Positions 1 through 64,000 of a DNA stretch of 64,000 nt are shown piece by piece. The stretch is from Candidatus Saccharimonadota bacterium (GTDB lineage Bacteria; Patescibacteriota; Saccharimonadia; Saccharimonadales; UBA4665), in NCBI GenBank assembly GCA_029288365.1, contig JARIHI010000008.1:124001-188000 (forward strand), in the 5' to 3' direction. Positions within the stretch are counted from its first letter, which is position 1. Each line of letters starts with the position of its first letter. Made by a program: the position numbers and the translations under genes. Below the pieces are notes generated by a model that ran no database searches, was not told the origin of the DNA, and was given only the letters and a program-made list of their open reading frames with translations.

Positions 1-509
1 TCGAGAAAGCTATGCTTACTACTGTACATAGCTATACTGCTAGCCAGGCATTACAGGATGCACCTGCCAAGGATTTGCGCGAAGGACGAAATGCCGCTGA
101 GAATATTGTACCCACTACTACAGGAGCAGCTATTGCAGTGACGCTTACAGTACCACAGCTTGAAAGTAAGTTCGACGGTATGAGTGTGCGTGTGCCGACA
201 CCAGTAGTTTCATTAAGCGATGTCACCATCTTATTTAAACGCGATGTAACACCGGAAGAGATCAACGATACGCTAAAAAAAGCCGTGAAAGAACCCTTCT
301 ACCAAGGAATTTTAGATGTAAGCGAAGAGCCACTTGTAAGTGGTGACTATATCGGTAATAGTCATTCAGGTATTGTAGACTTGCTTCTTACAAAAGTTGT
401 CGCAGGCAATTTGGCAAAAGTTGTAGTGTGGTATGACAACGAATGGGGTTATAGTAATCGTTTAGTAGAAGTCGTGGCCGATACAGGGCGTTTTCTTCAT
501 AAAAAATAA
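1..509 (+). CDS. gap: Glyceraldehyde-3-phosphate dehydrogenase, C-terminal part (cut by window edge)
   Basis: This is the catalytic C-terminal domain of GAPDH, which oxidises glyceraldehyde-3-phosphate to 1,3-bisphosphoglycerate. The reading frame is open from base 3, so the gene begins upstream and the active-site Cys segment lies outside the window. Visible family motifs are TTVHSYT just after the catalytic Cys region, the AAENIVPTTTGAA phosphate-binding stretch, and the C-terminal WYDNEWGYSNR signature. The 168 residues present end at a normal GAPDH C-terminus (about 335 aa in full). The rpiB-like gene follows 19 bp later and starts a run of pentose-phosphate and glycolysis genes. Confidence 0.95.
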   Translation, partial: EKAMLTTVHSYTASQALQDAPAKDLREGRNAAENIVPTTTGAAIAVTLTVPQLESKFDGMSVRVPTPVVSLSDVTILFKRDVTPEEINDTLKKAVKEPFYQGILDVSEEPLVSGDYIGNSHSGIVDLLLTKVVAGNLAKVVVWYDNEWGYSNRLVEVVADTGRFLHKK

Positions 510-528
510 TATATGCTGGTGGGTGCGA

Positions 529-975
529 ATGAAAGTTTATATAGACGCAGATCATAACGGATTTGAGCTAAAGCAAGCTCTTATAAGTGATTTAAGTCGT
601 TCTGGCTATGAAGTCATTGATGTTGGTGATAGGGAGCAAAACCCTGCTGATGATTTTCCCTTAGCCGCCGGAAGAGTTGCTCACGAATTATTGGCTTCGG
701 GTGGCAAAGACGCAAAAGGCATTTTAATTTGTGGCAGCGGCCAAGGCGTGTGTATGGCTGCAAATCGCTTCAAAGGTATTCGGGCAAGCTTATGTTGGGA
801 TAATCGCGGAGCAAAGGCTGCCCGGAATGATGATGACAGTAACGTACTATGTTTACCGGCGCGTATGGTGGAAATTGAAAAAGCAAAGACCATTACCCAG
901 GTGTGGTTGACTACTCCTTTTGCCGATGCACCTCGATTTAAGCGACGAATTACCCAGCTCGACGAGCTAACATAA
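529..975 (+). CDS. rpiB: Ribose-5-phosphate isomerase B / LacA-LacB family sugar-phosphate isomerase
   Basis: This 148-residue protein has the RpiB/LacAB fold: N-terminal DADHNG, then ICGSGQGV, which carries the family's catalytic Cys. It most likely interconverts ribose-5-phosphate and ribulose-5-phosphate, feeding the rpe and transketolase genes next door. E. coli RpiB has a conserved His in a HNDANVL motif; here the stretch reads RNDDDSNVL, so that His is replaced and the exact substrate is less certain. I chose ATG at 529 because GGTGGG at 517-522 gives good Shine-Dalgarno spacing; the in-frame GTG at 523 directly abuts that sequence. Confidence 0.88.
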   Translation: MKVYIDADHNGFELKQALISDLSRSGYEVIDVGDREQNPADDFPLAAGRVAHELLASGGKDAKGILICGSGQGVCMAANRFKGIRASLCWDNRGAKAARNDDDSNVLCLPARMVEIEKAKTITQVWLTTPFADAPRFKRRITQLDELT

Positions 976-984
976 AGGTACACG

Positions 985-1614
985 ATGGTAGATATATGTC
1001 CTGCTATCTTGGCTACGTATCCTGAGGAATATAAGCGTCAAGTGGAGCGTGTAACGCCGTTTGCAACTCGTCTTCATATTGATATTGCTGATGGGGTATT
1101 TGCACCGAATAAAACCGTAGCGGCGAGTGATATTTGGTGGCCAGGCGGTATGCGGGCGGATATTCACGTAATGCATCGACGACCTATAGAGATAGTCGAT
1201 ACACTTATTGCGCTCAGCCCTCAGCTTGTGATTGTACACGCTGAAGCTGATGGAGACTTTATGACTCTAGCAAAGCAGCTGCACTATCATGGGATTGAAG
1301 CTGGCATAGCATTGCTGCCTAAAACTTCGGTGGAGCTTATAAAGCCCGCTTTAGATGTAGTAGATCATGTGCTTATTTTTTCGGGAGATCTTGGACATTA
1401 CGGAGGAGAAGTAGATATGGGCTTATTGCAGAAGGTCGTGCAGCTTAGAAAGCTTAGTAAAAGAATTGAGATCAGTTGGGATGGCGGGGTGACGGACCAA
1501 AATATAAAAGCCCTTATAGACCAAGGCGTAGAAGTAGCAGTCAGCGGCGGATTTATTCAGAAAGCATCGAATCCTGCAAAAGCTTATAACGACCTCAAGA
1601 AAGCAGCACTATAG
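985..1614 (+). CDS. rpe: Ribulose-phosphate 3-epimerase-like protein
   Basis: This 209-residue TIM-barrel protein probably interconverts ribulose-5-phosphate and xylulose-5-phosphate in the non-oxidative pentose-phosphate pathway. The metal and catalytic residues of the family are recognisable: HIDIADG (usually HVDVMDG), the His in DIHVM, and the Asp in SWDGG. The usual phosphate loop VNPGFGGQ is replaced by FSGDLGHYGG, so the protein is a divergent member. It starts 9 bp after the isomerase gene, in the same orientation, which supports a shared pathway. Confidence 0.8.
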   Translation: MVDICPAILATYPEEYKRQVERVTPFATRLHIDIADGVFAPNKTVAASDIWWPGGMRADIHVMHRRPIEIVDTLIALSPQLVIVHAEADGDFMTLAKQLHYHGIEAGIALLPKTSVELIKPALDVVDHVLIFSGDLGHYGGEVDMGLLQKVVQLRKLSKRIEISWDGGVTDQNIKALIDQGVEVAVSGGFIQKASNPAKAYNDLKKAAL

Positions 1615-1738
1615 ACTTTTGATAAACAACTACTCATGGCTAAACGCTGCCAACCATAAAATTTAAACATATTTTGTTTATCCTCTAAGCGTCCGTAAAG
1701 GAATAATTAGAATCTGCTGAAAAATTGTAAAGAATTGC

Positions 1739-1744
1739 TATAAT
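1739..1744 (+). promoter_or_regulatory. -10 element of transketolase operon (short leader)
   Basis: TATAAT lies 11 nt before the ATG of the transketolase N-subunit gene. No good -35 is seen at 17 bp. If used, transcription starts about 5 nt before the start codon, so the mRNA would be nearly leaderless and lacks a Shine-Dalgarno sequence. Confidence 0.6.
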
Positions 1745-1755
1745 CATAAGCAGAA

Positions 1756-2613
1756 ATGGCTGATTCCTATAGTATTCCTGAGCTAGAAACCAAAGCGAAT
1801 AGTATTCGTCAGGATATTATCCGTATGTTAGAGCATGCTGGAAGCGGGCACTCTGCAGGACCGCTGGGCTTAGCGGATATTTTTACAGCGCTTTATTTTA
1901 GTATATTGAAGCACGATCCTCGAAACCCTGATTGGGATCAGCGAGATATTCTAGTATTAAGCAATGGACACACAGTACCAGTGCGGTACGCAGCTATGGC
2001 TCACGCCGGTTATTTTGACCGAAAAGAGCTTATGACTTTGCGTCAGCTTGGTTCGCGATTACAAGGACACCCCGAGCGCACCAAATTACCAGGTATAGAA
2101 CATACTAGCGGTCCGCTTGGGTGTGGCTTGAGCCAGGCTTGCGGTATGGCGCTGGCAATGCGTATGAATAAACAATTTCACCGTTGGGTATATGTGGTAA
2201 TGGGCGACGGCGAGCTAGATGAAGGAAATATTTGGGAAGCTGCAATGTTGGCCGGTAAAGAAAAACTTAATAACGTGATCGGTATCATTGATAGAAACAA
2301 CATTCAGATTGATGGGCCAACCGAACACGTGATGCCGCTAGAAGACCTTCGTGGTAAATGGGAAAGTTTTGGCTGGCATGTTATTGATATTGACGGTAAT
2401 GATATTGAGGCAGTGATTGATGCTTGTGCCATGGCACGGGCAATTGTAGAAAAGCCAATTATGATAATAGCGCACACTATCCCTGGTAAGGGCGTAGATT
2501 TCATGGAATACGACTTTCATTGGCATGGTGCTCCGCCAAATCACGAACAAGCTAAAATTGCACTCAAAGAATTACGTACGCTTCAAGGCAAAATTAGGAG
2601 CGAGCATGAATAG
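1756..2613 (+). CDS. Transketolase, N-terminal (TPP-binding) subunit
   Basis: This 285-residue protein corresponds to the thiamine-diphosphate-binding half of transketolase. The TPP/Mg motif begins GDGELDEGNIWEA and continues through the Asn-containing IDRNNIQIDG. HTSGPLGCGLSQACG matches the substrate/cofactor loop. It ends where the pyrimidine-binding domain of a one-chain transketolase would begin; that half is encoded separately at 2734-3711. The enzyme transfers two-carbon ketol units between sugar phosphates. Split transketolases are known in archaea and many bacteria, so this is an arrangement and not a broken gene. No Shine-Dalgarno is visible, consistent with a near-leaderless mRNA. 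Confidence 0.93.
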   Translation: MADSYSIPELETKANSIRQDIIRMLEHAGSGHSAGPLGLADIFTALYFSILKHDPRNPDWDQRDILVLSNGHTVPVRYAAMAHAGYFDRKELMTLRQLGSRLQGHPERTKLPGIEHTSGPLGCGLSQACGMALAMRMNKQFHRWVYVVMGDGELDEGNIWEAAMLAGKEKLNNVIGIIDRNNIQIDGPTEHVMPLEDLRGKWESFGWHVIDIDGNDIEAVIDACAMARAIVEKPIMIIAHTIPGKGVDFMEYDFHWHGAPPNHEQAKIALKELRTLQGKIRSEHE

Positions 2614-2629
2614 TTGCTCATACTTTGAA

Positions 2630-2695
2630 AAAAGAGAGCGTTTCACACTGTGCGCTCAAAGAACGTTCGGGTTGCACTTCGCTGGACTCTCTTTT
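2630..2695 (+). other. Intercistronic inverted repeat between the transketolase subunit genes
   Basis: AAAAGAGAG at 2630-2638 is the exact reverse complement of CTCTCTTTT at 2687-2695. The enclosed 48 nt contain small palindromes (CACACTGTG, GAACGTTC). The 120-nt gap is large for this compact operon, so a folded RNA that affects relative subunit expression or mRNA stability is plausible. No classical U-tract follows the stem. Confidence 0.35.
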
Positions 2696-2733
2696 ATTCA
2701 AAATATTCGCCCAACCCATAAAGGTGGTGGAAT

Positions 2734-3711
2734 ATGAGTGACACGCACTTGAACGACTATCTGAAGAAAGATGTGGCGAGTGAACCGATTCGCAAAGGTT
2801 TTGGGCGCGGCTTATTAGAGGCCGGCAAGAAAAACGAACATGTGGTAGCGGCTTGTGCTGATTTGACTGACTCTACCCAAATGAGTTTATTCAAAGATGC
2901 ATTTCCGGAACGGTTTGTTGAAATCGGTGTGGCCGAGCAAAATCTAGTCACGGTTGGGTCCGGCTTGGCCGCAATGGGTAAAATTCCGTTTGTCAGCAGT
3001 TACGCGGCGTTTAGCCCGGGGCGAAACTGGGAGCAAATCCGTACCACGATTTGTTTAAACGACCAACCGGTCAAAATTGTGGGTAGTCACGCCGGTGTGA
3101 GCGTAGGACCAGATGGGGCCACACATCAAATGCTAGAAGACATTGCTCTGATGCGCGTACTTCCTAATATGGTAGTAATCGCACCTGGTGATAGCGTAGA
3201 AGCCGAGAAAGCCACTCTACTATTGGCAGCTGACAAAAGGCCAGCGTATCTCCGTTTAGCCCGTGAAGCGACGCCGATAATTACTACTACTAGGACACCT
3301 TTTCAAATTGGCAAGGCTTATGTATACGCTCGAGGAGCCGATGTCACTATTGTTGCCACCGGCACTATGACCTACCAAGCGCTCTTGGCTGCTGACAAGT
3401 TATTCAAAGATGGCATTGACGCTGAAGTAATTCATTGCCCAACCATTAAGCCTTTAGATGCAAAAACTATTTTGGAAAGCGTAAAAAAAACGCGCGCTGT
3501 CGTAACAGTCGAGGAAGCCCAAATTAATGGTGGTCTTGGTGGAGCGATTGCTGAATTGCTGGCTGAAGAAATGCCGGCACCGCTTAGACGGATCGGTATA
3601 AAAGACCGCTTTGGTGAATCTGGCAAGCCCGAAGAATTATTAAAGCATTTTGGTTTAACATACCACCACATAATGCTTGCAGCTCATGAAGTTGCAGATA
3701 AAAAGAAGTAA
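2734..3711 (+). CDS. Transketolase, C-terminal (pyrimidine-binding) subunit
   Basis: This 325-residue protein is the partner half of the split transketolase. It carries the pyrimidine-binding domain, with GVAEQNLVTVGSGLA containing the Glu expected to activate TPP, followed by the C-terminal transketolase domain (VTVEEAQINGGLGGA). It should form an alpha2beta2-type enzyme with the product of the preceding gene. The start ATG is preceded by GGTGGTGG with suitable spacing. The aldolase gene follows 9 bp later, linking it with triose and hexose phosphate metabolism. Confidence 0.93.
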   Translation: MSDTHLNDYLKKDVASEPIRKGFGRGLLEAGKKNEHVVAACADLTDSTQMSLFKDAFPERFVEIGVAEQNLVTVGSGLAAMGKIPFVSSYAAFSPGRNWEQIRTTICLNDQPVKIVGSHAGVSVGPDGATHQMLEDIALMRVLPNMVVIAPGDSVEAEKATLLLAADKRPAYLRLAREATPIITTTRTPFQIGKAYVYARGADVTIVATGTMTYQALLAADKLFKDGIDAEVIHCPTIKPLDAKTILESVKKTRAVVTVEEAQINGGLGGAIAELLAEEMPAPLRRIGIKDRFGESGKPEELLKHFGLTYHHIMLAAHEVADKKK

Positions 3712-3720
3712 AGGAAAAAT

Positions 3721-4629
3721 ATGCCACTGACACTCCAACAAATGCGAAAAAACTGTGAAGAAGCCCGAGCTTTAATGGCTCGTGCACGTGCTGAGAAATT
3801 TGCTCTTGGAGCATTTAATTTAGACAATCAGGAAACACTGAAAGCTGTAGTCCATGCTGCCGCAAATAAAAAAGCTCCGGTGCTAGTAGAAGTTAGTAAG
3901 GGCGAAGTTGATGCTCTGGGTGCTCATAACGTACGAGACATGGTTGATAATTATAGAGCTGAGTTCGGGGTACAAATATTTATAAACCTTGACCATAGCC
4001 CAAGCGTTGCTGATGCCAAAGCGGGTATTGAAGCTGGGTTTGAGTTTATCCATATCGATGTCAGCCAAGCAAACCACGATGCCACAGACGAAGAAATTGT
4101 TGCCGCAACCAAACAAGTGGTGGAATATGCAAAATTGACAGGTGCGCTTGTAGAGAGTGAGCCGCACTATTTCGGGGGCAGCTCAAACGTTCATGATGAA
4201 GCCTTTGATTATGAAACTATCAAAAAAACTTTTAGCACGCCGGAAGGTACAAAGGCTTTTGTTGAAGCAACTGGTATTGATACTTATGCCGCTGCTGTTG
4301 GAAATTTGCACGGAAAATACCCTGTACCAAAGAAATTAGACCTTGAGCTACTACAGCAGGTGCGTAACGTCATAGACTGTAATATTAGTTTACATGGCGG
4401 CAGTGGTACACCTGGACATTATTTTGTTGACGCTGTAAAAATTGGTGTAACCAAAATTAATATTAATTCTGACATGCGGTATGCCTATCGCAAAACCTTA
4501 GAGAAAGTGTTGGCTGAAAATCCAGACGAGTTTGCAGTGGTTAAGCTTATGGATACAGTGATTGATGCGGTGCAAGAAGTTGTAGAGAGCAAAATCGACA
4601 TGTTCAACTCGGCTGGTAAAGTAGTTTAA
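3721..4629 (+). CDS. fba: Class II fructose-bisphosphate aldolase
   Basis: This 302-residue protein is a zinc-dependent aldolase that cleaves fructose-1,6-bisphosphate, or condenses the two trioses. Family signatures include NLDHSPS with its zinc/catalytic region, GNLHGKYP and SLHGGSGTP with metal-ligand His residues, and the ININSDMRYAYR phosphate-binding segment near the C-terminus. An AGGAAA Shine-Dalgarno lies just before the ATG. It shares an operon with the transketolase subunits, which produce the fructose-6-phosphate and glyceraldehyde-3-phosphate that meet at this point of metabolism. A tagatose-bisphosphate specificity cannot be excluded from sequence alone. Confidence 0.92.
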   Translation: MPLTLQQMRKNCEEARALMARARAEKFALGAFNLDNQETLKAVVHAAANKKAPVLVEVSKGEVDALGAHNVRDMVDNYRAEFGVQIFINLDHSPSVADAKAGIEAGFEFIHIDVSQANHDATDEEIVAATKQVVEYAKLTGALVESEPHYFGGSSNVHDEAFDYETIKKTFSTPEGTKAFVEATGIDTYAAAVGNLHGKYPVPKKLDLELLQQVRNVIDCNISLHGGSGTPGHYFVDAVKIGVTKININSDMRYAYRKTLEKVLAENPDEFAVVKLMDTVIDAVQEVVESKIDMFNSAGKVV

Positions 4630-4707
4630 GACGATTTTAATAAAAATATTTGCATGAGAATAGCAACAAGGTACAATAAGCATAAGTAATAAAGATGGTG
4701 GGGTGAC

Positions 4708-5706
4708 ATGTCACAGTTTGATGTCTTGAGCGTAGGAGATATTGTAACCGACGCGTTTATAAAATTATTGGACGACGAAGCGGTTAGTTATGAGAATGAA
4801 GAAGGTAAGTGGCTAGCTATGCATTTTGGGCAGAAAATTCCCTTTGACCATGTCGAAATCCTGGAAGCTGTAGGCAATTCACCGAATGCTGCTGTCAGCT
4901 TTGCTAAGCTAGGACTTAAGAGTGGACTTGTAGCGAATGTAGGCGGTGATATGCACGGTCGTGACATGATCACCTCGCTTCATAAAAAAGGCGTAGATTC
5001 ACGTTTTGTGCGGATTAACCCTGACAAAAAGAGCAATTATCATTATGTGTTGTGGTACAAAGAAGAGCGTACGATACTCATAAAACATGAGGACTATGAG
5101 TACCACTGGCCACAGTTGAAAGATAAGGAAGTGCCCAAGTGGATTTATTTTAGCTCTATCAGTAAAAACGCCATGGATTTTCATGATGATCTAACTGAGT
5201 GGCTCGAGGCACATCCTGATGTGAAGCTAGCATTTCAGCCCGGCACTTTCCAGATTGACGTAGGAGTAGAACGCTTACAGCGATTATATAGACGTACTGA
5301 AGTGCTGGTATTAAACCGTGAGGAAGCTGTCGAAGTATGCAACGGCGACTACCACAATCTTCATGATTTGTTTGATAAGTTGCACGCATTAGGTCCGAAA
5401 GTAGTTTGTATAACTGATGGGCCAGATGGTGCCTATGCAAGCGATGGTCAACATCGCTTTAAGATGCCGCCATACCCCGATCCTGCGCCACCCAAAGAAC
5501 GTACCGGTGCCGGTGATGCTTTTACATCCTGCTTTGTGGCCGCTTTGATAAAAGGAAATACTATTGAAGGCGCATTGCAGTGGGCGCCAATTAATTCTAT
5601 GAACGTTGTGCAAAATGTAGGCGCCCAAGAGGGGTTGTTAACTGAAGAGCAGATTGAACAATACCTAAAGCAGGCTCCTGAGTGGTACAAGGCTGAAAGC
5701 TTGTAA
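4708..5706 (+). CDS. PfkB/ribokinase-family carbohydrate kinase
   Basis: This 332-residue protein belongs to the PfkB family of ATP-dependent sugar or nucleoside kinases. The first signature region is around VGGDMHGRD and the second is RTGAGDAFTS, which carries the catalytic Asp and anion hole. SVGDIVTDAF at the N-terminus is the usual first strand. Context next to the aldolase suggests phosphorylation of a sugar or sugar phosphate, but substrate cannot be read from the sequence. A GGTGGGG Shine-Dalgarno precedes the ATG, and TACAAT about 35 nt upstream may be the -10 of a separate promoter. Confidence 0.9.
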   Translation: MSQFDVLSVGDIVTDAFIKLLDDEAVSYENEEGKWLAMHFGQKIPFDHVEILEAVGNSPNAAVSFAKLGLKSGLVANVGGDMHGRDMITSLHKKGVDSRFVRINPDKKSNYHYVLWYKEERTILIKHEDYEYHWPQLKDKEVPKWIYFSSISKNAMDFHDDLTEWLEAHPDVKLAFQPGTFQIDVGVERLQRLYRRTEVLVLNREEAVEVCNGDYHNLHDLFDKLHALGPKVVCITDGPDGAYASDGQHRFKMPPYPDPAPPKERTGAGDAFTSCFVAALIKGNTIEGALQWAPINSMNVVQNVGAQEGLLTEEQIEQYLKQAPEWYKAESL

Positions 5707-5774
5707 GGCCCAGTGATAATAAATACCACATTCGGGTTCTAAACTGAAGCTGCTTGTGGTAATCTGAGTATACG

Positions 5775-6998
5775 ATGACGAGGGTACTATCTGACCTTTT
5801 AGGGGCTGAACAGCCGCGATTTGGGATGACCATATTGCAACTGGAGCGGGCAACTGGCCGACCAAGTACAGACGTACGGTTAACAGTTGAAATTTTGCAA
5901 CGTGTACAGCAAAAACTACACGCATTACACCTTGATCAGCGCGACACTACTGGCAAGGAGCTTTATTATACTCTTATAGAGCGGTTCCATAACGATGAGG
6001 CTTTAGTTAAAGAAGTGCTGCGGCTTACAGAAGCAGCATCGGCTCAAGCCGTACTCGCAGGCATAATAAAATTTCTTGAAGCCAACCTTGATAGCCAACC
6101 AGTTTTTGCTTTAAAAAACAGTGTAGCAAAACGATTCCTAAAAGCAGTTCCCCCAAAGCGAGCGATGAAACAATTAGGGTATCGGTCTTTGGACTCTATG
6201 TTGAAACACGAAATAACAGCCCATGTTTATCTAATTGCATTTTTTTATGAGTCACTTTCTTGGCGAAAAAAATTTCTAGAACAGTATACGAAGTTGCAAC
6301 CAAGTGATTTTGAATTACGCAAACCGGAAATATCTTTGCCTAAAGCGGCAAAGTGGAATGCTATAATAACGCAATTCACAAAAAAACAGTTTCCAATTAC
6401 GGTTTTTAAAGAACTGGGCGCAGTGGTGGTCTTGCCATCCAATAAAAATAGCAATGTGATTGCAACCACTATACTCATAATTGAAGGCCTTAACGAGATT
6501 CAAAGTGCAAACTCATTTTTGAAGCTCCAGCAAATGAAACCGGATTTTGGTACATATGTAAAAACTATTGCTGACAATGAGCCTGTTACCCAAGCAGAAC
6601 TGGTAGGCAGAGTAGTGCCGTGGCGGGCAGTCCACCAATATTATGCACGATTTAAAGAGTCGTATAATCCCCTCATCTTTGAGCCGCATATCCAGGCAAC
6701 CGACTTAACATGGCTGCATCCTGAGTCCTTGCTGGCCAAGATTCACCCAGTACTTGATTTCTGGCGCGATACCTCCTATACGGCTCATACACATAATTCC
6801 GAACAAGTTTCGCTTAATGTTTTCGATGTAGCACAAAACTATATGAGACAAGCGCCATACGAACACCGTACTACGCAAGCGCTTCGTCGGACGCTATGGC
6901 AAGAACTTATGATACGTTATCTTGACCATGCCAACGTAGAGCAGGCAATCGCGGGTGATTTGCAAGCCGAACCAGTATTTGTGGATAGCGATAACTAA
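5775..6998 (+). CDS. Conserved-looking protein of unknown function, 407 aa
   Basis: I do not recognise this protein. It is 407 residues, mostly soluble and predicted largely alpha-helical, with no clear signal peptide, Walker motif or metal motif. The N-terminal 60 residues (LQLERATGRPSTDVRLTVEIL) read like a small helical or winged-helix module. One hydrophobic strand pair around residues 215-235 (AVVVLPS, ATTILIIEG) suggests an alpha/beta core. Codon use matches the neighbours, so it appears native. TATAC lies directly before the ATG. It converges with the LOG gene with no intergenic space. Confidence 0.8.
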   Translation: MTRVLSDLLGAEQPRFGMTILQLERATGRPSTDVRLTVEILQRVQQKLHALHLDQRDTTGKELYYTLIERFHNDEALVKEVLRLTEAASAQAVLAGIIKFLEANLDSQPVFALKNSVAKRFLKAVPPKRAMKQLGYRSLDSMLKHEITAHVYLIAFFYESLSWRKKFLEQYTKLQPSDFELRKPEISLPKAAKWNAIITQFTKKQFPITVFKELGAVVVLPSNKNSNVIATTILIIEGLNEIQSANSFLKLQQMKPDFGTYVKTIADNEPVTQAELVGRVVPWRAVHQYYARFKESYNPLIFEPHIQATDLTWLHPESLLAKIHPVLDFWRDTSYTAHTHNSEQVSLNVFDVAQNYMRQAPYEHRTTQALRRTLWQELMIRYLDHANVEQAIAGDLQAEPVFVDSDN

Positions 6999-7721
6999 CT
7001 ACAGTGAAAATATAGCGGTTGTCTCTTGTCGTTCGTGATCGTTAAGAAGTCGCTTAATAACGGTCAAATCTTCAGTTATAGTGTAGAGCCCTTCATCGCC
7101 TGGAGAAATGGTATGAAAACCACTCAAAAGTTCTTCCTTGATAAACCTATCTAACGCTCCCCAAAATTGATCCCCTACCAAAATAATAGGTGCTGGCGGT
7201 ATCTTTTTGGTTTGGGCGAGGGTCAGTATTTCAAAAAACTCGTCCAGTGTACCGAACCCTCCAGGGAAAAACAAATATGCTTCTGCAGCAAACGCGAGCA
7301 TTACTTTACGAGAAAAGAAATAGCGGAAAGTTTGAGAGTCAGTTGTAAAGGGGTTGAGTGTTTGTTCTTGGGGAAGCTGGATGTTAAATCCTACCGATTC
7401 ACCACCTGCTTCATATGCACCACGATTGCCAGCTTCCATTATGCCACCGCCACCACCGGTAATAACTGTGTAGCCTTCTTCAGCAAGCATCCGACTGATT
7501 TCGAGGGCTCTTTTGTAATACGGGTGATCTTCTTTTAATCGGGCTGAGCCAAAAAATGTAACAGTATCACTATGCCGGTGTATCGCTTGGAACCCGTTAG
7601 CAAAATCTTGTTCGATATGGGAAATTCTTTCGCTTGTTTCTTGCTGGAGTTCTCTGAGCATTTCATCTCGTCGTACTACAGGATGAACGTATGGTGGTTT
7701 GGTGTTTGTGTCTTCAGGCAT
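6999..7721 (-). CDS. LOG-family protein (TIGR00730-like nucleotide phosphoribohydrolase or lysine-decarboxylase-like fold)
   Basis: This 240-residue Rossmann-type protein has the LOG family signature [12 protein letters not shown] plus the nucleotide-binding glycine run [13 protein letters not shown]. Family members cleave the N-glycosidic bond of nucleoside 5'-monophosphates, including cytokinin precursors, or act as nucleotide-5'-monophosphate nucleosidases; the bacterial substrate is often AMP. I prefer the start at 7721 over the in-frame ATG at 7727 because a minus-strand TATACT (7733-7728) directly abuts 7727 and sits 6 nt before 7721, the leaderless spacing seen elsewhere in this window. 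It diverges from uvrB. Confidence 0.85.
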
Positions 7722-7775
7722 AAGCATAGTATATCAGCTAAAGCATATATAACGGTGAATTGCTATAATACTATG

Positions 7776-9740
7776 ATGAGCAAGTTTAATCTCACTGCTG
7801 ACTTTGGGCCGATGGGTGACCAGCCGACTGCTATTGAACAGTTGACGAAGGGTATTCGGCAAGATTTACGCGATCAAACCCTTCTCGGTGTTACAGGGTC
7901 TGGTAAGACGTTCACCATGGCCAATGTTATTCAGAACATTCAAAAGCCCACGCTTGTACTTAGCCATAATAAAACTCTAGCTGCTCAGTTATACAATGAG
8001 TTTAAGAGTTTTTTTCCGAACAATGCTGTCCACTACTTTGTCAGTTATTTTGACTATTACCAGCCCGAAGCATACATTGCTCGTTCAGACACCTATATCG
8101 AAAAAGACAGCCAAATCAACGAAGAAATTGATCGTTTGCGCCACGCTGCAACGGATGCGCTCTTAAGCCGCAAGGACGTTATCATTGTGGCAAGCGTGAG
8201 CTGTATTTATGGTATTGGTTCAGTAGAAGATTACGAAGGTCTGTCTATTGAAGTGAAGCGAGGTGAGCGTCGGATACGTGATAAGTTTTTGCGGCAACTG
8301 ACCGACATCCAGTACCAGCGGAACGATGTAGATTTTCATCGCAGTACGTTTCGAGTGCGAGGTGATGTGGTGGACGTTTTCCCTGCTGGTGAAGAGCTAG
8401 CTTATCGGATAGAATTTTTTGGGGATGAAATAGACCGCATCACAAAAGTCGAGCCCCTAACTGGTGAAATTTTAGCGAATCTGGACGAGTATAAAATTTT
8501 TCCAGGCAGCCACTATGTTACACCGCAGCAAAAACTCAAAGTGGCTTTGGGCAAAATCGAACAAGAGCTGGAACAGCGTCTCCATCAGTTCAAAAGCGAA
8601 GGTAAATTACTTGAGGCGCAACGACTTGAACAACGTACACGGTTTGATATTGAGATGCTTGAGGAAACAGGCTTTGTTAAGGGTATTGAAAACTACAGCC
8701 GCTATTTGACCAACCGCGAACCGGGCGAACAACCAGCCACCTTGCTCGACTATTTTCCTGATGATTTTTTGATGCTTATCGATGAGTCGCACATGACTAT
8801 TCCGCAGGTGAGAGGTATGTACAACGGGGATCGTGCCCGCAAGGAAAACCTTGTAGAATACGGTTTTCGGTTGCCAAGCGCGCTAGATAACCGTCCACTG
8901 ACATTTACTGAGTTTGAAAAACATCTTAATCAAACAATATATGTCAGTGCCACACCGGCAGAGTACGAATTAAGCCGTAGCCCTGAACCGGCACAACAAG
9001 TTATCCGCCCGACAGGGTTATTGGATCCGCCTATAGAAGTTCGTCCTATCGAAGGGCAGATTGATGATTTGATTGCAGAAATTCGAGCGACAGTCAGCAA
9101 GCGACAAAGAGTCTTAGTTACTACGCTCACGAAACGAATGGCCGAAGATCTGACAGAGTATCTCCAGGAAGTTAATATAAAAGTGGCGTATTTGCACAGC
9201 GATGTCGATACCCTTGATCGGACTGACATTTTAAGGGATTTGCGGCTCGGGACATATGACGTATTGGTTGGCATTAATTTGCTCCGCGAAGGGCTGGACT
9301 TGCCAGAAGTAAGCCTAGTGGCAATTTTGGACGCCGATAAAGAGGGGTTCTTAAGAAGCCAGCAGGCTTTAATCCAAACTGTGGGACGAGCTGCCCGGCA
9401 CGTTGAGGGCCATGTTATTATGTACGCTGACACAGTTACTAGAAGTATGCAAGCAACTATTGACGAAACGACTCGCCGTCGCAAAATCCAGGAAACCTAT
9501 AATACCACACACAATATTACCCCCACCGGCATCAGTAAAACTATTGAAAAAGGCTTACGTCCCGACTTGCCCGAAGAAGCTAAAAAAGCCAAACTTGATC
9601 TTAAGAAAATTCCAAAAGACGAGTACAATCATCTTATAAAAGATCTGTCAGCCCAAATGGATTTAGCAGCTGCAAACTTAGAATTCGAAAAAGCAGCTGA
9701 ACTCCGTGACATCATTAGTGATATCAAATCAAAACTATAA
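7776..9740 (+). CDS. uvrB: Excinuclease ABC subunit B
   Basis: UvrB is the damage-verifying helicase-like subunit of nucleotide excision repair; it is loaded by UvrA and recruits UvrC. All expected parts are present in about 654 residues: Walker [11 protein letters not shown], the beta-hairpin region [15 protein letters not shown], the DESH Walker [10 protein letters not shown] motif VI, and the C-terminal UVR/UvrC-binding motif ([11 protein letters not shown]). The frame stays open far upstream, but homology begins at [23 protein letters not shown] at 7764-7769 is 6 nt from ATG 7776 (another ATG is at 7773), so translation is probably leaderless. uvrA and uvrC are not in this window. Confidence 0.97.
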
Positions 9741-9743
9741 AAC

Positions 9744-10886
9744 TTAAGCGGCTAAACGAGCATCTGGTTGTATGGTTTTTGTCCGGCTTTTTGCAGCACG
9801 TGCTGCTTCTGCTGCGTGGAGTACGGCGTGAAAATCAACATCGTCAAACGATCCCTTAGGACCTCTTTCAGTAGCGAGTTCGTCAAGTCTTATAACTAAA
9901 TTACCTAACGTTCGTGGATCGCCAATATTAACGTGACGACCACCAACGAGCTCGAAACGGCTTCGTGGTCTCCTGGCAATGACTCGTTCATATTCGTGTA
10001 CTTGACCCCAGCCATCTTTTCGTAAGGCCCTTAGATGTATGGGTGTATCTTCCTCCATAGTAGCCAGTAAGCCGCCTGCCTGTCCATCCAAAAATGCCGG
10101 GATTTTAAACAATTCCTTTAAAATATGCTCGGGATCTGTATAGAATGTTGCTGCGTAGTGTTTCAGGGCACGGTCACGCGCGAGTACTCTCTTTAGGGCA
10201 ACTCCGCAAAGGGCAAAAGGTTCAATAATTGCTTGCCTACATACGTCTAAAAGTTCAGATCCTTCTATCGGCCTTTTGAAGGGCGGTGCTACGTAATCGC
10301 CATACACAAGTTTTTCGAGCCCAAATCCGACTCCGGCACCTTGCGATTCACCGATACCAATGCGGGCGTCTTCTCGCAGTCCTAACTGCTTTGTTTTGAG
10401 GTCGGCAATACGGTTTACGTCGTGGGCTATTTTGGGCAAGGTAACGCGTGAGGCTTGTGTCAATCTTTCACTCAATGATAAGTCTTCATTGACGATTTCG
10501 CCTACCGAACCAACCATAATTACCGGATAACCTAATTGCAGCATTGCTAAAAAGGTGTGCATATTATGGCCGCCTTTTGAAGAAGTGAGCCAGGCTGTCT
10601 TAAACACTATGGCCGTGTCACTCCGTTGATGTGCAGGCATGCCAGTAGTAACCGGGTACGTCGTGCCGTCCTGGAACGTTACAGCCTCTCTTGTTATCAG
10701 GCCTCTCGGATGCTCTTTTGCATAAATAAGGTCAACTTTTTCAATGTCCGCTCCTAAGAGTTCTTCAGGTATTTCCTCTCCGGTAAAAAAAACGCCCTCT
10801 GGCAGAGGACGAAGTGGCGTGACTGTAGCTTGCTCTATGTGAGAGCCTGGACTAGATTGGCTCGTTGATGTTTCTACAGCAGACAT
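9744..10886 (-). CDS. Unknown protein with alpha/beta-hydrolase-like motif, 380 aa
   Basis: I cannot assign a function. The 380-residue protein contains IGIGESQGAG, which fits the G-x-S-x-G nucleophile elbow of alpha/beta hydrolases. A preceding strand-turn segment (LGYPVIMVGSVGE) and a late GGRHVNIG could supply a catalytic His. The N-terminal 30 residues are Ser/Thr/Pro-rich and there is no clear signal peptide. Codon use resembles the neighbours. The gene converges with uvrB, with only 3 bp between stop codons. Confidence 0.7.
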   Translation of the reverse strand: MSAVETSTSQSSPGSHIEQATVTPLRPLPEGVFFTGEEIPEELLGADIEKVDLIYAKEHPRGLITREAVTFQDGTTYPVTTGMPAHQRSDTAIVFKTAWLTSSKGGHNMHTFLAMLQLGYPVIMVGSVGEIVNEDLSLSERLTQASRVTLPKIAHDVNRIADLKTKQLGLREDARIGIGESQGAGVGFGLEKLVYGDYVAPPFKRPIEGSELLDVCRQAIIEPFALCGVALKRVLARDRALKHYAATFYTDPEHILKELFKIPAFLDGQAGGLLATMEEDTPIHLRALRKDGWGQVHEYERVIARRPRSRFELVGGRHVNIGDPRTLGNLVIRLDELATERGPKGSFDDVDFHAVLHAAEAARAAKSRTKTIQPDARLAA

Positions 10887-10978
10887 TGCTTTTATAAATT
10901 ACTAACCCCACTTTTATGGTAGTCCTCGGTTAAGAAAAAGTAAAGAATTTTACACTTAAAGAGTAAGAAATATCACAC

Positions 10979-11542
10979 TTACCAGTTCTCAGAATTTTTT
11001 CCTTCGTCAAACCAAATGCGAGCACTAATGACATCGCAGCAATGTACCAAAGCTGCCAGCGGCTGCATGACACGTTTACCGCCAGGTTCATAATCATCTC
11101 CTTCACCGTGTACATATAAAAGGGCGTTAAACTCTTGGGCTGTAAGCTCGTAGTCATACTGTGTGGCGATAATCTCGCGCGTGTGGTGTATATAGTCTTT
11201 CTGATAGACGCCCTTGCTTTGCAATTGGTCATTGACCATACGATAGCGTTGCACCTTGTCAAAATCATGAAGAAAAATACAAAAAAGCGCCGAACTAAGG
11301 CTAAAATCAAGTGGACGGCGGATAGTAAGCTGATGGTATAAGCTAATTGCTATATTCATAGCCTCCTCAACGTGATTCACGTATCCACCTTGCCAAACTT
11401 GATGCTTACCTGCAGAGCCTGGAATAGAAAAAATAATATCCTTATAGTCTTCGCAAATTTTTTCGGCCACTTGCTTATGAGCTGGATTCATCAGGCTCAG
11501 CAATTCTACTAATGGTATTTTGGCCGGCAAATCGGATTTCAT
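10979..11542 (-). CDS. HD-domain-like metal-dependent phosphohydrolase
   Basis: This roughly 187-residue protein shows an HD superfamily pattern: His in GYVNHVEEAMN, the paired FLHDFDKV, a later His pair (YIHHT) and a final Asp in HCCDVISARIW. HD proteins are phosphohydrolases acting on nucleotides or other phosphates; the substrate here is unknown. I chose ATG 11542 because a small open frame (11702-11544) ends 1 nt before it, suggesting translational coupling; an in-frame ATG at 11599 is an alternative giving 206 aa. Confidence 0.7.
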   Translation of the reverse strand: MKSDLPAKIPLVELLSLMNPAHKQVAEKICEDYKDIIFSIPGSAGKHQVWQGGYVNHVEEAMNIAISLYHQLTIRRPLDFSLSSALFCIFLHDFDKVQRYRMVNDQLQSKGVYQKDYIHHTREIIATQYDYELTAQEFNALLYVHGEGDDYEPGGKRVMQPLAALVHCCDVISARIWFDEGKNSENW

Positions 11543-11543
11543 A

Positions 11544-11702
11544 TTATTGCAGTGATAACGAATCTTGGTTATAGCGCAATGTTTGCGTTCGACGCTCACC
11601 GCGATAACTGTTATAGGTTTTTGTAAGGTTTGCGGCGTGCAAAACTGTAGGGGCTTCCTCTAATATCTCCGTCGGTGTACGACCCAAATGTAAACCTGTC
11701 AT
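11544..11702 (-). CDS. Possible 52-aa small protein upstream of the HD gene
   Basis: This short frame runs from ATG 11702 to a TAA that ends 1 nt before the start of the HD-domain gene. A minus-strand CATAAT sits exactly 7 nt before the ATG, the same leaderless promoter spacing seen at recognised genes here. The product begins MTGLHLGRTPTEIL and contains VLHAANLTKTY, which loosely recalls the first strand of ABC ATPases, but it is far too short to be one. It could be a real small protein, a coupling leader peptide, or a gene remnant. Confidence 0.4.
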   Translation of the reverse strand: MTGLHLGRTPTEILEEAPTVLHAANLTKTYNSYRGERRTQTLRYNQDSLSLQ

Positions 11703-11829
11703 AGTGCTAATTATGTCATATATTTTTAGATATAAAAATTTTGACTACTTTGTGATAAGTTATGTGCCTAAAAGCAGATTAAACTATTCCCGCTTGGCCT
11801 GTAGTTCTGCTATGATTACTAAATAGACT

Positions 11830-12123
11830 ATGGCAAAACTGACACGAGATGATGTATTGAAATTGGCGAGGCTTGCTCGCATTGACCTGACAAACGAAGA
11901 AATCGCTGAATTTGAAGGCGAGTTCAATGAAATATTACAGTATGTTGAGCAATTGCAAGCAGTTGACGTTGAAGGATTTGCGCCAACGAGTCAAGTCACA
12001 GGCCTTATAAATATTACGCGTAAAGATGTTGAAAAAAACTATGGCTATACAGCCACAGAGCTGCTGAAAAATGCACCAAGCGTAAAAGACGGTCACATCC
12101 AAGTAAGGAAAATGATCGGATAA
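11830..12123 (+). CDS. gatC: Asp-tRNA(Asn)/Glu-tRNA(Gln) amidotransferase subunit C
   Basis: GatC stabilises the GatCAB amidotransferase, which converts mischarged Glu-tRNA(Gln) (and Asp-tRNA(Asn)) to the correct aminoacyl-tRNA. The 97 residues show the typical LARLARIDLTNEEIAEFE start and the C-terminal DGHIQVRKMIG. TATGAT at 11811-11816 precedes the ATG by 13 nt. gatA begins 2 bp downstream, and a membrane protein and gatB follow, making a four-gene operon. Confidence 0.93.
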   Translation: MAKLTRDDVLKLARLARIDLTNEEIAEFEGEFNEILQYVEQLQAVDVEGFAPTSQVTGLINITRKDVEKNYGYTATELLKNAPSVKDGHIQVRKMIG

Positions 12124-12125
12124 GT

Positions 12126-13547
12126 ATGGGTGTTTGGCAGCCGATAGCAGAAATTGCAGAGAAGGTTCAATCTGGAGAACTAAAAGCTCTTGAGCTTGTT
12201 GAGAAATCTCTCGGTATAATCACCGAGAAACAGGATTATCAAGCGGTTATTACTACTATAGAAAATCGTGCGAAGGCACGGGCACAGGCAATTGATGAGC
12301 AGGTCGCAAAAGGACAAAAAGTCGGCCAGTTAGCAGGCGTACCTTTTATCGCCAAAGACAACTTTTTGGTGTTTGGCGCAGAAACTACAGCGGCAAGTAA
12401 TATTTTAAAAGGTTTTGAAGCACCCTATCAAGCCACTGCAATTGAAAAGCTGGAAGCCGAAGGAGCAATTTGCATAGCAAAAGCTAACCTTGACGCATTT
12501 GCTCATGGGTCATCAACTGAAAATAGTGATTTTATGACGACTCACAATCCACACGACACTTCACGAGTACCAGGTGGCAGTTCTGGCGGCTCTGCTGCGG
12601 CTGTGGTGTTAGAAATGGCACCGTTTGCGCTCGGTACTGATACTGGTGGCTCTATTCGTTTGCCAGCAAGCTTTACAGGTTCGGTGGGCTATAAGCCAAC
12701 ATATGGCCTTGTTAGCCGAAGCGGAGTAATAGCTATGGCGAGTAGCACTGATGTAATTGGACCGCTTACTATGACTGTAGAGGACGCCGCTGTCGTGCTT
12801 GATGTTATGGCTGGTCGTGATGAGTTGGATAGCACTACCATTGAGCGTGAAAAAAGTTATCTACCCGTTTTATCTGATATAGCCGGTAAAAAAATAGGTG
12901 TTGTCAAAGAGTATATGGGCGAGGGGATAGAACCAGGCGTGCAACAACAGGTTGAAAACGCTATACAGAAATTGCGTGCGACAGGCGTAGATGTACAAGA
13001 AGTAAGTTTGCCTTCGTTGCCGTTAGCCTTAGCAGTGTATTATATTATTTGTCCAGCTGAAGTCAGCAGTAACCTTAGCAGATATGACGGCCAGCGTTAT
13101 GGCTATAGCTATACTGACGCTAAAGATTTAGAAGAAAGTTTTTCTAAAACCCGCTCCATTGGGTTTGGTAAAGAGGCAAAACGACGAATTATGCTGGGTA
13201 CGTACGTACTTTCCAGTGGTTATTATGATGCGTATTATAAGCGCGCCCAAACAGTGCGTACAAAGTTAATACATGAATTTGAGCGGGCTTTTAGTTCGGT
13301 TGACTTTTTGCTTGGGCCCACAGCGCCCACAACTGCGTTTAAGATTGGCGAAAATATTGATGATCCGCTTAAGATGTACCTCACAGATATCATGACAGTA
13401 GCTGCCAATCTAGTGGGAGCACCAGCAATTAGTATCCCAGTTGGCTTGAGTGATGGTTTGCCGGTGGGTCTACAACTTATCGCTGAACAAGGGCATGATG
13501 CAGCATTGCTTGGTTTTGCAAAAGCAACAGAAGGAGTAATGCGATGA
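12126..13547 (+). CDS. gatA: Asp-tRNA(Asn)/Glu-tRNA(Gln) amidotransferase subunit A
   Basis: GatA is the glutaminase/amidase subunit that releases ammonia for transamidation. The amidase signature is clear: a catalytic Lys in FIAKDNF, and GGSSGGSAAAV followed by GTDTGGSIRLPASF carrying the Ser-cisSer-Lys triad. Length (473 aa) is normal. The stop codon overlaps the start of the next gene by 4 bp (ATGA), so the downstream membrane protein is translationally coupled to it. Confidence 0.97.
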   Translation: MGVWQPIAEIAEKVQSGELKALELVEKSLGIITEKQDYQAVITTIENRAKARAQAIDEQVAKGQKVGQLAGVPFIAKDNFLVFGAETTAASNILKGFEAPYQATAIEKLEAEGAICIAKANLDAFAHGSSTENSDFMTTHNPHDTSRVPGGSSGGSAAAVVLEMAPFALGTDTGGSIRLPASFTGSVGYKPTYGLVSRSGVIAMASSTDVIGPLTMTVEDAAVVLDVMAGRDELDSTTIEREKSYLPVLSDIAGKKIGVVKEYMGEGIEPGVQQQVENAIQKLRATGVDVQEVSLPSLPLALAVYYIICPAEVSSNLSRYDGQRYGYSYTDAKDLEESFSKTRSIGFGKEAKRRIMLGTYVLSSGYYDAYYKRAQTVRTKLIHEFERAFSSVDFLLGPTAPTTAFKIGENIDDPLKMYLTDIMTVAANLVGAPAISIPVGLSDGLPVGLQLIAEQGHDAALLGFAKATEGVMR

Positions 13548-13966
13548 ACGGTGACTTATTATCAATTATCGTTGTAGCAGTTCTGTTTTTTGGAGCATTG
13601 TTGCTTGTGCTGGGCTTTGTGACGAGGCGTCGTAAAAAACCACTTAACACCACTGCTTTTACAGAAAAATGGAAAGAAGCCCAAAAGCTTTGCGCACAAA
13701 AAGAAACCTGGCCGCTAGCTGTTATCAATGCCGACAATATATTGGATGAAGCGTTGAAAAAATCTGGTTATCGGGGCAAAACAATGGGCGAACGGTTGGT
13801 GGCGGCCCAGCGTGATTTAAGTGATAATGATGGCGTATGGTACGGTCATAAATTACGCAATAAGCTAGTGCATGAATCAAATACTCGTCTTAAGGAAGTT
13901 GATGTCAAAGACGCGCTTATGGGCATTCGGCAAGCGTTGCGTGATCTGGGGGCACTGAAAAAATGA
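13544..13966 (+). CDS. Single-pass membrane protein of unknown function inside the gat operon
   Basis: This 140-residue protein has one N-terminal membrane segment (about residues 6-27), a basic RRRKK stop-transfer cluster, and a soluble cytoplasmic helical domain with AVINADNILDEAL, TMGERLVAAQ and HKLRNKLVHE. The pattern resembles conserved CPR hypothetical proteins, and the KLRNKLVHE part recalls HEPN or DUF4145-type helices, though I do not assign it to them. It overlaps gatA by 4 bp and gatB by 4 bp, so its synthesis is coupled to both. Confidence 0.85.
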   Translation: MNGDLLSIIVVAVLFFGALLLVLGFVTRRRKKPLNTTAFTEKWKEAQKLCAQKETWPLAVINADNILDEALKKSGYRGKTMGERLVAAQRDLSDNDGVWYGHKLRNKLVHESNTRLKEVDVKDALMGIRQALRDLGALKK

Positions 13967-15438
13967 TATCGCAAGAAGTACGTGATCAATACAAGATAAC
14001 CATTGGTATTGAGTGTCATGTGCAACTAAAAACTAGGACCAAACTGTTCTCGGCGATCAGTAACGATGCACGTGAAGCTGCTCCAAACACCCTAGTAAGT
14101 CATATTTGCTTTGGGTTACCCGGGGCATTGCCGGTTCTCAATGAAGCAGCGGTGCATTTAGCGATGCGTGCCGCGTTTGCTCTGGGCACTGAGCCGCAAA
14201 AGTTTAGTAAATTTGACCGCAAGCATTATTTTTATCCGGATCTACCAAAAGGCTATCAGATTACGCAGTTTGATCAACCGATCATTCTCAACGGCTTGAT
14301 TACGATTGATGTTGACGGTACAAAAAAACGGGTTGGTATTACTCGTGCTCATCTAGAAGAGGACGCAGGTAAAAGCATGCATCCTGCGGGCAAAGACTAT
14401 AGCCTGGTGGATTTAAACCGGGCTGGCACACCACTACTTGAAATTGTCAGTGAGCCGGAAATACATACGCCCGCTGAAGCTAAAGCTTATGCCCGTGAGC
14501 TGTACTTGCGCATGAAGTATGCCAACGTGTCTGATGCAAATTTGTACTACGGCAATATGCGTTTCGATGTAAACGTTAGCGTTAGTAAGACAGATGCTCT
14601 CGGTACGCGTACCGAGAGCAAAAATATTAACTCGTTTCGGGCAGTTGAAAAAGTAGTAGAATACGAGGCAAACCGGCAGATTGAAGAATTGGAAAAAGGC
14701 AACACAATTATTCAAGAGACAAGGGGTTGGGACGATGCCAAGCAACGTACTTTTAGCCAACGCAGTAAAGAAGAAGCTCATGATTATCGCTATTTTCCGG
14801 ATCCGGATCTGCCGCCAGTTGTGCTTGATGAAACTCACATTGCACAAGTAAAAGCCGAAATGCCAATCATGCCGGATGAGTGGCGTGATCGGCTTGCTAG
14901 CATGGGCTTAGACAATGCCCAAACCAATACACTACTTGATGCTGAAGTAGAAGAAGAGATATACAGTTACTTACCGCTTATTGAAGGGCATTTGGCTGAT
15001 AAAGATTTTGCAAAAACGCTTGCGAATTGGCTGGTCAATATCGAAATCCCGTTCCGGCGTGATAGTGAGGCGCCGAAATCCCTGAAAGACATTGAACGTT
15101 CAGAGTTATTCACAGCAGTATATAGGTTGGCTAAGGCTGGCAAACTCAGCTCAACTAACGCTAAAGCACTGATCCTTGATGTATTACAAGAAAGTGTATT
15201 GCCGGAAGATATTGAAAAGTTTGCTACTGAAAAGGGCTACATTCAAGTTTCTGACGAAGGTGAAATCGCTAAAATCGTAGCTCAAGTCATTGTCGATAAT
15301 GCTAGAGCCGCTGACGACGTACGAAATGGTGAAATGAAGGCCATCGGCTTTTTGGTCGGACAAGTTATGAAAGCCTCAAAAGGCAAAGCTAACCCTGGTC
15401 TTGCCCAAAAACTCCTCAAAAAGCAACTTGGTGTGTAG
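13963..15438 (+). CDS. gatB: Asp-tRNA(Asn)/Glu-tRNA(Gln) amidotransferase subunit B
   Basis: GatB binds the mischarged tRNA and carries out the kinase/transamidase step of GatCAB. The 491-residue protein has the IGIECHVQLKT start, the YFYPDLPKGYQI region and the ESKNINSFRAVEKV segment, followed by the C-terminal helical tail domain related to YqeY (VGQVMKASKGKANP). Length and domain order are normal. It completes the gatC-gatA-X-gatB operon. Confidence 0.97.
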   Translation: MISQEVRDQYKITIGIECHVQLKTRTKLFSAISNDAREAAPNTLVSHICFGLPGALPVLNEAAVHLAMRAAFALGTEPQKFSKFDRKHYFYPDLPKGYQITQFDQPIILNGLITIDVDGTKKRVGITRAHLEEDAGKSMHPAGKDYSLVDLNRAGTPLLEIVSEPEIHTPAEAKAYARELYLRMKYANVSDANLYYGNMRFDVNVSVSKTDALGTRTESKNINSFRAVEKVVEYEANRQIEELEKGNTIIQETRGWDDAKQRTFSQRSKEEAHDYRYFPDPDLPPVVLDETHIAQVKAEMPIMPDEWRDRLASMGLDNAQTNTLLDAEVEEEIYSYLPLIEGHLADKDFAKTLANWLVNIEIPFRRDSEAPKSLKDIERSELFTAVYRLAKAGKLSSTNAKALILDVLQESVLPEDIEKFATEKGYIQVSDEGEIAKIVAQVIVDNARAADDVRNGEMKAIGFLVGQVMKASKGKANPGLAQKLLKKQLGV

Positions 15439-15473
15439 CCAAATAATCTACACTTTTATATACTACTTACCAG

Positions 15474-16382
15474 ATGGCTGATAAAAATTACAAAAAGGTT
15501 CGGAAAGCGGTGATTGCTGCCGCCGGATTTGGTACGCGATTCTTGCCGCAAACAAAGGCTATGCCTAAAGAAATGCTGCCACTTGTTGATAAACCGATTA
15601 TCCAATATATTGTTGAAGAACTAGTAGACGCCGGCATAGAGGACATCATCATCGTGACGGGCTACCATAAACGGACTATTGAAGATCACTTTGATCAACC
15701 AAACCAAGATCTTTTAGCCAACTTATCAGCGGGAGGTGCCAAAAAACAAACACAAATTAGTCAAGTTAATGACATTGCTAACATGGCTAATTTTGCTTAT
15801 ATCCGCCAAAAGGGGCCTTATGGTAGTACTACGCCAATTGCCAACGCGTCCCATCTAATTGGAGACGAACCGTTTATTTATACTTTTGCCGATGATCTTA
15901 TATTGGGTACGCCGAATCATTTTAAGCAAATGATAGCTCTCTATGAGGAACTGGGGGGAGCTATTTTGCCATGTATTGAGCTAACGAAAGACGAAGAGTA
16001 TGAACGTTATGGTGTAATTGCGGGCGAACGAGTGCGTGACGACGTTATCAAGATGAGTCAGTTGGTAGAAAAACCAGGCAAAGCCAATGCGCCTTCAAAT
16101 TTTGCAAGTGTAGGCGGCTATTTATTAACGCCTGAAATCTTTCCATATATCGAAAGAGCGTGGGAAGGTTTTTCTGGAGAAGAGCTGTATATTACCACGT
16201 ACGTACTCGATCCAATGATACAGGACGGCCAAGAATTGTATGCATGCAAGATGAAAAACAGCAAATATCATGATACCGGCAACAAACTAGAGTACTTAAA
16301 GACTGTCGTTGATTGCGCGCTTAACACCGATGATATAAAAGAGGATTTCAGGACTTATTTAGAGTCGTTAATTAGACAGTAG
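15474..16382 (+). CDS. galU: UTP-glucose-1-phosphate uridylyltransferase
   Basis: This 302-residue nucleotidyltransferase makes UDP-glucose from UTP and glucose-1-phosphate, a precursor for surface glycans. The N-terminal AAGFGTRFLPQTKAMPKEM is the GalU nucleotide-binding motif with the activating Lys, and DKPIIQYIVEE follows as expected. YTFADDLILG holds the Mg-binding Asp residues. It starts 35 bp after gatB and ends shortly before a gene with its own leaderless-type promoter. Confidence 0.95.
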   Translation: MADKNYKKVRKAVIAAAGFGTRFLPQTKAMPKEMLPLVDKPIIQYIVEELVDAGIEDIIIVTGYHKRTIEDHFDQPNQDLLANLSAGGAKKQTQISQVNDIANMANFAYIRQKGPYGSTTPIANASHLIGDEPFIYTFADDLILGTPNHFKQMIALYEELGGAILPCIELTKDEEYERYGVIAGERVRDDVIKMSQLVEKPGKANAPSNFASVGGYLLTPEIFPYIERAWEGFSGEELYITTYVLDPMIQDGQELYACKMKNSKYHDTGNKLEYLKTVVDCALNTDDIKEDFRTYLESLIRQ

Positions 16383-16404
16383 TTTAAAGAGCTGTTAAAA
16401 ATGC

Positions 16405-16410
16405 TATAAT
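16405..16410 (+). promoter_or_regulatory. -10 element at leaderless spacing
   Basis: TATAAT lies 7 nt before the ATG at 16418. With the usual distance from the -10 to the transcription start, the start codon falls at or next to +1, and there is no Shine-Dalgarno sequence. Confidence 0.65.
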
Positions 16411-16417
16411 CAAGCGT

Positions 16418-16681
16418 ATGGACCAAGCTACTGAAATTTTAGTTATTATTACCTCTTCTGTACTTATACTATTTCTTCTGCTAACAATTACGTTATTACT
16501 CCAATTCATCTTTTTAATGAGAAAAATAAAAAAATTGGTTCATAAAGCTGAAAGTGTAGCGGACACTGTTGAAGCCGTCAGTGGAGCACTTGGTAAAGCA
16601 GCAATTCCAGCAGCACTTGGGAAAGTTCTGGGTAACTTTATAAGTTCTCTTACGAAAACCCAAAGTAAACGGAGGAAATAA
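16418..16681 (+). CDS. Small membrane-anchored protein, 87 aa
   Basis: The product has one long N-terminal hydrophobic segment (residues 7-33) followed by a basic RKIKKLVHK patch and an amphipathic Ala-rich tail. No enzyme motif is present. It lies 2 bp before a YtxH-type gene, followed 5 bp later by a DUF5665-type gene, so the three probably form an envelope or stress-related operon. The function is unknown. Confidence 0.8.
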   Translation: MDQATEILVIITSSVLILFLLLTITLLLQFIFLMRKIKKLVHKAESVADTVEAVSGALGKAAIPAALGKVLGNFISSLTKTQSKRRK

Positions 16682-16683
16682 GT

Positions 16684-17085
16684 ATGGATAAACGAACAGG
16701 ACGTTTTGCGTTAGGAGCACTGGTTGCAGCGGCGGTTGGCTACGCAGCTGGTGTATTAACAGCACCAAAAAGCGGCAAGGAAACGCGTAAGGACATTAAA
16801 GATGCTACCAATAAAAAAATCACCAAACTGGAGAAACAACTTAAGCAAAAACACACAGAACTAAATGGTTTACTTAAAAACGCTAATGAAAAAGTTATCA
16901 AAGCTAAGGGCTCGGCTAAAGAAGAGCTAAGTCAATTAGTTGCTAAAGCTACCGATGCGAAAGACAAAGTGCGTGTTGCCTTAAGTGGTGTGCGGGACGG
17001 CGAGTCATCGGACAAAGATTTGCAAAAGGCAATTGATGATGCTGAAAAATCTATAGAACGTCTAAAAACTTTTATGAAAAAATAA
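16684..17085 (+). CDS. YtxH-domain protein
   Basis: This 133-residue protein has an N-terminal glycine/alanine-rich membrane segment (FALGALVAAAVGYAAGVLTAP) followed by KSGKETRKDI, the pattern of YtxH/gas-vesicle-type proteins linked with envelope stress in Firmicutes. The rest is a Lys/Glu/Ala-rich helix likely to form a coiled coil. It lies in a three-gene cluster of small membrane proteins. Its biochemical role is not known. Confidence 0.8.
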   Translation: MDKRTGRFALGALVAAAVGYAAGVLTAPKSGKETRKDIKDATNKKITKLEKQLKQKHTELNGLLKNANEKVIKAKGSAKEELSQLVAKATDAKDKVRVALSGVRDGESSDKDLQKAIDDAEKSIERLKTFMKK

Positions 17086-17090
17086 ACAAA

Positions 17091-17384
17091 ATGTTTCCTT
17101 TTAGTAAGAAAAAAACAGCACCAAAAAAAGATAAGACACCGGCAGAGTACGAGCGGATGGGTCGCCAAATTGAGTCGCTATACCATAGCGTTTATCCAGA
17201 CAGACTAACATTTTATAAAATGGCGCTTTTACGAGGAGTGCTAGGTGGTGTAGGCGGCGTGATCGGCGCTACGGTGGTTATAGCTTTGCTGTTGTGGTTG
17301 TTATCATTGTTTGATAGCGTACCGTTTATTGGTCACTTTGTAGACACGGTTAAAAATACTATAGAGAGCGGAACACAAAACTAA
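17091..17384 (+). CDS. DUF5665-like small membrane protein
   Basis: The 97-residue protein has a basic cytoplasmic N-terminus, the segment ESLYHSVYPDRLTFYKMALLRG, and one long Gly/Val-rich membrane helix (LGGVGGVIGATVVIALLLWLL) ending near FDSVPFIG. That layout matches DUF5665 proteins, which are common in Gram-positive bacteria and CPR. No function is established. It is the last gene before the dnaE promoter. Confidence 0.75.
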   Translation: MFPFSKKKTAPKKDKTPAEYERMGRQIESLYHSVYPDRLTFYKMALLRGVLGGVGGVIGATVVIALLLWLLSLFDSVPFIGHFVDTVKNTIESGTQN

Positions 17385-17467
17385 TTTTTGTTGTAAAACA
17401 CGCTATCGGTATAGCTCTGGGGGCGTAAGCGCTTTATAATGAATACTTAAGTAAGAGGGTAGTATTG

Positions 17468-20400
17468 ATGGGCAAGGACGCTGCTTCAGTGTCGTTACAG
17501 CCGAGTGATTATGTGCATTTGCATAATCACACGCAGTTTAGTTTGCTGGATGGATTAACACAAGTTAGTCCACTCATGGATTTTACCAAAACTCATGGTA
17601 TGAAAGCCGTGGCTATGACTGACCACGGTACTATGTCAGGCTCAATTGAATTTTATAAAGAAGCAGTAAGCCGGGACATCAAGCCTATTATAGGTATTGA
17701 AACATATGTTGCCGCCCGGAAACATACTGATAAAGACCCGCAAAAAGACAAATCGCGGTATCATTTGATATTGCTGGCAATGAATATGACAGGCTATCAG
17801 AATCTCATGAGGCTTTCAACAATTGCCAACCTGGATGGATTTTACTATTACCCACGCATTGATCGTAATCTCTTAGAAAAATATAACGAAGGCATTATCG
17901 TGTTAAGCGGCTGTATGAGCGGTGAGATAGGGAGCGCTCTAAAAGAAGAGCAGTATGACCAAGCTAAGTCTATAGCAGAATGGTATAAGAGCGTTTTTGG
18001 TGATCGGTACTATTTAGAGATACAGGATCATGGTCATCCTAAAAATCCATTAACAAGCGTAGATCAGCAACGTATTAACGAAGGCATTTTAAAAATAGGC
18101 AAAGAGCTAGACATCCCAGTTACACTTACTTGTGATGCTCATTATTTACAGCACGAAGACCAGGATGCTCACGAAATCTTACTATGTGTTGGTACCGGTT
18201 CGTTTTTAAGTGATGAAAAACGAATGTCGCTTAAAGATTTTCCGTTGCACGTTGTGCCTCCGGAAGAATTAATTGAGCGATGGGGCTCTGATCACCCAGA
18301 AGTTATCAGTAATACCAAAGCTGTAGCTGATCGGTGTAACATAGAAATAGATCTAGGCAAAATTCTCATACCGAGCTTTCCTGTACCGAAAGGCGAAACA
18401 GAAAAATCTTATTTACATAAACTTGTTTATCAGGGACTTGCGTGGCGATTTGGTGGAGTGATAGAAGAAAAAGTTAGTTCTTTGACGATAGCGAAAGCGA
18501 AAGCCACGCTCCCACAAGAAATACTGAAACGGGCAGAGTATGAGATAAGTGTTATAGACAACATGGGTTTTAACGGGTATTTCTTGATTATTCAGGACTT
18601 TATTAATTGGGGGAAGGATAACGGTATTGTGTTTGGTCCTGGTCGTGGTAGCGCTGCTGGTTCTATTATTGCTTATGCCCTTAAGATCACAGAGCTTGAT
18701 CCGCTGAAGTACGATCTGCTGTTTGAGCGTTTTCTAAACCCAGATCGCATAAGCATGCCGGATATTGATATCGACATTCAGGATACTCGTCGCGATGAAG
18801 TTATTCAGTATTGTGTTGATAAGTACGGCAAAGAGAAAGTAGCGAATATTGTTACCTTTGGACGTATGTTTGCGCGAAACGCTGTTCGTGACGTAGCTCG
18901 GGTCTTACAAGTACCATACGCTGAAGCCGATAGATTGGCCAAAATGATTCCCGCACCCGTGCAAGGACGCCATATCCCGCTAGAGACTTCCATAAAGCAA
19001 GACATTGATCTAAGGCGTGAATACGAAACAAACGAGACCGCAAAAGAGGTTTTTGATCAAGCCTTACGCCTTGAGGGTACTATTCGTTCGCACGGAGTTC
19101 ATGCAGCTGGTGTAGTGATTGCCCCCGACGATATTGTCAAGTTCGCTCCGCTTGAAATGGCTCAAAAAGGAGTAGTTACAACCCAATATTCCATGGGCCC
19201 TATCGAAGAGCTGGGCTTGCTTAAAATGGATTTTCTAGGTTTAAGTAACTTAACAATTATTAAAAATACTTTACGTATTATTAAAAGAGTATATGGACAA
19301 GATGTAGATATTAATACTATTTCGCTCGACGACACTGACACTTACCAGTTATTTCAACGAGGTGATACTACGGGTGTTTTCCAGCTTGAATCCGCTGGAA
19401 TGAAACGCTATCTCAAAGATTTAAAACCTACTGTATTTGAGGATATTGTGGCAATGGTGGCTTTATATCGTCCTGGTCCTATGCAGTTTATTGATGACTT
19501 TATTGCTAGAAAGCATGGTACCAAAGCAATCTCGTATCCGCATCCCTCTATGAAAAATGCCCTGGAAAACACCTACGGTATATTGGTTTACCAAGAGCAA
19601 GTGATGCAAATATCTAAGGAAGTTTGTGGATTCACTGGCGGCGAAGCCGATACATTGCGTAAAGCTATCGGTAAGAAAAATGCCCAATTGATGGCCAAAA
19701 TGAAAAACAAAATGATAGAGGGTGGTCAAAAACATTCAGGCATTGACAAGGCGTTAATGGAAAAATTTTGGAAGCAGCTCGAAGATTTTGCGGCCTATTG
19801 TTTCAATAAATCACACGCTGCCTGTTACGGCCTTATCGCTTATCAAACGGCTTATCTAAAAGCACACTACCCGGCTGCATTTATGGCAGCGCTGATGACA
19901 AGTGATTATGACGATATTGATCGGTTGGCTATCGAGATTACAGAATGTCAACACATGGGAATTGATGTATTGCCACCTGATGTAAATGAGTCATTTATAG
20001 AGTTCGCGGTTGTGCGCGATGAAAAAAATGCCGATAACCGAAAAACACCTATTCGTTTCGGCATGAGCGCTATCAAAAATGTAGGGAGAAGCGCGGTAGA
20101 AGAAATCCTACGAGCCAGAGAGATGGATGGTTCATTTGCAGATATTGAAGATTTCTTAACCAAAGTAAATGTGCGTATTGCTAATCGTAAAACTCTTGAA
20201 AGCTTGATAAAGGCAGGTGCGTTTGATGGTTTTGGCGATAGATCAATATTTTTACACAATATCGAGACTATACTTGCGTATGCGTCACGTTTGCAAAAAC
20301 AAGCAAACAGTGGCCAAACCGATCTTTTTGGGAGTTTGTTGGACGAAGATATTCATATGAAGCCGAAGCTTGCGCTTGAAGCCTCATCAGAAGCGTATAA

Positions 20401-21130
20401 TTTACGTGACCAGCTATTGTGGGAGCGGGAATTGTTGGGATTGTACTTAAGTCATCATCCGCTTTCAATGTATGAAAAGTTTTTGAGTGAACAAGCCGTC
20501 CCAATAGCAACTCTGCAACCTGAACATGACGGCAAAGCTGTTAAGGTCGGTGGAGCGATTAATGATGTTCGCGAAATTACCACGAAAAATGGTCAAAAAA
20601 TGGCGTTTGTCAGACTCGAAGATAAGTCGGGAGAAATAGAACTCGTTGTTTTTCCTAATAGCTTTCAACAAACACTCGGTCTGTGGGAACGAGATAAAGT
20701 CGTATTGATACAAGGAAAAGTTTCGGCCAAAGACCGTGATGGAAATATGGGTAATGAGGTAAAAATTATTGTCGATGACGGACGTGAAATCACGGCCGAA
20801 CAGGCTCAAAATTATCAAGAGACTGGCAAAAAGACAAAGACACCCAAGCCGAGTAAAAAAACAAAAGCCCAGACCACAAAAAAAACTGAGAAAATCATCG
20901 TACAACCTAAACGTTTATATATTCGACTGATCCACAGCGATAATCAAGAGCTTCTTATGAACCTAAAACAGACTATTGACGCTCATCCAGGTGAAACTGA
21001 TGTTGTGCTTGTTTTGGGACCAACAGATACAAAACAAATCATTAAGCTTCCTGGAGGCGTTGATAAAGACAATGGTCTGCTTGAGACATTATGCCAACTT
21101 GTGGGCGAAGCGAATATAAAATTACGATAG
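17468..21130 (+). CDS. dnaE: DNA polymerase III alpha subunit
   Basis: This is the replicative polymerase, 1220 residues. The PHP domain is at the N-terminus (HLHNHTQFSLLDG, MTDHGTMSG, CDAHYL) and keeps its metal-ligand His and Asp residues, so it may have proofreading or phosphatase activity. The palm has PGRGSAAGS and the catalytic PDIDIDIQD. An OB-fold (MAFVRLEDKSGEIELVVF) follows and then a Lys/Thr-rich linker (about residues 1118-1148) before a C-terminal domain. ATG 17468 has an AAGAGGG Shine-Dalgarno, and TATAAT lies about 30 nt upstream. Confidence 0.97.
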   Translation: MGKDAASVSLQPSDYVHLHNHTQFSLLDGLTQVSPLMDFTKTHGMKAVAMTDHGTMSGSIEFYKEAVSRDIKPIIGIETYVAARKHTDKDPQKDKSRYHLILLAMNMTGYQNLMRLSTIANLDGFYYYPRIDRNLLEKYNEGIIVLSGCMSGEIGSALKEEQYDQAKSIAEWYKSVFGDRYYLEIQDHGHPKNPLTSVDQQRINEGILKIGKELDIPVTLTCDAHYLQHEDQDAHEILLCVGTGSFLSDEKRMSLKDFPLHVVPPEELIERWGSDHPEVISNTKAVADRCNIEIDLGKILIPSFPVPKGETEKSYLHKLVYQGLAWRFGGVIEEKVSSLTIAKAKATLPQEILKRAEYEISVIDNMGFNGYFLIIQDFINWGKDNGIVFGPGRGSAAGSIIAYALKITELDPLKYDLLFERFLNPDRISMPDIDIDIQDTRRDEVIQYCVDKYGKEKVANIVTFGRMFARNAVRDVARVLQVPYAEADRLAKMIPAPVQGRHIPLETSIKQDIDLRREYETNETAKEVFDQALRLEGTIRSHGVHAAGVVIAPDDIVKFAPLEMAQKGVVTTQYSMGPIEELGLLKMDFLGLSNLTIIKNTLRIIKRVYGQDVDINTISLDDTDTYQLFQRGDTTGVFQLESAGMKRYLKDLKPTVFEDIVAMVALYRPGPMQFIDDFIARKHGTKAISYPHPSMKNALENTYGILVYQEQVMQISKEVCGFTGGEADTLRKAIGKKNAQLMAKMKNKMIEGGQKHSGIDKALMEKFWKQLEDFAAYCFNKSHAACYGLIAYQTAYLKAHYPAAFMAALMTSDYDDIDRLAIEITECQHMGIDVLPPDVNESFIEFAVVRDEKNADNRKTPIRFGMSAIKNVGRSAVEEILRAREMDGSFADIEDFLTKVNVRIANRKTLESLIKAGAFDGFGDRSIFLHNIETILAYASRLQKQANSGQTDLFGSLLDEDIHMKPKLALEASSEAYNLRDQLLWERELLGLYLSHHPLSMYEKFLSEQAVPIATLQPEHDGKAVKVGGAINDVREITTKNGQKMAFVRLEDKSGEIELVVFPNSFQQTLGLWERDKVVLIQGKVSAKDRDGNMGNEVKIIVDDGREITAEQAQNYQETGKKTKTPKPSKKTKAQTTKKTEKIIVQPKRLYIRLIHSDNQELLMNLKQTIDAHPGETDVVLVLGPTDTKQIIKLPGGVDKDNGLLETLCQLVGEANIKLR

Positions 21131-21138
21131 TTACTTTT

Positions 21139-22080
21139 CTACTGGATAAAGCCGGCTGTACGCGACAGAATAAAACCGATCATTACACCGCTGACCAATA
21201 AGACGTCGAGAACTTTATGCTTTACTATAAAAGCTTCTCCACGTATTAAGACCTTGTGCCAAGCGAGACTATGCCTACCTATAAATAAAACTACAAGTAG
21301 AATTCCTACCATCGAAATGGCGTATATACTCCATGGTGCTGCACCACTAGTTGCTATCTGTATACGTGCAACTTTTGTTTGCCCCGGCACAACTGCGCTG
21401 ACATTCAGCTTGCTAGTGTCTGTGTTTGCGTCAACTGCGATAGGTTGATTTCCTTGAGCCGATGCTGCGGGAGCTGCCGCAGTTTGGGCGGCAGGCAGGG
21501 CATACATAGCCACGACAACAGTTTGCTGTCCATCATCCTGATAGTTAGTGCTATTTGCTATACCAAAGCCAATTTGTTGATATGTACTGTTTAAAATATT
21601 TGCCCGATGCCCCGGACTATTCATCCAGCCGGTAATTGTGTTGGCGCTGGTGGCGAAGCCGTAAGCTAGGTTTTCGCCAGCAGCTTGGTAATGATAACCA
21701 GTTTTATCAATAAAGGTCCATGGCTGCTTGCCGTCAGGTGTGGTGTGTGACCAGTAGTTTCGCTTTACCATGTCGTCGGCTTTGGCTTGAGCTGCACGGG
21801 TCAGATCAGGACTAATAGTCAGGTCAGTTAGTTTGTTCTGCTCGCGTTGGACATTTGTGTTGGCCAATAAACCATCTGTCGTTGTATTGGTAGCGTATCC
21901 TAAGACACTGGCGGTGTGACCTATGGAGGTGTTAATAAGTAAACCGATACCGACAATGAAAAGTAGTGGCAAATATGGCCAATACGCTTTAGTAAAACGG
22001 GTGCTGCGTTTTTGGTGAGCGCCATGACGGCGTTTATGATGGATGGTTGCTTTTGGTTTTTGTTTTACTGCAATAGCCAC
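21139..22080 (-). CDS. CAP/SCP-domain membrane-anchored protein
   Basis: The protein (313 aa, GTG start) has a very basic N-terminus, a membrane segment (YLPLLFIVGIGLLI), then an extracellular CAP domain with SHTTPDGK, AGENLAYG and SPGHRANIL, the hallmark CAP motifs including the two His. An Ala/Gln-rich linker follows and then two C-terminal membrane segments. Bacterial CAP (YkwD-like) proteins are surface or secreted, with poorly known functions. In an epibiotic bacterium such a protein might face the host cell; this is inference. Confidence 0.88.
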   Translation of the reverse strand: MAIAVKQKPKATIHHKRRHGAHQKRSTRFTKAYWPYLPLLFIVGIGLLINTSIGHTASVLGYATNTTTDGLLANTNVQREQNKLTDLTISPDLTRAAQAKADDMVKRNYWSHTTPDGKQPWTFIDKTGYHYQAAGENLAYGFATSANTITGWMNSPGHRANILNSTYQQIGFGIANSTNYQDDGQQTVVVAMYALPAAQTAAAPAASAQGNQPIAVDANTDTSKLNVSAVVPGQTKVARIQIATSGAAPWSIYAISMVGILLVVLFIGRHSLAWHKVLIRGEAFIVKHKVLDVLLVSGVMIGFILSRTAGFIQ

Positions 22081-22125
22081 GATAATAGCCTATTTAGTTT
22101 AAATAATTATACCATGCTTATGCTT

Positions 22126-22629
22126 TCAGGCAAATGGGTAAAACCGACAGTGATATAGTGCCATTGCTGCTGCCTGCACTACATTAAAAGATTCTTTTTT
22201 GCCGTACATTTGGATTTCTACGATCACATCACATTTTTCAAGGATTTCTTGTTCTATACCCTCGACTTCACGACCCAAAATAAGGGCTATTTTTGCAGGT
22301 ACCTCAAATTCGGACAATAAGATGGCGTCATTGCTTTGTTCAAGCCCAACGATCTTATAGCCTTCAAGTTGTAATTTTTTTAGTGTTTTTTGAATATCTT
22401 GCTCGTATGCCCAAAAGTCTGTCTGCTCGGCTCCGAGAGCAGTTTTGTTGATTTGTTTGGTTAGTTTCACGGCTTCATGAGGTAAGCGTTGATCACCCTG
22501 AAACGTTGGGTGAGGCGTATAGCCAGTAAGGTAGAGTCGATTGGCGCCGAGTCCTTCGGCAGTGCGCAACAAAGAGCCTACATTATGAGCGCTACGAATG
22601 TTATGCGCAATTAAAACGATATCAGTCAC
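22126..22629 (-). CDS. SPOUT (TrmH/SpoU) family RNA 2'-O-methyltransferase
   Basis: This 167-residue protein is a compact SPOUT methyltransferase acting on tRNA or rRNA ribose. Family motifs are NIRSAHNVGSLLRTA (motif 1), ILGREVEGIEQ (motif 2) and KKESFNVVQAAAMALYH (motif 3), forming the knotted SAM site. It has no extra RNA-binding domain, so it resembles TrmL-type enzymes in size, but the target is not assigned. The start is GTG at 22629; a minus-strand TATAGT lies 7 nt upstream, again leaderless spacing. Confidence 0.88.
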   Translation of the reverse strand: MTDIVLIAHNIRSAHNVGSLLRTAEGLGANRLYLTGYTPHPTFQGDQRLPHEAVKLTKQINKTALGAEQTDFWAYEQDIQKTLKKLQLEGYKIVGLEQSNDAILLSEFEVPAKIALILGREVEGIEQEILEKCDVIVEIQMYGKKESFNVVQAAAMALYHCRFYPFA

Positions 22630-22676
22630 AAGCAGTACTATAGCAAATATTCCTATAATTCATACCGCTCATGGTT

Positions 22677-22682
22677 TATACT
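22677..22682 (+). promoter_or_regulatory. -10 element of the PilB/GspE gene
   Basis: TATACT lies 8 nt before ATG 22691. It supports that start over upstream in-frame codons and predicts an mRNA with almost no leader. Confidence 0.55.
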
Positions 22683-22690
22683 GTACCTAT

Positions 22691-24295
22691 ATGAGTCAAG
22701 ATGCGCGTTTAGATGAAGAACGGGCTACCCAGCGTCGCGCCCGTTTACTAGGTTTAAATTATGTAGACACTTCGCAAATGGCTGAAAAGCCTTTGTTTAA
22801 AGACGTGCTAACTATCCCAGAGCTTCGGCAACAGAGGATCATCCCAGTATCAGTAACAAAAGGTAATATTCTTTTCGGCATTACAACGACCACCTCGCAG
22901 CAAACTATGCAGCAAACTGAGCAGCGTTTTGCAGATAATAAAGTTACCTTCGCGATTATTTCTGAAACAGGCTTCAACGACTACATGAAGTTGTATGATC
23001 CACCAAAGGCTGTAGTGTATCAAGATATAGAATTGAACGCCGCAGGTAGCGAAGACCTTATTCAACAGGTTTCTGCAACACTTGAGCAAGTACGAGCAGA
23101 CGACATGTTGGCTTATTTGGTGCACCAAGCACATAAACTTAAGGCTTCGGATATTCACATTGAACATCAGAAAAAATTTGTGCGCATCAGATTTCGTATA
23201 GATGGTGTTTTACATGCTATTGCGCGCCTTTCGCAAGACAAAAACCGTATCCTTATTTCAGCCATAGCAAGTGGAGCAAATGTATCTACCAGCGCGGATG
23301 AGGCACAGCAAGGCCACATAGCTCAGCACGTGCGTATGGCGGATGGCGGCGAGGTTGACGTAAACTTGCGCGTGGAAACTGTACCGACTATTAATGGCAT
23401 GGATGTAGTGATGCGATTATTTAATATGCAACAAGATATGTATCAGCTCGATAGATTGGGCTTATCCGAAAAAGAACGTGCAGTGGTAGATGATATTATC
23501 GCTAAACCTTCGGGTTTGGTAATGGTTGTCGGGCCAACCGGTTCGGGTAAAACTACCACGTTGTACTCCATGCTTAATTCACTCAATAGCGAAGAGCGCA
23601 AGATAATCACTATCGAAGACCCAGTAGAATATCAGTTTGAAGGCATCACGCAGATTTCTATTAAGAGCCAAAGTGCTAACGACCAGAGCTTTGCAGAAAA
23701 ATTGCGGGCAGTGCTTCGGCTTGACCCTGATATCGTAATGGTTGGTGAGATTCGTGATATGGAAACTGCTCGGACGGCTCTGCAGGCATCGCTTACTGGT
23801 CACTTGGTGCTTTCAACGTTTCACGCCAGTTCAGCAGCAGCAGCGCTAACAAGGCTAATGGACATTATCGGCGCAAACCCTCTGTTTATTTCTGCGATTC
23901 GATTGGTTATGGCGCAACGTTTGGTGCGGAAGCTAGACGATACTATCAAGCAAGAGTATCAGCCAAGCGAAGCTGAGAAAGCACAATTACAAAAAATTAT
24001 CGATACGCTTCCGGAGGGTATAGAGCGACCAAACCTTCACGAAGTAACTTTTTACAAGCCTGGCAAGTCTGAAGAGAATCCTTATGGATATCGCGGGCAG
24101 ATTGCTCTTCGTGAACAATTTTTGATGAGCGGTGAAATTTTACAAGTACTCCAGGGTAAAAACAAAGCATCTAGCACCGATGAAATTGAGCAAGCGGCAA
24201 TTAATAGCGGCATGCTCACCATGGTGCAGAACGGTGCTCTCGCTGTTTGTAAAGGTGAAACTACCTTAGAAGAAGTTATGCGCGTAATCGGCTAA
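22691..24295 (+). CDS. pilB: Type IV pilus / type II secretion assembly ATPase (PilB/GspE family)
   Basis: The 534-residue protein powers pilin polymerisation or a related secretion machine at the inner membrane face. It has an N-terminal MshEN-like domain, then Walker A GPTGSGKTTTLYS, Asp box TIEDPVEYQFEG, Walker B LRLDPDIVMVGEIRD and His box TGHLVLSTFHA. The tetra-cysteine zinc motif usual between the His box and the C-terminus is absent; the corresponding segment (from VRKLDD to GYRGQIALRE) has no Cys. No other pilus genes are in the window. Its stop overlaps the convergent hydrolase by 4 bp. Confidence 0.9.
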   Translation: MSQDARLDEERATQRRARLLGLNYVDTSQMAEKPLFKDVLTIPELRQQRIIPVSVTKGNILFGITTTTSQQTMQQTEQRFADNKVTFAIISETGFNDYMKLYDPPKAVVYQDIELNAAGSEDLIQQVSATLEQVRADDMLAYLVHQAHKLKASDIHIEHQKKFVRIRFRIDGVLHAIARLSQDKNRILISAIASGANVSTSADEAQQGHIAQHVRMADGGEVDVNLRVETVPTINGMDVVMRLFNMQQDMYQLDRLGLSEKERAVVDDIIAKPSGLVMVVGPTGSGKTTTLYSMLNSLNSEERKIITIEDPVEYQFEGITQISIKSQSANDQSFAEKLRAVLRLDPDIVMVGEIRDMETARTALQASLTGHLVLSTFHASSAAAALTRLMDIIGANPLFISAIRLVMAQRLVRKLDDTIKQEYQPSEAEKAQLQKIIDTLPEGIERPNLHEVTFYKPGKSEENPYGYRGQIALREQFLMSGEILQVLQGKNKASSTDEIEQAAINSGMLTMVQNGALAVCKGETTLEEVMRVIG

Positions 24296-25050
24296 GTTAA
24301 CTTTAGCTTATTGTGAAATTGGATTGCTTGGATTATAGAGATAAGTAAATGCTCGATGTACTCATAATGTTGCTCAGGATTGGCCATTAGCTTCGGTGAG
24401 TGTTTTGTTTCAGGCACGATCAGGTAATTACCATGTTTAGCTGCTTCGAAATAGGTTTTAGGGATAAAGGCTGGTACAACGTCGTCTCGCTCATGCTCTA
24501 AAATATACACAAACCCGTCATAATTTTTAATTGCTGTCATAGCTTTGTTTTCGAGTAGACGGGCACCACCTTGCTCCTTACTTTTAAGGTATGCCGAGTA
24601 ATCTATGTAGCGTGAAGTGTGATTGTAGGGCAGATCAAATTCATCATCCGGATAAGTAGCTGGTGCTCGCATAATGATCGCATGAACAGGTCGTGCGCCA
24701 CTAAGTAGAGCAGCCATATAGCCACCAAAACTGCCTCCGATAACAATAATTTTTTTATAACCCAGCTTTTTTACTGCATCAAATATTGCTACTACTTCCT
24801 CGTGTTGCTGTTTTTTAGTGGTGGTAACAATATCTTGAGTATGCAGGCCATGGCCAGCGTAATCCATGGTAGCAAATGGTATGTTTGATGCTTCTACCAT
24901 ACGTTTCACGCCCTCAAGGTGTGAGTCCATAGAGCTAGTCCAACCCTGAAGCCATAACACACACCATTCGGTTGTGGCCTGCTCAGGCTTGATAATTCTA
25001 TACGGTATTTTGTCAGCACCGAGATTAAGCGTAAAGTCCTGTATGTCCAT
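24292..25050 (-). CDS. Alpha/beta hydrolase
   Basis: This 252-residue cytoplasmic protein has the nucleophile elbow GGSFGGYMAAL, a WLQGWTSSMDSH oxyanion-hole segment and late Asp and His candidates (HERDDVVPA, ETKHSPK). The fold resembles acyl-peptide hydrolase or esterase-like serine hydrolases; the substrate is unknown. It follows the malic enzyme gene by 9 bp on the same strand, so the two are probably cotranscribed. Confidence 0.85.
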   Translation of the reverse strand: MDIQDFTLNLGADKIPYRIIKPEQATTEWCVLWLQGWTSSMDSHLEGVKRMVEASNIPFATMDYAGHGLHTQDIVTTTKKQQHEEVVAIFDAVKKLGYKKIIVIGGSFGGYMAALLSGARPVHAIIMRAPATYPDDEFDLPYNHTSRYIDYSAYLKSKEQGGARLLENKAMTAIKNYDGFVYILEHERDDVVPAFIPKTYFEAAKHGNYLIVPETKHSPKLMANPEQHYEYIEHLLISIIQAIQFHNKLKLT

Positions 25051-25059
25051 CAGTCTTCT

Positions 25060-26196
25060 CTACTTGACTACTGCCGCAACAGCTTCAACTAATCCTCCCG
25101 TGAAAGGGCCAGGGATAATTTCTTCAGGGGTAGGATCTGGAACAAGTGAAGCGATGGCTTCAGCGGCAGCGATTTTATGAGCGTCGGTAATTTGACTTAC
25201 TTTGTTATCAAGCGCACCTCGAAAAATGCCAGGGAATGCCAAAGAGTTATTTACTTGATTTGCAAAGTCGCTGCGACCTGTAGCTACAACGGCAGCACCA
25301 GCCGCCTTTGCTTCGTCAGGCATAATTTCTGGTGTTGGATTGGCCATAGCAAAAATAATCGGGTTTTTATCCATGCTTTTGACCATCTCGGGAGTTAGTA
25401 GTCCTGCTTTTGATACACCGATAAATATGTCAGCCCCTTCTGCCAAAATATCTTCTAATGAACCGTCTACACCCACAAAGTTGGTATATTCAAGCAGCTT
25501 TTTCTTCTCGGTATTTAAGTCGCCTCGATTTTTGCTAATAATGCCTTTGCTGTCTACTACAAACATCCGCGGCTTAGCATAAGTATGCAGCAGCTTGACA
25601 ATCGCTGTGCCAGCCGCACCTGCTCCAGAAATAACAATTTTGGCATCTTCTAACTTACGACCAGTTATTTTCATCGCATTAATAAGACCAGCAAGCGTTA
25701 CGATAGCCGTACCGTGCTGATCGTCGTGGAAAACAGGTATCGACAACTCTTTTTTAAGTCTTTCTTCTACTTCAAAGCAGATTGGGGCGGCAATATCCTC
25801 TAAATTAATACCACCAAAACTAGGTGCTATAGCTTTGACTGCGGCCACGATTTCATCGGCTGAATGAACGTTCAAAACTATAGGCACAGCGTCAATCCCG
25901 GCGAAGTGCTTAAAGAGCATAGCTTTGCCTTCCATAACCGGCAAAGCGCCATACGGGCCGATGTCTCCGAGGCCGAGTACAGCCGAGCCATCGCTGACTA
26001 CCGCCACACTATTATTGAGCCAGGTATAGTCACGAGCCTCTTCGGGGTGTTTGGCTACATAGTCACTGACTGTACCAACACCTGGTGTATAGTAGACACT
26101 CATTTTTTCTTTGCTATCGAGTGTGTCTTTGAGTGAAACCGCAATTTTTCCCTTAAGTTCTTTGTGTTTGTCAAGCGCAGCCTTGCCGTAATCCAT
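25060..26196 (-). CDS. Malic enzyme (NAD(P)-dependent malate dehydrogenase, decarboxylating)
   Basis: This 378-residue enzyme decarboxylates malate to pyruvate with reduction of NAD(P). Signatures are the catalytic Tyr segment [34 protein letters not shown] and the Rossmann motif [11 protein letters not shown]. It is the short form without a phosphotransacetylase domain. A strong AAGGAGTGAGG Shine-Dalgarno precedes the ATG. It is a possible source of pyruvate and reduced cofactor in a cell with limited central metabolism. It diverges from rplS. Confidence 0.93.
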
Positions 26197-26289
26197 TTCC
26201 CCTCACTCCTTATTTCTTCCTAACTATATCATAGCCAGCACAATCACTTTGCTTCATCAATAGGTGTGGTATACTTGATTATAAGAACA

Positions 26290-26339
26290 TATTTCTCGGG
26301 TGTAAATTTCAGGCATAAAAGGCTTGAATAAATGAGAAA
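26290..26339 (+). promoter_or_regulatory. Candidate structured rplS leader
   Basis: Downstream of TATACT at about 26270, the leader can form an outer stem (TTTCTC with GAGAAA) around an inner 7-bp hairpin: TTCAGGC 26308-26314 pairs with GCTTGAA 26322-26328 around a 7-nt loop. Ribosomal protein leaders, including L19 leaders, often autoregulate. The specific role here is inferred. Confidence 0.4.
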
Positions 26340-26361
26340 AATAGTGTAAGGTTAATTAGTT

Positions 26362-26886
26362 ATGCAATCTGTTATTCAAAAAGTGTCAGAAAAATATAAG
26401 AAGCAATCTGTCGTGGATGTTAAAAGTGGTGATACCGTAAAGGTCCATCAAAAAATTCGCGAAGGCAACAAAGAGCGTGTACAGATATTTCAAGGTTTAG
26501 TTATTCGTACAGATCGTAAAAACAGCCATACTAGCCGAATTACCGTTCGTCGTATTGCCAGTGGGGTAGGCGTAGAAAAAAGCTTTTTACTTCATAGCCC
26601 ACTGGTGCTTAAGGTTGAGGTTACCAAACGAAGTAAAGTTCGTCGTAACTATCTAACCTATATGCGTGATCGCACTGGTAAAGCTGCTCGTTTAACTGGC
26701 GTTGACTTTGACCGTGACGCTGTAAATACCGTACACGATGCCAAGGCTGAAGAAGAAAAAGCCAAGCTTGCTGAAGAGACTGCTAAAGCTGCTGAAGCAG
26801 AAGCCGAAAAGAAAGCCCAAGAAGAAGCCGAGCTTGAAGCTAAAGCTGCTGAAGTGGCTGCTCGACACGAAGAAAACAAAGCCTAA
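26362..26886 (+). CDS. rplS: 50S ribosomal protein L19 with C-terminal extension
   Basis: L19 lies at the subunit interface of the 50S particle. The first ~115 residues match the family, including FQGLVIRTDRKN and the conserved SPLVLKVEVTKRSKVRRNYL. The protein then continues for about 57 residues of Ala/Glu/Lys repeats, a highly charged predicted helix; bacterial L19 is normally about 115 residues, so this is a lineage-specific tail. An AAGG Shine-Dalgarno precedes the ATG. Confidence 0.95.
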   Translation: MQSVIQKVSEKYKKQSVVDVKSGDTVKVHQKIREGNKERVQIFQGLVIRTDRKNSHTSRITVRRIASGVGVEKSFLLHSPLVLKVEVTKRSKVRRNYLTYMRDRTGKAARLTGVDFDRDAVNTVHDAKAEEEKAKLAEETAKAAEAEAEKKAQEEAELEAKAAEVAARHEENKA

Positions 26887-26913
26887 TTTTTAATCAATAA
26901 ATTTGGTAAAAAG

Positions 26914-26936
26914 CTCTCAAATTATTGGGGGTTTTT
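26914..26936 (+). terminator. Intrinsic terminator after rplS
   Basis: CTCTCAA (26914-26920) pairs with TTGGGGG (26925-26931), with two G-U pairs, around an ATTA loop, followed by TTTTT. It ends just before the -10 element of rnhB. Confidence 0.55.
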
Positions 26937-26957
26937 ATAAATTGGTATACTATCCCC

Positions 26958-27518
26958 ATGGTTACTGTAGGGGTAGATGAGGTAGGAAGAGGTTGCTGGG
27001 CTGGCCCCGTGGTAGCAGGCGCAGTCATTTTAAATGAGCCTATACCAGGGCTTAAGGATTCGAAAAAACTAAGTAAAAAACAGCGAGACTCCTTAGTAAT
27101 TGAAATTGAATCTCGAGCTGAAGCATTTGGTCTAGGATGGGTGCATGCTGAAGAGGTAGATGCTGTAGGCCTTACTCAAGCGGTGCGGTTGGCTATGCAA
27201 CGCGCGGTAAAGGCGATCTTGGTACCTTATGAAGAAATAATTATTGACGGAAATACAAACTACTTAGCTGAAAGTAATAAAGCACGTGCACTTATCAAGG
27301 CTGATGACCTGATTCCCTCAGTCAGTGCAGCAAGTATTATTGCAAAAGTTGCCCGTGATACCTGGATGGCTACCGAAGCTCATAAATTATTTCCCGAATA
27401 CGAGTTTGGTACGCATGTAGGTTACGGCACCAAACGTCACAGTACATTACTAGAGCTCCACGGTGTATCGCCACTCCATCGTCGTAGCTATAAACCGATC
27501 CAAGCTTTGCTACAATAA
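26958..27518 (+). CDS. rnhB: Ribonuclease HII
   Basis: RNase HII removes ribonucleotides from DNA and RNA primers. The 186-residue protein opens with VGVDEVGRGCWAGPV, holding the first catalytic Asp/Glu pair (DExGRG), and contains further acidic residues (KDSKKLSKKQR region, IDGNT, KVARDTWM) and the C-terminal GYGTKRHSTLL. ATG 26958 is set by homology and by TATACT at 26946-26951, 6 nt upstream, so translation is likely leaderless; an in-frame ATG at 26925 lies inside the preceding terminator. Confidence 0.95.
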   Translation: MVTVGVDEVGRGCWAGPVVAGAVILNEPIPGLKDSKKLSKKQRDSLVIEIESRAEAFGLGWVHAEEVDAVGLTQAVRLAMQRAVKAILVPYEEIIIDGNTNYLAESNKARALIKADDLIPSVSAASIIAKVARDTWMATEAHKLFPEYEFGTHVGYGTKRHSTLLELHGVSPLHRRSYKPIQALLQ

Positions 27519-27522
27519 GCAT

Positions 27523-27816
27523 ATGCATGAACTTAAAGCCGGGGTTTACAAACACTATAAGGGCGGATTATATCTAGTCCTAGGTGTAGCACGTCATAGC
27601 GAAACCGAAGAAAAGCTCGTAGTCTATGTGCCGTTAGGGGTGTTAGATAAGCCAAGGATTGTTGCAAGGCCCTACGATATGTTTTTTGAAAGTGTGGTGA
27701 TAAAAGGCCAAGAAAAGCAACGGTTTACTTATGTGGGCGAGAAGCCAGACAGTGAAATTGCCGAGCTATACGATTCATTGTCGGGCTATAAAGGCGAAGA
27801 CCGTGTCGACGACTGA
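27523..27816 (+). CDS. DUF1653-domain protein
   Basis: The 97-residue protein begins LKAGVYKHYKGGLYLVLGVARHSET, the recognisable DUF1653 pattern (a small beta-rich domain with a conserved G-x-Y-x-H-Y/F-K core) and continues with VVYVPL and RPYDMFF. The function of DUF1653 is not established. TACAAT lies 6 nt before ATG 27523, so it is probably leaderless. The end overlaps yraN by 14 bp. Confidence 0.85.
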   Translation: MHELKAGVYKHYKGGLYLVLGVARHSETEEKLVVYVPLGVLDKPRIVARPYDMFFESVVIKGQEKQRFTYVGEKPDSEIAELYDSLSGYKGEDRVDD

Positions 27817-28141
27817 TACTGGGCGAAAGGCCGAGGCAGTAGTCGCGCAGTATTTGCAGCAACAAGGTTATCAAATTCTTGATCAGAATTGGCGCACACG
27901 GTGGTGTGAAATAGATGTTGTCGCTCAGAAAAATCACGCAGTTTATTTTGTAGAAGTAAAATACCGCAGAACTAATGTACAGGGTGATGGACTGGACTAC
28001 ATTACACCCAAGAAACTAAAACAGATGGCTTTCGCAGCAAACTTCTGGGTAGCCCAAAATAGCTGGTCTGGTGAGTGTACACTTGCCGTTGCTTCAGTGG
28101 AAGGTAAAAAGTTTGAAATAAAGGACTTCGAGGAGATTTAA
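27803..28141 (+). CDS. yraN: YraN/UPF0102 family endonuclease-like protein
   Basis: This 112-residue protein belongs to UPF0102 (YraN), a restriction-endonuclease-like fold often found next to rnhB. It shows TGRKAEAVVAQYLQQQGY, CEIDVVAQ and VEVKYRR, which supply the E...D...ExK-type active-site residues. I chose GTG 27803, after an AAGGCGAAG Shine-Dalgarno within the end of the preceding gene; the frame is open further upstream, but homology starts here. Its biological substrate is not known. The anomalous insert begins immediately after its stop codon. Confidence 0.88.
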   Translation: MSTTDTGRKAEAVVAQYLQQQGYQILDQNWRTRWCEIDVVAQKNHAVYFVEVKYRRTNVQGDGLDYITPKKLKQMAFAANFWVAQNSWSGECTLAVASVEGKKFEIKDFEEI

Positions 28142-28142
28142 A

Positions 28143-28171
28143 TTGACATATACCATTGATTATTCTAAAAT
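28143..28171 (+). promoter_or_regulatory. Near-consensus promoter reading into the ribozyme element
   Basis: A perfect -35 TTGACA (28143-28148), a 17-bp spacer and -10 TAAAAT (28166-28171) start 2 bp after the yraN stop. The predicted transcript begins near 28178, has a leader of about 155 nt, and reads through the two small genes toward the hammerhead. Confidence 0.75.
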
Positions 28172-28224
28172 AATATAAGATGTAGAGTAGTTTATATTCC
28201 ATCGTATATTGACAAACGGATTAT

Positions 28225-28281
28225 AACAAGATGAGGGTCAAAAATAACAAACGTGATGGTGTTTTTGACCCTCATCTTGTT
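28225..28281 (+). other. Perfect 20-bp hairpin in the element leader
   Basis: The 20 bases at 28225-28244 (start AACAAGATGAGG) are perfectly complementary to 28262-28281 (end CTCATCTTGTT), with a 17-nt loop. There is no U-tract after the stem, so it is not a standard terminator. It could protect the 5' end, act as a protein-binding site, or be a DNA cruciform recognised by a recombinase. Confidence 0.8.
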
Positions 28282-28312
28282 TCATCAGAGAAATACTGAA
28301 TACCTATTGTCT

Positions 28313-28329
28313 ACCTCTCGAAGGGAGGT
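28313..28329 (+). promoter_or_regulatory. Hairpin sequestering the Shine-Dalgarno of the first small gene
   Basis: ACCTCTC (28313-28319) pairs with GGGAGGT (28323-28329) around a GAA loop, 7 bp including one U-G. GGGAGGT is the Shine-Dalgarno of the ATG at 28336, so translation should depend on opening this hairpin. Confidence 0.6.
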
Positions 28330-28335
28330 GAGTGC

Positions 28336-28533
28336 ATGCGACGATTTAGCCCCGCATGGCTGGCAGGAACAGGCATACTGTACCTGGCAGTGGGTGTCGG
28401 ATTCGCGCTGGGTCGCGCAGTCGAGTCCAAGTACAGCAGTTACAGCGACTTCGTGGACCCCGAAGCCATCGACGAGGCGCTGGGATTCGCGATTGACATC
28501 TGCTTCTGGCCTCTCATCGTGTTGGACGACTAA
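28336..28533 (+). CDS. Small two-helix membrane protein of foreign codon style (65 aa)
   Basis: I do not recognise a family. The product has a basic start, a first hydrophobic helix (about residues 7-26), an acidic middle (YSDFVDPEAIDEA) and a second helix ending FWPLIVLDD. A strong GGGAGGTG Shine-Dalgarno sits 7 nt before the ATG. Codons end mainly in G or C (CTG, GTC, TTC, TAC, GAC), unlike neighbouring host genes, which favour A/T endings. It resembles the next small gene in length and in its W-P-L-x-V-L ending, suggesting a related pair. An actinobacterial or phage source is possible. Confidence 0.65.
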   Translation: MRRFSPAWLAGTGILYLAVGVGFALGRAVESKYSSYSDFVDPEAIDEALGFAIDICFWPLIVLDD

Positions 28534-28619
28534 TCCGGCACGAGAGCAGCAAGATTAAGTAGACGTCTAGCCAGTCCTGTCCTATAAATAGCTGTTCAAC
28601 CGAGAAGGGGATGGCGTAT

Positions 28620-28838
28620 ATGTTGGCAGCGCTTGTTGTGTACACGATTCTCAGCCTGGAGGCGGCCACGCTCGTCATGACGGACCAAGAGGCGGCTTCC
28701 TCTGAAGAGTACACGATTACAGACAGCGTGATGATCTTCGTGATCGTCGCAGTCATCTGGCCTCTCTTGGTGCTGGAGGCTTTTCATAAGCTCTTCTTCG
28801 TCTCCGACGTCAAGCTGATCACGCCAAGAAGCGTCTAG
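28620..28838 (+). CDS. Second small two-helix membrane protein of the element (72 aa)
   Basis: The product begins MLAALVVYTILSLEAATLVM, a membrane helix, then an acidic stretch (DQEAASSEEYTITD) and a second helix with VIWPLLVLEAF, echoing the FWPLIVLDD end of its neighbour. I chose ATG 28620 because GAGAAGGGG gives 9-nt spacing to it; an in-frame ATG at 28611 directly abuts that sequence. Codon use is GC-ending, as in the first gene. A holin-like, toxin or membrane-modulating role is conceivable, but no function can be read from the sequence. Confidence 0.62.
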   Translation: MLAALVVYTILSLEAATLVMTDQEAASSEEYTITDSVMIFVIVAVIWPLLVLEAFHKLFFVSDVKLITPRSV

Positions 28839-28877
28839 GGCGCAACGTATGGCAAGCGGGCTGTCAGATGAATAGAG

Positions 28878-28903
28878 TAGTAGCATTAGCTACTATCCTT
28901 TTT
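28878..28903 (+). terminator. Intrinsic terminator after the small membrane genes
   Basis: TAGTAGC (28878-28884) pairs with GCTACTA (28889-28895) around ATTA, then CC and TTTTT (28899-28903). It lies upstream of the hammerhead, so the ribozyme would be made only on read-through. Confidence 0.7.
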
Positions 28904-28936
28904 GTTCTATTTCTCTGAGAGTTCGTTTGTCATGTC

Positions 28937-28987
28937 TCGCTCCACAAATGTGCGTTTGTGCTGACGAGTCCTAAAGGACGAAAGCGA
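28937..28987 (+). ncRNA. Type III hammerhead ribozyme
   Basis: Every core element is present in order. Stem III strand TCGC (28937-28940) is followed by T28941 and C28942, the U16.1-H17 cleavage site. Stem I CACAAA (28943-28948) pairs with TTTGTG (28955-28960) around loop TGTGCG. The core CTGACGA (28961-28967) is followed by stem II GTCC/GGAC around TAAA (28968-28979), GAAA (28980-28983), and GCGA (28984-28987) closing stem III. Open stem III makes it type III. Loop I begins UGUGC and stem II is GUCC/GGAC, as in the well-studied satellite RNA of tobacco ringspot virus hammerhead. Self-cleavage is predicted after C28942. The 3' end is 8 bp from the convergent pepN stop codon. Confidence 0.88.
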
Positions 28988-28995
28988 TAAAAGGT

Positions 28996-31566
28996 TTATT
29001 GTTTGAAAAACTTTTGAACGGCGGCGAGGTCACGGTTTAACCAGTTGATACGGTTATCAATTTCCTCAAAACCTATTTCGATATTGCGCTTAAGCATAGT
29101 AATAGCTAACTTTGGCGTAAAGAAAGCGATAAACTTATCTTGCCACTGTTTAGTAGCGCAGGTACTTGCAGCATAACGAGGCCAATAATCCCACGATTTA
29201 TCGCTCTTATATGTATCTTCAATCCATTGCCAATTGTCTTCCATCCACTGCCATGCAATTTCGCGGATATGACGATTGCGCAGCATAAGGAACACCCAGC
29301 GGTCAGCATCTTGTGGTTTGATAACCTCGGGCTTGGTAATGAATTTTAGTTGTTTTTGGGCTGCATCAGTAGAGCGGGTAGCAGTGAGTGCGCCAGAAAT
29401 ATCTCGTTGTAGGTCGCTGCTGTTGGCTGTTCGATATAGCTCAAGCAGGTAATCTACTGCCCCGGGTATATTTTCCTTTACGGCTACCGTGAACGGAATA
29501 CCACGTAGCTCGGCGGAAATGATAGCAGAATTATCTTTGTAAGCTTCAAATAATTCCTTAGCTTTTAAGATAATCTCGGTATTTTCGGCGTATGCACCGA
29601 GGCCGAGTATAGTAGCGCGAAGCTTTTGGTCTGCCGGAGAATCAGTGTCCTTTTCATCCCAACCAAGCCGTTTGTATTCCTTTTCAATTAATTTTCGTAC
29701 AAGGCCTTTGATGTTTGCTTCAAGCGATTCATCGACTTCTACAAAGCGACGGGCATCCGCAATCACCAATGACATGACACCCCACACTGACTCCTCGGTT
29801 TCGTTGACATATGATTCAAGTAGCTCAAGGGTCTCGACGAACGGCTGATATCCGGCACGCCCTAACATTGAGCTGTCGTTGAGAAGCATCAAACGGTCAA
29901 TAGTAGAAATTTTTTGCGCTTTCACGAGTGACATAACATGCGTGCGATGAGCTTCTTCGGTGTAGCGCACAATGTAGTGGCCTTGACCTTCTCGGTTTAT
30001 GAGTACAAAATCGTCGGTATCAAGGGTAGTAGTAATGGACTTTGTATCTAATAGGTCTGGCACGTCAGGACGATTTGCAAATAATGGTACTGGCCAAACA
30101 CGATCTTTGTCGGCTTTATCCGGATTATCGGAGAAATGCTCCTGGGAAATAGTGAGTTGTTTGCCTTTTTGCGTAACGGTGAGCACTGGAAAGCCTGATC
30201 GTTCGAGCCAAGGGTTCATAAACTCACTTATATTTTTCTGGCTAGACCGGGATAGTGCTGCCCAGAGGTCTGTGCCGATAGTGTTTTGGTAGGCGTGTTT
30301 TTTAAAGTATTCTTGCAAGCCTTTTTGGAATGCATCTTCACCGATATATTTTTTGAGCATATACAGAAGACGTCCACCCTTGGCGTAGACAATTGATGGG
30401 TCAAAAATTGTGCTAATCTCATCTGGATGATGTACGGCAATTTTGACAGACTGTACACCAGGGACAGCGTCACGGCGAAGAGCGGCGAGCCCGTCAGAGG
30501 AAATATATTCTTCCCAGGTCCCCCATGTAGGGTTGCTGTGGTGCACAGATGCAAAGGCCATCATATTCGCAAAGCTTTCATTGAGCCAGAGGTCATCCCA
30601 CCATTTCATGGTGACCAGGTCGCCGAACCATTGGTGCGATGTCTCGTGGCCAATCACCTCGGCAATTAACTCTTTAGCGCTTTGAGACGCAGCTTTCGGG
30701 TCAAGTAATAGCGCAACTTCGCGAAATGTCATAAGACCCCAATTTTCCATGGCCCCTGCTGAGAAATCAGGTACGGCTATGTAGTCAACTTTTGGTAAAG
30801 GAAACGGAACTTTGAAATATTCAACAAAGTAATCATTGGACTGTATGGCGCTTTCGAGAGCAAAATCAAAGCGGTCTTCTGGTTGGGCAATTGTACCCCA
30901 AATTCCCACTTCTATTCCGGCCTTAGTTTTACCGGTTTTTTTGTGCAGCTCACCTGTCACAAAAGCCAATAGGTAGGTAGACATACGTGGTGTAGTATCG
31001 AATGTGGTAGTAGTTAAGCTAGCTTCAGTTGAAGAGTCTTTGATAGGCATGTTGCTGAGGGCGGTATAGTTGCTGGGATGAGTTAGCGACAAGTCAAACG
31101 TAGCTTTTGCCTCTGGCTCGTCAATACAAGGAAATACTTCACGGGCGTGATGGCTTTCGAGCTGAGTCATAAGTAGACTTTTTCGCTTGTCTTCATGATT
31201 GAAGAAACAGGGGTATAAGCCAGCCATTCCAGTTGTAATCGGTGCCTCAAATTCCAAATATACGGTGTATTGGCCTGGATAAAGCATGTCGTCAGTGTGC
31301 AAGCGCACTTCGTGTAGGGTGTTTTGAGTGTTGATGCGACATATAGCTACGGTCTCATTGCCTTTTTTATCATGTTTGGTAATTGTAGTTTTGGTGATTT
31401 TGAGGCCGTTTTGATGAAACGTCAGTCGTCTACTGGGTCGACCAATTTTTTTGCCGGTAATTTCCACTGATCCAGTGAAATACATTGTTTTATCACTGGG
31501 TATGATGTGTAAATTGTAGTGTTCGGGTTGAAATGTTTCGTAGAGTCGTTTTACAGATTTTGTCAT
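28996..31566 (-). CDS. pepN: M1-family aminopeptidase
   Basis: This 856-residue zinc aminopeptidase removes N-terminal residues from peptides, useful to an organism living on amino acids from its surroundings. It has the exopeptidase motif GAMENWG and the zinc motif HETSHQWFGDLVT followed by LNESFA, giving HExxH-18-E. The N-terminal beta-domain and long C-terminal helical domain are of normal size. I chose start 31566 (MTKSVKRLYE), since a minus-strand TACACT lies 8 nt upstream; an in-frame ATG at 31584 lies beyond that element. It diverges from nusA. Confidence 0.95.
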   Translation of the reverse strand: MTKSVKRLYETFQPEHYNLHIIPSDKTMYFTGSVEITGKKIGRPSRRLTFHQNGLKITKTTITKHDKKGNETVAICRINTQNTLHEVRLHTDDMLYPGQYTVYLEFEAPITTGMAGLYPCFFNHEDKRKSLLMTQLESHHAREVFPCIDEPEAKATFDLSLTHPSNYTALSNMPIKDSSTEASLTTTTFDTTPRMSTYLLAFVTGELHKKTGKTKAGIEVGIWGTIAQPEDRFDFALESAIQSNDYFVEYFKVPFPLPKVDYIAVPDFSAGAMENWGLMTFREVALLLDPKAASQSAKELIAEVIGHETSHQWFGDLVTMKWWDDLWLNESFANMMAFASVHHSNPTWGTWEEYISSDGLAALRRDAVPGVQSVKIAVHHPDEISTIFDPSIVYAKGGRLLYMLKKYIGEDAFQKGLQEYFKKHAYQNTIGTDLWAALSRSSQKNISEFMNPWLERSGFPVLTVTQKGKQLTISQEHFSDNPDKADKDRVWPVPLFANRPDVPDLLDTKSITTTLDTDDFVLINREGQGHYIVRYTEEAHRTHVMSLVKAQKISTIDRLMLLNDSSMLGRAGYQPFVETLELLESYVNETEESVWGVMSLVIADARRFVEVDESLEANIKGLVRKLIEKEYKRLGWDEKDTDSPADQKLRATILGLGAYAENTEIILKAKELFEAYKDNSAIISAELRGIPFTVAVKENIPGAVDYLLELYRTANSSDLQRDISGALTATRSTDAAQKQLKFITKPEVIKPQDADRWVFLMLRNRHIREIAWQWMEDNWQWIEDTYKSDKSWDYWPRYAASTCATKQWQDKFIAFFTPKLAITMLKRNIEIGFEEIDNRINWLNRDLAAVQKFFKQ

Positions 31567-31611
31567 ATGATAATAGTGTAGCAAACTGCTGTATGGTACT
31601 TGTGTGTGGGT

Positions 31612-31640
31612 TTGACAACAATGAGTTGACCACCTATACT
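31612..31640 (+). promoter_or_regulatory. nusA promoter
   Basis: -35 TTGACA (31612-31617), a 17-bp spacer and -10 TATACT (31635-31640) form a near-consensus housekeeping promoter. The predicted start is near 31647, leaving a leader of about 60 nt that contains an intrinsic terminator. Confidence 0.85.
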
Positions 31641-31652
31641 GTAAGGGTGTTG

Positions 31653-31676
31653 GTCGGCCAGTTGGTCGGCTTTTTT
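31653..31676 (+). terminator. Leader terminator (attenuator) upstream of nusA
   Basis: GTCGGCC (31653-31659) pairs with GGTCGGC (31664-31670) around an AGTT loop, followed by TTTTTT (31671-31676). It lies between the promoter and the AAAGGAG Shine-Dalgarno of nusA, so most transcripts may end after about 30 nt. NusA stimulates hairpin pausing and termination, so negative autoregulation is a natural reading. Confidence 0.7.
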
Positions 31677-31705
31677 CATGTAGAGACCACTAAAAAGGAG
31701 AAAAT

Positions 31706-32860
31706 ATGGATTTAGATATGAAACAGTTGGCTACGGCCATCCGTGCAATAGCTGAAGAAAAAAACCTGCCAGAAGACACTGTGCAGCAAGTTGTTGAACA
31801 AGCTTTGGCAGCTGCCTATCGTCGTGACTATGGTGAGCGCGAACAGGAAGTACGTGTGACCATGAATCTGCATACAGGTGACGTTGATGCATATGTTATG
31901 AAAGAGGTAGTTGAGAAAGTAGATGAACCAGCTTACGAAATTAGCCTCAAAGACGCGCAAGTTATGAAGAAGGACGCTAAGGTCGGTGATGAAATTGAGA
32001 TACATCAAAAGGTCGAGAGCTTTGGTCGTGTGGCCGCTCAGACTGCGAAACAAGTGATCCTGCAACGTCTCCGCGAGACCGAACGCGAAGCTGTACTAGA
32101 AGAATATAGTGATAAAATCGGCACGGTTATCAATGCGCTTGTATCGCGTGTTGAAGGTAATATTGTGCGCGTTGACCTCGGCAAAGCCCAAGGCATAATG
32201 CCGCGGAGCGAGCAAATCCAGGGCGAGCGGTACTACCCAGGTCAACGGCTAAAAGTCTACCTAAAAGATGTTGAGCGTGGTTTTCATGGTCCACAACTTG
32301 TTGTCTCGCGAGGCAACGTGCAGTTTATCGAGTGGTTATTTAACGCAGAAGTGCCGGAAATGGAAAGTGGCGCTGTTGAAATCAAGGGCATCGCTCGAGA
32401 GGCGGGCGTACGTAGTAAAATTGCTGTGCATTCTACGGTGCCGGGAGTTGACCCGGTAGGTACATTCGTAGGCGGCCACGGTACCCGCGTAAATGCCGTA
32501 ATGAGCGAAATTGGTGACCAAGAAAAAATAGATATTACAGTGTGGGGCGAAGATCCTACGGAGTACATCACTAATGCTCTCAGCCCTACAAAAGTTTCTC
32601 AGGTTCACATTGATGAAGCGAACCACAAAGCTAGGGTAATCGTACCCGAAGACCAGCTCAGTATTGCTATTGGCAAAGGTGGCCAAAACGTACGCCTTGC
32701 TAGTAAACTGACAGGTTATGAGCTTGATATTGAGGCCGAAAAAGAAGCTGCTCCAGCCGAAGAGGCAAATGCCGAAGCCAAGCCGGTAACTCAAAAACTC
32801 AAACGTAAAAGCGAGTTAGAAAACAGCTTGCTTGAAGCTATTGAAGAGCACGGCGAATAG
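31706..32860 (+). CDS. nusA: Transcription termination/antitermination protein NusA
   Basis: NusA binds RNA polymerase and nascent RNA to control pausing, termination and antitermination. The 384-residue protein has the N-terminal polymerase-binding domain (EDTVQQVVEQALAAAYRRDY), an S1 domain (about residues 135-200), and two KH domains, the second containing VPEDQLSIAIGKGGQNVRLA. It has no acidic repeats of the E. coli type at the C-terminus, only a short charged tail. An AAAGGAG Shine-Dalgarno precedes the start. Confidence 0.96.
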   Translation: MDLDMKQLATAIRAIAEEKNLPEDTVQQVVEQALAAAYRRDYGEREQEVRVTMNLHTGDVDAYVMKEVVEKVDEPAYEISLKDAQVMKKDAKVGDEIEIHQKVESFGRVAAQTAKQVILQRLRETEREAVLEEYSDKIGTVINALVSRVEGNIVRVDLGKAQGIMPRSEQIQGERYYPGQRLKVYLKDVERGFHGPQLVVSRGNVQFIEWLFNAEVPEMESGAVEIKGIAREAGVRSKIAVHSTVPGVDPVGTFVGGHGTRVNAVMSEIGDQEKIDITVWGEDPTEYITNALSPTKVSQVHIDEANHKARVIVPEDQLSIAIGKGGQNVRLASKLTGYELDIEAEKEAAPAEEANAEAKPVTQKLKRKSELENSLLEAIEEHGE

Positions 32861-32884
32861 CTAATAATACCTGATAAAGTTAAT

Positions 32885-32922
32885 TAGCACTCTTGAATGG
32901 TGAGTGCTAATTTGGTATTATT
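32885..32922 (+). promoter_or_regulatory. CIRCE operator and promoter of clpC
   Basis: TTAGCACTC (32885-32893), a 9-nt spacer and GAGTGCTAA (32903-32911) form a perfect CIRCE inverted repeat, the binding site of the heat-shock repressor HrcA. A promoter overlaps it: -35 TTGAAT (32894-32899) inside the CIRCE spacer, 17 bp, and -10 TATTAT (32917-32922). Repressor binding would block polymerase. Confidence 0.93.
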
Positions 32923-33033
32923 ATATATAACGAGTCACATCGTTAGTAAATCTAAAATATGGGAAAGTAGCACAGTTATACAATCCTTTAATCTTCACTG
33001 CTACGATGTACCCTAAGGAGGGTGATAAAACGC

Positions 33034-35514
33034 ATGATGCCAAGTAACCCAGATTTCCAAGAATTTATACAACGATTAACGAGTAATGCTCATGGCAGCT
33101 TACGCCACGCAGACGAAATTGCGCGTGGGCTAGGGAGCGCTTATATAGGTACAGAACACCTACTACTCGGTGTACTTGCTCAGGATACCAGTATGGCTGC
33201 CAAAATTTTAGAAGGCGTTGGAGTGACTTTGGATCGTGCGCGTTTGGCGCTTAACTTAACACCGAAAGCTCTCGTGATCAACATGGGTGCCAAAGGTTTG
33301 AGCGAAACAGTAAAACTTACGCTCAAAATGGCATATGACGTAGCGCAAGATTATGGTCAAGAATTTTGTGGCACGGAACATATTTTATACAGTATTTTAA
33401 GTCAGAAGAATGCGCGTGCGACGATTTTACTACGGGATATGAATGTTGACGTTGACGCTTTAGTGTCCGAGCTAGAGAGGTTCCTTAATCGTCAACAATT
33501 TGAAGAAGGCGGGAGTGGCGCAACGCAAAACAGGCGCAACGGACGCAAAAGTCGCAAAACAGCGCTTGATTTTTATGGCACTGATTTAACAGCGCAAGCT
33601 CAGAGTGGCAAACTAGATCCAGTGGTCGGACGCGAAAATCAAATTCGGCGAATGATTACGATATTAAATCGGCGTACCAAGAATAATCCGGTCTTAATTG
33701 GTGAGCCGGGTGTGGGCAAAACGGCAATAGTCGAAGGATTAGCCCAGCGTATCGCAACAGAGGATGTACCCGACGGCCTGCTTGATAAACGTATTGTTAT
33801 GCTGGACCTTGCTGCCATGATTGCTGGCACTAAGTATAGAGGCGAGTTTGAAGACCGATTGAAAAAAGTGATGTCAGAACTAGAGTCTGATAATCGTACC
33901 ATAGTATTTATCGATGAAATTCATTTGCTTGTGGGAGCAGGCGCGGCAGAAGGGGCTATGGATGCCGGCAATATTCTAAAACCTGCGTTAGCCCGACGAA
34001 AAATCCAGCTTATAGGCGCTACCACAACAGATGAATATACCAAACATATTGAAAAAGATGCTGCACTTGAACGTCGTTTCCAGCCTGTACAAGTACCTCC
34101 TGCTACCACTGCAGAGACCTTTGCGATTCTAAAGGGACTACGTAAGCATTACGAGGAATTTCACGGCGTAAAAATTGATGATGAAGTTCTGGAAGACACG
34201 GTGTTATTGGCAGACCGTTATATAAATGATCGATTCATGCCCGATAAAGCCATTGATTTGTTGGATGAGACAGCCGCCCATTTGCGCGTTGACAAAGGTA
34301 AGACACCGCCAGAGGTTCGACGGTTGCAAAAAGAATTAAAGTTAGTAAATGCTCGGATTGACGACGCGGTTGATGCCGAAGATTACGAGCGTGCTGCAAG
34401 AGAAAAGACTCGAGCCAGTCAGATAAATGAGGAGCTTGAAAAACTTCATGTTAGCGGTAAAAATGCCAAACGTCTTACTATGACCAGTGACGATATAGCG
34501 GAAGTGGTTTCGCGCATGACGGGTGTTCCCGTAGGTAAAGTTATCCGTTCTGAAGCAAAGTATCTATTAAGTCTTGAGAAGAATATGGGTAAGCACATTA
34601 TTGGCCAAGAAGAAGCTGTAGCTGCTGTTTCGCGGGCAGTCCGTCGCAGTCGTTCTGGCATATCAAGCGATAAACGGCCTATCGGTTCGTTCATTTTCTT
34701 GGGGCCTACAGGCGTTGGAAAGACCGAACTTGCTCGTGTGTTGGCACGAGAGTTCTTTGGCAGCGATGAAGCACTTATAAAAATAGACATGAGCGAATTT
34801 GGCGAACATCATAGTGTTGCGCGGCTGGTAGGTGCGCCAGCAGGTTATGTCGGCTACGATGACGGCGGTCAGTTGACCGACAAAGTTCGTCGTCAGCCGT
34901 ATAGTGTAGTGTTATTTGACGAGATTGAAAAAGCCCATCCAGAAACCTTTAACATGTTGTTGCAAATTCTTGAAGATGGACAGTTGAGTGATGCCAAAGG
35001 AAGAAAAATTGACTTTACTAATACGATTGTCATCATGACAAGTAATATTGGAGCTCAAAAATTGCAAAAAGAAGCCACGCTTGGTTTTAGTGCCCGCTCT
35101 GCATCAGATCAGAAGGATCTTGATGCGCTTCATGATACCAATAAAGACAAGGTGTTAGATGAACTGAAAAAAGCGATGCGTCCGGAGCTGCTCAACCGAA
35201 TTGATAAAACCATTGTATTTCGGGCTCTTACGAAAAAGGATATCTTCAAAATTATTGACTTACAGATAGACGAACTACGTGCACGTTTACAGAAAAAAGG
35301 TATTGGCCTACAACTTACGACAAACGGCAAACAATATCTACTTGATCATGGTTATGATGCCAAAAACGGTGTCCGGCCACTACGACGACTCATCCAGGAT
35401 ACTTTAGAAGACCATATCGCCTTACAGTTACTTGATGAACAGTACGCAACTGGCGATATCGTCAAAGTCTCAGCCAAACAAGGTGAGCTTGCGTACGTAG
35501 TTAGTGGCGAATAG
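33034..35514 (+). CDS. clpC: ATP-dependent Clp protease ATP-binding subunit ClpC
   Basis: ClpC is a Hsp100 AAA+ unfoldase that feeds proteins to ClpP. The 826-residue protein has the N-terminal Clp-N repeats ([22 protein letters not shown]), a first AAA module with [13 protein letters not shown], a UVR-type middle motif ([15 protein letters not shown]) typical of ClpC, and a second AAA module with [13 protein letters not shown] chose ATG 33034 after AAGGAGGG at 33015-33022; spacing is slightly long, and the GTG at 33022 is too close. A CIRCE operator upstream implies HrcA control. Confidence 0.96.
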
Positions 35515-35542
35515 ACACCTCGAACGCTATACTAGGTTAGGT

Positions 35543-36523
35543 ATGGAACAATCTTCGTCTCGTAAGCGGATTGTATTAGCAACAATATCGGCTATAGTGG
35601 TTTGGCTGTTCGTTGCTTTTCTGTTTTTTGAACGCCAAGCCGTATACGATTGGTGGCGTTTGCGTGACTATACTCCACCATCTGACGTTGCAGCTTTAGC
35701 CGATCAGACTACGATGAAAGATGATGCACGACGTGTATTTTATGTCTATCATCCGGCCATAGAGTCTCGCGCCACCTTTAATCAGCATTGTCGTGACGGG
35801 GAGTTCACTATTGTATTGGGTTGCTACGCAGCCGGTAGGGGCATATATATATTTGACGTCACTGATCCAAGACTAGAAGGAGTAGAAGAAGTTACTGCTG
35901 CTCACGAGTTCTTGCATGCTGCGTATGATCGCCTACCTAAAGATGAGCAGAAAAAAGTCGATAGCTTAACCGCAGCTGCATATGCCAATTTAAATGATAC
36001 TCGGATAAAAGACACAGTCGAGGAATATCGCAAGCACGATCCTTCGGTAGTACCCAACGAATTACATTCTATTTTGGGTAGCGAAGTGGCTAATTTGCCC
36101 CCTGAACTCGAGCAATACTATAGTCGGTACTTTACAGATCGTAAGCGAATCGTGGCATTTTCTGAAGCCTATGAGTCCGCCTTTACTGAAAGGAAAAACC
36201 AAGCTAAAGCGTACGAGCAGCAATTAGGTACACTAAAGAATCAAATAGAGGCCACCAATAGCCAACTCGAAGCTGAATACCAGCGCCTTGACGCACAAGC
36301 AGATGCTATACAAGACAGCAGGAACTCGACAGACCCTGACGTTTTTAATAGTCGAGTAGATAGCTACCAGGCGGCTGTAAGCGCCTATAATAGAAAAGTT
36401 ACAGAAGTCTCGAGTATGGTAGATACATACAATAAGCTGTACGAACAATATAAAGTGCTTATAGTAGAACAGCAAGACTTATTCCGCGCGATAGATAGTC
36501 GGCCCCAGGAAATTAATAGATAA
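35543..36523 (+). CDS. Membrane-anchored HExxH protein with coiled coil
   Basis: This 326-residue protein has a basic start, one membrane anchor (about residues 10-30, IVLATISAIVVWLFVAFLFF) and an extracytoplasmic region. It contains AAHEFLHAAYD, matching the HExxH zinc-protease motif, and FTIVLGCYAAGRGIYIFDV before it. The C-terminal 110 residues are rich in Gln/Glu heptads and likely form a coiled coil. A membrane-bound metallopeptidase-like function is plausible, but the third zinc ligand is not evident. TATACT at 35528-35533 lies 9 nt before the ATG. Confidence 0.8.
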   Translation: MEQSSSRKRIVLATISAIVVWLFVAFLFFERQAVYDWWRLRDYTPPSDVAALADQTTMKDDARRVFYVYHPAIESRATFNQHCRDGEFTIVLGCYAAGRGIYIFDVTDPRLEGVEEVTAAHEFLHAAYDRLPKDEQKKVDSLTAAAYANLNDTRIKDTVEEYRKHDPSVVPNELHSILGSEVANLPPELEQYYSRYFTDRKRIVAFSEAYESAFTERKNQAKAYEQQLGTLKNQIEATNSQLEAEYQRLDAQADAIQDSRNSTDPDVFNSRVDSYQAAVSAYNRKVTEVSSMVDTYNKLYEQYKVLIVEQQDLFRAIDSRPQEINR

Positions 36524-36572
36524 GAGCAACCCACTGTTTCCTGGTTCTTAATTACTTTATACTAGAGACTAT

Positions 36573-37925
36573 ATGGCCAAGAAAGATATACATCAATATG
36601 TATGCACTAATTGCGGGGCAGTATCGACTGCTTGGAGCGGACGGTGTTTTAACTGCGGCGAATGGAATACTCTAGTAGAGCAAATCCCGGAAATTATGGA
36701 AGGTGCGCCGACAAACGGAAAAATCTTACCAGCTACGAACATCGGCGCCACCATTAAAGAGGACTTCCGACGTACGGCGACTACGATTGATGAAGTGGAT
36801 GTGGTCTTGGGTGGTGGTATTGTCGGCGGCAGTGTTAATCTGATTGCTGGGCAGCCGGGCATCGGTAAAAGTACGCTCCTTATGCAGCTTGCAAATGCAT
36901 TAGGCAAACAAGTGGGGGTACTATATATCAGCGCGGAAGAGTCGGCACATCAGGTAGCGCTTAGAGCTGAACGGTTAGGCGTGAAGGCATCGAAGCTACA
37001 GATTGCGACTGCTAATTCTGCTAATGATATAGCAGCGACCATTGCCGAAGGCAAATATCGAGTAGTAATTGTTGACTCAGTGCAAATGATATCAGTTGAC
37101 GAACTATCTTCCGCAGCTGGTACAGTAAGCCAGATTACTGCGAGTACACAAATTATTACTAATGCAGCCAAGCAAACAAACACTGCTGTTGTTTTGGTTG
37201 GTCATGTTACAAAAGAAGGTTCTATTGCCGGGCCAAAAGTACTTGAACATGTGGTTGACGTAGTTTTGCAACTGGAGGGTGATCGTTATGGCGGATTTAA
37301 GGTATTACGTGCGGTAAAAAATCGCTATGGTGCTACCAATGAAACAGGTATTTTTGAAATGAAAGACACTGGACTTCTACCTGTTGCTAATCCATCAGCT
37401 GCTTTACTGGCTGAACGCCAGGCCAGCGATGGTTCAATCGTCTTGGCTACCATGGAAGGCACGAGGCCTATTTTGGTAGAAGTCCAGGCTCTGGTGAACC
37501 CTACCAGCTATGGCTATCCTAAGCGTGCTGCCAGCGGTATGGACTTAAATAGATTGAATTTGCTAGTAGCAATGCTTGAAAAGCGTACTAAATTAAAGCT
37601 TGCCGAACATGATATCTATATAAATATCGTCGGCGGTATCCGTATCACTGAACCGGCTGCTGATTTGGCAGTATGCATGGCCATCGGCACGGCAGCTAAG
37701 GGTATGCAGCTTGCCAAAAACTTAGTGGTATTCGGCGAGGTTGGTCTGCTTGGCGAAGTTCGACACGTACCATTTGCCGATAAGCGTTTAGCAGAAGCTA
37801 AGAAACTGGGCTTTGATGGTGCAATCGGGCCAAAGACCAAAGGCTTAAGCGCGACTCAAAACAAATTACTTCACGTTGCGACTGATGTGCGTCAGGCGCT
37901 TAACCAGTTCTTAGAGAAGGACTAG
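36573..37925 (+). CDS. radA: DNA repair protein RadA (Sms)
   Basis: RadA processes recombination intermediates and branch migration. The 450-residue protein has the N-terminal C4 zinc finger (CTNCG, CFNCGEWNT), the RecA-like core with GQPGIGKSTLLMQ, the RadA-specific KNRYG motif, and a Lon-protease-like C-terminal domain (from about residue 290). TATACT at 36558-36563 lies 9 nt before the ATG, again suggesting a very short leader. It converges with the PBP gene, with 11 bp between. Confidence 0.96.
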   Translation: MAKKDIHQYVCTNCGAVSTAWSGRCFNCGEWNTLVEQIPEIMEGAPTNGKILPATNIGATIKEDFRRTATTIDEVDVVLGGGIVGGSVNLIAGQPGIGKSTLLMQLANALGKQVGVLYISAEESAHQVALRAERLGVKASKLQIATANSANDIAATIAEGKYRVVIVDSVQMISVDELSSAAGTVSQITASTQIITNAAKQTNTAVVLVGHVTKEGSIAGPKVLEHVVDVVLQLEGDRYGGFKVLRAVKNRYGATNETGIFEMKDTGLLPVANPSAALLAERQASDGSIVLATMEGTRPILVEVQALVNPTSYGYPKRAASGMDLNRLNLLVAMLEKRTKLKLAEHDIYINIVGGIRITEPAADLAVCMAIGTAAKGMQLAKNLVVFGEVGLLGEVRHVPFADKRLAEAKKLGFDGAIGPKTKGLSATQNKLLHVATDVRQALNQFLEKD

Positions 37926-37936
37926 CACCGCTAACG

Positions 37937-40732
37937 TTAAGGAGTTGGAGGCGCAGAAGGCGCAGCTGCTACAGGAACTGAAACGCTACCGGAAGAGGCG
38001 CCGTATAGTACGCTGTCCAAAACGTTTGCAGAAGCGGTAAACGTGCCTGCCGCTGTCGGTACATAGTCAAATCTCACAGTATTGCCTGCCACTTGTGAGC
38101 TGGCTTTTTGACCATTGATATACAGGTCGACTACGCCTCCACCTACTGTACGAGCTGGATCAACCAGTGCATGGGTGCCTTGAACAATTGTGATCGTGAG
38201 CTGACAAACATTGTTGACAGTACACGGAGTTGATGGGTTTAGAACCGTGACGGTAGGCTTGATGTCGCTACAATTATGAACGTCGTCAGTTGCAGTGGTA
38301 TTAGCTGCGGCTGAACTACTGCTCCTGCCACCGGCATCAACGAATATATCGATAGAAAAGCTGCTCGTTTTTGCGTTGCTGGCGGTTTGTTTGGCTGCTT
38401 GAGGCGTACAATCGGTTGCAAGTTTATTAGATACCTTGTCTATGACTTGGGAGGTGTTACCTGCGGCTTTTGGCTTGTACCATGACGGATAGAGGTCAGT
38501 TGCAGGACTTGGCTCACGCGAGCTGCTTCCTACATGGTTTCGCACTACGTATGCTGGAGCGCTCTTTACGCCAGATGGTTTTTCCCAATTCTTAGCGGGC
38601 ACGCCCTTGTGAGCATCTTTCATCCAGTTGAATATGATGGGTCGAGTCATGTTCTCCATAAATCCTGACATAGCATGAGTTCGATCATGATAGCCAACCC
38701 ATACACCCGCGGCATATTTAGTGGAATAACTCATCATTAGACCGTCTTTTGCATCGTTAGTAGTACCGGTTTTAACGGCGAACTTCCAGCCGTTAAAATT
38801 GTGAATTTTAGTACTCATATAACTTGCGTTCGGATCAGAAAGCATGTCGCTAATAATGTATGCAGTGTCGGGCCTAATCACTTGCTTGCTCTTGGGTTGT
38901 TTCCATTTATCAAGCGTTTTGCCGCCAGCATCATCAATTTGTAGTATATAGGTATTCGGGATGTAAGAGCCGCCTCGTGAAAGGGTGCTATACCCATTGA
39001 CATGCTCATCAAGCTTAAGATAAGCACCATCACCAATAGCAGATGAAGCATAACACGGAGCAGATTTTGTAAGCGTCTCATCACCCGGTTCGTAACAATT
39101 GTATCCGCTGACGAGCCCCATAGACTTAGCTGTTTTGATGGTCTTCTCTACGCCAGCAATAAGCATAGCCTTAACGGCTGGCACATTTCTTGAGCCGCCG
39201 AGTGCATAACGGACGGTAACAGGCCCGGGATATTTGAAGTCGTAATCCCATAAACAGTTAGCGCCAGGATTATTTTTTGGACGCTGTTTGTTGGTACACG
39301 GATAGCCGGTTATTGGGCCTTGGGTATCATATAGCACCGAGCCAGCACCAGCGCTGGTGGAATTTTCAATTAATGTTGCATAATCATAGGGCTTGAAGCT
39401 TGATCCAGGCGGCAACTGGGTTTGGGCGTAATTTATTTGTCCAAACTCTGGGTTGCTAAAATCGACTCCTCCAACCACAGCAACCATTTGACCGGTCTGT
39501 ACGTCTTCGGCTGCGAAAGCTGCTGTGTCACCTTTTTGGCGTTTAATTATAGGCAGAGCGGCGGCAACGCGTTTCTCGGCGGCCACTTGAAGATTTAAAT
39601 CAAGCGTTGTGGTTACTTTCCAGCCACCACGGTTCACAGTACTTGAGCCGTATTTGCGCTCCAACTCTTTCTTGGCCGCTAATACAAAATACGGAGCTTT
39701 GATTCCGCTGTATTTTGGTTGTCGTGGCTGAACAGTTGCAAGGACGTCTACTTTTTTAGCTTCGTCGGCCTCTTGTTTGGATATCATTTTTTGTTCGACC
39801 ATCTGATCAAGAATATAGTGCTGACGCCCTACCAAAGCTTCTTGATTATAGTCAGGATTGTAGGGCGAATAATAAGTAGGTGACTGTGGAATGGCTGCTA
39901 AAAACGATGCTTGTGACAACGTGAGGTCTTTAGCACTAGTATGGAAATAATTACGGGCGGCTGCTTCTACGCCGTACTCTATACCTCCGTAAGGGGCAAT
40001 GTTGAGGTAGCCGGTGAGAATATCTTTTTTAGAATATTCTCGTTCCAGTTCCACTGCTAAAATAAGTTCCTTGATCTTTCGAGTATAGGTACGATCTTCG
40101 GTCCAGTCCTGGTTTAGCTTGACCAATTGTTGTGTAATCGTAGAACCGCCTTGTCTGGGCCCGCCTCCTGTTAAATCATTTAAAGCAGCACGGCTCAGTC
40201 CGGATACATCAAAAGCACCATGTTTGTAGAAGTTTTTGTCCTCAATTGCAATAGTGGCATCTTTCATATGCTTAGATATCTGAGTATCTTTTACTGGAAA
40301 TCGTTGGACCGCATCGTAATCTTGCCACAGAACAGTTTGGCCAGTACGGTCATAATACGTAATGCTTCCACCGATGCTTGAGCCTTCTATGTCTGTAATT
40401 TTAGGAAGATCTTTGCGGAAGTAGGCGAAGGTGCCCACTAACAACAAGAACCCGGCCAAAATGCCAATGCCGGTAATCTTGAGTGCCATAATACCGCCTT
40501 CACGACTAAACCAGTATGCAGCCAATCGTTGAGGATGCATTCGATATGCCAGGCGTTTAAAACGATTTTTTGGAAGCGTACTTAAATACGCGGCTTTTTC
40601 GCGAGCACGTATATCTTTACGAGCACGTGACCTTTCTGATATAGAACGGTTGAGTTTTATAGTTTTGCCGCTTTTTGTCGTAAAGGTATTCTGGCCGCGT
40701 TTACGGCCTAGATTATTCCGAGGTTTATTCAT
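37937..40732 (-). CDS. Class A penicillin-binding protein (transglycosylase/transpeptidase)
   Basis: This 931-residue envelope enzyme polymerises and cross-links peptidoglycan. It has a long basic cytoplasmic N-terminus, one membrane anchor (about residues 80-105), a GT51 glycosyltransferase domain (EDKNFYKHGAFD, GGSTITQQLVK) and a transpeptidase domain with the nucleophile motif SSFK, then SRN and KTGTTNDAKDG. A Ser/Thr-rich linker and an Ig-like domain end in a Pro-rich tail (APSAPPTP). A GGGAG Shine-Dalgarno precedes the start. It indicates a peptidoglycan wall. Confidence 0.95.
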   Translation of the reverse strand: MNKPRNNLGRKRGQNTFTTKSGKTIKLNRSISERSRARKDIRAREKAAYLSTLPKNRFKRLAYRMHPQRLAAYWFSREGGIMALKITGIGILAGFLLLVGTFAYFRKDLPKITDIEGSSIGGSITYYDRTGQTVLWQDYDAVQRFPVKDTQISKHMKDATIAIEDKNFYKHGAFDVSGLSRAALNDLTGGGPRQGGSTITQQLVKLNQDWTEDRTYTRKIKELILAVELEREYSKKDILTGYLNIAPYGGIEYGVEAAARNYFHTSAKDLTLSQASFLAAIPQSPTYYSPYNPDYNQEALVGRQHYILDQMVEQKMISKQEADEAKKVDVLATVQPRQPKYSGIKAPYFVLAAKKELERKYGSSTVNRGGWKVTTTLDLNLQVAAEKRVAAALPIIKRQKGDTAAFAAEDVQTGQMVAVVGGVDFSNPEFGQINYAQTQLPPGSSFKPYDYATLIENSTSAGAGSVLYDTQGPITGYPCTNKQRPKNNPGANCLWDYDFKYPGPVTVRYALGGSRNVPAVKAMLIAGVEKTIKTAKSMGLVSGYNCYEPGDETLTKSAPCYASSAIGDGAYLKLDEHVNGYSTLSRGGSYIPNTYILQIDDAGGKTLDKWKQPKSKQVIRPDTAYIISDMLSDPNASYMSTKIHNFNGWKFAVKTGTTNDAKDGLMMSYSTKYAAGVWVGYHDRTHAMSGFMENMTRPIIFNWMKDAHKGVPAKNWEKPSGVKSAPAYVVRNHVGSSSREPSPATDLYPSWYKPKAAGNTSQVIDKVSNKLATDCTPQAAKQTASNAKTSSFSIDIFVDAGGRSSSSAAANTTATDDVHNCSDIKPTVTVLNPSTPCTVNNVCQLTITIVQGTHALVDPARTVGGGVVDLYINGQKASSQVAGNTVRFDYVPTAAGTFTASANVLDSVLYGASSGSVSVPVAAAPSAPPTP

Positions 40733-40876
40733 GTAGTTCTAATTTCTCCCTAATGCCCACATTCCATCAAACAGTACACGCTTAATTATAGCAAAAAATG
40801 CGCTTGTGCAACGGCCATTTCTTTGACAATCTAGCCATCGGCAAATTGCTTCAGATAGGCTATACTTAAGTCCAAT

Positions 40877-42130
40877 ATGGACACTATGATGCTATCGCAG
40901 GAATTACAGTGGCGTGGCTTTGTCAACCAAACCACTTACAAAGATATTACCGAACTAGACAAAAGCCCAATTACTTTTTATTGGGGGGTTGATCCGAGTG
41001 CCGACAGTATGACAGTAGGCAATTTGGCCATCGCGATGATGGTGAGACATTTTATACGACACGGGCATAGTGCCGTATTGCTGGTTGGTGGGGCCACAGG
41101 CTTGATTGGTGACCCCGATGGCAAAACTCAAGAACGTGATCTGAAATCCGTTGAAGAAATCGAAAAAAACAAAACAGCAATTGTAGCACAATATCAGCGG
41201 ATTTTTAACGAGCAGCCATTCGAGGTAGTTGATAATTACGACTGGTTCAAAAATATTGGTTACCTAGAGTTTTTGCGAGATGTCGGTAAACATGTGCCGA
41301 TGCGTCAAATGCTGGGGCGCGATTTTGTGCAGAGCCGTTTGGGTGAGAGTGGTTCCGGCATCAGTTACGCAGAATTTAGCTATTCTTTAATTCAAGGGTA
41401 TGACTTTTTGCATTTACACCGGGAAAAAAATGTCACGCTGCAAGTATGTGGTGCCGACCAATGGGGTAACAGTATTACCGGTGTTGATCTGATACGTCGT
41501 ATTACCGGTGATGAAGTCCACGTATGGTCTGCTCCGTTGGTGGTTAACAAGGTTACAGGCGTAAAGTTTGGTAAAAGTGAAGCGGGTGCAGTATGGCTTG
41601 ATCCGAATAAAACTTCACCGACGCAATTTTATCAATTTTGGGTCAACGCGGACGACCAGGGTGTAGAAGATTACCTCAAGATATACACTGAGCTCTCGCA
41701 AGGTGAAATCACCCAAATTGTGGCGGAGCATAATCAAGACCCTGGTAAGCGTTACGCCCAAAAGCGTTTGGCCAACGAAGTAACGCAAATAGTGCATGGT
41801 TCAAAACATACTGAAATTGCTCAAGAAATAACCAGTATCTTGGTTGGTCAGTTCGACTGGGTGAACATAAACGAAGAAATTTTAGCCGAACTCCGCAAAG
41901 AAATACCCTCTGCCCACGTTGCTAGCCAATCAAGTGTTATTGAAGCGTTGGTAAGCTCGGGTTTAGCAGAGTCAAACAGTGAAGCCAGGCGGTTGCTACA
42001 AAGTAACGCAGTGTCAATAAATGGAGAAAAAGTCCAACGCGAACAGTTTGAGGCGACGGATTTTCATAATGGTCGTTTGCTTTTAAGAAAGGGCAAAAAA
42101 TTTAGAGATTCGGCGTTAGTGGAACTATAG
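40877..42130 (+). CDS. tyrS: Tyrosyl-tRNA synthetase
   Basis: TyrRS charges tRNA-Tyr. The 417-residue class I enzyme has the Rossmann start YWGVDPSADSMTVGNLA (HIGH-like region), GGATGLIGDPDGK, CGADQWGNSITG, the KFGKSE version of KMSKS, and a C-terminal S4 RNA-binding domain (SNSEARRLLQSNAVSINGEKV). TATACT at 40861-40866 lies 10 nt before the ATG; other ATGs follow at residues 4 and 5. Confidence 0.96.
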   Translation: MDTMMLSQELQWRGFVNQTTYKDITELDKSPITFYWGVDPSADSMTVGNLAIAMMVRHFIRHGHSAVLLVGGATGLIGDPDGKTQERDLKSVEEIEKNKTAIVAQYQRIFNEQPFEVVDNYDWFKNIGYLEFLRDVGKHVPMRQMLGRDFVQSRLGESGSGISYAEFSYSLIQGYDFLHLHREKNVTLQVCGADQWGNSITGVDLIRRITGDEVHVWSAPLVVNKVTGVKFGKSEAGAVWLDPNKTSPTQFYQFWVNADDQGVEDYLKIYTELSQGEITQIVAEHNQDPGKRYAQKRLANEVTQIVHGSKHTEIAQEITSILVGQFDWVNINEEILAELRKEIPSAHVASQSSVIEALVSSGLAESNSEARRLLQSNAVSINGEKVQREQFEATDFHNGRLLLRKGKKFRDSALVEL

Positions 42131-42144
42131 TATACTAAGAGGCT

Positions 42145-43005
42145 ATGAGCACACAGAAAACGAAATCCATACCCAACAAACCCAACACAACAAAAAAATC
42201 TTCTCCAAAAAAAACTCCTAGGAAATCTCCTGCAAAGAAGCAGGCAGTTACTACAAGACGAGCTGACCAGTATGATGACCCAAATCATAACTACCTCCAC
42301 TACTGGAATGGCCGTGATTACGAACACGCGTCAGAAGAGGTCGCTATTACACGCCTCATTAAAGATAAAAAATTTAAACACGCTGTAGATGTGGGTGGGG
42401 GGTATGGTCGACTCTGTTTACTCCTTGAACAGTACGCCGACAAAGTAACGCTAGCTGAACCCAGCCAACAGCAACTCGATATCGCCAAAGAATTCCTAAA
42501 AGACCATCCTGAGATAGATCGGAAACTTTTACAAGCAGGTGATCTAAAATTTAAAGGTGGTTCGATTGATCTGATGACAGTAATCCGGGTGATGCATCAT
42601 TTACCCGATCCGACCCCAGAATTTAAGGAATTCCATAGAGTTTTGAGTGATAAAGGCTACCTTATCCTCGAAGTTGCCAATTATGCACATGGTCGCAATC
42701 GTGTGAAATATATTTTGAAGGGTAAATCGTTGCCCAAAGAACCGGTAGACATTCGTTCTGCAGAAAATAAACGCAAAGATGAAATCCCATTCGTAAACCA
42801 CAATCCACATACAATAATTAAGCAACTGGCGCATGCTGGGCTTAAGGTCGAGCGGACGCTTTCAGTGTCAAATTTACGCAGTCCAGGACTTAAAAAAATA
42901 GTTCCGCAGAAGCTGATGCTCCGTGTAGAGAAGAGTTTGCAGCCGACATTGGCTAATATTTACTTTGGCCCGAGTGTCTTTTTCTTGGTAAAAAAAGCCA
43001 AGTAA
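42145..43005 (+). CDS. SAM-dependent class I methyltransferase
   Basis: This 286-residue protein has a Lys/Pro/Thr-rich N-terminal tail (about 35 residues), then a Methyltransf_11-type domain with the glycine-rich SAM motif VDVGGGYGRL, an acidic loop (TLAEPS), and VIRVMHHLPDP with the post-II motif. Substrate is unknown; the lysine-rich N-terminus could contact nucleic acid or membrane. TATACT at 42131-42136 is 8 nt before the ATG. Confidence 0.87.
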   Translation: MSTQKTKSIPNKPNTTKKSSPKKTPRKSPAKKQAVTTRRADQYDDPNHNYLHYWNGRDYEHASEEVAITRLIKDKKFKHAVDVGGGYGRLCLLLEQYADKVTLAEPSQQQLDIAKEFLKDHPEIDRKLLQAGDLKFKGGSIDLMTVIRVMHHLPDPTPEFKEFHRVLSDKGYLILEVANYAHGRNRVKYILKGKSLPKEPVDIRSAENKRKDEIPFVNHNPHTIIKQLAHAGLKVERTLSVSNLRSPGLKKIVPQKLMLRVEKSLQPTLANIYFGPSVFFLVKKAK

Positions 43006-43034
43006 GCATGCTTCCCCTATAATAAAGGGATACT

Positions 43035-45062
43035 ATGGCAATTCTACTGTCTGAGCTTCATGGTGTCGGAAAAGCCCTAGCACAAAAGTTGCAGGGTTTA
43101 GGTTTGCGTACTGTTGATGATCTTATCCAAAATGTCCCACGACGATACGAAGACTACTCGCGTATTATGGCTATTAATGCACTGAAGCCTGGCATCGTGA
43201 CTGTTCAGGCGCAAATCAAACAGGCAAAGGGGAAGTATTTACGTCGTGGCCTACATCTTACTGAAGCGGTTGCTAGCGACGCTACCGGTAGCGTGCGCTT
43301 GGTGTGGTTCAACCAACCCTACAGAGCAGCCAGCTTTAAAAGTGGTGAACAATATTTTATTGCCGGTGAATTCGGGCTTAATTATCGCCATTTGAGTATT
43401 ATGAACCCTAGCGTTGAGCTGGTCAGTGAATTTCCGGTGAATACCGCACGCATTGTGCCGATTTATCGTGAGACAAAGGGCATTACAAGCAAGCAGATCC
43501 GTCGTATTGTGCGGGAAGTATTGCCATATATCCGCACGATGCCTGAAATGTTACCCACATGGGTTATAAAAGAGTACGACCTGTTACCCTATGCCAAAGC
43601 TATCGAAGGATTGCACTTCCCGTCTGATACTCTTGGGCTGGAAGCGGCGCAAAAACGGTTGGGTTTTCAAGAAGTGTTTGAGCTAGTATTAGCAAGCTTG
43701 CTAATGAAGCAGGAAGTTATGACTGAACCGGCTACAATCGTACCCTTTAATGAACAATTGGCCAGGGAATTTGTAAGTAATTTACCGTTTCAACTGACAG
43801 ATGCTCAGCGCAAGGTCGTCTGGCAAATATATCAGGATATACAAGAGTCGCATCCTATGAACCGTTTGGTGGAAGGTGATGTTGGTTCCGGTAAAACCGT
43901 GGTTGCAACAATGGCGGCCTTAGCGGTAGCTGAAGAAGGTATGCAAACTGCCTTTATGGCGCCTACTGAGTTACTCGCCAGACAGCACGCCGATACTATA
44001 CATAAACTTTTAGAGCCCTTAAGATTACAGGAGGGGATTGTCTTGCTGGTAGGCAGTATGAGGGCGGCGGAAAAGAAACGAGCCTATGAAGCGATTAAAA
44101 GCGGGAGAGCAAAGATCGTTATTGGTACACATGCGCTCATCCAGGAAAAGTTAGATATGCATAAATTGGCGCTGATAGTTATTGATGAACAGCACCGATT
44201 TGGTGTCGAACAGCGTAAGAAACTTATGGCAAAAGCTGGCAAAATGCCTCATGTATTGAGTTTGACGGCCACACCGATTCCTCGATCACTTGCCCTTACC
44301 CTTTATGGCGAACTCGACATATCTTTACTCGATGCAAAGCCAGAAGGTCGTCAAGAGGTCAAAACTGTCATTTGTTCACCTAATTCACGGGCGCAGTTAT
44401 ACAAGACTATCGAGGCTGAGCTCGAGACAGGACGTCAGATGTTTGTAGTATGTCCGCTAATAAGCGATTCCGATACCACCTCAGCCCGTTCAGTGGAAGA
44501 GGTGTACGAAGAAATGACAGCTATTTTTAGGACCAGAAAAATAGGCTTGGTACACGGCAAATTAAAAGCAGAAGAAAAAAACCAAGTGATGGCTGATTTC
44601 GTAAAAGGAGACATTGATATCTTAGTTTCTACTACAGTCATAGAAGTAGGCGTAGACATACCAAACGCTTCAATCATGCTTATTGAGTCGGCTGATCGGT
44701 TTGGTTTAGCACAAATCCATCAGTTACGTGGGCGTGTTGGCAGGGGTGGTCATAAGGGGTATTGCTATCTTATGACAACCGACTCATCTGCCCCGAGCAA
44801 ACGTTTGCGTGCACTCGAAACGAGTAACGATGGCTTTAAGCTGGCAGAACTGGATTTGCGTTTGCGGGGCCCGGGCGCTATTTACGGGACAATGCAGCAT
44901 GGTGCGTTAGACTTAAGGATTGCTAATTTAACAGATACAAAGTTGCTATTAACTGCACGTTCAGCTGCCGAGGAATTTATGAAAAGAGACGAAAAACTGC
45001 TAAAATATCCAGTGTTGCAAAAACGCATTTTACACTTACAAAAGGTAACAAAACTTAACTAA
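43035..45062 (+). CDS. recG: ATP-dependent DNA helicase RecG
   Basis: RecG remodels stalled replication forks and branch structures. The 675-residue protein has the N-terminal wedge/OB domain, Walker A GDVGSGKTVVA, the DEQHRFGVEQR Walker B, SLTATPIPRSLAL, and the C-terminal motif VI QLRGRVGRG. Length is normal. TATAAT at 43018-43023 lies 11 nt before the ATG. Two genes (unknown, rsmD) follow closely and are probably cotranscribed. Confidence 0.97.
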   Translation: MAILLSELHGVGKALAQKLQGLGLRTVDDLIQNVPRRYEDYSRIMAINALKPGIVTVQAQIKQAKGKYLRRGLHLTEAVASDATGSVRLVWFNQPYRAASFKSGEQYFIAGEFGLNYRHLSIMNPSVELVSEFPVNTARIVPIYRETKGITSKQIRRIVREVLPYIRTMPEMLPTWVIKEYDLLPYAKAIEGLHFPSDTLGLEAAQKRLGFQEVFELVLASLLMKQEVMTEPATIVPFNEQLAREFVSNLPFQLTDAQRKVVWQIYQDIQESHPMNRLVEGDVGSGKTVVATMAALAVAEEGMQTAFMAPTELLARQHADTIHKLLEPLRLQEGIVLLVGSMRAAEKKRAYEAIKSGRAKIVIGTHALIQEKLDMHKLALIVIDEQHRFGVEQRKKLMAKAGKMPHVLSLTATPIPRSLALTLYGELDISLLDAKPEGRQEVKTVICSPNSRAQLYKTIEAELETGRQMFVVCPLISDSDTTSARSVEEVYEEMTAIFRTRKIGLVHGKLKAEEKNQVMADFVKGDIDILVSTTVIEVGVDIPNASIMLIESADRFGLAQIHQLRGRVGRGGHKGYCYLMTTDSSAPSKRLRALETSNDGFKLAELDLRLRGPGAIYGTMQHGALDLRIANLTDTKLLLTARSAAEEFMKRDEKLLKYPVLQKRILHLQKVTKLN

Positions 45063-45067
45063 TTCTT

Positions 45068-45889
45068 ATGTATTCTGGTACTACGCTTACACCTGCTTCG
45101 GGACGCATACTCGGAGCGCACCAAAAGTTTGATCGCGTCGCTCGCCGCCATCTGAAAGAGCTTTTGGCGGAGGACAATCATTTATTTCCGCATATCCGTG
45201 ACATTTTGCGATTTGAAGGAAGAAACGGCCCGGATGGCATTAAGCGCAAAAGTCCGGCACAGAATGAGCCATATCATTTTGTTGATCCCTTCGATGAAGA
45301 AGACGGCGATTTGCATGAAATAATAACTAGTCATTATGAGGAACTGGTTGCGGCATTACGGACAGGTAATGAAGTTAAGGCAGCGTTTGAGGCAGCATGG
45401 TTGGCGCATGCGATTGTGGATGGTTTGACGCCGGCCCATCACTATCCTTACGAAGAAGAATTGCAAAAGCTACGCTGTGAAGAAAAGCTGCAAACGCGAA
45501 ATACGGTATTCAAAAAACTTATCATGCCCGGCACAAAACCCTCTGACCAAATGCGCAACAACTGGAAAATGTGGGGTCCCAGAGGGCTCATGAGTACGCA
45601 CGGTATGTTTGAGCTCGGAGTAGCGACTATCGTTGCGCCATTGAAGATACGACAGGCACTTCCAGATAAAAAAGCAGTCGAGATGTTTCAAAACGAAGGT
45701 CTAATAAAAATTTTCGGGCAAACAGCTAAAGAAATTGCTGCCATGGACTTGTATTTGTCGTATTACAAAACAGGTTGGACTCCTAAATTGGCGAGACGTA
45801 TTCGACGAAACTTAGCGCCACTTATTATTCAGGTCATTACGTTAGCGTGGTACACTGCGCTACTGGAAGCACAGAGAGCGCAGATATGA
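45068..45889 (+). CDS. Unknown protein resembling the zinc-dependent phospholipase C fold, 273 aa
   Basis: I do not firmly recognise this protein. It contains GRILGAHQKFDRVARRHL near the N-terminus and AWLAHAIVDGLTPAHHYPYEEEL in the middle, a His/Asp pattern reminiscent of zinc-dependent phospholipase C/S1-P1 nuclease folds. The rest is helical with a hydrophobic C-terminal helix (IIQVITLAWYTALLEA). It has no signal peptide. It sits 5 bp after recG and overlaps rsmD by 4 bp, so it is translated as part of that operon. Confidence 0.75.
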   Translation: MYSGTTLTPASGRILGAHQKFDRVARRHLKELLAEDNHLFPHIRDILRFEGRNGPDGIKRKSPAQNEPYHFVDPFDEEDGDLHEIITSHYEELVAALRTGNEVKAAFEAAWLAHAIVDGLTPAHHYPYEEELQKLRCEEKLQTRNTVFKKLIMPGTKPSDQMRNNWKMWGPRGLMSTHGMFELGVATIVAPLKIRQALPDKKAVEMFQNEGLIKIFGQTAKEIAAMDLYLSYYKTGWTPKLARRIRRNLAPLIIQVITLAWYTALLEAQRAQI

Positions 45890-46413
45890 GAGTTATAGGC
45901 GGTAAGCTTGGTGGGAGATTATTTGAGGCACCTCGAGGTCATCGTACTCACCCAATGAGCGAAAAGATGCGAGGGGCAATATTTGGAGCTTTAGGAGACA
46001 TTGAAGGACTGACAGTGTTTGATCCGTTTACCGGAAGTGGGGCATTGGCAATTGAGGCTATTAGTCGAGGAGCCTCGATAGTCCAAGCGATAGAAGTAGA
46101 TCCAAATGCTCACGCCGTTGCAATGAAAAACGTCGAACACCTTGGTGTTCAAGGCGAAGTTAAAGTTACCAAAGCCTATGCCGGAGCATGGTCAACGCGT
46201 CATCAAGACAGGCGTTTTGATATCGTATTGCTTGATCCTCCATACGACAAGATTCCGTATCGAGACCTTAAGCGCATGCCTCGTCATGTAGCCGAAGAAG
46301 GTGTATTGGTACTGTCTTGGCCCGGTAACTTCGATCCTTTACATTTTGATGATTTAGAAATTGTCCAACAAAAAAATTATGGTGATAGTCAGCTCATTTT
46401 TTATAAGCACTGA
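45886..46413 (+). CDS. rsmD: 16S rRNA (guanine966-N2)-methyltransferase RsmD
   Basis: RsmD methylates G966 of 16S rRNA. The 175-residue protein begins MRVIGGKLGGRLFEAPRG, typical for the family, with SAM-binding VFDPFTGSGALAIEA and the catalytic DPPYD motif. The in-frame extension upstream is ignored because homology starts here and the ATG overlaps the stop codon of the preceding gene (ATGA). A tRNA-Leu locus follows. Confidence 0.93.
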   Translation: MRVIGGKLGGRLFEAPRGHRTHPMSEKMRGAIFGALGDIEGLTVFDPFTGSGALAIEAISRGASIVQAIEVDPNAHAVAMKNVEHLGVQGEVKVTKAYAGAWSTRHQDRRFDIVLLDPPYDKIPYRDLKRMPRHVAEEGVLVLSWPGNFDPLHFDDLEIVQQKNYGDSQLIFYKH

Positions 46414-46443
46414 TAAATATTCGGCAGACTACGTCAATAACGG

Positions 46444-46472
46444 TTGTTTCAAAGAAGTGAATCGAGTACAAT
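46444..46472 (+). promoter_or_regulatory. Promoter of the tRNA-Leu transcript
   Basis: -35 TTGTTT (46444-46449), a 17-bp spacer and -10 TACAAT (46467-46472) predict a start near 46479, about 120 nt upstream of tRNA-Leu. The precursor would include the tRNA-like segment. Confidence 0.55.
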
Positions 46473-46491
46473 ACTATCGTTCTAGCTGAAT

Positions 46492-46562
46492 GCGGACGTG
46501 ATAGGCCGGTGCGAAGCATCGCCAGAAAAATAGTAGATACGCTACGTGTCATAACTGTCCGA
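46492..46562 (+). ncRNA. Degenerate tRNA-Leu-like segment upstream of tRNA-Leu
   Basis: TGCGGACGTG here matches the first ten bases around tRNA-Leu (TGCGGATGTG) at 9 of 10, and GTAGATACGCT matches its D-arm end GTAGACACGCT at 10 of 11. Ends 46492-46498 and 46556-46562 could form an acceptor-like stem. Between them lies a strong hairpin (46504-46523, GAA loop). No T-arm consensus is seen. It is probably a decayed tRNA duplicate, or a structured RNA processed from the tRNA precursor. Confidence 0.4.
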
Positions 46563-46601
46563 AAACGACACTAAACTAACAAGATACTTTAATTTCAAGA
46601 T

Positions 46602-46686
46602 GCGGATGTGGTGGAATTGGTAGACACGCTAGTCTTAGGAACTAGTGCCTCACGGCGTGAAGGTTCAAGTCCTTTCATCCGCACCA
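46602..46686 (+). tRNA. tRNA-Leu (anticodon UAG), CCA encoded
   Basis: Acceptor stem GCGGATG (46602-46608) pairs with CATCCGC (46676-46682), followed by discriminator A and encoded CCA. The anticodon loop is CTTAGGA within CTAGT/ACTAG, giving anticodon UAG for CUA codons. A long variable arm (CCTCACGGCGTGAAG region) marks it as a class II tRNA, and GTTCAAGTC gives the T-loop. The accessory island begins right after it, and tRNA-Leu genes are common integration targets. Confidence 0.95.
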
Positions 46687-46731
46687 AGATATTTGAACTA
46701 ATTATTATGAGAGATGCAGAGAGGGTATTAA

Positions 46732-47406
46732 ATGGCGAATAGCTCATTACTAAGCCCCTGGGTCGATCTCCCCAGCGTATCGCCGTACATCCTGCGTGAA
46801 GACGACGAGTGTATTAGGGGACATCGCTATTACACAAATCTTCGGTTAGACACCCTCCCTGGTCAGATCATAGGCGGACTCAATAATGCAGAGGTCGTTT
46901 TCCTAGCACTGAACCCAGGGTTTGATGAACGTGATCTCACCATTAACCTAAAGCTACCAGGCTACCTTGAGGCGAATAGCCATAATCACAATGACCCGTA
47001 TAACTCGCCGTTTTATTACTTCAGCGGAGGCTATGAATCAACTGGGGGCTACGAATGGTGGTCAAGGATACTTAAGCCATTAATAAATGCTGGCGTTACA
47101 GAATCTTCACTGCGCGATAAGCTGATGGCAATTGAATATTTTCCGTACCACTCAACCCAATACAAACACATAAAACCGTTTATACCTTCGCAGCTGTTCG
47201 CGTTTGATCTAGTACGAAAAGCAATAAGTATGAATAAGCTCATCGTAATTATGCGCAGTAAAAGGTTGTGGTTTGATGCTGTGCCTGATTTAGAAAAATA
47301 TGCACTGAGCATGATGATTAAGAATCCGCGCAACCCCTGTATATCTCCAAAAAACCTAGGTGAAGAAAACTTTCAATCTCTTCTATCAAAACTAAAATAC
47401 GTATAA
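46732..47406 (+). CDS. Uracil-DNA-glycosylase-like protein of unknown function, 224 aa
   Basis: The protein has AEVVFLALNPGFDERDL and MAIEYFPYHSTQ, a pattern I associate with hypothetical proteins of the uracil-DNA glycosylase superfamily, where an N-P-G loop binds DNA or base. There is no signal or membrane segment. It is the first gene after tRNA-Leu in what looks like an accessory island. A GAGAGGG Shine-Dalgarno precedes the ATG. The TAA stop is followed, in the same frame, by a coding remnant with no start codon. Confidence 0.6.
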   Translation: MANSSLLSPWVDLPSVSPYILREDDECIRGHRYYTNLRLDTLPGQIIGGLNNAEVVFLALNPGFDERDLTINLKLPGYLEANSHNHNDPYNSPFYYFSGGYESTGGYEWWSRILKPLINAGVTESSLRDKLMAIEYFPYHSTQYKHIKPFIPSQLFAFDLVRKAISMNKLIVIMRSKRLWFDAVPDLEKYALSMMIKNPRNPCISPKNLGEENFQSLLSKLKYV

Positions 47407-47673
47407 GTTTATGAGCTTATAGACTTCATAGATAGTAAGGGTCTTTTAATAGTTTTCAATTGGGCGGAATGGGATGAAGGTTCAGAACTGTTTACCTCCG
47501 AAGATCCAAATAAGTATGACAACATAGACCTCAAAACTGCCCTTAAGCTCATTAGTGCTGCAATACGCAAAGAACGATTTACTGATGGTACGCTGGCTTG
47601 GGCATTTGAGACGGGGAGCTTTCCAAAACTATTCAATCGGCTTCTGGAGCTAAAAGAATTGCAGAAGTTATAA
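47407..47673 (+). pseudogene. DUF6508-like protein, 5'-truncated remnant
   Basis: This 88-codon open stretch has no plausible start codon, yet it encodes a good protein sequence: VYELIDFIDSKGLLIVFNWAEW at its start, later AAIRKERFTDGTLAWAFETG and FNRLLELKEL. That matches my recollection of the C-terminal half of DUF6508 proteins (W-x-E-W, R-K-x-R-F-x-x-G, L-A-x-x-F-E-x-G). The N-terminal part, usually about 60 residues, is missing. The frame is continuous with the preceding gene across its TAA, so a deletion or recombination joined them. It implies gene decay in the island. Confidence 0.65.
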
Positions 47674-47702
47674 TAAAAGCCATAATTGTATAATATGTTT
47701 TT

Positions 47703-47775
47703 AACAGGGGTGGGCGGAAAATAACAAGCACTTGACATGCACCCACGTCATCAAAAAACACGCTCTACCCCTGTT
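47703..47775. repeat. Inverted repeat in the island gap
   Basis: AACAGGGGT (47703-47711) is the exact reverse complement of ACCCCTGTT (47767-47775), enclosing 55 nt with an inner GTGGG/CCCAC pair. It sits in the 201-nt gap between the DUF6508 remnant and the membrane-protein pair; the rest of the gap is AT-rich with a TATACT 8 nt before the next ATG. Confidence 0.5.
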
Positions 47776-47874
47776 GGGATAGGTCTCACAATACTTATTT
47801 GTGCGACATGATGCTTTCTTGATTATATTATGTTTATGTTTTGATATATCATTTTACGTAGATATACTTTAATC

Positions 47875-48684
47875 ATGACTCAGAAAAATGAAGATGGGAT
47901 TAACGCATTTCAGACATTTAGTACACTGTTAGCACTACTCTTACCTATACTTCAGTTTTTCTTTGGATTTCTACCCCAGTCAGCTCAATCAGTATTCATT
48001 ATCGAACAAATTTTGCTACCTGTCTCGATTATCGCCGCCCTATTTTCGTACTTACTTATTATTGCATTCAAAAACACGACTTGGTTTAGAATACCTTTCA
48101 ATAAAAAGAAGCATAAAGAATACCAAGATTTCCAGAATGAAATTAACTATCTGAGGAGCTATGAAGACGAAGTCAAGAGAGAGCAAAAAGCAAAACAGCT
48201 AGTCAGGAATCCAAAAAGCGAACCGTTCTACCTAACACCACTAAATGTTTATGTAGTACTTTTGCCATTACTGCTGTTTAATATGCTTCTATTCCTCGGT
48301 ATAGGTATTTTCGGAAATACAGACAGTAAATTGCTTGTTCTAATACAGTCAGTTGCTTACATATTTTCAATCTCACTAGCCAGCTTGACCCTAGCTGTCT
48401 TTTATATAAACGAAACAAATCGCAAGAATCAACAGCAACTTAATAGATACAAATATCAAAAGATACTACAGTTGTTATATGATAATAATAGCCTTCCTGA
48501 ATTTCCAAATATTGAGTTTTTAGCACAAAATGATACCGACTTTACCTTATTGAAAACATACATCCAGGTAAACAACAAAGCAATTTATGAAGTTACTACC
48601 GATAATAATGGCGACATATTAAAGCAGGTGCTTCGTCAAAATAATACAGAAGACCAAGAAGGTTTAAAAAATGATCAAAGCTAA
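47875..48684 (+). CDS. Four-helix membrane protein of unknown function
   Basis: This 269-residue protein has two membrane helices in its first 70 residues, a charged cytoplasmic loop with a Lys/Glu-rich stretch (EDEVKREQKAKQL), two more helices (about residues 125-180), and a hydrophilic C-terminal tail. No catalytic motif is visible. It is AT-rich and lies in the tRNA-Leu island. Its end overlaps the next gene by 14 bp, so the two products are probably made in fixed ratio and act together. Confidence 0.75.
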   Translation: MTQKNEDGINAFQTFSTLLALLLPILQFFFGFLPQSAQSVFIIEQILLPVSIIAALFSYLLIIAFKNTTWFRIPFNKKKHKEYQDFQNEINYLRSYEDEVKREQKAKQLVRNPKSEPFYLTPLNVYVVLLPLLLFNMLLFLGIGIFGNTDSKLLVLIQSVAYIFSISLASLTLAVFYINETNRKNQQQLNRYKYQKILQLLYDNNSLPEFPNIEFLAQNDTDFTLLKTYIQVNNKAIYEVTTDNNGDILKQVLRQNNTEDQEGLKNDQS

Positions 48685-49105
48685 AGTTGCTGATTTGATA
48701 GACGAAAGGACCCTCATACTCAATAAAGGTAAGAAACAAGGTGTGAGAGTTGGTATGAAGTTTATGATTTACGCTGCATCAGATAAAAAAATCATTGACC
48801 CAGATACTAAAAAAGAGATAGGAACATACAAGCAATCTAAGCTGTCAGTTGAAGTTTCATCTGTAGAAGAACATTATGCTATCGCAGAAACATACAGGTA
48901 TCGAACTGTTAATGAGGGTGGAACAAATTCAGCCCTGGGAAGTGTGGGAGGATTCTTGTCTCCGCCGAAATACGTCAGAAAGTACGAAACATTTTCCATT
49001 GAAGAAGTAACCAGAAAAAAGATTGATGAAGCGAGGAGTATTATCAAAATTGGAGACGTCGCTGAACAATTCGAAGAAGATAGTACAGAGGAAGTTTACG
49101 GCTAG
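48671..49105 (+). CDS. Small soluble protein with FlgT_C-like N-terminal domain
   Basis: The 144-residue protein begins KAKVADLIDERTLILNKGKKQG, then VRVGMKFMIY, a beta-barrel pattern resembling the C-terminal domain of FlgT and related ligand-binding modules in which a domain with a G-x-x-x-G-V-x-x-G-M core interacts with a partner. The family resemblance is weak and there are no flagellar genes here. It is coupled by a 14-bp overlap to the four-helix membrane protein and may be its cytoplasmic partner. Confidence 0.6.
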   Translation: MIKAKVADLIDERTLILNKGKKQGVRVGMKFMIYAASDKKIIDPDTKKEIGTYKQSKLSVEVSSVEEHYAIAETYRYRTVNEGGTNSALGSVGGFLSPPKYVRKYETFSIEEVTRKKIDEARSIIKIGDVAEQFEEDSTEEVYG

Positions 49106-49162
49106 ATAAGGAAGGTCTGGTACAATAAAAATTTAAATAACAATGAGTCTACAGAGGTTATT

Positions 49163-49747
49163 GTGCACGTTATCTATATAACTGGCTTGGGAGATCGTAA
49201 GGCTACTTGGCAACATCGGGCTGTAAAATCATGGCGTTTATATGGGGTCACGCCGCATTTTTTTCGGGTAGGATGGGCGGACGACGAGACATTTTCGTAT
49301 AAATTTAAAGAATTACTGAAACTTATTGATGATTTAGAAAAGAATGGTGAAAAGGTAGGACTTGTTGCCGTAAGCGCTGGAGCCAGCATGGCTCTTCATG
49401 CGTTTGTTGAGCGCAGATCGGTAATAGGAGTAGTGACTATTTGTGGCAAGCTACAAAGACCTGAGACGGTAGTAGAGTATGTAAAGCGTGAAAATCCGGC
49501 CTTTGCCGAATCAATGACTCTTTTGCCAACTACGCTGCGTAACCTTACGCCCTCTATGCGACGAAGGCTGTACTGTATTTATCCGCTATCTGATCATCGT
49601 GTTTCGGTAGCTGACCAGTGTATTAAAGGCGCAAATCGACGACGGGTATATAGTTTTGGGCACGTTCTTACTATAGCCACCCAAATAATATTTGGTGCCC
49701 ATCGAAATCTCCGATTCTTAAAGCTAAAAGCTAAACAGACTTTTTAG
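49163..49747 (+). CDS. Alpha/beta-hydrolase-fold protein
   Basis: This 194-residue protein starts with IYITGLGDRK, an oxyanion-hole-like turn, and carries VGLVAVSAGASMALHAF, a nucleophile-elbow pattern with small residues around Ser. The late PLSDHRVSVAD and FGHVL could supply the Asp and His. Substrate is unknown. A GTG start at 49163 follows an AGAGG Shine-Dalgarno. It overlaps the convergent membrane gene by 17 bp. Confidence 0.78.
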   Translation: MHVIYITGLGDRKATWQHRAVKSWRLYGVTPHFFRVGWADDETFSYKFKELLKLIDDLEKNGEKVGLVAVSAGASMALHAFVERRSVIGVVTICGKLQRPETVVEYVKRENPAFAESMTLLPTTLRNLTPSMRRRLYCIYPLSDHRVSVADQCIKGANRRRVYSFGHVLTIATQIIFGAHRNLRFLKLKAKQTF

Positions 49748-50450
49748 CTGGAGATTTTGTGGTGCCTGCGATACGTAAATATAAGATTGCCGGTAGACAA
49801 AAGTAAGCAATAGATAGCACTACAGTCACTAAAGCACCCAAAAAAGGCACTACCTGAGGAAGCTGTATAGCAGCTTGCACCACTACTAGCGCTAGGGCAA
49901 TCTTCCAATTCTTTTTAACTAAGTTTGTACAAACCTTGATAGAATCAATAGCGCCCAAATTTTTGTCTATCATGACATATCCTGCAAATACAAGCAGCAC
50001 CGTAGCAATAAGTCCAGGAATAATAAGTAAGACAAAACCAATCACTACAATAAGAATAGAGAGTATACCGAGGCCGACAAATCTCCAAAAGAAAGGTTGT
50101 GACTGGTCTACAACTTCACGAAAGCTTATTTTTTGCCCTCGGACACTCGCCAATTGAGTAATGATAGATGCAATTGACAAAAGCACCAAAAGTATAAGCA
50201 AGCCGATGGTTGCCACGATTCCTAGTAGTACACTCACCATCGTAGCGCCATCGCTATGCGTAGTTGTGGCTAACGTAGTTATAAGAAACAAACTTAAAAA
50301 TACCAGTACAAAGGGTATGATGTATATCTGGACGAAGGTACCTAAGTTTAAGAGCAACGCTTCCCATGATTTCTCAATAAGCTTGAAGCTATTCCCTAGT
50401 ATGGTAAAAAAATCATCCTCTTGTCTGGTGGGTAAAGCTTTGTCGTCCAT
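49731..50450 (-). CDS. Multi-pass membrane protein (YciC/DUF975-like)
   Basis: The 239-residue protein has about six hydrophobic segments, with a long Leu/Ile-rich stretch (residues 75-105) and a Gly-rich GFVLLIIPGLIATVLLVFAGY, the pattern of glycerophosphoryl-diesterase-membrane-domain or DUF975 proteins. No enzymatic residues are seen. A GGAGATG Shine-Dalgarno precedes ATG 50450. It diverges from hisS. Confidence 0.75.
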   Translation of the reverse strand: MDDKALPTRQEDDFFTILGNSFKLIEKSWEALLLNLGTFVQIYIIPFVLVFLSLFLITTLATTTHSDGATMVSVLLGIVATIGLLILLVLLSIASIITQLASVRGQKISFREVVDQSQPFFWRFVGLGILSILIVVIGFVLLIIPGLIATVLLVFAGYVMIDKNLGAIDSIKVCTNLVKKNWKIALALVVVQAAIQLPQVVPFLGALVTVVLSIAYFCLPAILYLRIAGTTKSPAKKSV

Positions 50451-50529
50451 AACATCTCCGGTTAATTGTTGTTTTCATTAAAACACCCATGCAGAAGTAA
50501 CGTCAATAGAAATTCGAAAGAAATACAGG

Positions 50530-50535
50530 TATAAT
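50530..50535 (+). promoter_or_regulatory. -10 element of hisS, decides the start codon
   Basis: TATAAT overlaps the first in-frame ATG (50534), which therefore cannot be transcribed from this promoter. ATG 50546, 10 nt downstream, is the likely start. Confidence 0.6.
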
Positions 50536-50545
50536 GCCAGAAGTT

Positions 50546-51871
50546 ATGAGTTTACCGACTACTCCCTATAAAGGCGCCCGCGACTTTTATCCTGAAGACA
50601 AACGTATTCAAAACTATATGTTTGGTGTCATGCGTCAAGTCGTAGAACGGTTTGGCTATGAAGAATACGATGCTCCGATTCTTGAGCCACTAGAACTGTA
50701 TACGGCCAAAACCGGTGAAGAAATTGTCAACGAGCAAACATATCTTTTCACTGATCGTGGTGACCGCCGGGTAGTTATTCGTCCTGAGATGACACCTACG
50801 GTCAGTCGTATGGTAGCAGCTAGACGCCAAGAATTAGCGTATCCATTACGTTGGTATAGTATCCCCAACCTTTGGCGGTATGAGCGCCCGCAACGGGGCC
50901 GGCTACGCGAGCACTGGCAATTAAACGTAGATATCTTCGGTATAGAGAATTTAACCGCGGAGCACGAGACTATCGCCGTAGCTGATAGTATACTGCAAGC
51001 TTTTGGCGCGAAACGAAGCATGTATAAAATTAAGCTCAACAGTCGCAAGTTGATGGAAGAAATTTTGCATCATTATTTACAATTGGATGAAGTGCAAACC
51101 CATAGCATAAGCAAGCTGATTGATCGTATGCACAAGATGGATTATGCTGATTTTCTTACGCAGGTTGATGCTATTTTGGTCCCTCTCCAGCGCGAAGACG
51201 GAGTTGATAAAAAACTAGTTGACCTTTTGCATGTAAAGTCTCTTGATAAGTTGCCAGAAGTTTTACACGATCACGAGTCGGTGAAAGAGCTAAAAAAGTT
51301 ACTGAAATTACTGGATGAGGCAGATATTACTAACGCTGAGTTTGACATTACGCTGATGCGTGGATTTGATTATTACACCGATATTGTATTTGAGGTATTT
51401 GATACACATACCGAAAACAACCGGTCAATGTTTGGTGGTGGACGGTACGATGGCCTTGTTGGATTGTTTGGCGTGGAGCCAGTGGCTACAGTAGGTTTCG
51501 GCATGGGTGACGTAACGCTACAGAATTTTCTTGAAAGTCACGGATTATTGCCGGTTCTCAAGCCTCAAACCGACGCATATGTGGTGCTGGTTGGAGACGT
51601 TTATAAAAAATCTGTAGGAGTACTTGCAAAGTTTCGGGAACACGGATTGAATATAGCAGTAGACAGTTCCGGGCGTAAACTGGATAAGCAGCTGAAATCG
51701 GCTGTAAAGAAAGGCATTCGTTACGCTCTTATTATCGGCGACCTCGAACTAGAGGATCAACAATATAGCTTGAAAGACTTGCAGACTGGCGATGAAGAAA
51801 AACACGGTATTGAGCGTATTGTAAGTATTGTAAAAGATCGACGCCACGAAGAAGAGCTGGGCGTTGACTGA
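50546..51871 (+). CDS. hisS: Histidyl-tRNA synthetase
   Basis: HisRS charges tRNA-His. The 441-residue class II enzyme shows KGARDFYPEDKR, motif 2 (RYERPQRGRLREHWQ), the His-specific RGFDYYTDIVFEV, GGGRYDGLV motif 3, and a C-terminal anticodon-binding domain (AYVVLVGDVYKK). It begins at ATG 50546; the upstream ATG at 50534 lies inside the -10 hexamer. Confidence 0.96.
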   Translation: MSLPTTPYKGARDFYPEDKRIQNYMFGVMRQVVERFGYEEYDAPILEPLELYTAKTGEEIVNEQTYLFTDRGDRRVVIRPEMTPTVSRMVAARRQELAYPLRWYSIPNLWRYERPQRGRLREHWQLNVDIFGIENLTAEHETIAVADSILQAFGAKRSMYKIKLNSRKLMEEILHHYLQLDEVQTHSISKLIDRMHKMDYADFLTQVDAILVPLQREDGVDKKLVDLLHVKSLDKLPEVLHDHESVKELKKLLKLLDEADITNAEFDITLMRGFDYYTDIVFEVFDTHTENNRSMFGGGRYDGLVGLFGVEPVATVGFGMGDVTLQNFLESHGLLPVLKPQTDAYVVLVGDVYKKSVGVLAKFREHGLNIAVDSSGRKLDKQLKSAVKKGIRYALIIGDLELEDQQYSLKDLQTGDEEKHGIERIVSIVKDRRHEEELGVD

Positions 51872-51938
51872 TTTTGACGAATGTTTGTCGAGTCTTAACA
51901 CTAGCCAAAGCGTCTCTAATCTGTTACAGTAAGACGCT

Positions 51939-53225
51939 ATGCAAGTAAAAACCACGCACGAAGAAGATACCAAAGTAACTTTGACTATAGTTGGCGAGGC
52001 AGCAGAACTGGCTCGTGTAAAAGAACGAGTTCTCAAAAATCTTGCAAGTACGCAAGGCAGTATACCCGGCTTTCGTAAGGGTAAAGCTCCGCTGAACCTA
52101 CTTGAAAAACAGCTTGACCCTGCAGTATTGCAGTCTGAGTTTATGCAACAGGCGATAAACGATTTGTTTATCCAGGCAGTTGAAACAAAAGATATCCGTG
52201 CGATTTCACAACCAGATATCAATGTAACAAAATTTGTACCATTCACGACGCTAGAATTTACCGCTACAGTTGAAATGATTGGCAAGGTCACGTTGCCTGA
52301 TTACAAAAAAATCAAGGTTTCTAAAAAAACGATAATTGTTACAGACAAAGAAGTAAACGAAGTTGTGGCGTCGTTGCAGACCAGGGCGGCAACACGTAAA
52401 GAGGTAGCAAGAGCTGCAAAAGATGGCGATGAAGTAGTGCTTGATTTTGCAGGCACAGACGCAAAAACTAAAGAAACTATCCCAGGAGCCGAGGGCAAAG
52501 AATACCCGTTAGTAATTGGCAGTAAGGCATTTATCCCAGGTTTTGAACAGGAGCTTATAGGGCTAAAGGCCGGTGACGAAAAAAGTTTTGAAATAGTATT
52601 CCCCAAAGACTACGGACAGAAGTCGCTCCAGAATAAAAAAGTTACTTTTACGGTAAAACTCCACAAAGTCCAAGCAATGAATTTGCCAAAACTTGACAAC
52701 GATTTCGTGGCAAGTATTGGTCCTTTCAAAAGCATAGCTGACTTAAAGGCTGATATCAAAAAACAATTACAGGCAGACAAAGAACGTGAAGTTGAGCAAG
52801 GTTATGAAAATGAGCTTGTCATAGCTATTGCCAAAAAAACTAAGGTTGCTGTGCCAAAAAGTCTTGTTGACGAGCAAATCGTTCGCATGGAACAAGAGGA
52901 GAGACAGCGACTTGTGTATCGCGGCCAAACTTGGCAAGAACACTTAAAGGCTGAAGGCTTGACCGAAGAAGAACACCGCGAGAAGAATCGAGAGCAGGCG
53001 GAATTACGCGTCAAAGCTGGCGTTACACTGAGCGAAATAGCTGAAGTTGAAAAAATGCAAGTAACCCCTGAGGAGCTTGAAGTACAGATTCAGATATTAA
53101 AAGGTCAGTACCAAAATGATCAAGCTATGCAAGGTGAGCTCGATAAGTCAGAAAATCGACGTGATATCGCTAATCGTATCCTTACTCAAAAAACCATTGC
53201 CAAATTGAAAGAATATAGCAAGTAG
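51939..53225 (+). CDS. tig: Trigger factor
   Basis: Trigger factor is a ribosome-associated chaperone with peptidyl-prolyl isomerase activity. The 428-residue protein has the ribosome-binding N-terminal domain with GFRKGKAPLN (matching the GFRxGKxP signature), the FKBP-like domain (DEVVLDFAGT, GSKAFIPGFEQELIGLKAGD) and the helical C-terminal arms. Domain order is normal. TACAGT lies 8 nt before the ATG. clpP follows, separated by a CIRCE operator. Confidence 0.95.
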   Translation: MQVKTTHEEDTKVTLTIVGEAAELARVKERVLKNLASTQGSIPGFRKGKAPLNLLEKQLDPAVLQSEFMQQAINDLFIQAVETKDIRAISQPDINVTKFVPFTTLEFTATVEMIGKVTLPDYKKIKVSKKTIIVTDKEVNEVVASLQTRAATRKEVARAAKDGDEVVLDFAGTDAKTKETIPGAEGKEYPLVIGSKAFIPGFEQELIGLKAGDEKSFEIVFPKDYGQKSLQNKKVTFTVKLHKVQAMNLPKLDNDFVASIGPFKSIADLKADIKKQLQADKEREVEQGYENELVIAIAKKTKVAVPKSLVDEQIVRMEQEERQRLVYRGQTWQEHLKAEGLTEEEHREKNREQAELRVKAGVTLSEIAEVEKMQVTPEELEVQIQILKGQYQNDQAMQGELDKSENRRDIANRILTQKTIAKLKEYSK

Positions 53226-53258
53226 CTTGGGTAGCTTTATCTGCCAGGTAAAATACAA

Positions 53259-53300
53259 TTAGCACTCTGAGTTGACGAGTGCTAACGTCAGGCGTATACT
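53259..53300 (+). promoter_or_regulatory. CIRCE operator and promoter of clpP
   Basis: TTAGCACTC (53259-53267), 9 nt, GAGTGCTAA (53277-53285): a perfect CIRCE site for HrcA. A promoter overlaps it: -35 TTGACG (53272-53277), 17 bp, -10 TATACT (53295-53300), with predicted +1 about 3 nt before the clpP ATG. The layout is the same as at clpC. Confidence 0.94.
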
Positions 53301-53309
53301 GAAGTTACT

Positions 53310-53954
53310 ATGGATATGTCACGATCTGGTTTAATTACCAACACAATATCACCACAAAGTAATATGCTCATCCCAACAGTTGTCGAGAATGAAGGGCGTT
53401 ATGAGCGGGCCTATGATATATATTCGCGTCTTTTGAAAGATCGTATCATTTTCTTGGGCAGTGATGTCAACGAGGCCAGCGCTAATGTAATCGTGGCGCA
53501 GCTACTGTTTCTTAATAACGAAGACCCCAAAAAAGATATCAGCATCTACATCAATAGCCCCGGAGGCAGTGTGTACGATGCGTTGGCGATTTACGACACT
53601 ATGCAATTTATTACTAACGATGTCCAAACTGTTGGTATTGGCGTACAGGCTTCAGCGGCAGCTTTCTTACTTAGCAGCGGCACTAAGGGTAAACGCTTTA
53701 TATTGCCGCATGGGACCGTTATGATCCATCAGCCTTCCAGCGGCACACGTGGTAAGGTAACCGATCAAGAAATTGATCTACAAGAGTCGTTGCGCATCAA
53801 GCATTTGTTGGAAGCAATTATGGCTAAAAACACCGGTCAAAAGCAGTCGAAAATTCACGAGGACATGGAACGTGACAAATGGCTAACTGCCGAACAGGCC
53901 AAAAAGTATGGTATCGTTGACGACGTCATAAGTAGCACGGATCTTAAAAAGTAG
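53310..53954 (+). CDS. clpP: ATP-dependent Clp protease proteolytic subunit
   Basis: ClpP is the tetradecameric serine protease that degrades substrates unfolded by ClpC. The 214-residue protein has the active-site segments [14 protein letters not shown] (Ser) and [12 protein letters not shown] (His), and [12 protein letters not shown] for the oxyanion region. The ATG lies 9 nt after the -10 hexamer, so the mRNA is nearly leaderless. HrcA control is indicated by the CIRCE operator, linking it to clpC. Confidence 0.97.
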
Positions 53955-54000
53955 ACTTTCTTACAGATACAAATTAGCCCTTTACATACAATAGCTCTTT

Positions 54001-54642
54001 GTGGGCAATACAATAATTGAGCGACTTGAACCAAGTGACGTCAGCGACGAGCTAACGCAGTATTTACAAACCATGGCTTTAGCGGCATGGTCGCGTGCAT
54101 TGCCTCATCGGACTGTGCCCGAACTTCTTACCCAGTTTAATCCGTATAAACCCAGTCATCTAGAAAGAGCGCAAAGTATATATCAGTCGTTCGCTCAAGA
54201 GGGCGGATTTTTGGTTGCTATGGAAGATTCTACGGGTATCGCTATGCCTGTTGGCTACCTACTAATCAGAGAAGAAGTAGCTGGTAGCGAAGTAGTGCAA
54301 AGGATGCGGCGAAGATTTCATCCGGGCCAAGTTCATGTCCTTATACAACACTTAGTTGTAGCAGTCGAAGAGCAGCGCAAGGGCACCGCCACACGACTCA
54401 CAAGCGAAGGGTTAGAAGGGTTTTCAGAGAACCAAGTACCATTAGCCTATGTGTTTCAGGAACATACGTTAATGATGGAGGGTGTCCAAAAGTATGGGTA
54501 TTCGCTTGATCCGTATAATCAAAAACCAACTGAATTAAAAGGATTCTTTGGCCCACGCGTACCAGTGCAACAATTTCGATTTACAGCCCCGAGTGTCGCA
54601 TCGGTGCTAGAGCGACTAAGAACAGATTTAGAAAGTGCTTGA
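54001..54642 (+). CDS. GNAT-family N-acetyltransferase-like protein
   Basis: The 213-residue protein carries IQHLVVAVEEQRKGTATRLTS, matching GNAT motif A with the acetyl-CoA-binding Q-x-x-G-x-A pattern. The acceptor is unknown. It begins at GTG 54001; TACAAT at 53987-53992 lies 8 nt upstream, which supports this start and leaderless initiation with GTG. The ~207-nt gap before rpoB holds no gene that I can support. Confidence 0.78.
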   Translation: MGNTIIERLEPSDVSDELTQYLQTMALAAWSRALPHRTVPELLTQFNPYKPSHLERAQSIYQSFAQEGGFLVAMEDSTGIAMPVGYLLIREEVAGSEVVQRMRRRFHPGQVHVLIQHLVVAVEEQRKGTATRLTSEGLEGFSENQVPLAYVFQEHTLMMEGVQKYGYSLDPYNQKPTELKGFFGPRVPVQQFRFTAPSVASVLERLRTDLESA

Positions 54643-54849
54643 CATTTGATTTTTACTCGTTCAAACTTGTACATAAGAAGTAGTGTAAGTTGGGCCATGC
54701 TCGCTTTTGTCAAGGAAAGCATCAAAAACACCCAAGTTAGAGACCTTCGCGCGAAAAATTACAACAAAAATCTATATTAGCTCAATCGGTAATCTTTGAG
54801 CGGCTTGAAATTTTAAAATATTACAAACCTAAAGGGGAACAATCTATAT

Positions 54850-57800
54850 ATGGCGAAAAGCACCAAGGGCGCTAAAGTAAACAATCGAGTATATTTCACT
54901 AGCCAAGACGATGCAATTGACCTGCCAAATCTTGTAGACCACCAAAACAAATCGTTTCAGTGGTTTATTGAGGAAGGGCTTGGTGAGTTGTTGGCGGAAA
55001 TCAGCCCAATTGATGACTATACAGGCACAAAATTATCATTACGTTTCAAGGATTATCACTTTGAAGATCCAAAAATGACTGAAACGGAGGCTCGCGAAAA
55101 CAATGTTAGCTTTGAAGCGCCGCTCAAGGCTGTGGTAGAGCTTACAAATAAAGTTACCGGCGAAGTCAAAGAACAGGAAATTTATCTTGGCGACTATCCG
55201 TGGATGACTTCTCGCGGCACGTTTGTCATTAATGGTGCTGAACGCGTTGTGGTGAGCCAATTAATGCGCAGTAGCGGTGTATTCTTTACAAGTGAACTTC
55301 ACGGTACAGCAAGTATTTATGGAGCAAAAGTAATTCCAGGCCGTGGTGCATGGCTTGAATTTGAGACGGCAGCCAACGGTGCAATTTACGTAAAGATTGA
55401 CCGCAAACGCAAAATTGCAGCGACTACCTTGCTTCGCGCGCTTGGTATGACTGAAGCTGCTATGAAAGACGCATTTAAACACGTTGACCAAGGTACTAAG
55501 AGCTATCTTGAGGCTACTCTTGAAAAAGATCCTGCAAAGGGTCAAAACGATGCCTTGATTGAGGTGTATCGTCGTTTGCGCCCAGGTGATCTTGCTACGG
55601 TAGATAATGCTCGCAGCTTGATCGAAAACATGTTTTATAACTTCAAGCGCTTTGATTTTTCACGCGTAGGTCGCTATAAAATCAATAAGCGTCTTGATCT
55701 TGATGTGCCAAACACCGTTGAAAACCGCGTCATGCGACTTGACGACCTCATTGCAATCATTGCCGAAGTTATTCGTCTCAACAATACCCAGGAACCTGCT
55801 GATGATATCGATAGCCTTGCTAATCGTCGTGTACGTTTGGTTGGTGAGTTAGTACAGCGCCAATTCCGCATCGGTTTACTCCGCATGGAGCGAAACACTA
55901 AAGACCGCATGTCCATGAGTGAAATCGAAACGGTCATGCCCGGTCAGCTGATTAACGCTCGACCAGTTGTTGCAGCTGTGCGTGAATTTTTTGCGAGCTC
56001 ACAGCTCTCACAATTCATGGATCAAATCAATCCACTTAGTGAGCTTGCGCATAAACGACGCTTAAGCTCTATGGGACCTGGTGGCCTTTCTCGTGAACGA
56101 GCCGGGTTTGAAGTGCGTGACGCGCACGCGACCCATTATGGCCGTATTTGTGCGGTTGAGACTCCAGAAGGCGCTAACATTGGCTTGGTACTGAACCTTG
56201 CCAGTTATGCACGTATTAATGAATACGGGTTTATAGAAACACCTTACTGCAAAGTAGTAAATGCAGTTACCGCAAAAGACGCAGCCGGGCATATTGCAAA
56301 AGTTGACTTAGAGGTAAACGGCAAAGTTGTAGTAAAAGCTGGCGCTAAAATTACTGAAGCCGACGCCAAAAAACTTGCAGCCGCAAAAGACCAAGTAACA
56401 TGGCCAGTTAAAGCGAAGGTCACCAAAGAGGTGGTCTATCTTGATGCATATGAAGAAGAAAAAGGAGTCATCGCAGGTGCCGGTAACGCGGTAGATACGG
56501 ATGGTTATTTTGTTGAACCACGTGTAGGTGCCCGAACAGAACTTAAGTCAGGTGAGTATGATGCGGATGATGTAACGTACATGGACGCCTCAAAAAACCA
56601 AATTATCGGCTCAAGTGCCGGCTTGATTCCATTTATTGAAAAGAATTACGTGTATCGTTCGCTTATGGGGAGCAATCAGCAGCGTCAAGCTGTGCCACTT
56701 ATCCAGGCAGAAGCCCCTATTGTTGGTACTGGCCTTGAAGCAGCTGCTGCCCATAACACCGGTCAGGTTACAGTAGCTCGAGGGGCAGGTGAAGTTATAA
56801 AAGCTGCGGCTAATGAAGTTGTGGTGAAATACAAAGACGGAACAGAAACATACGAGCCACAGCACTTTGTTCGATCAAACGAGGGTACTAGCATTAACCA
56901 AAAAGTTGTTGTAAGCACTGGTCAAAAAGTAAAAGAAGGCGACGTACTTGTTGAAGGTATGTCAATCCAAAACGGCGAATTAGCACTTGGCAAAGACTTG
57001 ATGGTCGCTTTTATGCCTTGGGCTGGCTATAACTTCGAAGATGCTATTATTGTGTCCCGAAAGTTGGTTGAAGATGATACGTTAACTTCAGTCCACATCG
57101 TAGACTATATGATCGAGGTGCGTGAAACTAAGCTGGGTCCTGAGGTAGTGACAAGCGATATTCCGAACGTCTCTGAAGACGCGCTGCGTCACCTTGACGA
57201 AGATGGTGTTGTACGAATTGGTGCGGAAGTACACCCTGGCGACATTCTGGTAGGTAAAATCACGCCAAAAGGTGAACAAGAGCTTTCTAGTGAGGAGCGA
57301 TTGCTCCGTGCTATCTTTGGTGAAAAGGCTAAAGAAGTTCGTGATACCTCACAGCGTATGAGCAATGGCAAACACGGCAAAGTAGTTGGTGTAAAAGTGT
57401 TCTCACGCGAAAACGGCCATGAGCTAAAAGCTGGTGTGATTAAACAAATACAAGTCTTTGTGGCTCAAATGCGTAAAATCAGCGTTGGTGATAAACTTGG
57501 TGGCCGGCATGGCAACAAGGGTGTCATTGCTCGGATTTTACCGCAAGAAGATATGCCATTTGCTGAAGATGGAACGCCAGTAGATATTATCTTGAATCCG
57601 CTAGGTGTACCAAGCCGTATGAACATCGGTCAGTTATTTGAAACACACCTAGGGATGGCTGCAAAAGCCCTTGGATTTAAGGTAGCCAGTCCTTCATTTG
57701 ATGGCGTACCAAGCGACAAAATACAAGAACTCTTAAAAGAAGCGAGTCTTCCTGAAGATGGTAAACAGCAACTATATGATGGCCGCACCGGTGAAGCATT

Positions 57801-58404
57801 TAAGGAGCGTACCACTGTTGGCTATATGTATATGATTAAGCTAAACCACATGGTTGCAGATAAGATTCACGCACGCTCAACTGGGCCATACACGATGGTG
57901 ACACAGCAACCGCTTGGCGGTAAGGCACAGAACGGTGGCCAGCGCTTCGGAGAAATGGAAGTATGGGCGCTTGAAGCTTATGGTGCTGCGAATACTTTGC
58001 AAGAAATGTTGACCATTAAGTCTGACGATGTCTACGGACGCTCAAAAGCATACGAATCAATCATTAAACGTACTGAAATCGTTGGGCCGAAAGTCCCGGA
58101 AAGTTTCAACGTTTTGGTGAAAGAGCTGCAAGGCTTAGGGCTTAAAGTAGATTTAGTGCAGTCGGACAAGACAATTGACGCGGAGGCCATCTTGGCAGAC
58201 AACATTAAAGATGAGGCGGAAAATCAATCTGATATCGAGGTGCCTTCACCCATAGCGTCTGATATTGATGTAACTGAAGACGCTGCCGTAGATGAATTTG
58301 AAGTGCTATCTATGGACGAAGATATTTCAGGAGACAGCACAGTTTTTGTTACGGCAGATGACAATGATAACCAACAAGATGACAACAAAGAGGAGGTAGC
58401 CTAA
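54850..58404 (+). CDS. rpoB: RNA polymerase beta subunit
   Basis: RpoB forms half of the catalytic cleft of RNA polymerase. The 1184-residue protein has the typical beta landmarks: FVINGAERVVVSQL, the rifampicin-region FFASSQLSQFMDQINPLSELAHKRRL, GHNKG-equivalent KLGGRHGNKGVI and the C-terminal QQPLGGKAQNGGQRFGEMEVWA. After the usual C-terminus it continues with about 75 acidic residues (DEAENQSDIE through NQQDDNKEEVA), a lineage-specific tail. An AAAGGGGA Shine-Dalgarno precedes it. rpoC starts 1 nt after the stop. Confidence 0.98.
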   Translation: MAKSTKGAKVNNRVYFTSQDDAIDLPNLVDHQNKSFQWFIEEGLGELLAEISPIDDYTGTKLSLRFKDYHFEDPKMTETEARENNVSFEAPLKAVVELTNKVTGEVKEQEIYLGDYPWMTSRGTFVINGAERVVVSQLMRSSGVFFTSELHGTASIYGAKVIPGRGAWLEFETAANGAIYVKIDRKRKIAATTLLRALGMTEAAMKDAFKHVDQGTKSYLEATLEKDPAKGQNDALIEVYRRLRPGDLATVDNARSLIENMFYNFKRFDFSRVGRYKINKRLDLDVPNTVENRVMRLDDLIAIIAEVIRLNNTQEPADDIDSLANRRVRLVGELVQRQFRIGLLRMERNTKDRMSMSEIETVMPGQLINARPVVAAVREFFASSQLSQFMDQINPLSELAHKRRLSSMGPGGLSRERAGFEVRDAHATHYGRICAVETPEGANIGLVLNLASYARINEYGFIETPYCKVVNAVTAKDAAGHIAKVDLEVNGKVVVKAGAKITEADAKKLAAAKDQVTWPVKAKVTKEVVYLDAYEEEKGVIAGAGNAVDTDGYFVEPRVGARTELKSGEYDADDVTYMDASKNQIIGSSAGLIPFIEKNYVYRSLMGSNQQRQAVPLIQAEAPIVGTGLEAAAAHNTGQVTVARGAGEVIKAAANEVVVKYKDGTETYEPQHFVRSNEGTSINQKVVVSTGQKVKEGDVLVEGMSIQNGELALGKDLMVAFMPWAGYNFEDAIIVSRKLVEDDTLTSVHIVDYMIEVRETKLGPEVVTSDIPNVSEDALRHLDEDGVVRIGAEVHPGDILVGKITPKGEQELSSEERLLRAIFGEKAKEVRDTSQRMSNGKHGKVVGVKVFSRENGHELKAGVIKQIQVFVAQMRKISVGDKLGGRHGNKGVIARILPQEDMPFAEDGTPVDIILNPLGVPSRMNIGQLFETHLGMAAKALGFKVASPSFDGVPSDKIQELLKEASLPEDGKQQLYDGRTGEAFKERTTVGYMYMIKLNHMVADKIHARSTGPYTMVTQQPLGGKAQNGGQRFGEMEVWALEAYGAANTLQEMLTIKSDDVYGRSKAYESIIKRTEIVGPKVPESFNVLVKELQGLGLKVDLVQSDKTIDAEAILADNIKDEAENQSDIEVPSPIASDIDVTEDAAVDEFEVLSMDEDISGDSTVFVTADDNDNQQDDNKEEVA

Positions 58405-58405
58405 T

Positions 58406-61400
58406 ATGCGTCGTTACTCATATGGCACAAACATTGCAGATTTTGACGCAGTACGACTTGCAGTAGCAAGCGCTGCCGATATCCTTGACTGGAGCTACGG
58501 TGAAGTTACCAAGCCAGAGACTATTAACTACCGTACTCAAAAACCTGAGCGCGACGGTTTGTTTTGCGAAAGAATATTTGGCCCAGTAAAAGATATCAAT
58601 CCGCATGATGCGAAATACAAAGGTGTTCGATCACGTGAGGCAGCCGTTGATAAAAATGGTGAAATCGTTACGAGAAGCATTGTACGTCGTGAGCGCATGG
58701 GTCACATTAGCTTGGCTGTACCAGTAGCACATATTTGGTTTCTCCGTGGTACACCATCAGCTATCGGCTTGTTGCTTGGCATGACCGTGAAAAACCTTGA
58801 ACGTGTAGCTTACTTCGCGAGCTACATTATTAAGCGAGTTGATAGTGAAAAACGAGACCAAATGCTAGCTGACAAAGAGGCTGAATTCGAAGCCGCAAAG
58901 CAAGCGATCAAACATCGTTACGAAAAAGTAGCCGAAGATGAAGCTGCAAACGTTAAGGCACTGGCTGAACAGCAAACGAAAGAACTTGAAGAGTTGACGC
59001 AAGACTATGAACAGCTTCGAGATCAGCTAACTGGTCTCGAGAGATTTAATCTTTTGAGTGAAACCGATTATCGTAATCTTCCTCAGGAGGTTCGTGGTCT
59101 GATAGAAGTTGGCATGGGTGGTCAGGCGCTTCAAGAACTACTCGAAAGCATTGAGTTGAAGCAACTTATTACTGATCTTACGACAGAAGCCGAGGAGGCC
59201 AAAGGCCAGCGCAAGAAGAAGCTTATGAAGCGACTTCGCCTGCTTGAAAGCATGGAGCGTGCAGGTATTAAACCCGAGGCTATGTGCTTGAGTGTCTTAC
59301 CAGTGATTCCTCCAGACCTTCGTCCTATGGTGCAGCTGACTGGTGGTCGTTTTGCAACCTCAGACTTAAACGATCTATATCGCCGTGTTATTAATCGCAA
59401 TAATCGCTTAAAGAAGCTTATTGAGCTAAACGCTCCAGAGGTAATACGTCGTAACGAACAGCGTATGCTTCAAGAAGCTGTTGACGCATTGATTGACAAT
59501 AATGCGGCTCGCAGTGGTCGTGCAGTTGCTGCTACCGGTCAGCGTCGTCGTTTGAAATCTTTGTCAGACTTACTCAAAGGCAAGCAAGGTCGTTTCCGTC
59601 AAAACTTGCTAGGTAAGCGTGTTGACTACTCAGGACGTTCGGTCATTGTAGCTGGCCCTGAGCTGAAGATTAACCAATGCGGTCTGCCAAAAATGATGGC
59701 ACTTGAGTTGTTTAAGCCATTTGTAATTGGTGAGCTGATAGCACGTGAGCAAGCCCATAATATCCGTAGTGCTGTGCGTATGATTGAAACTGGAGAAACA
59801 GCGGTATGGGACGCCCTAGACGAAGTTATTAAAGGCAAATACGTATTGCTTAATCGTGCTCCTTCGCTGCATCGTCTTTCAATTCAGGCTTTCCAGCCAG
59901 TATTGATCGAAGGACGCGCAATCCAGCTCCATCCTCTCGTCTGTAAGGGTTTTAACGCCGACTTTGATGGCGACCAGATGGCAGTTCACTTACCACTTTC
60001 TGATGAAGCGCAAGATGAAGCTCGATCTATCATGGCTGCAAACAACAATTTGTTGAAGCCTGCTGATGGATCACCAATCTTACATATTGAACAGGATATT
60101 GTGCTCGGTGCTTACTACCTAACATATGAACGTCCTGGCGATAATGCTAAAATTTTGCCATTTGCTGGTATTCACGAGGTGCTAATGGCACTTGATAACG
60201 GTCAAATTTCGATCCAAAGCAAAATACGCGTACCATTCCAAGGTGAAATCCACGAAACTACAGCTGGACGTTTGTTATTTAATGAAATTTTCCCTGAAGA
60301 TTTTGCTTTCCAGAATGAAGCTATGACCAAGAAACGATTGCAGCAAGTAATGACAACCGTGTATCAAAAATACGGCCAAGCTGAAACTGCGCGAATCGCT
60401 GACCGTCTAAAAGATCTTGGCTTTAGTTACGCGACATTCTCTGGTCTTTCTATGGGTATGGGTGATTTCCGGCTAGTAGCTGGCATGGACAAACTCCTAG
60501 AGGATGGTGAAGTTCGGGCTACCAATATTAGCGAACAGTATGAGCAGGGTTTCATTACTGACGATGAACGATCTCGATTAACTGTTGAAAACTGGACTAA
60601 AATTGATACACAAGTACAAGACATGCTGTCTAAGCAGATGATTGGTGAAGATAGTGCTACAGCTATCGCTATTAATTCAGGTGCTCGAGGTAACATTAGC
60701 CAAATGAAAAGTGCGGTGGGCATGCTCGGTGTGCTGTCTGATGCTACCGGCAATGCGATAGAGTTGCCGATTAAGTCAGGGTATATCAAGGGACTTGACC
60801 CACTCGAATACTTTACCGGTACTCGTGGTACTCGTAAGGCCCTTATCGACATCGCACTTAAGACGGCGGATGCTGGCTACCTGACTCGTCGTTTGGTAGA
60901 CGTTTCACAAGATGTGTTTACCCTGGGTGACGGTGACGTCGCAGAGCAAGATCCTGGTTATGCCATGCTCCGTGAAGACGCAAAAGAAGTTGGTGTTAGT
61001 TACGCTTCACGTCTTGAAGGGCGCTACGCTGCCGCAACTGTAAAAGGCTATGTGAAGACTGGACAAGCAATCACAAAGGAAATTTCCGAAGCTATTGAAG
61101 CTGATAACACAATTGATGGTGTAAAAATCTATAGCGTGTTAAGTGCAACGAACGTACGTGGCGTACCGAGTAAAAGTTATGGTATCGATCCTGCTACAGG
61201 TTTGCTTGTTGCAGATCACAATCCAATTGGTGTTATCGCAGCCCAAAGTATTGGTGAACCTGGTACGCAGCTATCACTTGACTCCAAACACCGCTCTGGC
61301 GCTGTAGTGGCCGATGACACTGCCCAAGGCCTGAATCGTGTAGAGGAACTTTTAGAAGCACGTCAACCAAAAGGTCAGGCGTATTTGACTGAAATTAGTG

Positions 61401-62233
61401 GCGTTGTAACCGCTTGGGAAGAGGGCGACCACTATGTTGTACAAGTGGCAGCGGATGCAAATGACCAAATTACACTTGAAATTGAAGGTCGCACTGTACA
61501 AGTAAAAAGCGGTAGTGACGTTGCTATCGGTGATGTGTTGGCATCAAATGATGAAGGAAATGATCCATTAATCGCCCCCATCGCCGGCAAGGTCGAGAAA
61601 AGCAAAAAGCAAATCATTTTAACTCCGACGGCAAGCAGTGCAGCTCGCTACGAAATTCCGGGCTTCAAGCAATTGCTTGTCAAAGACGGTGATAAAGTAG
61701 TAGCTGGCCAGAAGTTGACAAACGGTTCAGCTAACTTGCAAGATCTCTTGCGCTTGCAAGGCGTAGAAGCAACCCAGCGCTATATCATGAACGAAATTCT
61801 TAAGATCTTCGCTGGTCAGGGTCAAAACATTGCTGATAAACACCTAGAAATTATTGTTCGGCAAATGTTTAGTCGTGTACAAATAGAAGATGCTGGCGAT
61901 AGTGAGTTTGTGACTGGTGATATTGCCAGCAAGATGGCAGTAGTTGACGCCAACGAACAGCTTGCAAAAGATGGTAAACAACTCGTTAGCTATAACCAAT
62001 TGCTGCTTGGTATCACCAAAGCTTCTCTAAGCACTGACTCTTTCTTGAGTGCGGCTAGCTTCCAGGATACTACTCGGGTACTTATCAGCGCTGCAACCAG
62101 TGGCCGCATGGATAAACTGTATGGGCTGAAAGAAAATGTGATTTTGGGCCGCAAAATCCCAGTTGGTACCGGCTATCAATCTGATGAAGACGAAGTGGTT
62201 GAAGAAGTCGAAGCAGTTGCTGAAGAGGCATAG
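58406..62233 (+). CDS. rpoC: RNA polymerase beta' subunit
   Basis: RpoC carries the catalytic Mg site [15 protein letters not shown]. The 1275-residue protein also shows [24 protein letters not shown], the bridge-helix/trigger-loop regions and [14 protein letters not shown]. The N-terminal zinc ribbon is not evident: the usual CxxCGK pattern is missing near residues 50-80, where only a single Cys (FCERIFG) is present. It starts 1 nt after rpoB with a GAGGAGG Shine-Dalgarno in the rpoB end. Confidence 0.98.
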   Translation: [1275 protein letters not shown]

Positions 62234-62266
62234 TTCTGTTAAAATAAGTACGTTTAAACAAATTAA

Positions 62267-62343
62267 GCAATCCGAGCTGTAGGAGTAAAGGTATTTGCAG
62301 GCGTTGGCACGCTGTGAATATCTCCTACATGGCAGCAGATTGC
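62267..62343 (+). promoter_or_regulatory. Structured leader of rpsL (str operon), candidate autoregulatory RNA
   Basis: Consecutive helices stack into one rod: GCAATC (62267-62272) with GATTGC (62338-62343), GCTG (62276-62279) with CAGC (62333-62336), TAGGAG with CTCCTA, and an inner arm of 10 or more bp with a bulged G closing a TTGGCA loop. It ends just before the CAAGGAG Shine-Dalgarno. A ribosomal protein such as S7 or S12 may bind it; the ligand is inferred. Confidence 0.6.
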
Positions 62344-62359
62344 AAACCAAGGAGTATAA

Positions 62360-62773
62360 ATGCCAACAATAAACCAATTAATTAGGAAACCGCGTGTAAA
62401 GGTGACTGGCAAAAGTAAGTCGCCAGCCTTACATAAGGTAACCAACAATCTCAAAACCAAAAGCTATGAAAAGGCTGCGCCTCTTAAGCGCGGTGTCTGC
62501 GTAAAAGTAACCACCAAAACGCCAAAAAAGCCAAACTCTGCACTTCGTAAAGTTGCTCGTGTACGTTTGAGTAATGGCCAAGAAGTGTGGGCATATATTG
62601 GCGGCGAAGGTCATAACCTTCAAGAACATGCCGTTGTAGTTGTACGCGGTGGACGCGTGAAGGATCTTCCTGGTGTACGTTACCATATTGTTCGTGGTGC
62701 ACTCGACCTGCAAGGTGTGCAAAACCGCAAACAAGGCCGTTCAAAATACGGTGCCAAGAAAGAGAGCAAATAA
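62360..62773 (+). CDS. rpsL: 30S ribosomal protein S12
   Basis: S12 sits at the decoding centre of the 30S subunit. The 137-residue protein begins [12 protein letters not shown] and contains [21 protein letters not shown], the region of streptomycin-resistance positions, and [17 protein letters not shown]. It is first in an str-type operon. Its stop codon overlaps the next ATG (TAATG). Confidence 0.98.
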
Positions 62774-63048
62774 TGCCCGGGGATACCATTACATCTGGAA
62801 CTTATGAATTTAGTGCTCGACGTATGATCACTCCGGCATATCGTGAAACAGTTACTGATTTTTCTGAACGACTCAAAGCAGGGACAGTATCTTTGTCGCC
62901 GGCTCCAGCAAAATTAATCAAAGCATTAGGGCTATTTGACAAGGTTGACATTGATCCTGCTAGTAGGGTCCCTGCGGAATTCCAACCCTTACTAGGAGAG
63001 CTACAAGCCGAATTTAGCACAGTAAGTGAAGGAGAAAGAGATGCCTAG
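62773..63048 (+). CDS. Small protein of unknown function inserted in the str operon, 91 aa
   Basis: I do not recognise this protein. It is soluble, has SARRMITPAYRETVTDFSERLKA and APAKLIKALGLFDKVD, and looks helical. It starts at an ATG overlapping the rpsL stop (TAATG), and its own end overlaps the rpsG start by 8 bp, so it is translationally coupled on both sides. Codon use resembles the ribosomal neighbours. No similar gene is normally found between rpsL and rpsG, so it may be a lineage-specific ribosome-associated factor. Confidence 0.75.
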   Translation: MPGDTITSGTYEFSARRMITPAYRETVTDFSERLKAGTVSLSPAPAKLIKALGLFDKVDIDPASRVPAEFQPLLGELQAEFSTVSEGERDA

Positions 63049-63520
63049 GAAAAAGACTAAATCTCTCGTTCGTGATATTCAACCGGATCGTTTGTACAAC
63101 AGCGTACAGGTGCAACGACTTATTAATCGTGTAATGCTTGACGGCAAAAAGCAGCTTGCAGAGCGTTTAGTATACGGTGGTATGCAAAAGGCTGCTAATA
63201 AGCTAAAAGTCGAGAACCCTATTGAGGTTTTCGAACAAGCTTTTAAGAATATTCAGCCACATGTTGAGACTCGTTCACGCCGTGTTGGTGGGGCTAACTA
63301 CCAAATTCCTTTTGAGGTAAAGGGTCAGCGCCAAAACCACTTAACAACTATGTGGTTTGTGCAAGCTGCTCGTGCTCGTAAAGGTATGAGCATGGAAGAC
63401 CGTATCGCAGCAGAGCTTATGGACGCCTATAATGGCCAGGGTGCAGCGGTTAAGAAGCGCGAAGATATTCATAAAATGGCGGAAGCCAACCGAGCCTTTG
63501 CTCACTTCGCCAGAGGCTAA
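63041..63520 (+). CDS. rpsG: 30S ribosomal protein S7
   Basis: S7 nucleates assembly of the 30S head and in E. coli also regulates the str operon. The 159-residue protein starts MPRKKTKSLVRDIQPD and contains RSRRVGGANYQIPFEV and the C-terminal ANRAFAHFARG. ATG 63041 follows AAGGAG at 63029-63034; the in-frame GTG at 63026 overlaps that sequence and is rejected. Confidence 0.97.
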   Translation: MPRKKTKSLVRDIQPDRLYNSVQVQRLINRVMLDGKKQLAERLVYGGMQKAANKLKVENPIEVFEQAFKNIQPHVETRSRRVGGANYQIPFEVKGQRQNHLTTMWFVQAARARKGMSMEDRIAAELMDAYNGQGAAVKKREDIHKMAEANRAFAHFARG

Positions 63521-63522
63521 AT

Positions 63523-63750
63523 ATGGTCAGACATGCTGCCGATAGCACAAAAGAGCTGCCGTCAGTCATAATTGTAGAACCTACACGGATTGATCGTGCA
63601 TTTGAAAGGCTTTGTGGGGGCATTGATCGTGTCGAGTCACCGACTGTAAGAGAATACTTGGATGGCGCGGTTATTTTAGGAATATTATTGGTAGCGCCAG
63701 TTATACAAGCGGCAGAAGAAATCGTAGATAGAGTAAGAAGTAAACAATAA
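63523..63750 (+). CDS. Small membrane protein of unknown function between rpsG and fusA, 75 aa
   Basis: The product has a hydrophilic N-terminal half ([17 protein letters not shown]) and one hydrophobic C-terminal segment ([18 protein letters not shown]) before a charged end. It begins 2 bp after rpsG and precedes fusA by 17 bp. No such gene is standard at this place in the str operon. The function is unknown; it could be a membrane-tethered factor made with the translation machinery. Confidence 0.6.
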
Positions 63751-63767
63751 GGCAGGACACTAAACTA

Positions 63768-64000
63768 ATGGCAGATAAGAAAACACCAATTGAAAAGATA
63801 CGTAACTTAGGCATTATCGCCCATATCGATGCAGGCAAAACTACTACAACCGAAGGTATCTTGTATCGAACAGGCCTCAAGCATAAAATCGGTGCTGTTC
63901 ACGAGGGTGAAACTACAACTGACTGGATGGCTCAGGAGCGTGAACGCGGTATTACTATCGTTGCAGCTTCTGTGACATGTTATTGGAAAGACCACCAAAT
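63768..64000 (+). CDS. fusA: Elongation factor G, N-terminal part (cut by window edge)
   Basis: EF-G drives translocation on the ribosome. The visible 77 residues contain the G1 loop [16 protein letters not shown] and the G2 region [12 protein letters not shown], diagnostic for EF-G. The start ATG follows an AAGGCAGGA Shine-Dalgarno. The rest of the gene continues beyond the window. Confidence 0.97.

Follow-up and report, generated by a model that had tools for sequence, protein, structure and literature searches.

Introduction

Hammerhead ribozymes have been known in bacteria since about 2011. Hundreds have been described from bacteria, with further examples from phages, and many lie near integrases or prophages without an assigned function; in Agrobacterium a triple hammerhead is found around ardA, and TM7 is not mentioned by Perreault et al. 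2011 (PMC3088659). No paper on hammerheads in Saccharibacteria or the CPR was found in a search that left subscription literature and preprints outside its scope.

Here, a stretch of 64,000 nucleotides from the genome of a parasitic Saccharibacterium (contig JARIHI010000008.1, positions 124,001 to 188,000; hereafter the window) is analysed together with related genomes. Judged from sequence, what recurs is a GC-rich gene unit of mobile appearance that ends in a hairpin and a hammerhead. This hairpin-hammerhead module probably provides the 3′ ends of mRNAs from gene cassettes that have moved horizontally, the window unit among them.

A type III hammerhead beside pepN

The RNA encoded by positions 28937-28987 on the forward strand reads UCGCU-C-CACAAA-UGUGCG-UUUGUG-CUGACGA-GUCC-UAAA-GGAC-GAA-AGCGA, in which stems III, I and II comprise 5, 6-8 and 4-5 bp, respectively, and no core residue is missing. 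It contains CUGANGA ... GAAA, the A15.1-U16.1 pair and H17 at the cut; the topology is that of type III, with three stems, an open-ended stem III and compensatory changes among relatives. Cleavage is predicted after C28942, and the last base of the hammerhead is 8 nt from the pepN stop codon (28996-28998). When the hammerhead RNA is folded alone, the minimum-free-energy structure is ambiguous and the centroid is the hammerhead fold; the loop I and loop II types of this copy recur in its sister copies.

A covariance model trained on 26 hammerheads, all from other genomes, gave a single match in the 64-kb window, at 28937-28987 (64.9 bits, E 8.5e-16), and a structural scan of both strands returned one match in the real window versus none in 1.02 Mb of dinucleotide-shuffled window. 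The initial annotation had described a complete type III hammerhead ending 8 bp from the convergent pepN stop, and both statements stand: all core residues are present, the lineage model matches at the score given above, the shuffles are empty and the coordinates agree. Rfam is less sensitive. At the gathering threshold no hammerhead was matched in the whole window, and nothing beyond a weak match to Hammerhead_1 (19.9 bits; the cut-off is 34) emerged in E-value mode. RF00008, the type III model, recovers four sister copies, all below cut-off (best 44.5 bits versus 48.5); its gathering score, a database criterion and not a mechanistic one, is not reached by the window copy. The miss is due to the coverage of the Rfam models rather than to the absence of a ribozyme. 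The Infernal check that had been proposed for this locus was thus negative at the Rfam gathering cut-off and clearly positive with the lineage covariance model. A further claim, likeness to the satellite tobacco ringspot virus hammerhead, applies to the short loops and stem II; the rest of the unit is not viroid- or satellite-like.

The empty Rfam gathering search could be taken to favour a chance match or an assembly artefact, but covariation, recurrence and the independent model match make the probability of either practically negligible, and the shuffles and the lineage model have already refuted both computationally. By its sequence, 28937-28987 is a genuine type III hammerhead of the self-cleaving kind.

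Hammerheads in the same genome and in relatives

A search of the window's own genome (0.91 Mb, 8 contigs) yielded about ten hammerheads: seven of the window family, three of a second kind and one that is probably decayed. The pepN gene of this genome has its closest matches in Candidatus Saccharibacteria MAGs. The seven window-family copies differ in stem sequence while base pairing is kept, and the second kind has a short stem I and a long stem II. The initial annotation had tied a single ribozyme to a single CPR element; the tie to an element holds, and the view was too narrow given the copies in this genome and a family that extends across Saccharibacteria and other Patescibacteria.

The second subfamily is represented at L035 1517-2282 (G000:C4:58016-58781) and L032 1867-1919, with loop I UUA and a stem II of 6-8 bp. 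Two hammerheads of this kind, at C4:58034 and C4:58747, are 713 bp apart and close two different GC-rich ORFs. The probable decayed copy lies at G000:C3:58484-58538 (L031, L157; 47 bits, with a stem II mismatch). On the minus strand of G000:C4 (L033, about 2170-2750), a highly structured hammerhead unit has no convincing ORF and is possibly non-coding, and a similar promoter-like leader comes after it. Tandem hammerhead-ended units, up to six in 12 kb, occur among chromosomal genes at L205, L207, L208 and L218.

RF00008 gave sub-threshold matches in 12 of 60 genomes (the own genome and relatives) and in none of 14 control genomes. With the lineage model, the family was found in 103 of 393 genomes at class level, which represent 66 of 153 genera and carry as many as 14 copies each, and in 45 of 380 genomes of a phylum sample. 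Among 33 distinct, diverged members the core residues are invariant and the stems vary in pairs; stem cells are paired in 97.4%, both sides have changed in 13 of 15 pairs, and the covariation score is 0.785 versus 0.26 when shuffled, figures that lean towards pairing because the members were collected by a scan requiring stems. For the window copy, the RF00008 matches and the model trained with its own genome left out are independent of that scan.

Anatomy of the window unit

The unit that ends in the hammerhead spans 28143-28987, and its features, all on the forward strand, are as follows.

28143..28171 (+): sigma-70-type promoter, TTGACA-17-TAAAAT, 11/12 consensus, beginning 1 nt past the yraN stop
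28179..28203 (+): predicted 5′-terminal hairpin, GATGTAGAGTA...TATTCCATC, where transcription is inferred to start
28210..28218 (+): possible 5′-3′ panhandle, 5′ strand, pairing with 28924-28932
28225..28281 (+): long leader hairpin with 20-bp arms, 28225-28244 and 28262-28281
28336..28533 (+): ORF 1, small membrane protein of 65 aa, GC3 0.72 (resident genes 0.39)
28611..28838 (+): ORF 2, small membrane protein of 75 aa, with a GC3 of 0.76 and 28620 as another possible start
28848..28934 (+): long stable 3′ hairpin with 2 nt between its end and the ribozyme; also conserved in L008 and L009
28924..28932 (+): possible panhandle, 3′ strand; these bases also belong to the long hairpin (3′ arm)
28937..28987 (+): hammerhead ribozyme of type III, with C28942 as the last base before the predicted cut

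The same genome holds two sister units, at L008 1735-2345 and L009 about 1420-1990, with matching 5′ and 3′ structures and no hammerhead; they encode a two-helix small membrane protein. The 5′-terminal hairpin (28179-28203) is present in both, with G-U/G-C changes, and sister units also carry a hairpin of different sequence at the position of the long leader hairpin. The ribozyme is not essential to the unit, since L008 and L009 keep the hairpin without it. The 98 nt around the long 3′ hairpin fold with -44.2 kcal/mol (z -7.8). Inside this hairpin there is a terminator-like site, 28877-28896 followed by CCTTTTTG, which might terminate transcription weakly before the polymerase has transcribed the ribozyme; the sequence 3′ of this site is conserved in sister copies.

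A panhandle between the 5′ and 3′ parts of the RNA was rejected as a general feature of such units. The excess over swapped controls is modest (p ~1e-5; 22 of 84 units beat all swapped controls, with about nine expected), and the window pairing competes with the local 3′ hairpin at a pair probability of about 0.5. For the window it is kept as a possible alternative pairing.

Stop codon, hairpin and ribozyme

Nearly all of 107 collected hammerheads lie 3′ of an ORF, mostly a short and orphan one, and the distance from the stop codon of the longest upstream ORF to the cut has a median of 109 nt with a sharp peak at 80-140 nt. The sequence between stop and cut is far more stably folded than its shuffles (mean z -4.5, 87% below -2), as opposed to adjacent coding sequence (z -0.7, 18% below -2). 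Between the last paired base of this hairpin and ribozyme stem III the median distance is 2 nt, and in 84% it is at most 12 nt. Intrinsic terminators are scarce, with nine of 105 units having one before the ribozyme and nine of 105 after it.

The neighbourhood downstream is much less uniform. Where flanks could be scored, the next gene is convergent in 44 of 105 units, at a median of 42 nt to its stop, and co-directional in 61. The reading that predicted cleavage would set the RNA 3′ end of the element beside pepN is retained; the associated suggestion that the ribozyme limits antisense RNA into pepN does not generalize, as only the 44 units just mentioned adjoin a convergent gene. Short spacing of this sort, 8 bp to the pepN stop in the window and a few tens of nucleotides at other convergent neighbours, is what would be expected if the hammerhead served mainly as an insulator or a regulated switch, keeping antisense transcription out of pepN. 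We regard this as distinctly improbable, because the majority of downstream neighbours are co-directional and because the position of the ribozyme is constant relative to the stop codon and hairpin upstream of it rather than to the neighbour.

Insertion and movement

Convergent yraN and pepN genes are found in other Saccharibacterial and CPR MAGs, with stops at most about 65 bp apart in nine of 15, and gaps, where present elsewhere, contain sequence of ordinary composition. Because the two genes often nearly abut in related MAGs, the window unit is read as an insertion. Its neighbours are housekeeping genes in conserved order, and the same is true of the array loci.

Movement of a unit can be followed in two genomes from different Saccharibacterial families, G201 and G233, which have a unit in common at unrelated loci with 86% DNA identity; its cargo consists of a small LAFTG-type protein and a glycosyltransferase. 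Alignment of the flanks places the homology between the promoter -10 region and the end of the hammerhead, from which it follows that the moved unit runs from promoter to ribozyme. All three stems of the two hammerheads differ by compensatory changes. Both the promoter region and the complete ribozyme lie within the aligned homology, which makes a cleaved RNA an unlikely template, and the unit probably moved as DNA. For the units, neither a recombinase nor a target motif or target-site duplication was detected, and two attempts at a same-genus empty-site comparison gave no base-exact boundaries, the relatives being too divergent. The label 'cassette' accordingly stands for one clear transferred pair and a patchy distribution.

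The bounds of the transferred unit also bear on the idea of a retrozyme- or viroid-like circular-RNA parasite in which the hammerhead would cut multimeric transcripts. Obelisks and retrozymes do pair hammerheads with units of about 0.6-1 kb (PMC4918200, PMC11922315), and the hammerheads at C4:58034 and 58747 are spaced like such a pair. Yet there is one hammerhead per unit, the tandem pair is preceded by different cargo, the bacterial promoter lies outside the cut RNA, and the transferred copies hold sequence that the cut RNA could not template, so that such a parasite is extremely improbable.

Cargo genes

Cargo ORFs vary between units, and five homologous pairs were present among the cargo proteins compared. 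Few have Pfam or PHROG matches, among them TelA, GH113, NUDIX, DUF350 and the Tad4 Thoeris inhibitor; another match is to a beta-glucan-synthase-like glycosyltransferase. One cargo protein has about 33% identity to lactic-acid-bacterial glycosyltransferases, and no plasmid homologue was found for the C3 cargo. A membrane segment is predicted in six of ten own-genome cargo proteins versus 14% of resident genes.

The composition of the cargo is strikingly different from that of the chromosome around it. In the own genome its GC3 is 0.76, compared with 0.39 +/- 0.04 in 44 window genes (maximum 0.48); over 60 genomes, cargo GC3 exceeds that of the genome's own genes in 91% of 89 scorable cases, by a median of +0.21. 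Cargo genes and the genome's own ribosomal-protein and polymerase genes have opposite codon preferences (AAG 0.90 in cargo versus 0.36), and TTA and CTA are absent from cargo. High expression as the source of high GC3 was rejected on the same grounds, the ribosomal-protein and rpoBC genes in the window having a GC3 of 0.38 and the opposite choices. A simple recent acquisition from Actinobacteria is not clear either, with AGA making up 30% of the Arg codons in own-genome cargo, and stronger Shine-Dalgarno sites in cargo were not supported.

U-A across codon borders, controlled for protein and codon usage, is avoided in cargo (0.49 in the own genome, 0.66 in others) and not in resident genes (0.93-1.03). 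A special longevity of the RNA was considered and rejected as the cause, because ordinary plasmid genes of Rhizobium (0.46) and Rhodococcus (0.38) avoid UpA as strongly, which makes resident Saccharibacterial genes the exception. The contrast between those resident genes, in G000 and relatives, and the two control bacterial plasmids (0.38-0.46) is an observation in its own right.

By composition, the cargo looks like genes written for, or acquired from, another kind of cell. A bold version of this would have the hammerhead-ended units as epibiont genes for expression inside the host cell, delivered as RNA or DNA and translated by host ribosomes. It draws on cargo codons and a UpA avoidance that resemble ordinary GC-rich bacteria and not the epibiont's own genes, on hairpin-protected RNA ends and on the conjugation-type T4SS of Saccharibacteria, which mostly lacks a relaxase and is reported to be essential for epibiotic growth (PMC12102498). 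We consider it highly improbable; foreign DNA gained by horizontal transfer is the simpler reading of the cargo data.

Phage hammerheads

A search of IMG/VR for the exact core-plus-stem-II pattern matched 86 contigs, 73 of which have structural type III hammerheads, 24 of these with two to four. The order is stop codon, hairpin, type III hammerhead, next gene; the median stop-to-cut distance is 40 nt, and stem II and loop types are the same as in the Saccharibacterial copies. A short hairpin was recognised by inspection in individual phage loci, and its end lies 0-1 nt from stem III. Individual loci (L283, L304, L334, L295 and others) have up to four type III hammerheads, typically right after a short hairpin behind a stop codon. 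The composition of phage cargo is normal (GC3 difference +0.03), and no phage DNA similar to the window element was found. From the sequences, the hairpin-plus-hammerhead looks like a general 3′-end module, and the Saccharibacterial units would therefore be its chromosomal, long-hairpin version.

The frequency of type III hammerheads with these stem II and loop types in phage contigs also invites a more modest interpretation, namely that the hammerhead was once, or is occasionally, a phage part, arrived with cargo derived from phages and does nothing essential now, and that 3′ ends come from the terminator-like hairpin at 28877-28896. That site does precede the ribozyme, and two sister units manage without a hammerhead. 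On the other hand, the core has stayed invariant in 33 diverged copies whose stems change pairwise, the two transferred copies differ by compensatory stem changes, and terminator-like sites precede the cut in only nine of 105 units; a dispensable phage part is thus unlikely.

Proposed mechanism of 3′ end formation

The proposal that hairpin and hammerhead together form the 3′ end starts from features read in the sequence: a ribozyme that follows a stop codon and a hairpin in about 100 units, cargo of unusual composition, and one unit, bounded by promoter and ribozyme, that has moved horizontally. What we infer from these is that the RNA is cut in cells, where exactly its 5′ and 3′ ends lie, that the hairpin protects it and by what means cassettes move. 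The window unit (28143-28987, about 850 bp) would be an autonomous cassette inserted between two convergent genes, yraN and pepN, and the hammerhead would be its last part. RNA polymerase would start at the cassette promoter and transcribe the structured leader, the two small membrane-protein ORFs, the long hairpin and the hammerhead, which is expected to fold during transcription and to cut after C28942. The product would be an mRNA of about 764 nt, the 3′ end of which consists of the long hairpin and an 8-nt tail (28934 to 28942) with a 2′,3′-cyclic phosphate, while the catalytic core leaves with the downstream piece, the ribozyme being of type III. The hairpin may then block 3′ exonucleases in the manner of a terminator hairpin with no terminator needed, and the cut would free the mRNA from the neighbours of the cassette's landing site. 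A module that replaces a terminator would explain why the geometry is fixed, why terminators are scarce, why gene and ribozyme move together, and why the fold of the ribozyme persists as its sequence drifts.

Comparison with known systems

The ribozyme itself is of a known kind. As far as can be told, what is new is the hairpin-hammerhead 3′-end module and the dispersed, foreign-composition cassettes that it closes, and the recurrence of this ending suggests a hitherto unrecognised bacterial route to mRNA 3′ ends. Stop codon, hairpin and type III hammerhead follow one another in the same order in phages and in some 100 Saccharibacterial units, which points to a specific and testable role, the formation of mRNA 3′ ends without a terminator. 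The cassettes form a class of gene units moving between Saccharibacterial families, with mostly unknown proteins and strikingly foreign codon usage. Such units can be listed across genomes by ribozyme search alone, and this opens a way into the accessory gene content of obligate epibionts.

With the bacterial and phage hammerheads described before (PMC3088659), the present ones share the catalytic core, the type III topology and, in some cases, occurrence in multiples. They differ in being scattered over the chromosome among housekeeping genes. Each gene unit has a single one, immediately preceded by a long hairpin and at a constant distance from the stop codon, and the cargo is of foreign composition. 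The type III hammerheads of IMG/VR phages are the closest parallels found, with the same succession from stop codon to next gene, but their hairpin is shorter (median stop-to-cut distance 40 nt versus about 110) and they sit in phage gene arrays with cargo of phage-like composition.

Retrozymes and Obelisks likewise combine a hammerhead with a unit of about 0.7-1 kb. Unlike a retrozyme, the window unit has a single hammerhead and not one at both ends, and unlike an Obelisk or other viroid-like replicon it is chromosomal DNA with its own bacterial promoter rather than RNA-only; general Pfam, PHROGs and NCBIfam scans of the cargo had no Oblin-1 among the matches listed. Phage morons have in common with these units an own promoter and 3′ signal, atypical composition and insertion between other genes, whereas the units described here lie outside recognisable prophages and end in a ribozyme. 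Finally, as with intrinsic (Rho-independent) terminators, a stable hairpin would be left at the mRNA 3′ end; most units, however, have no U-tract, and their predicted end would arise by RNA cleavage with a cyclic phosphate, the polymerase not being stopped.
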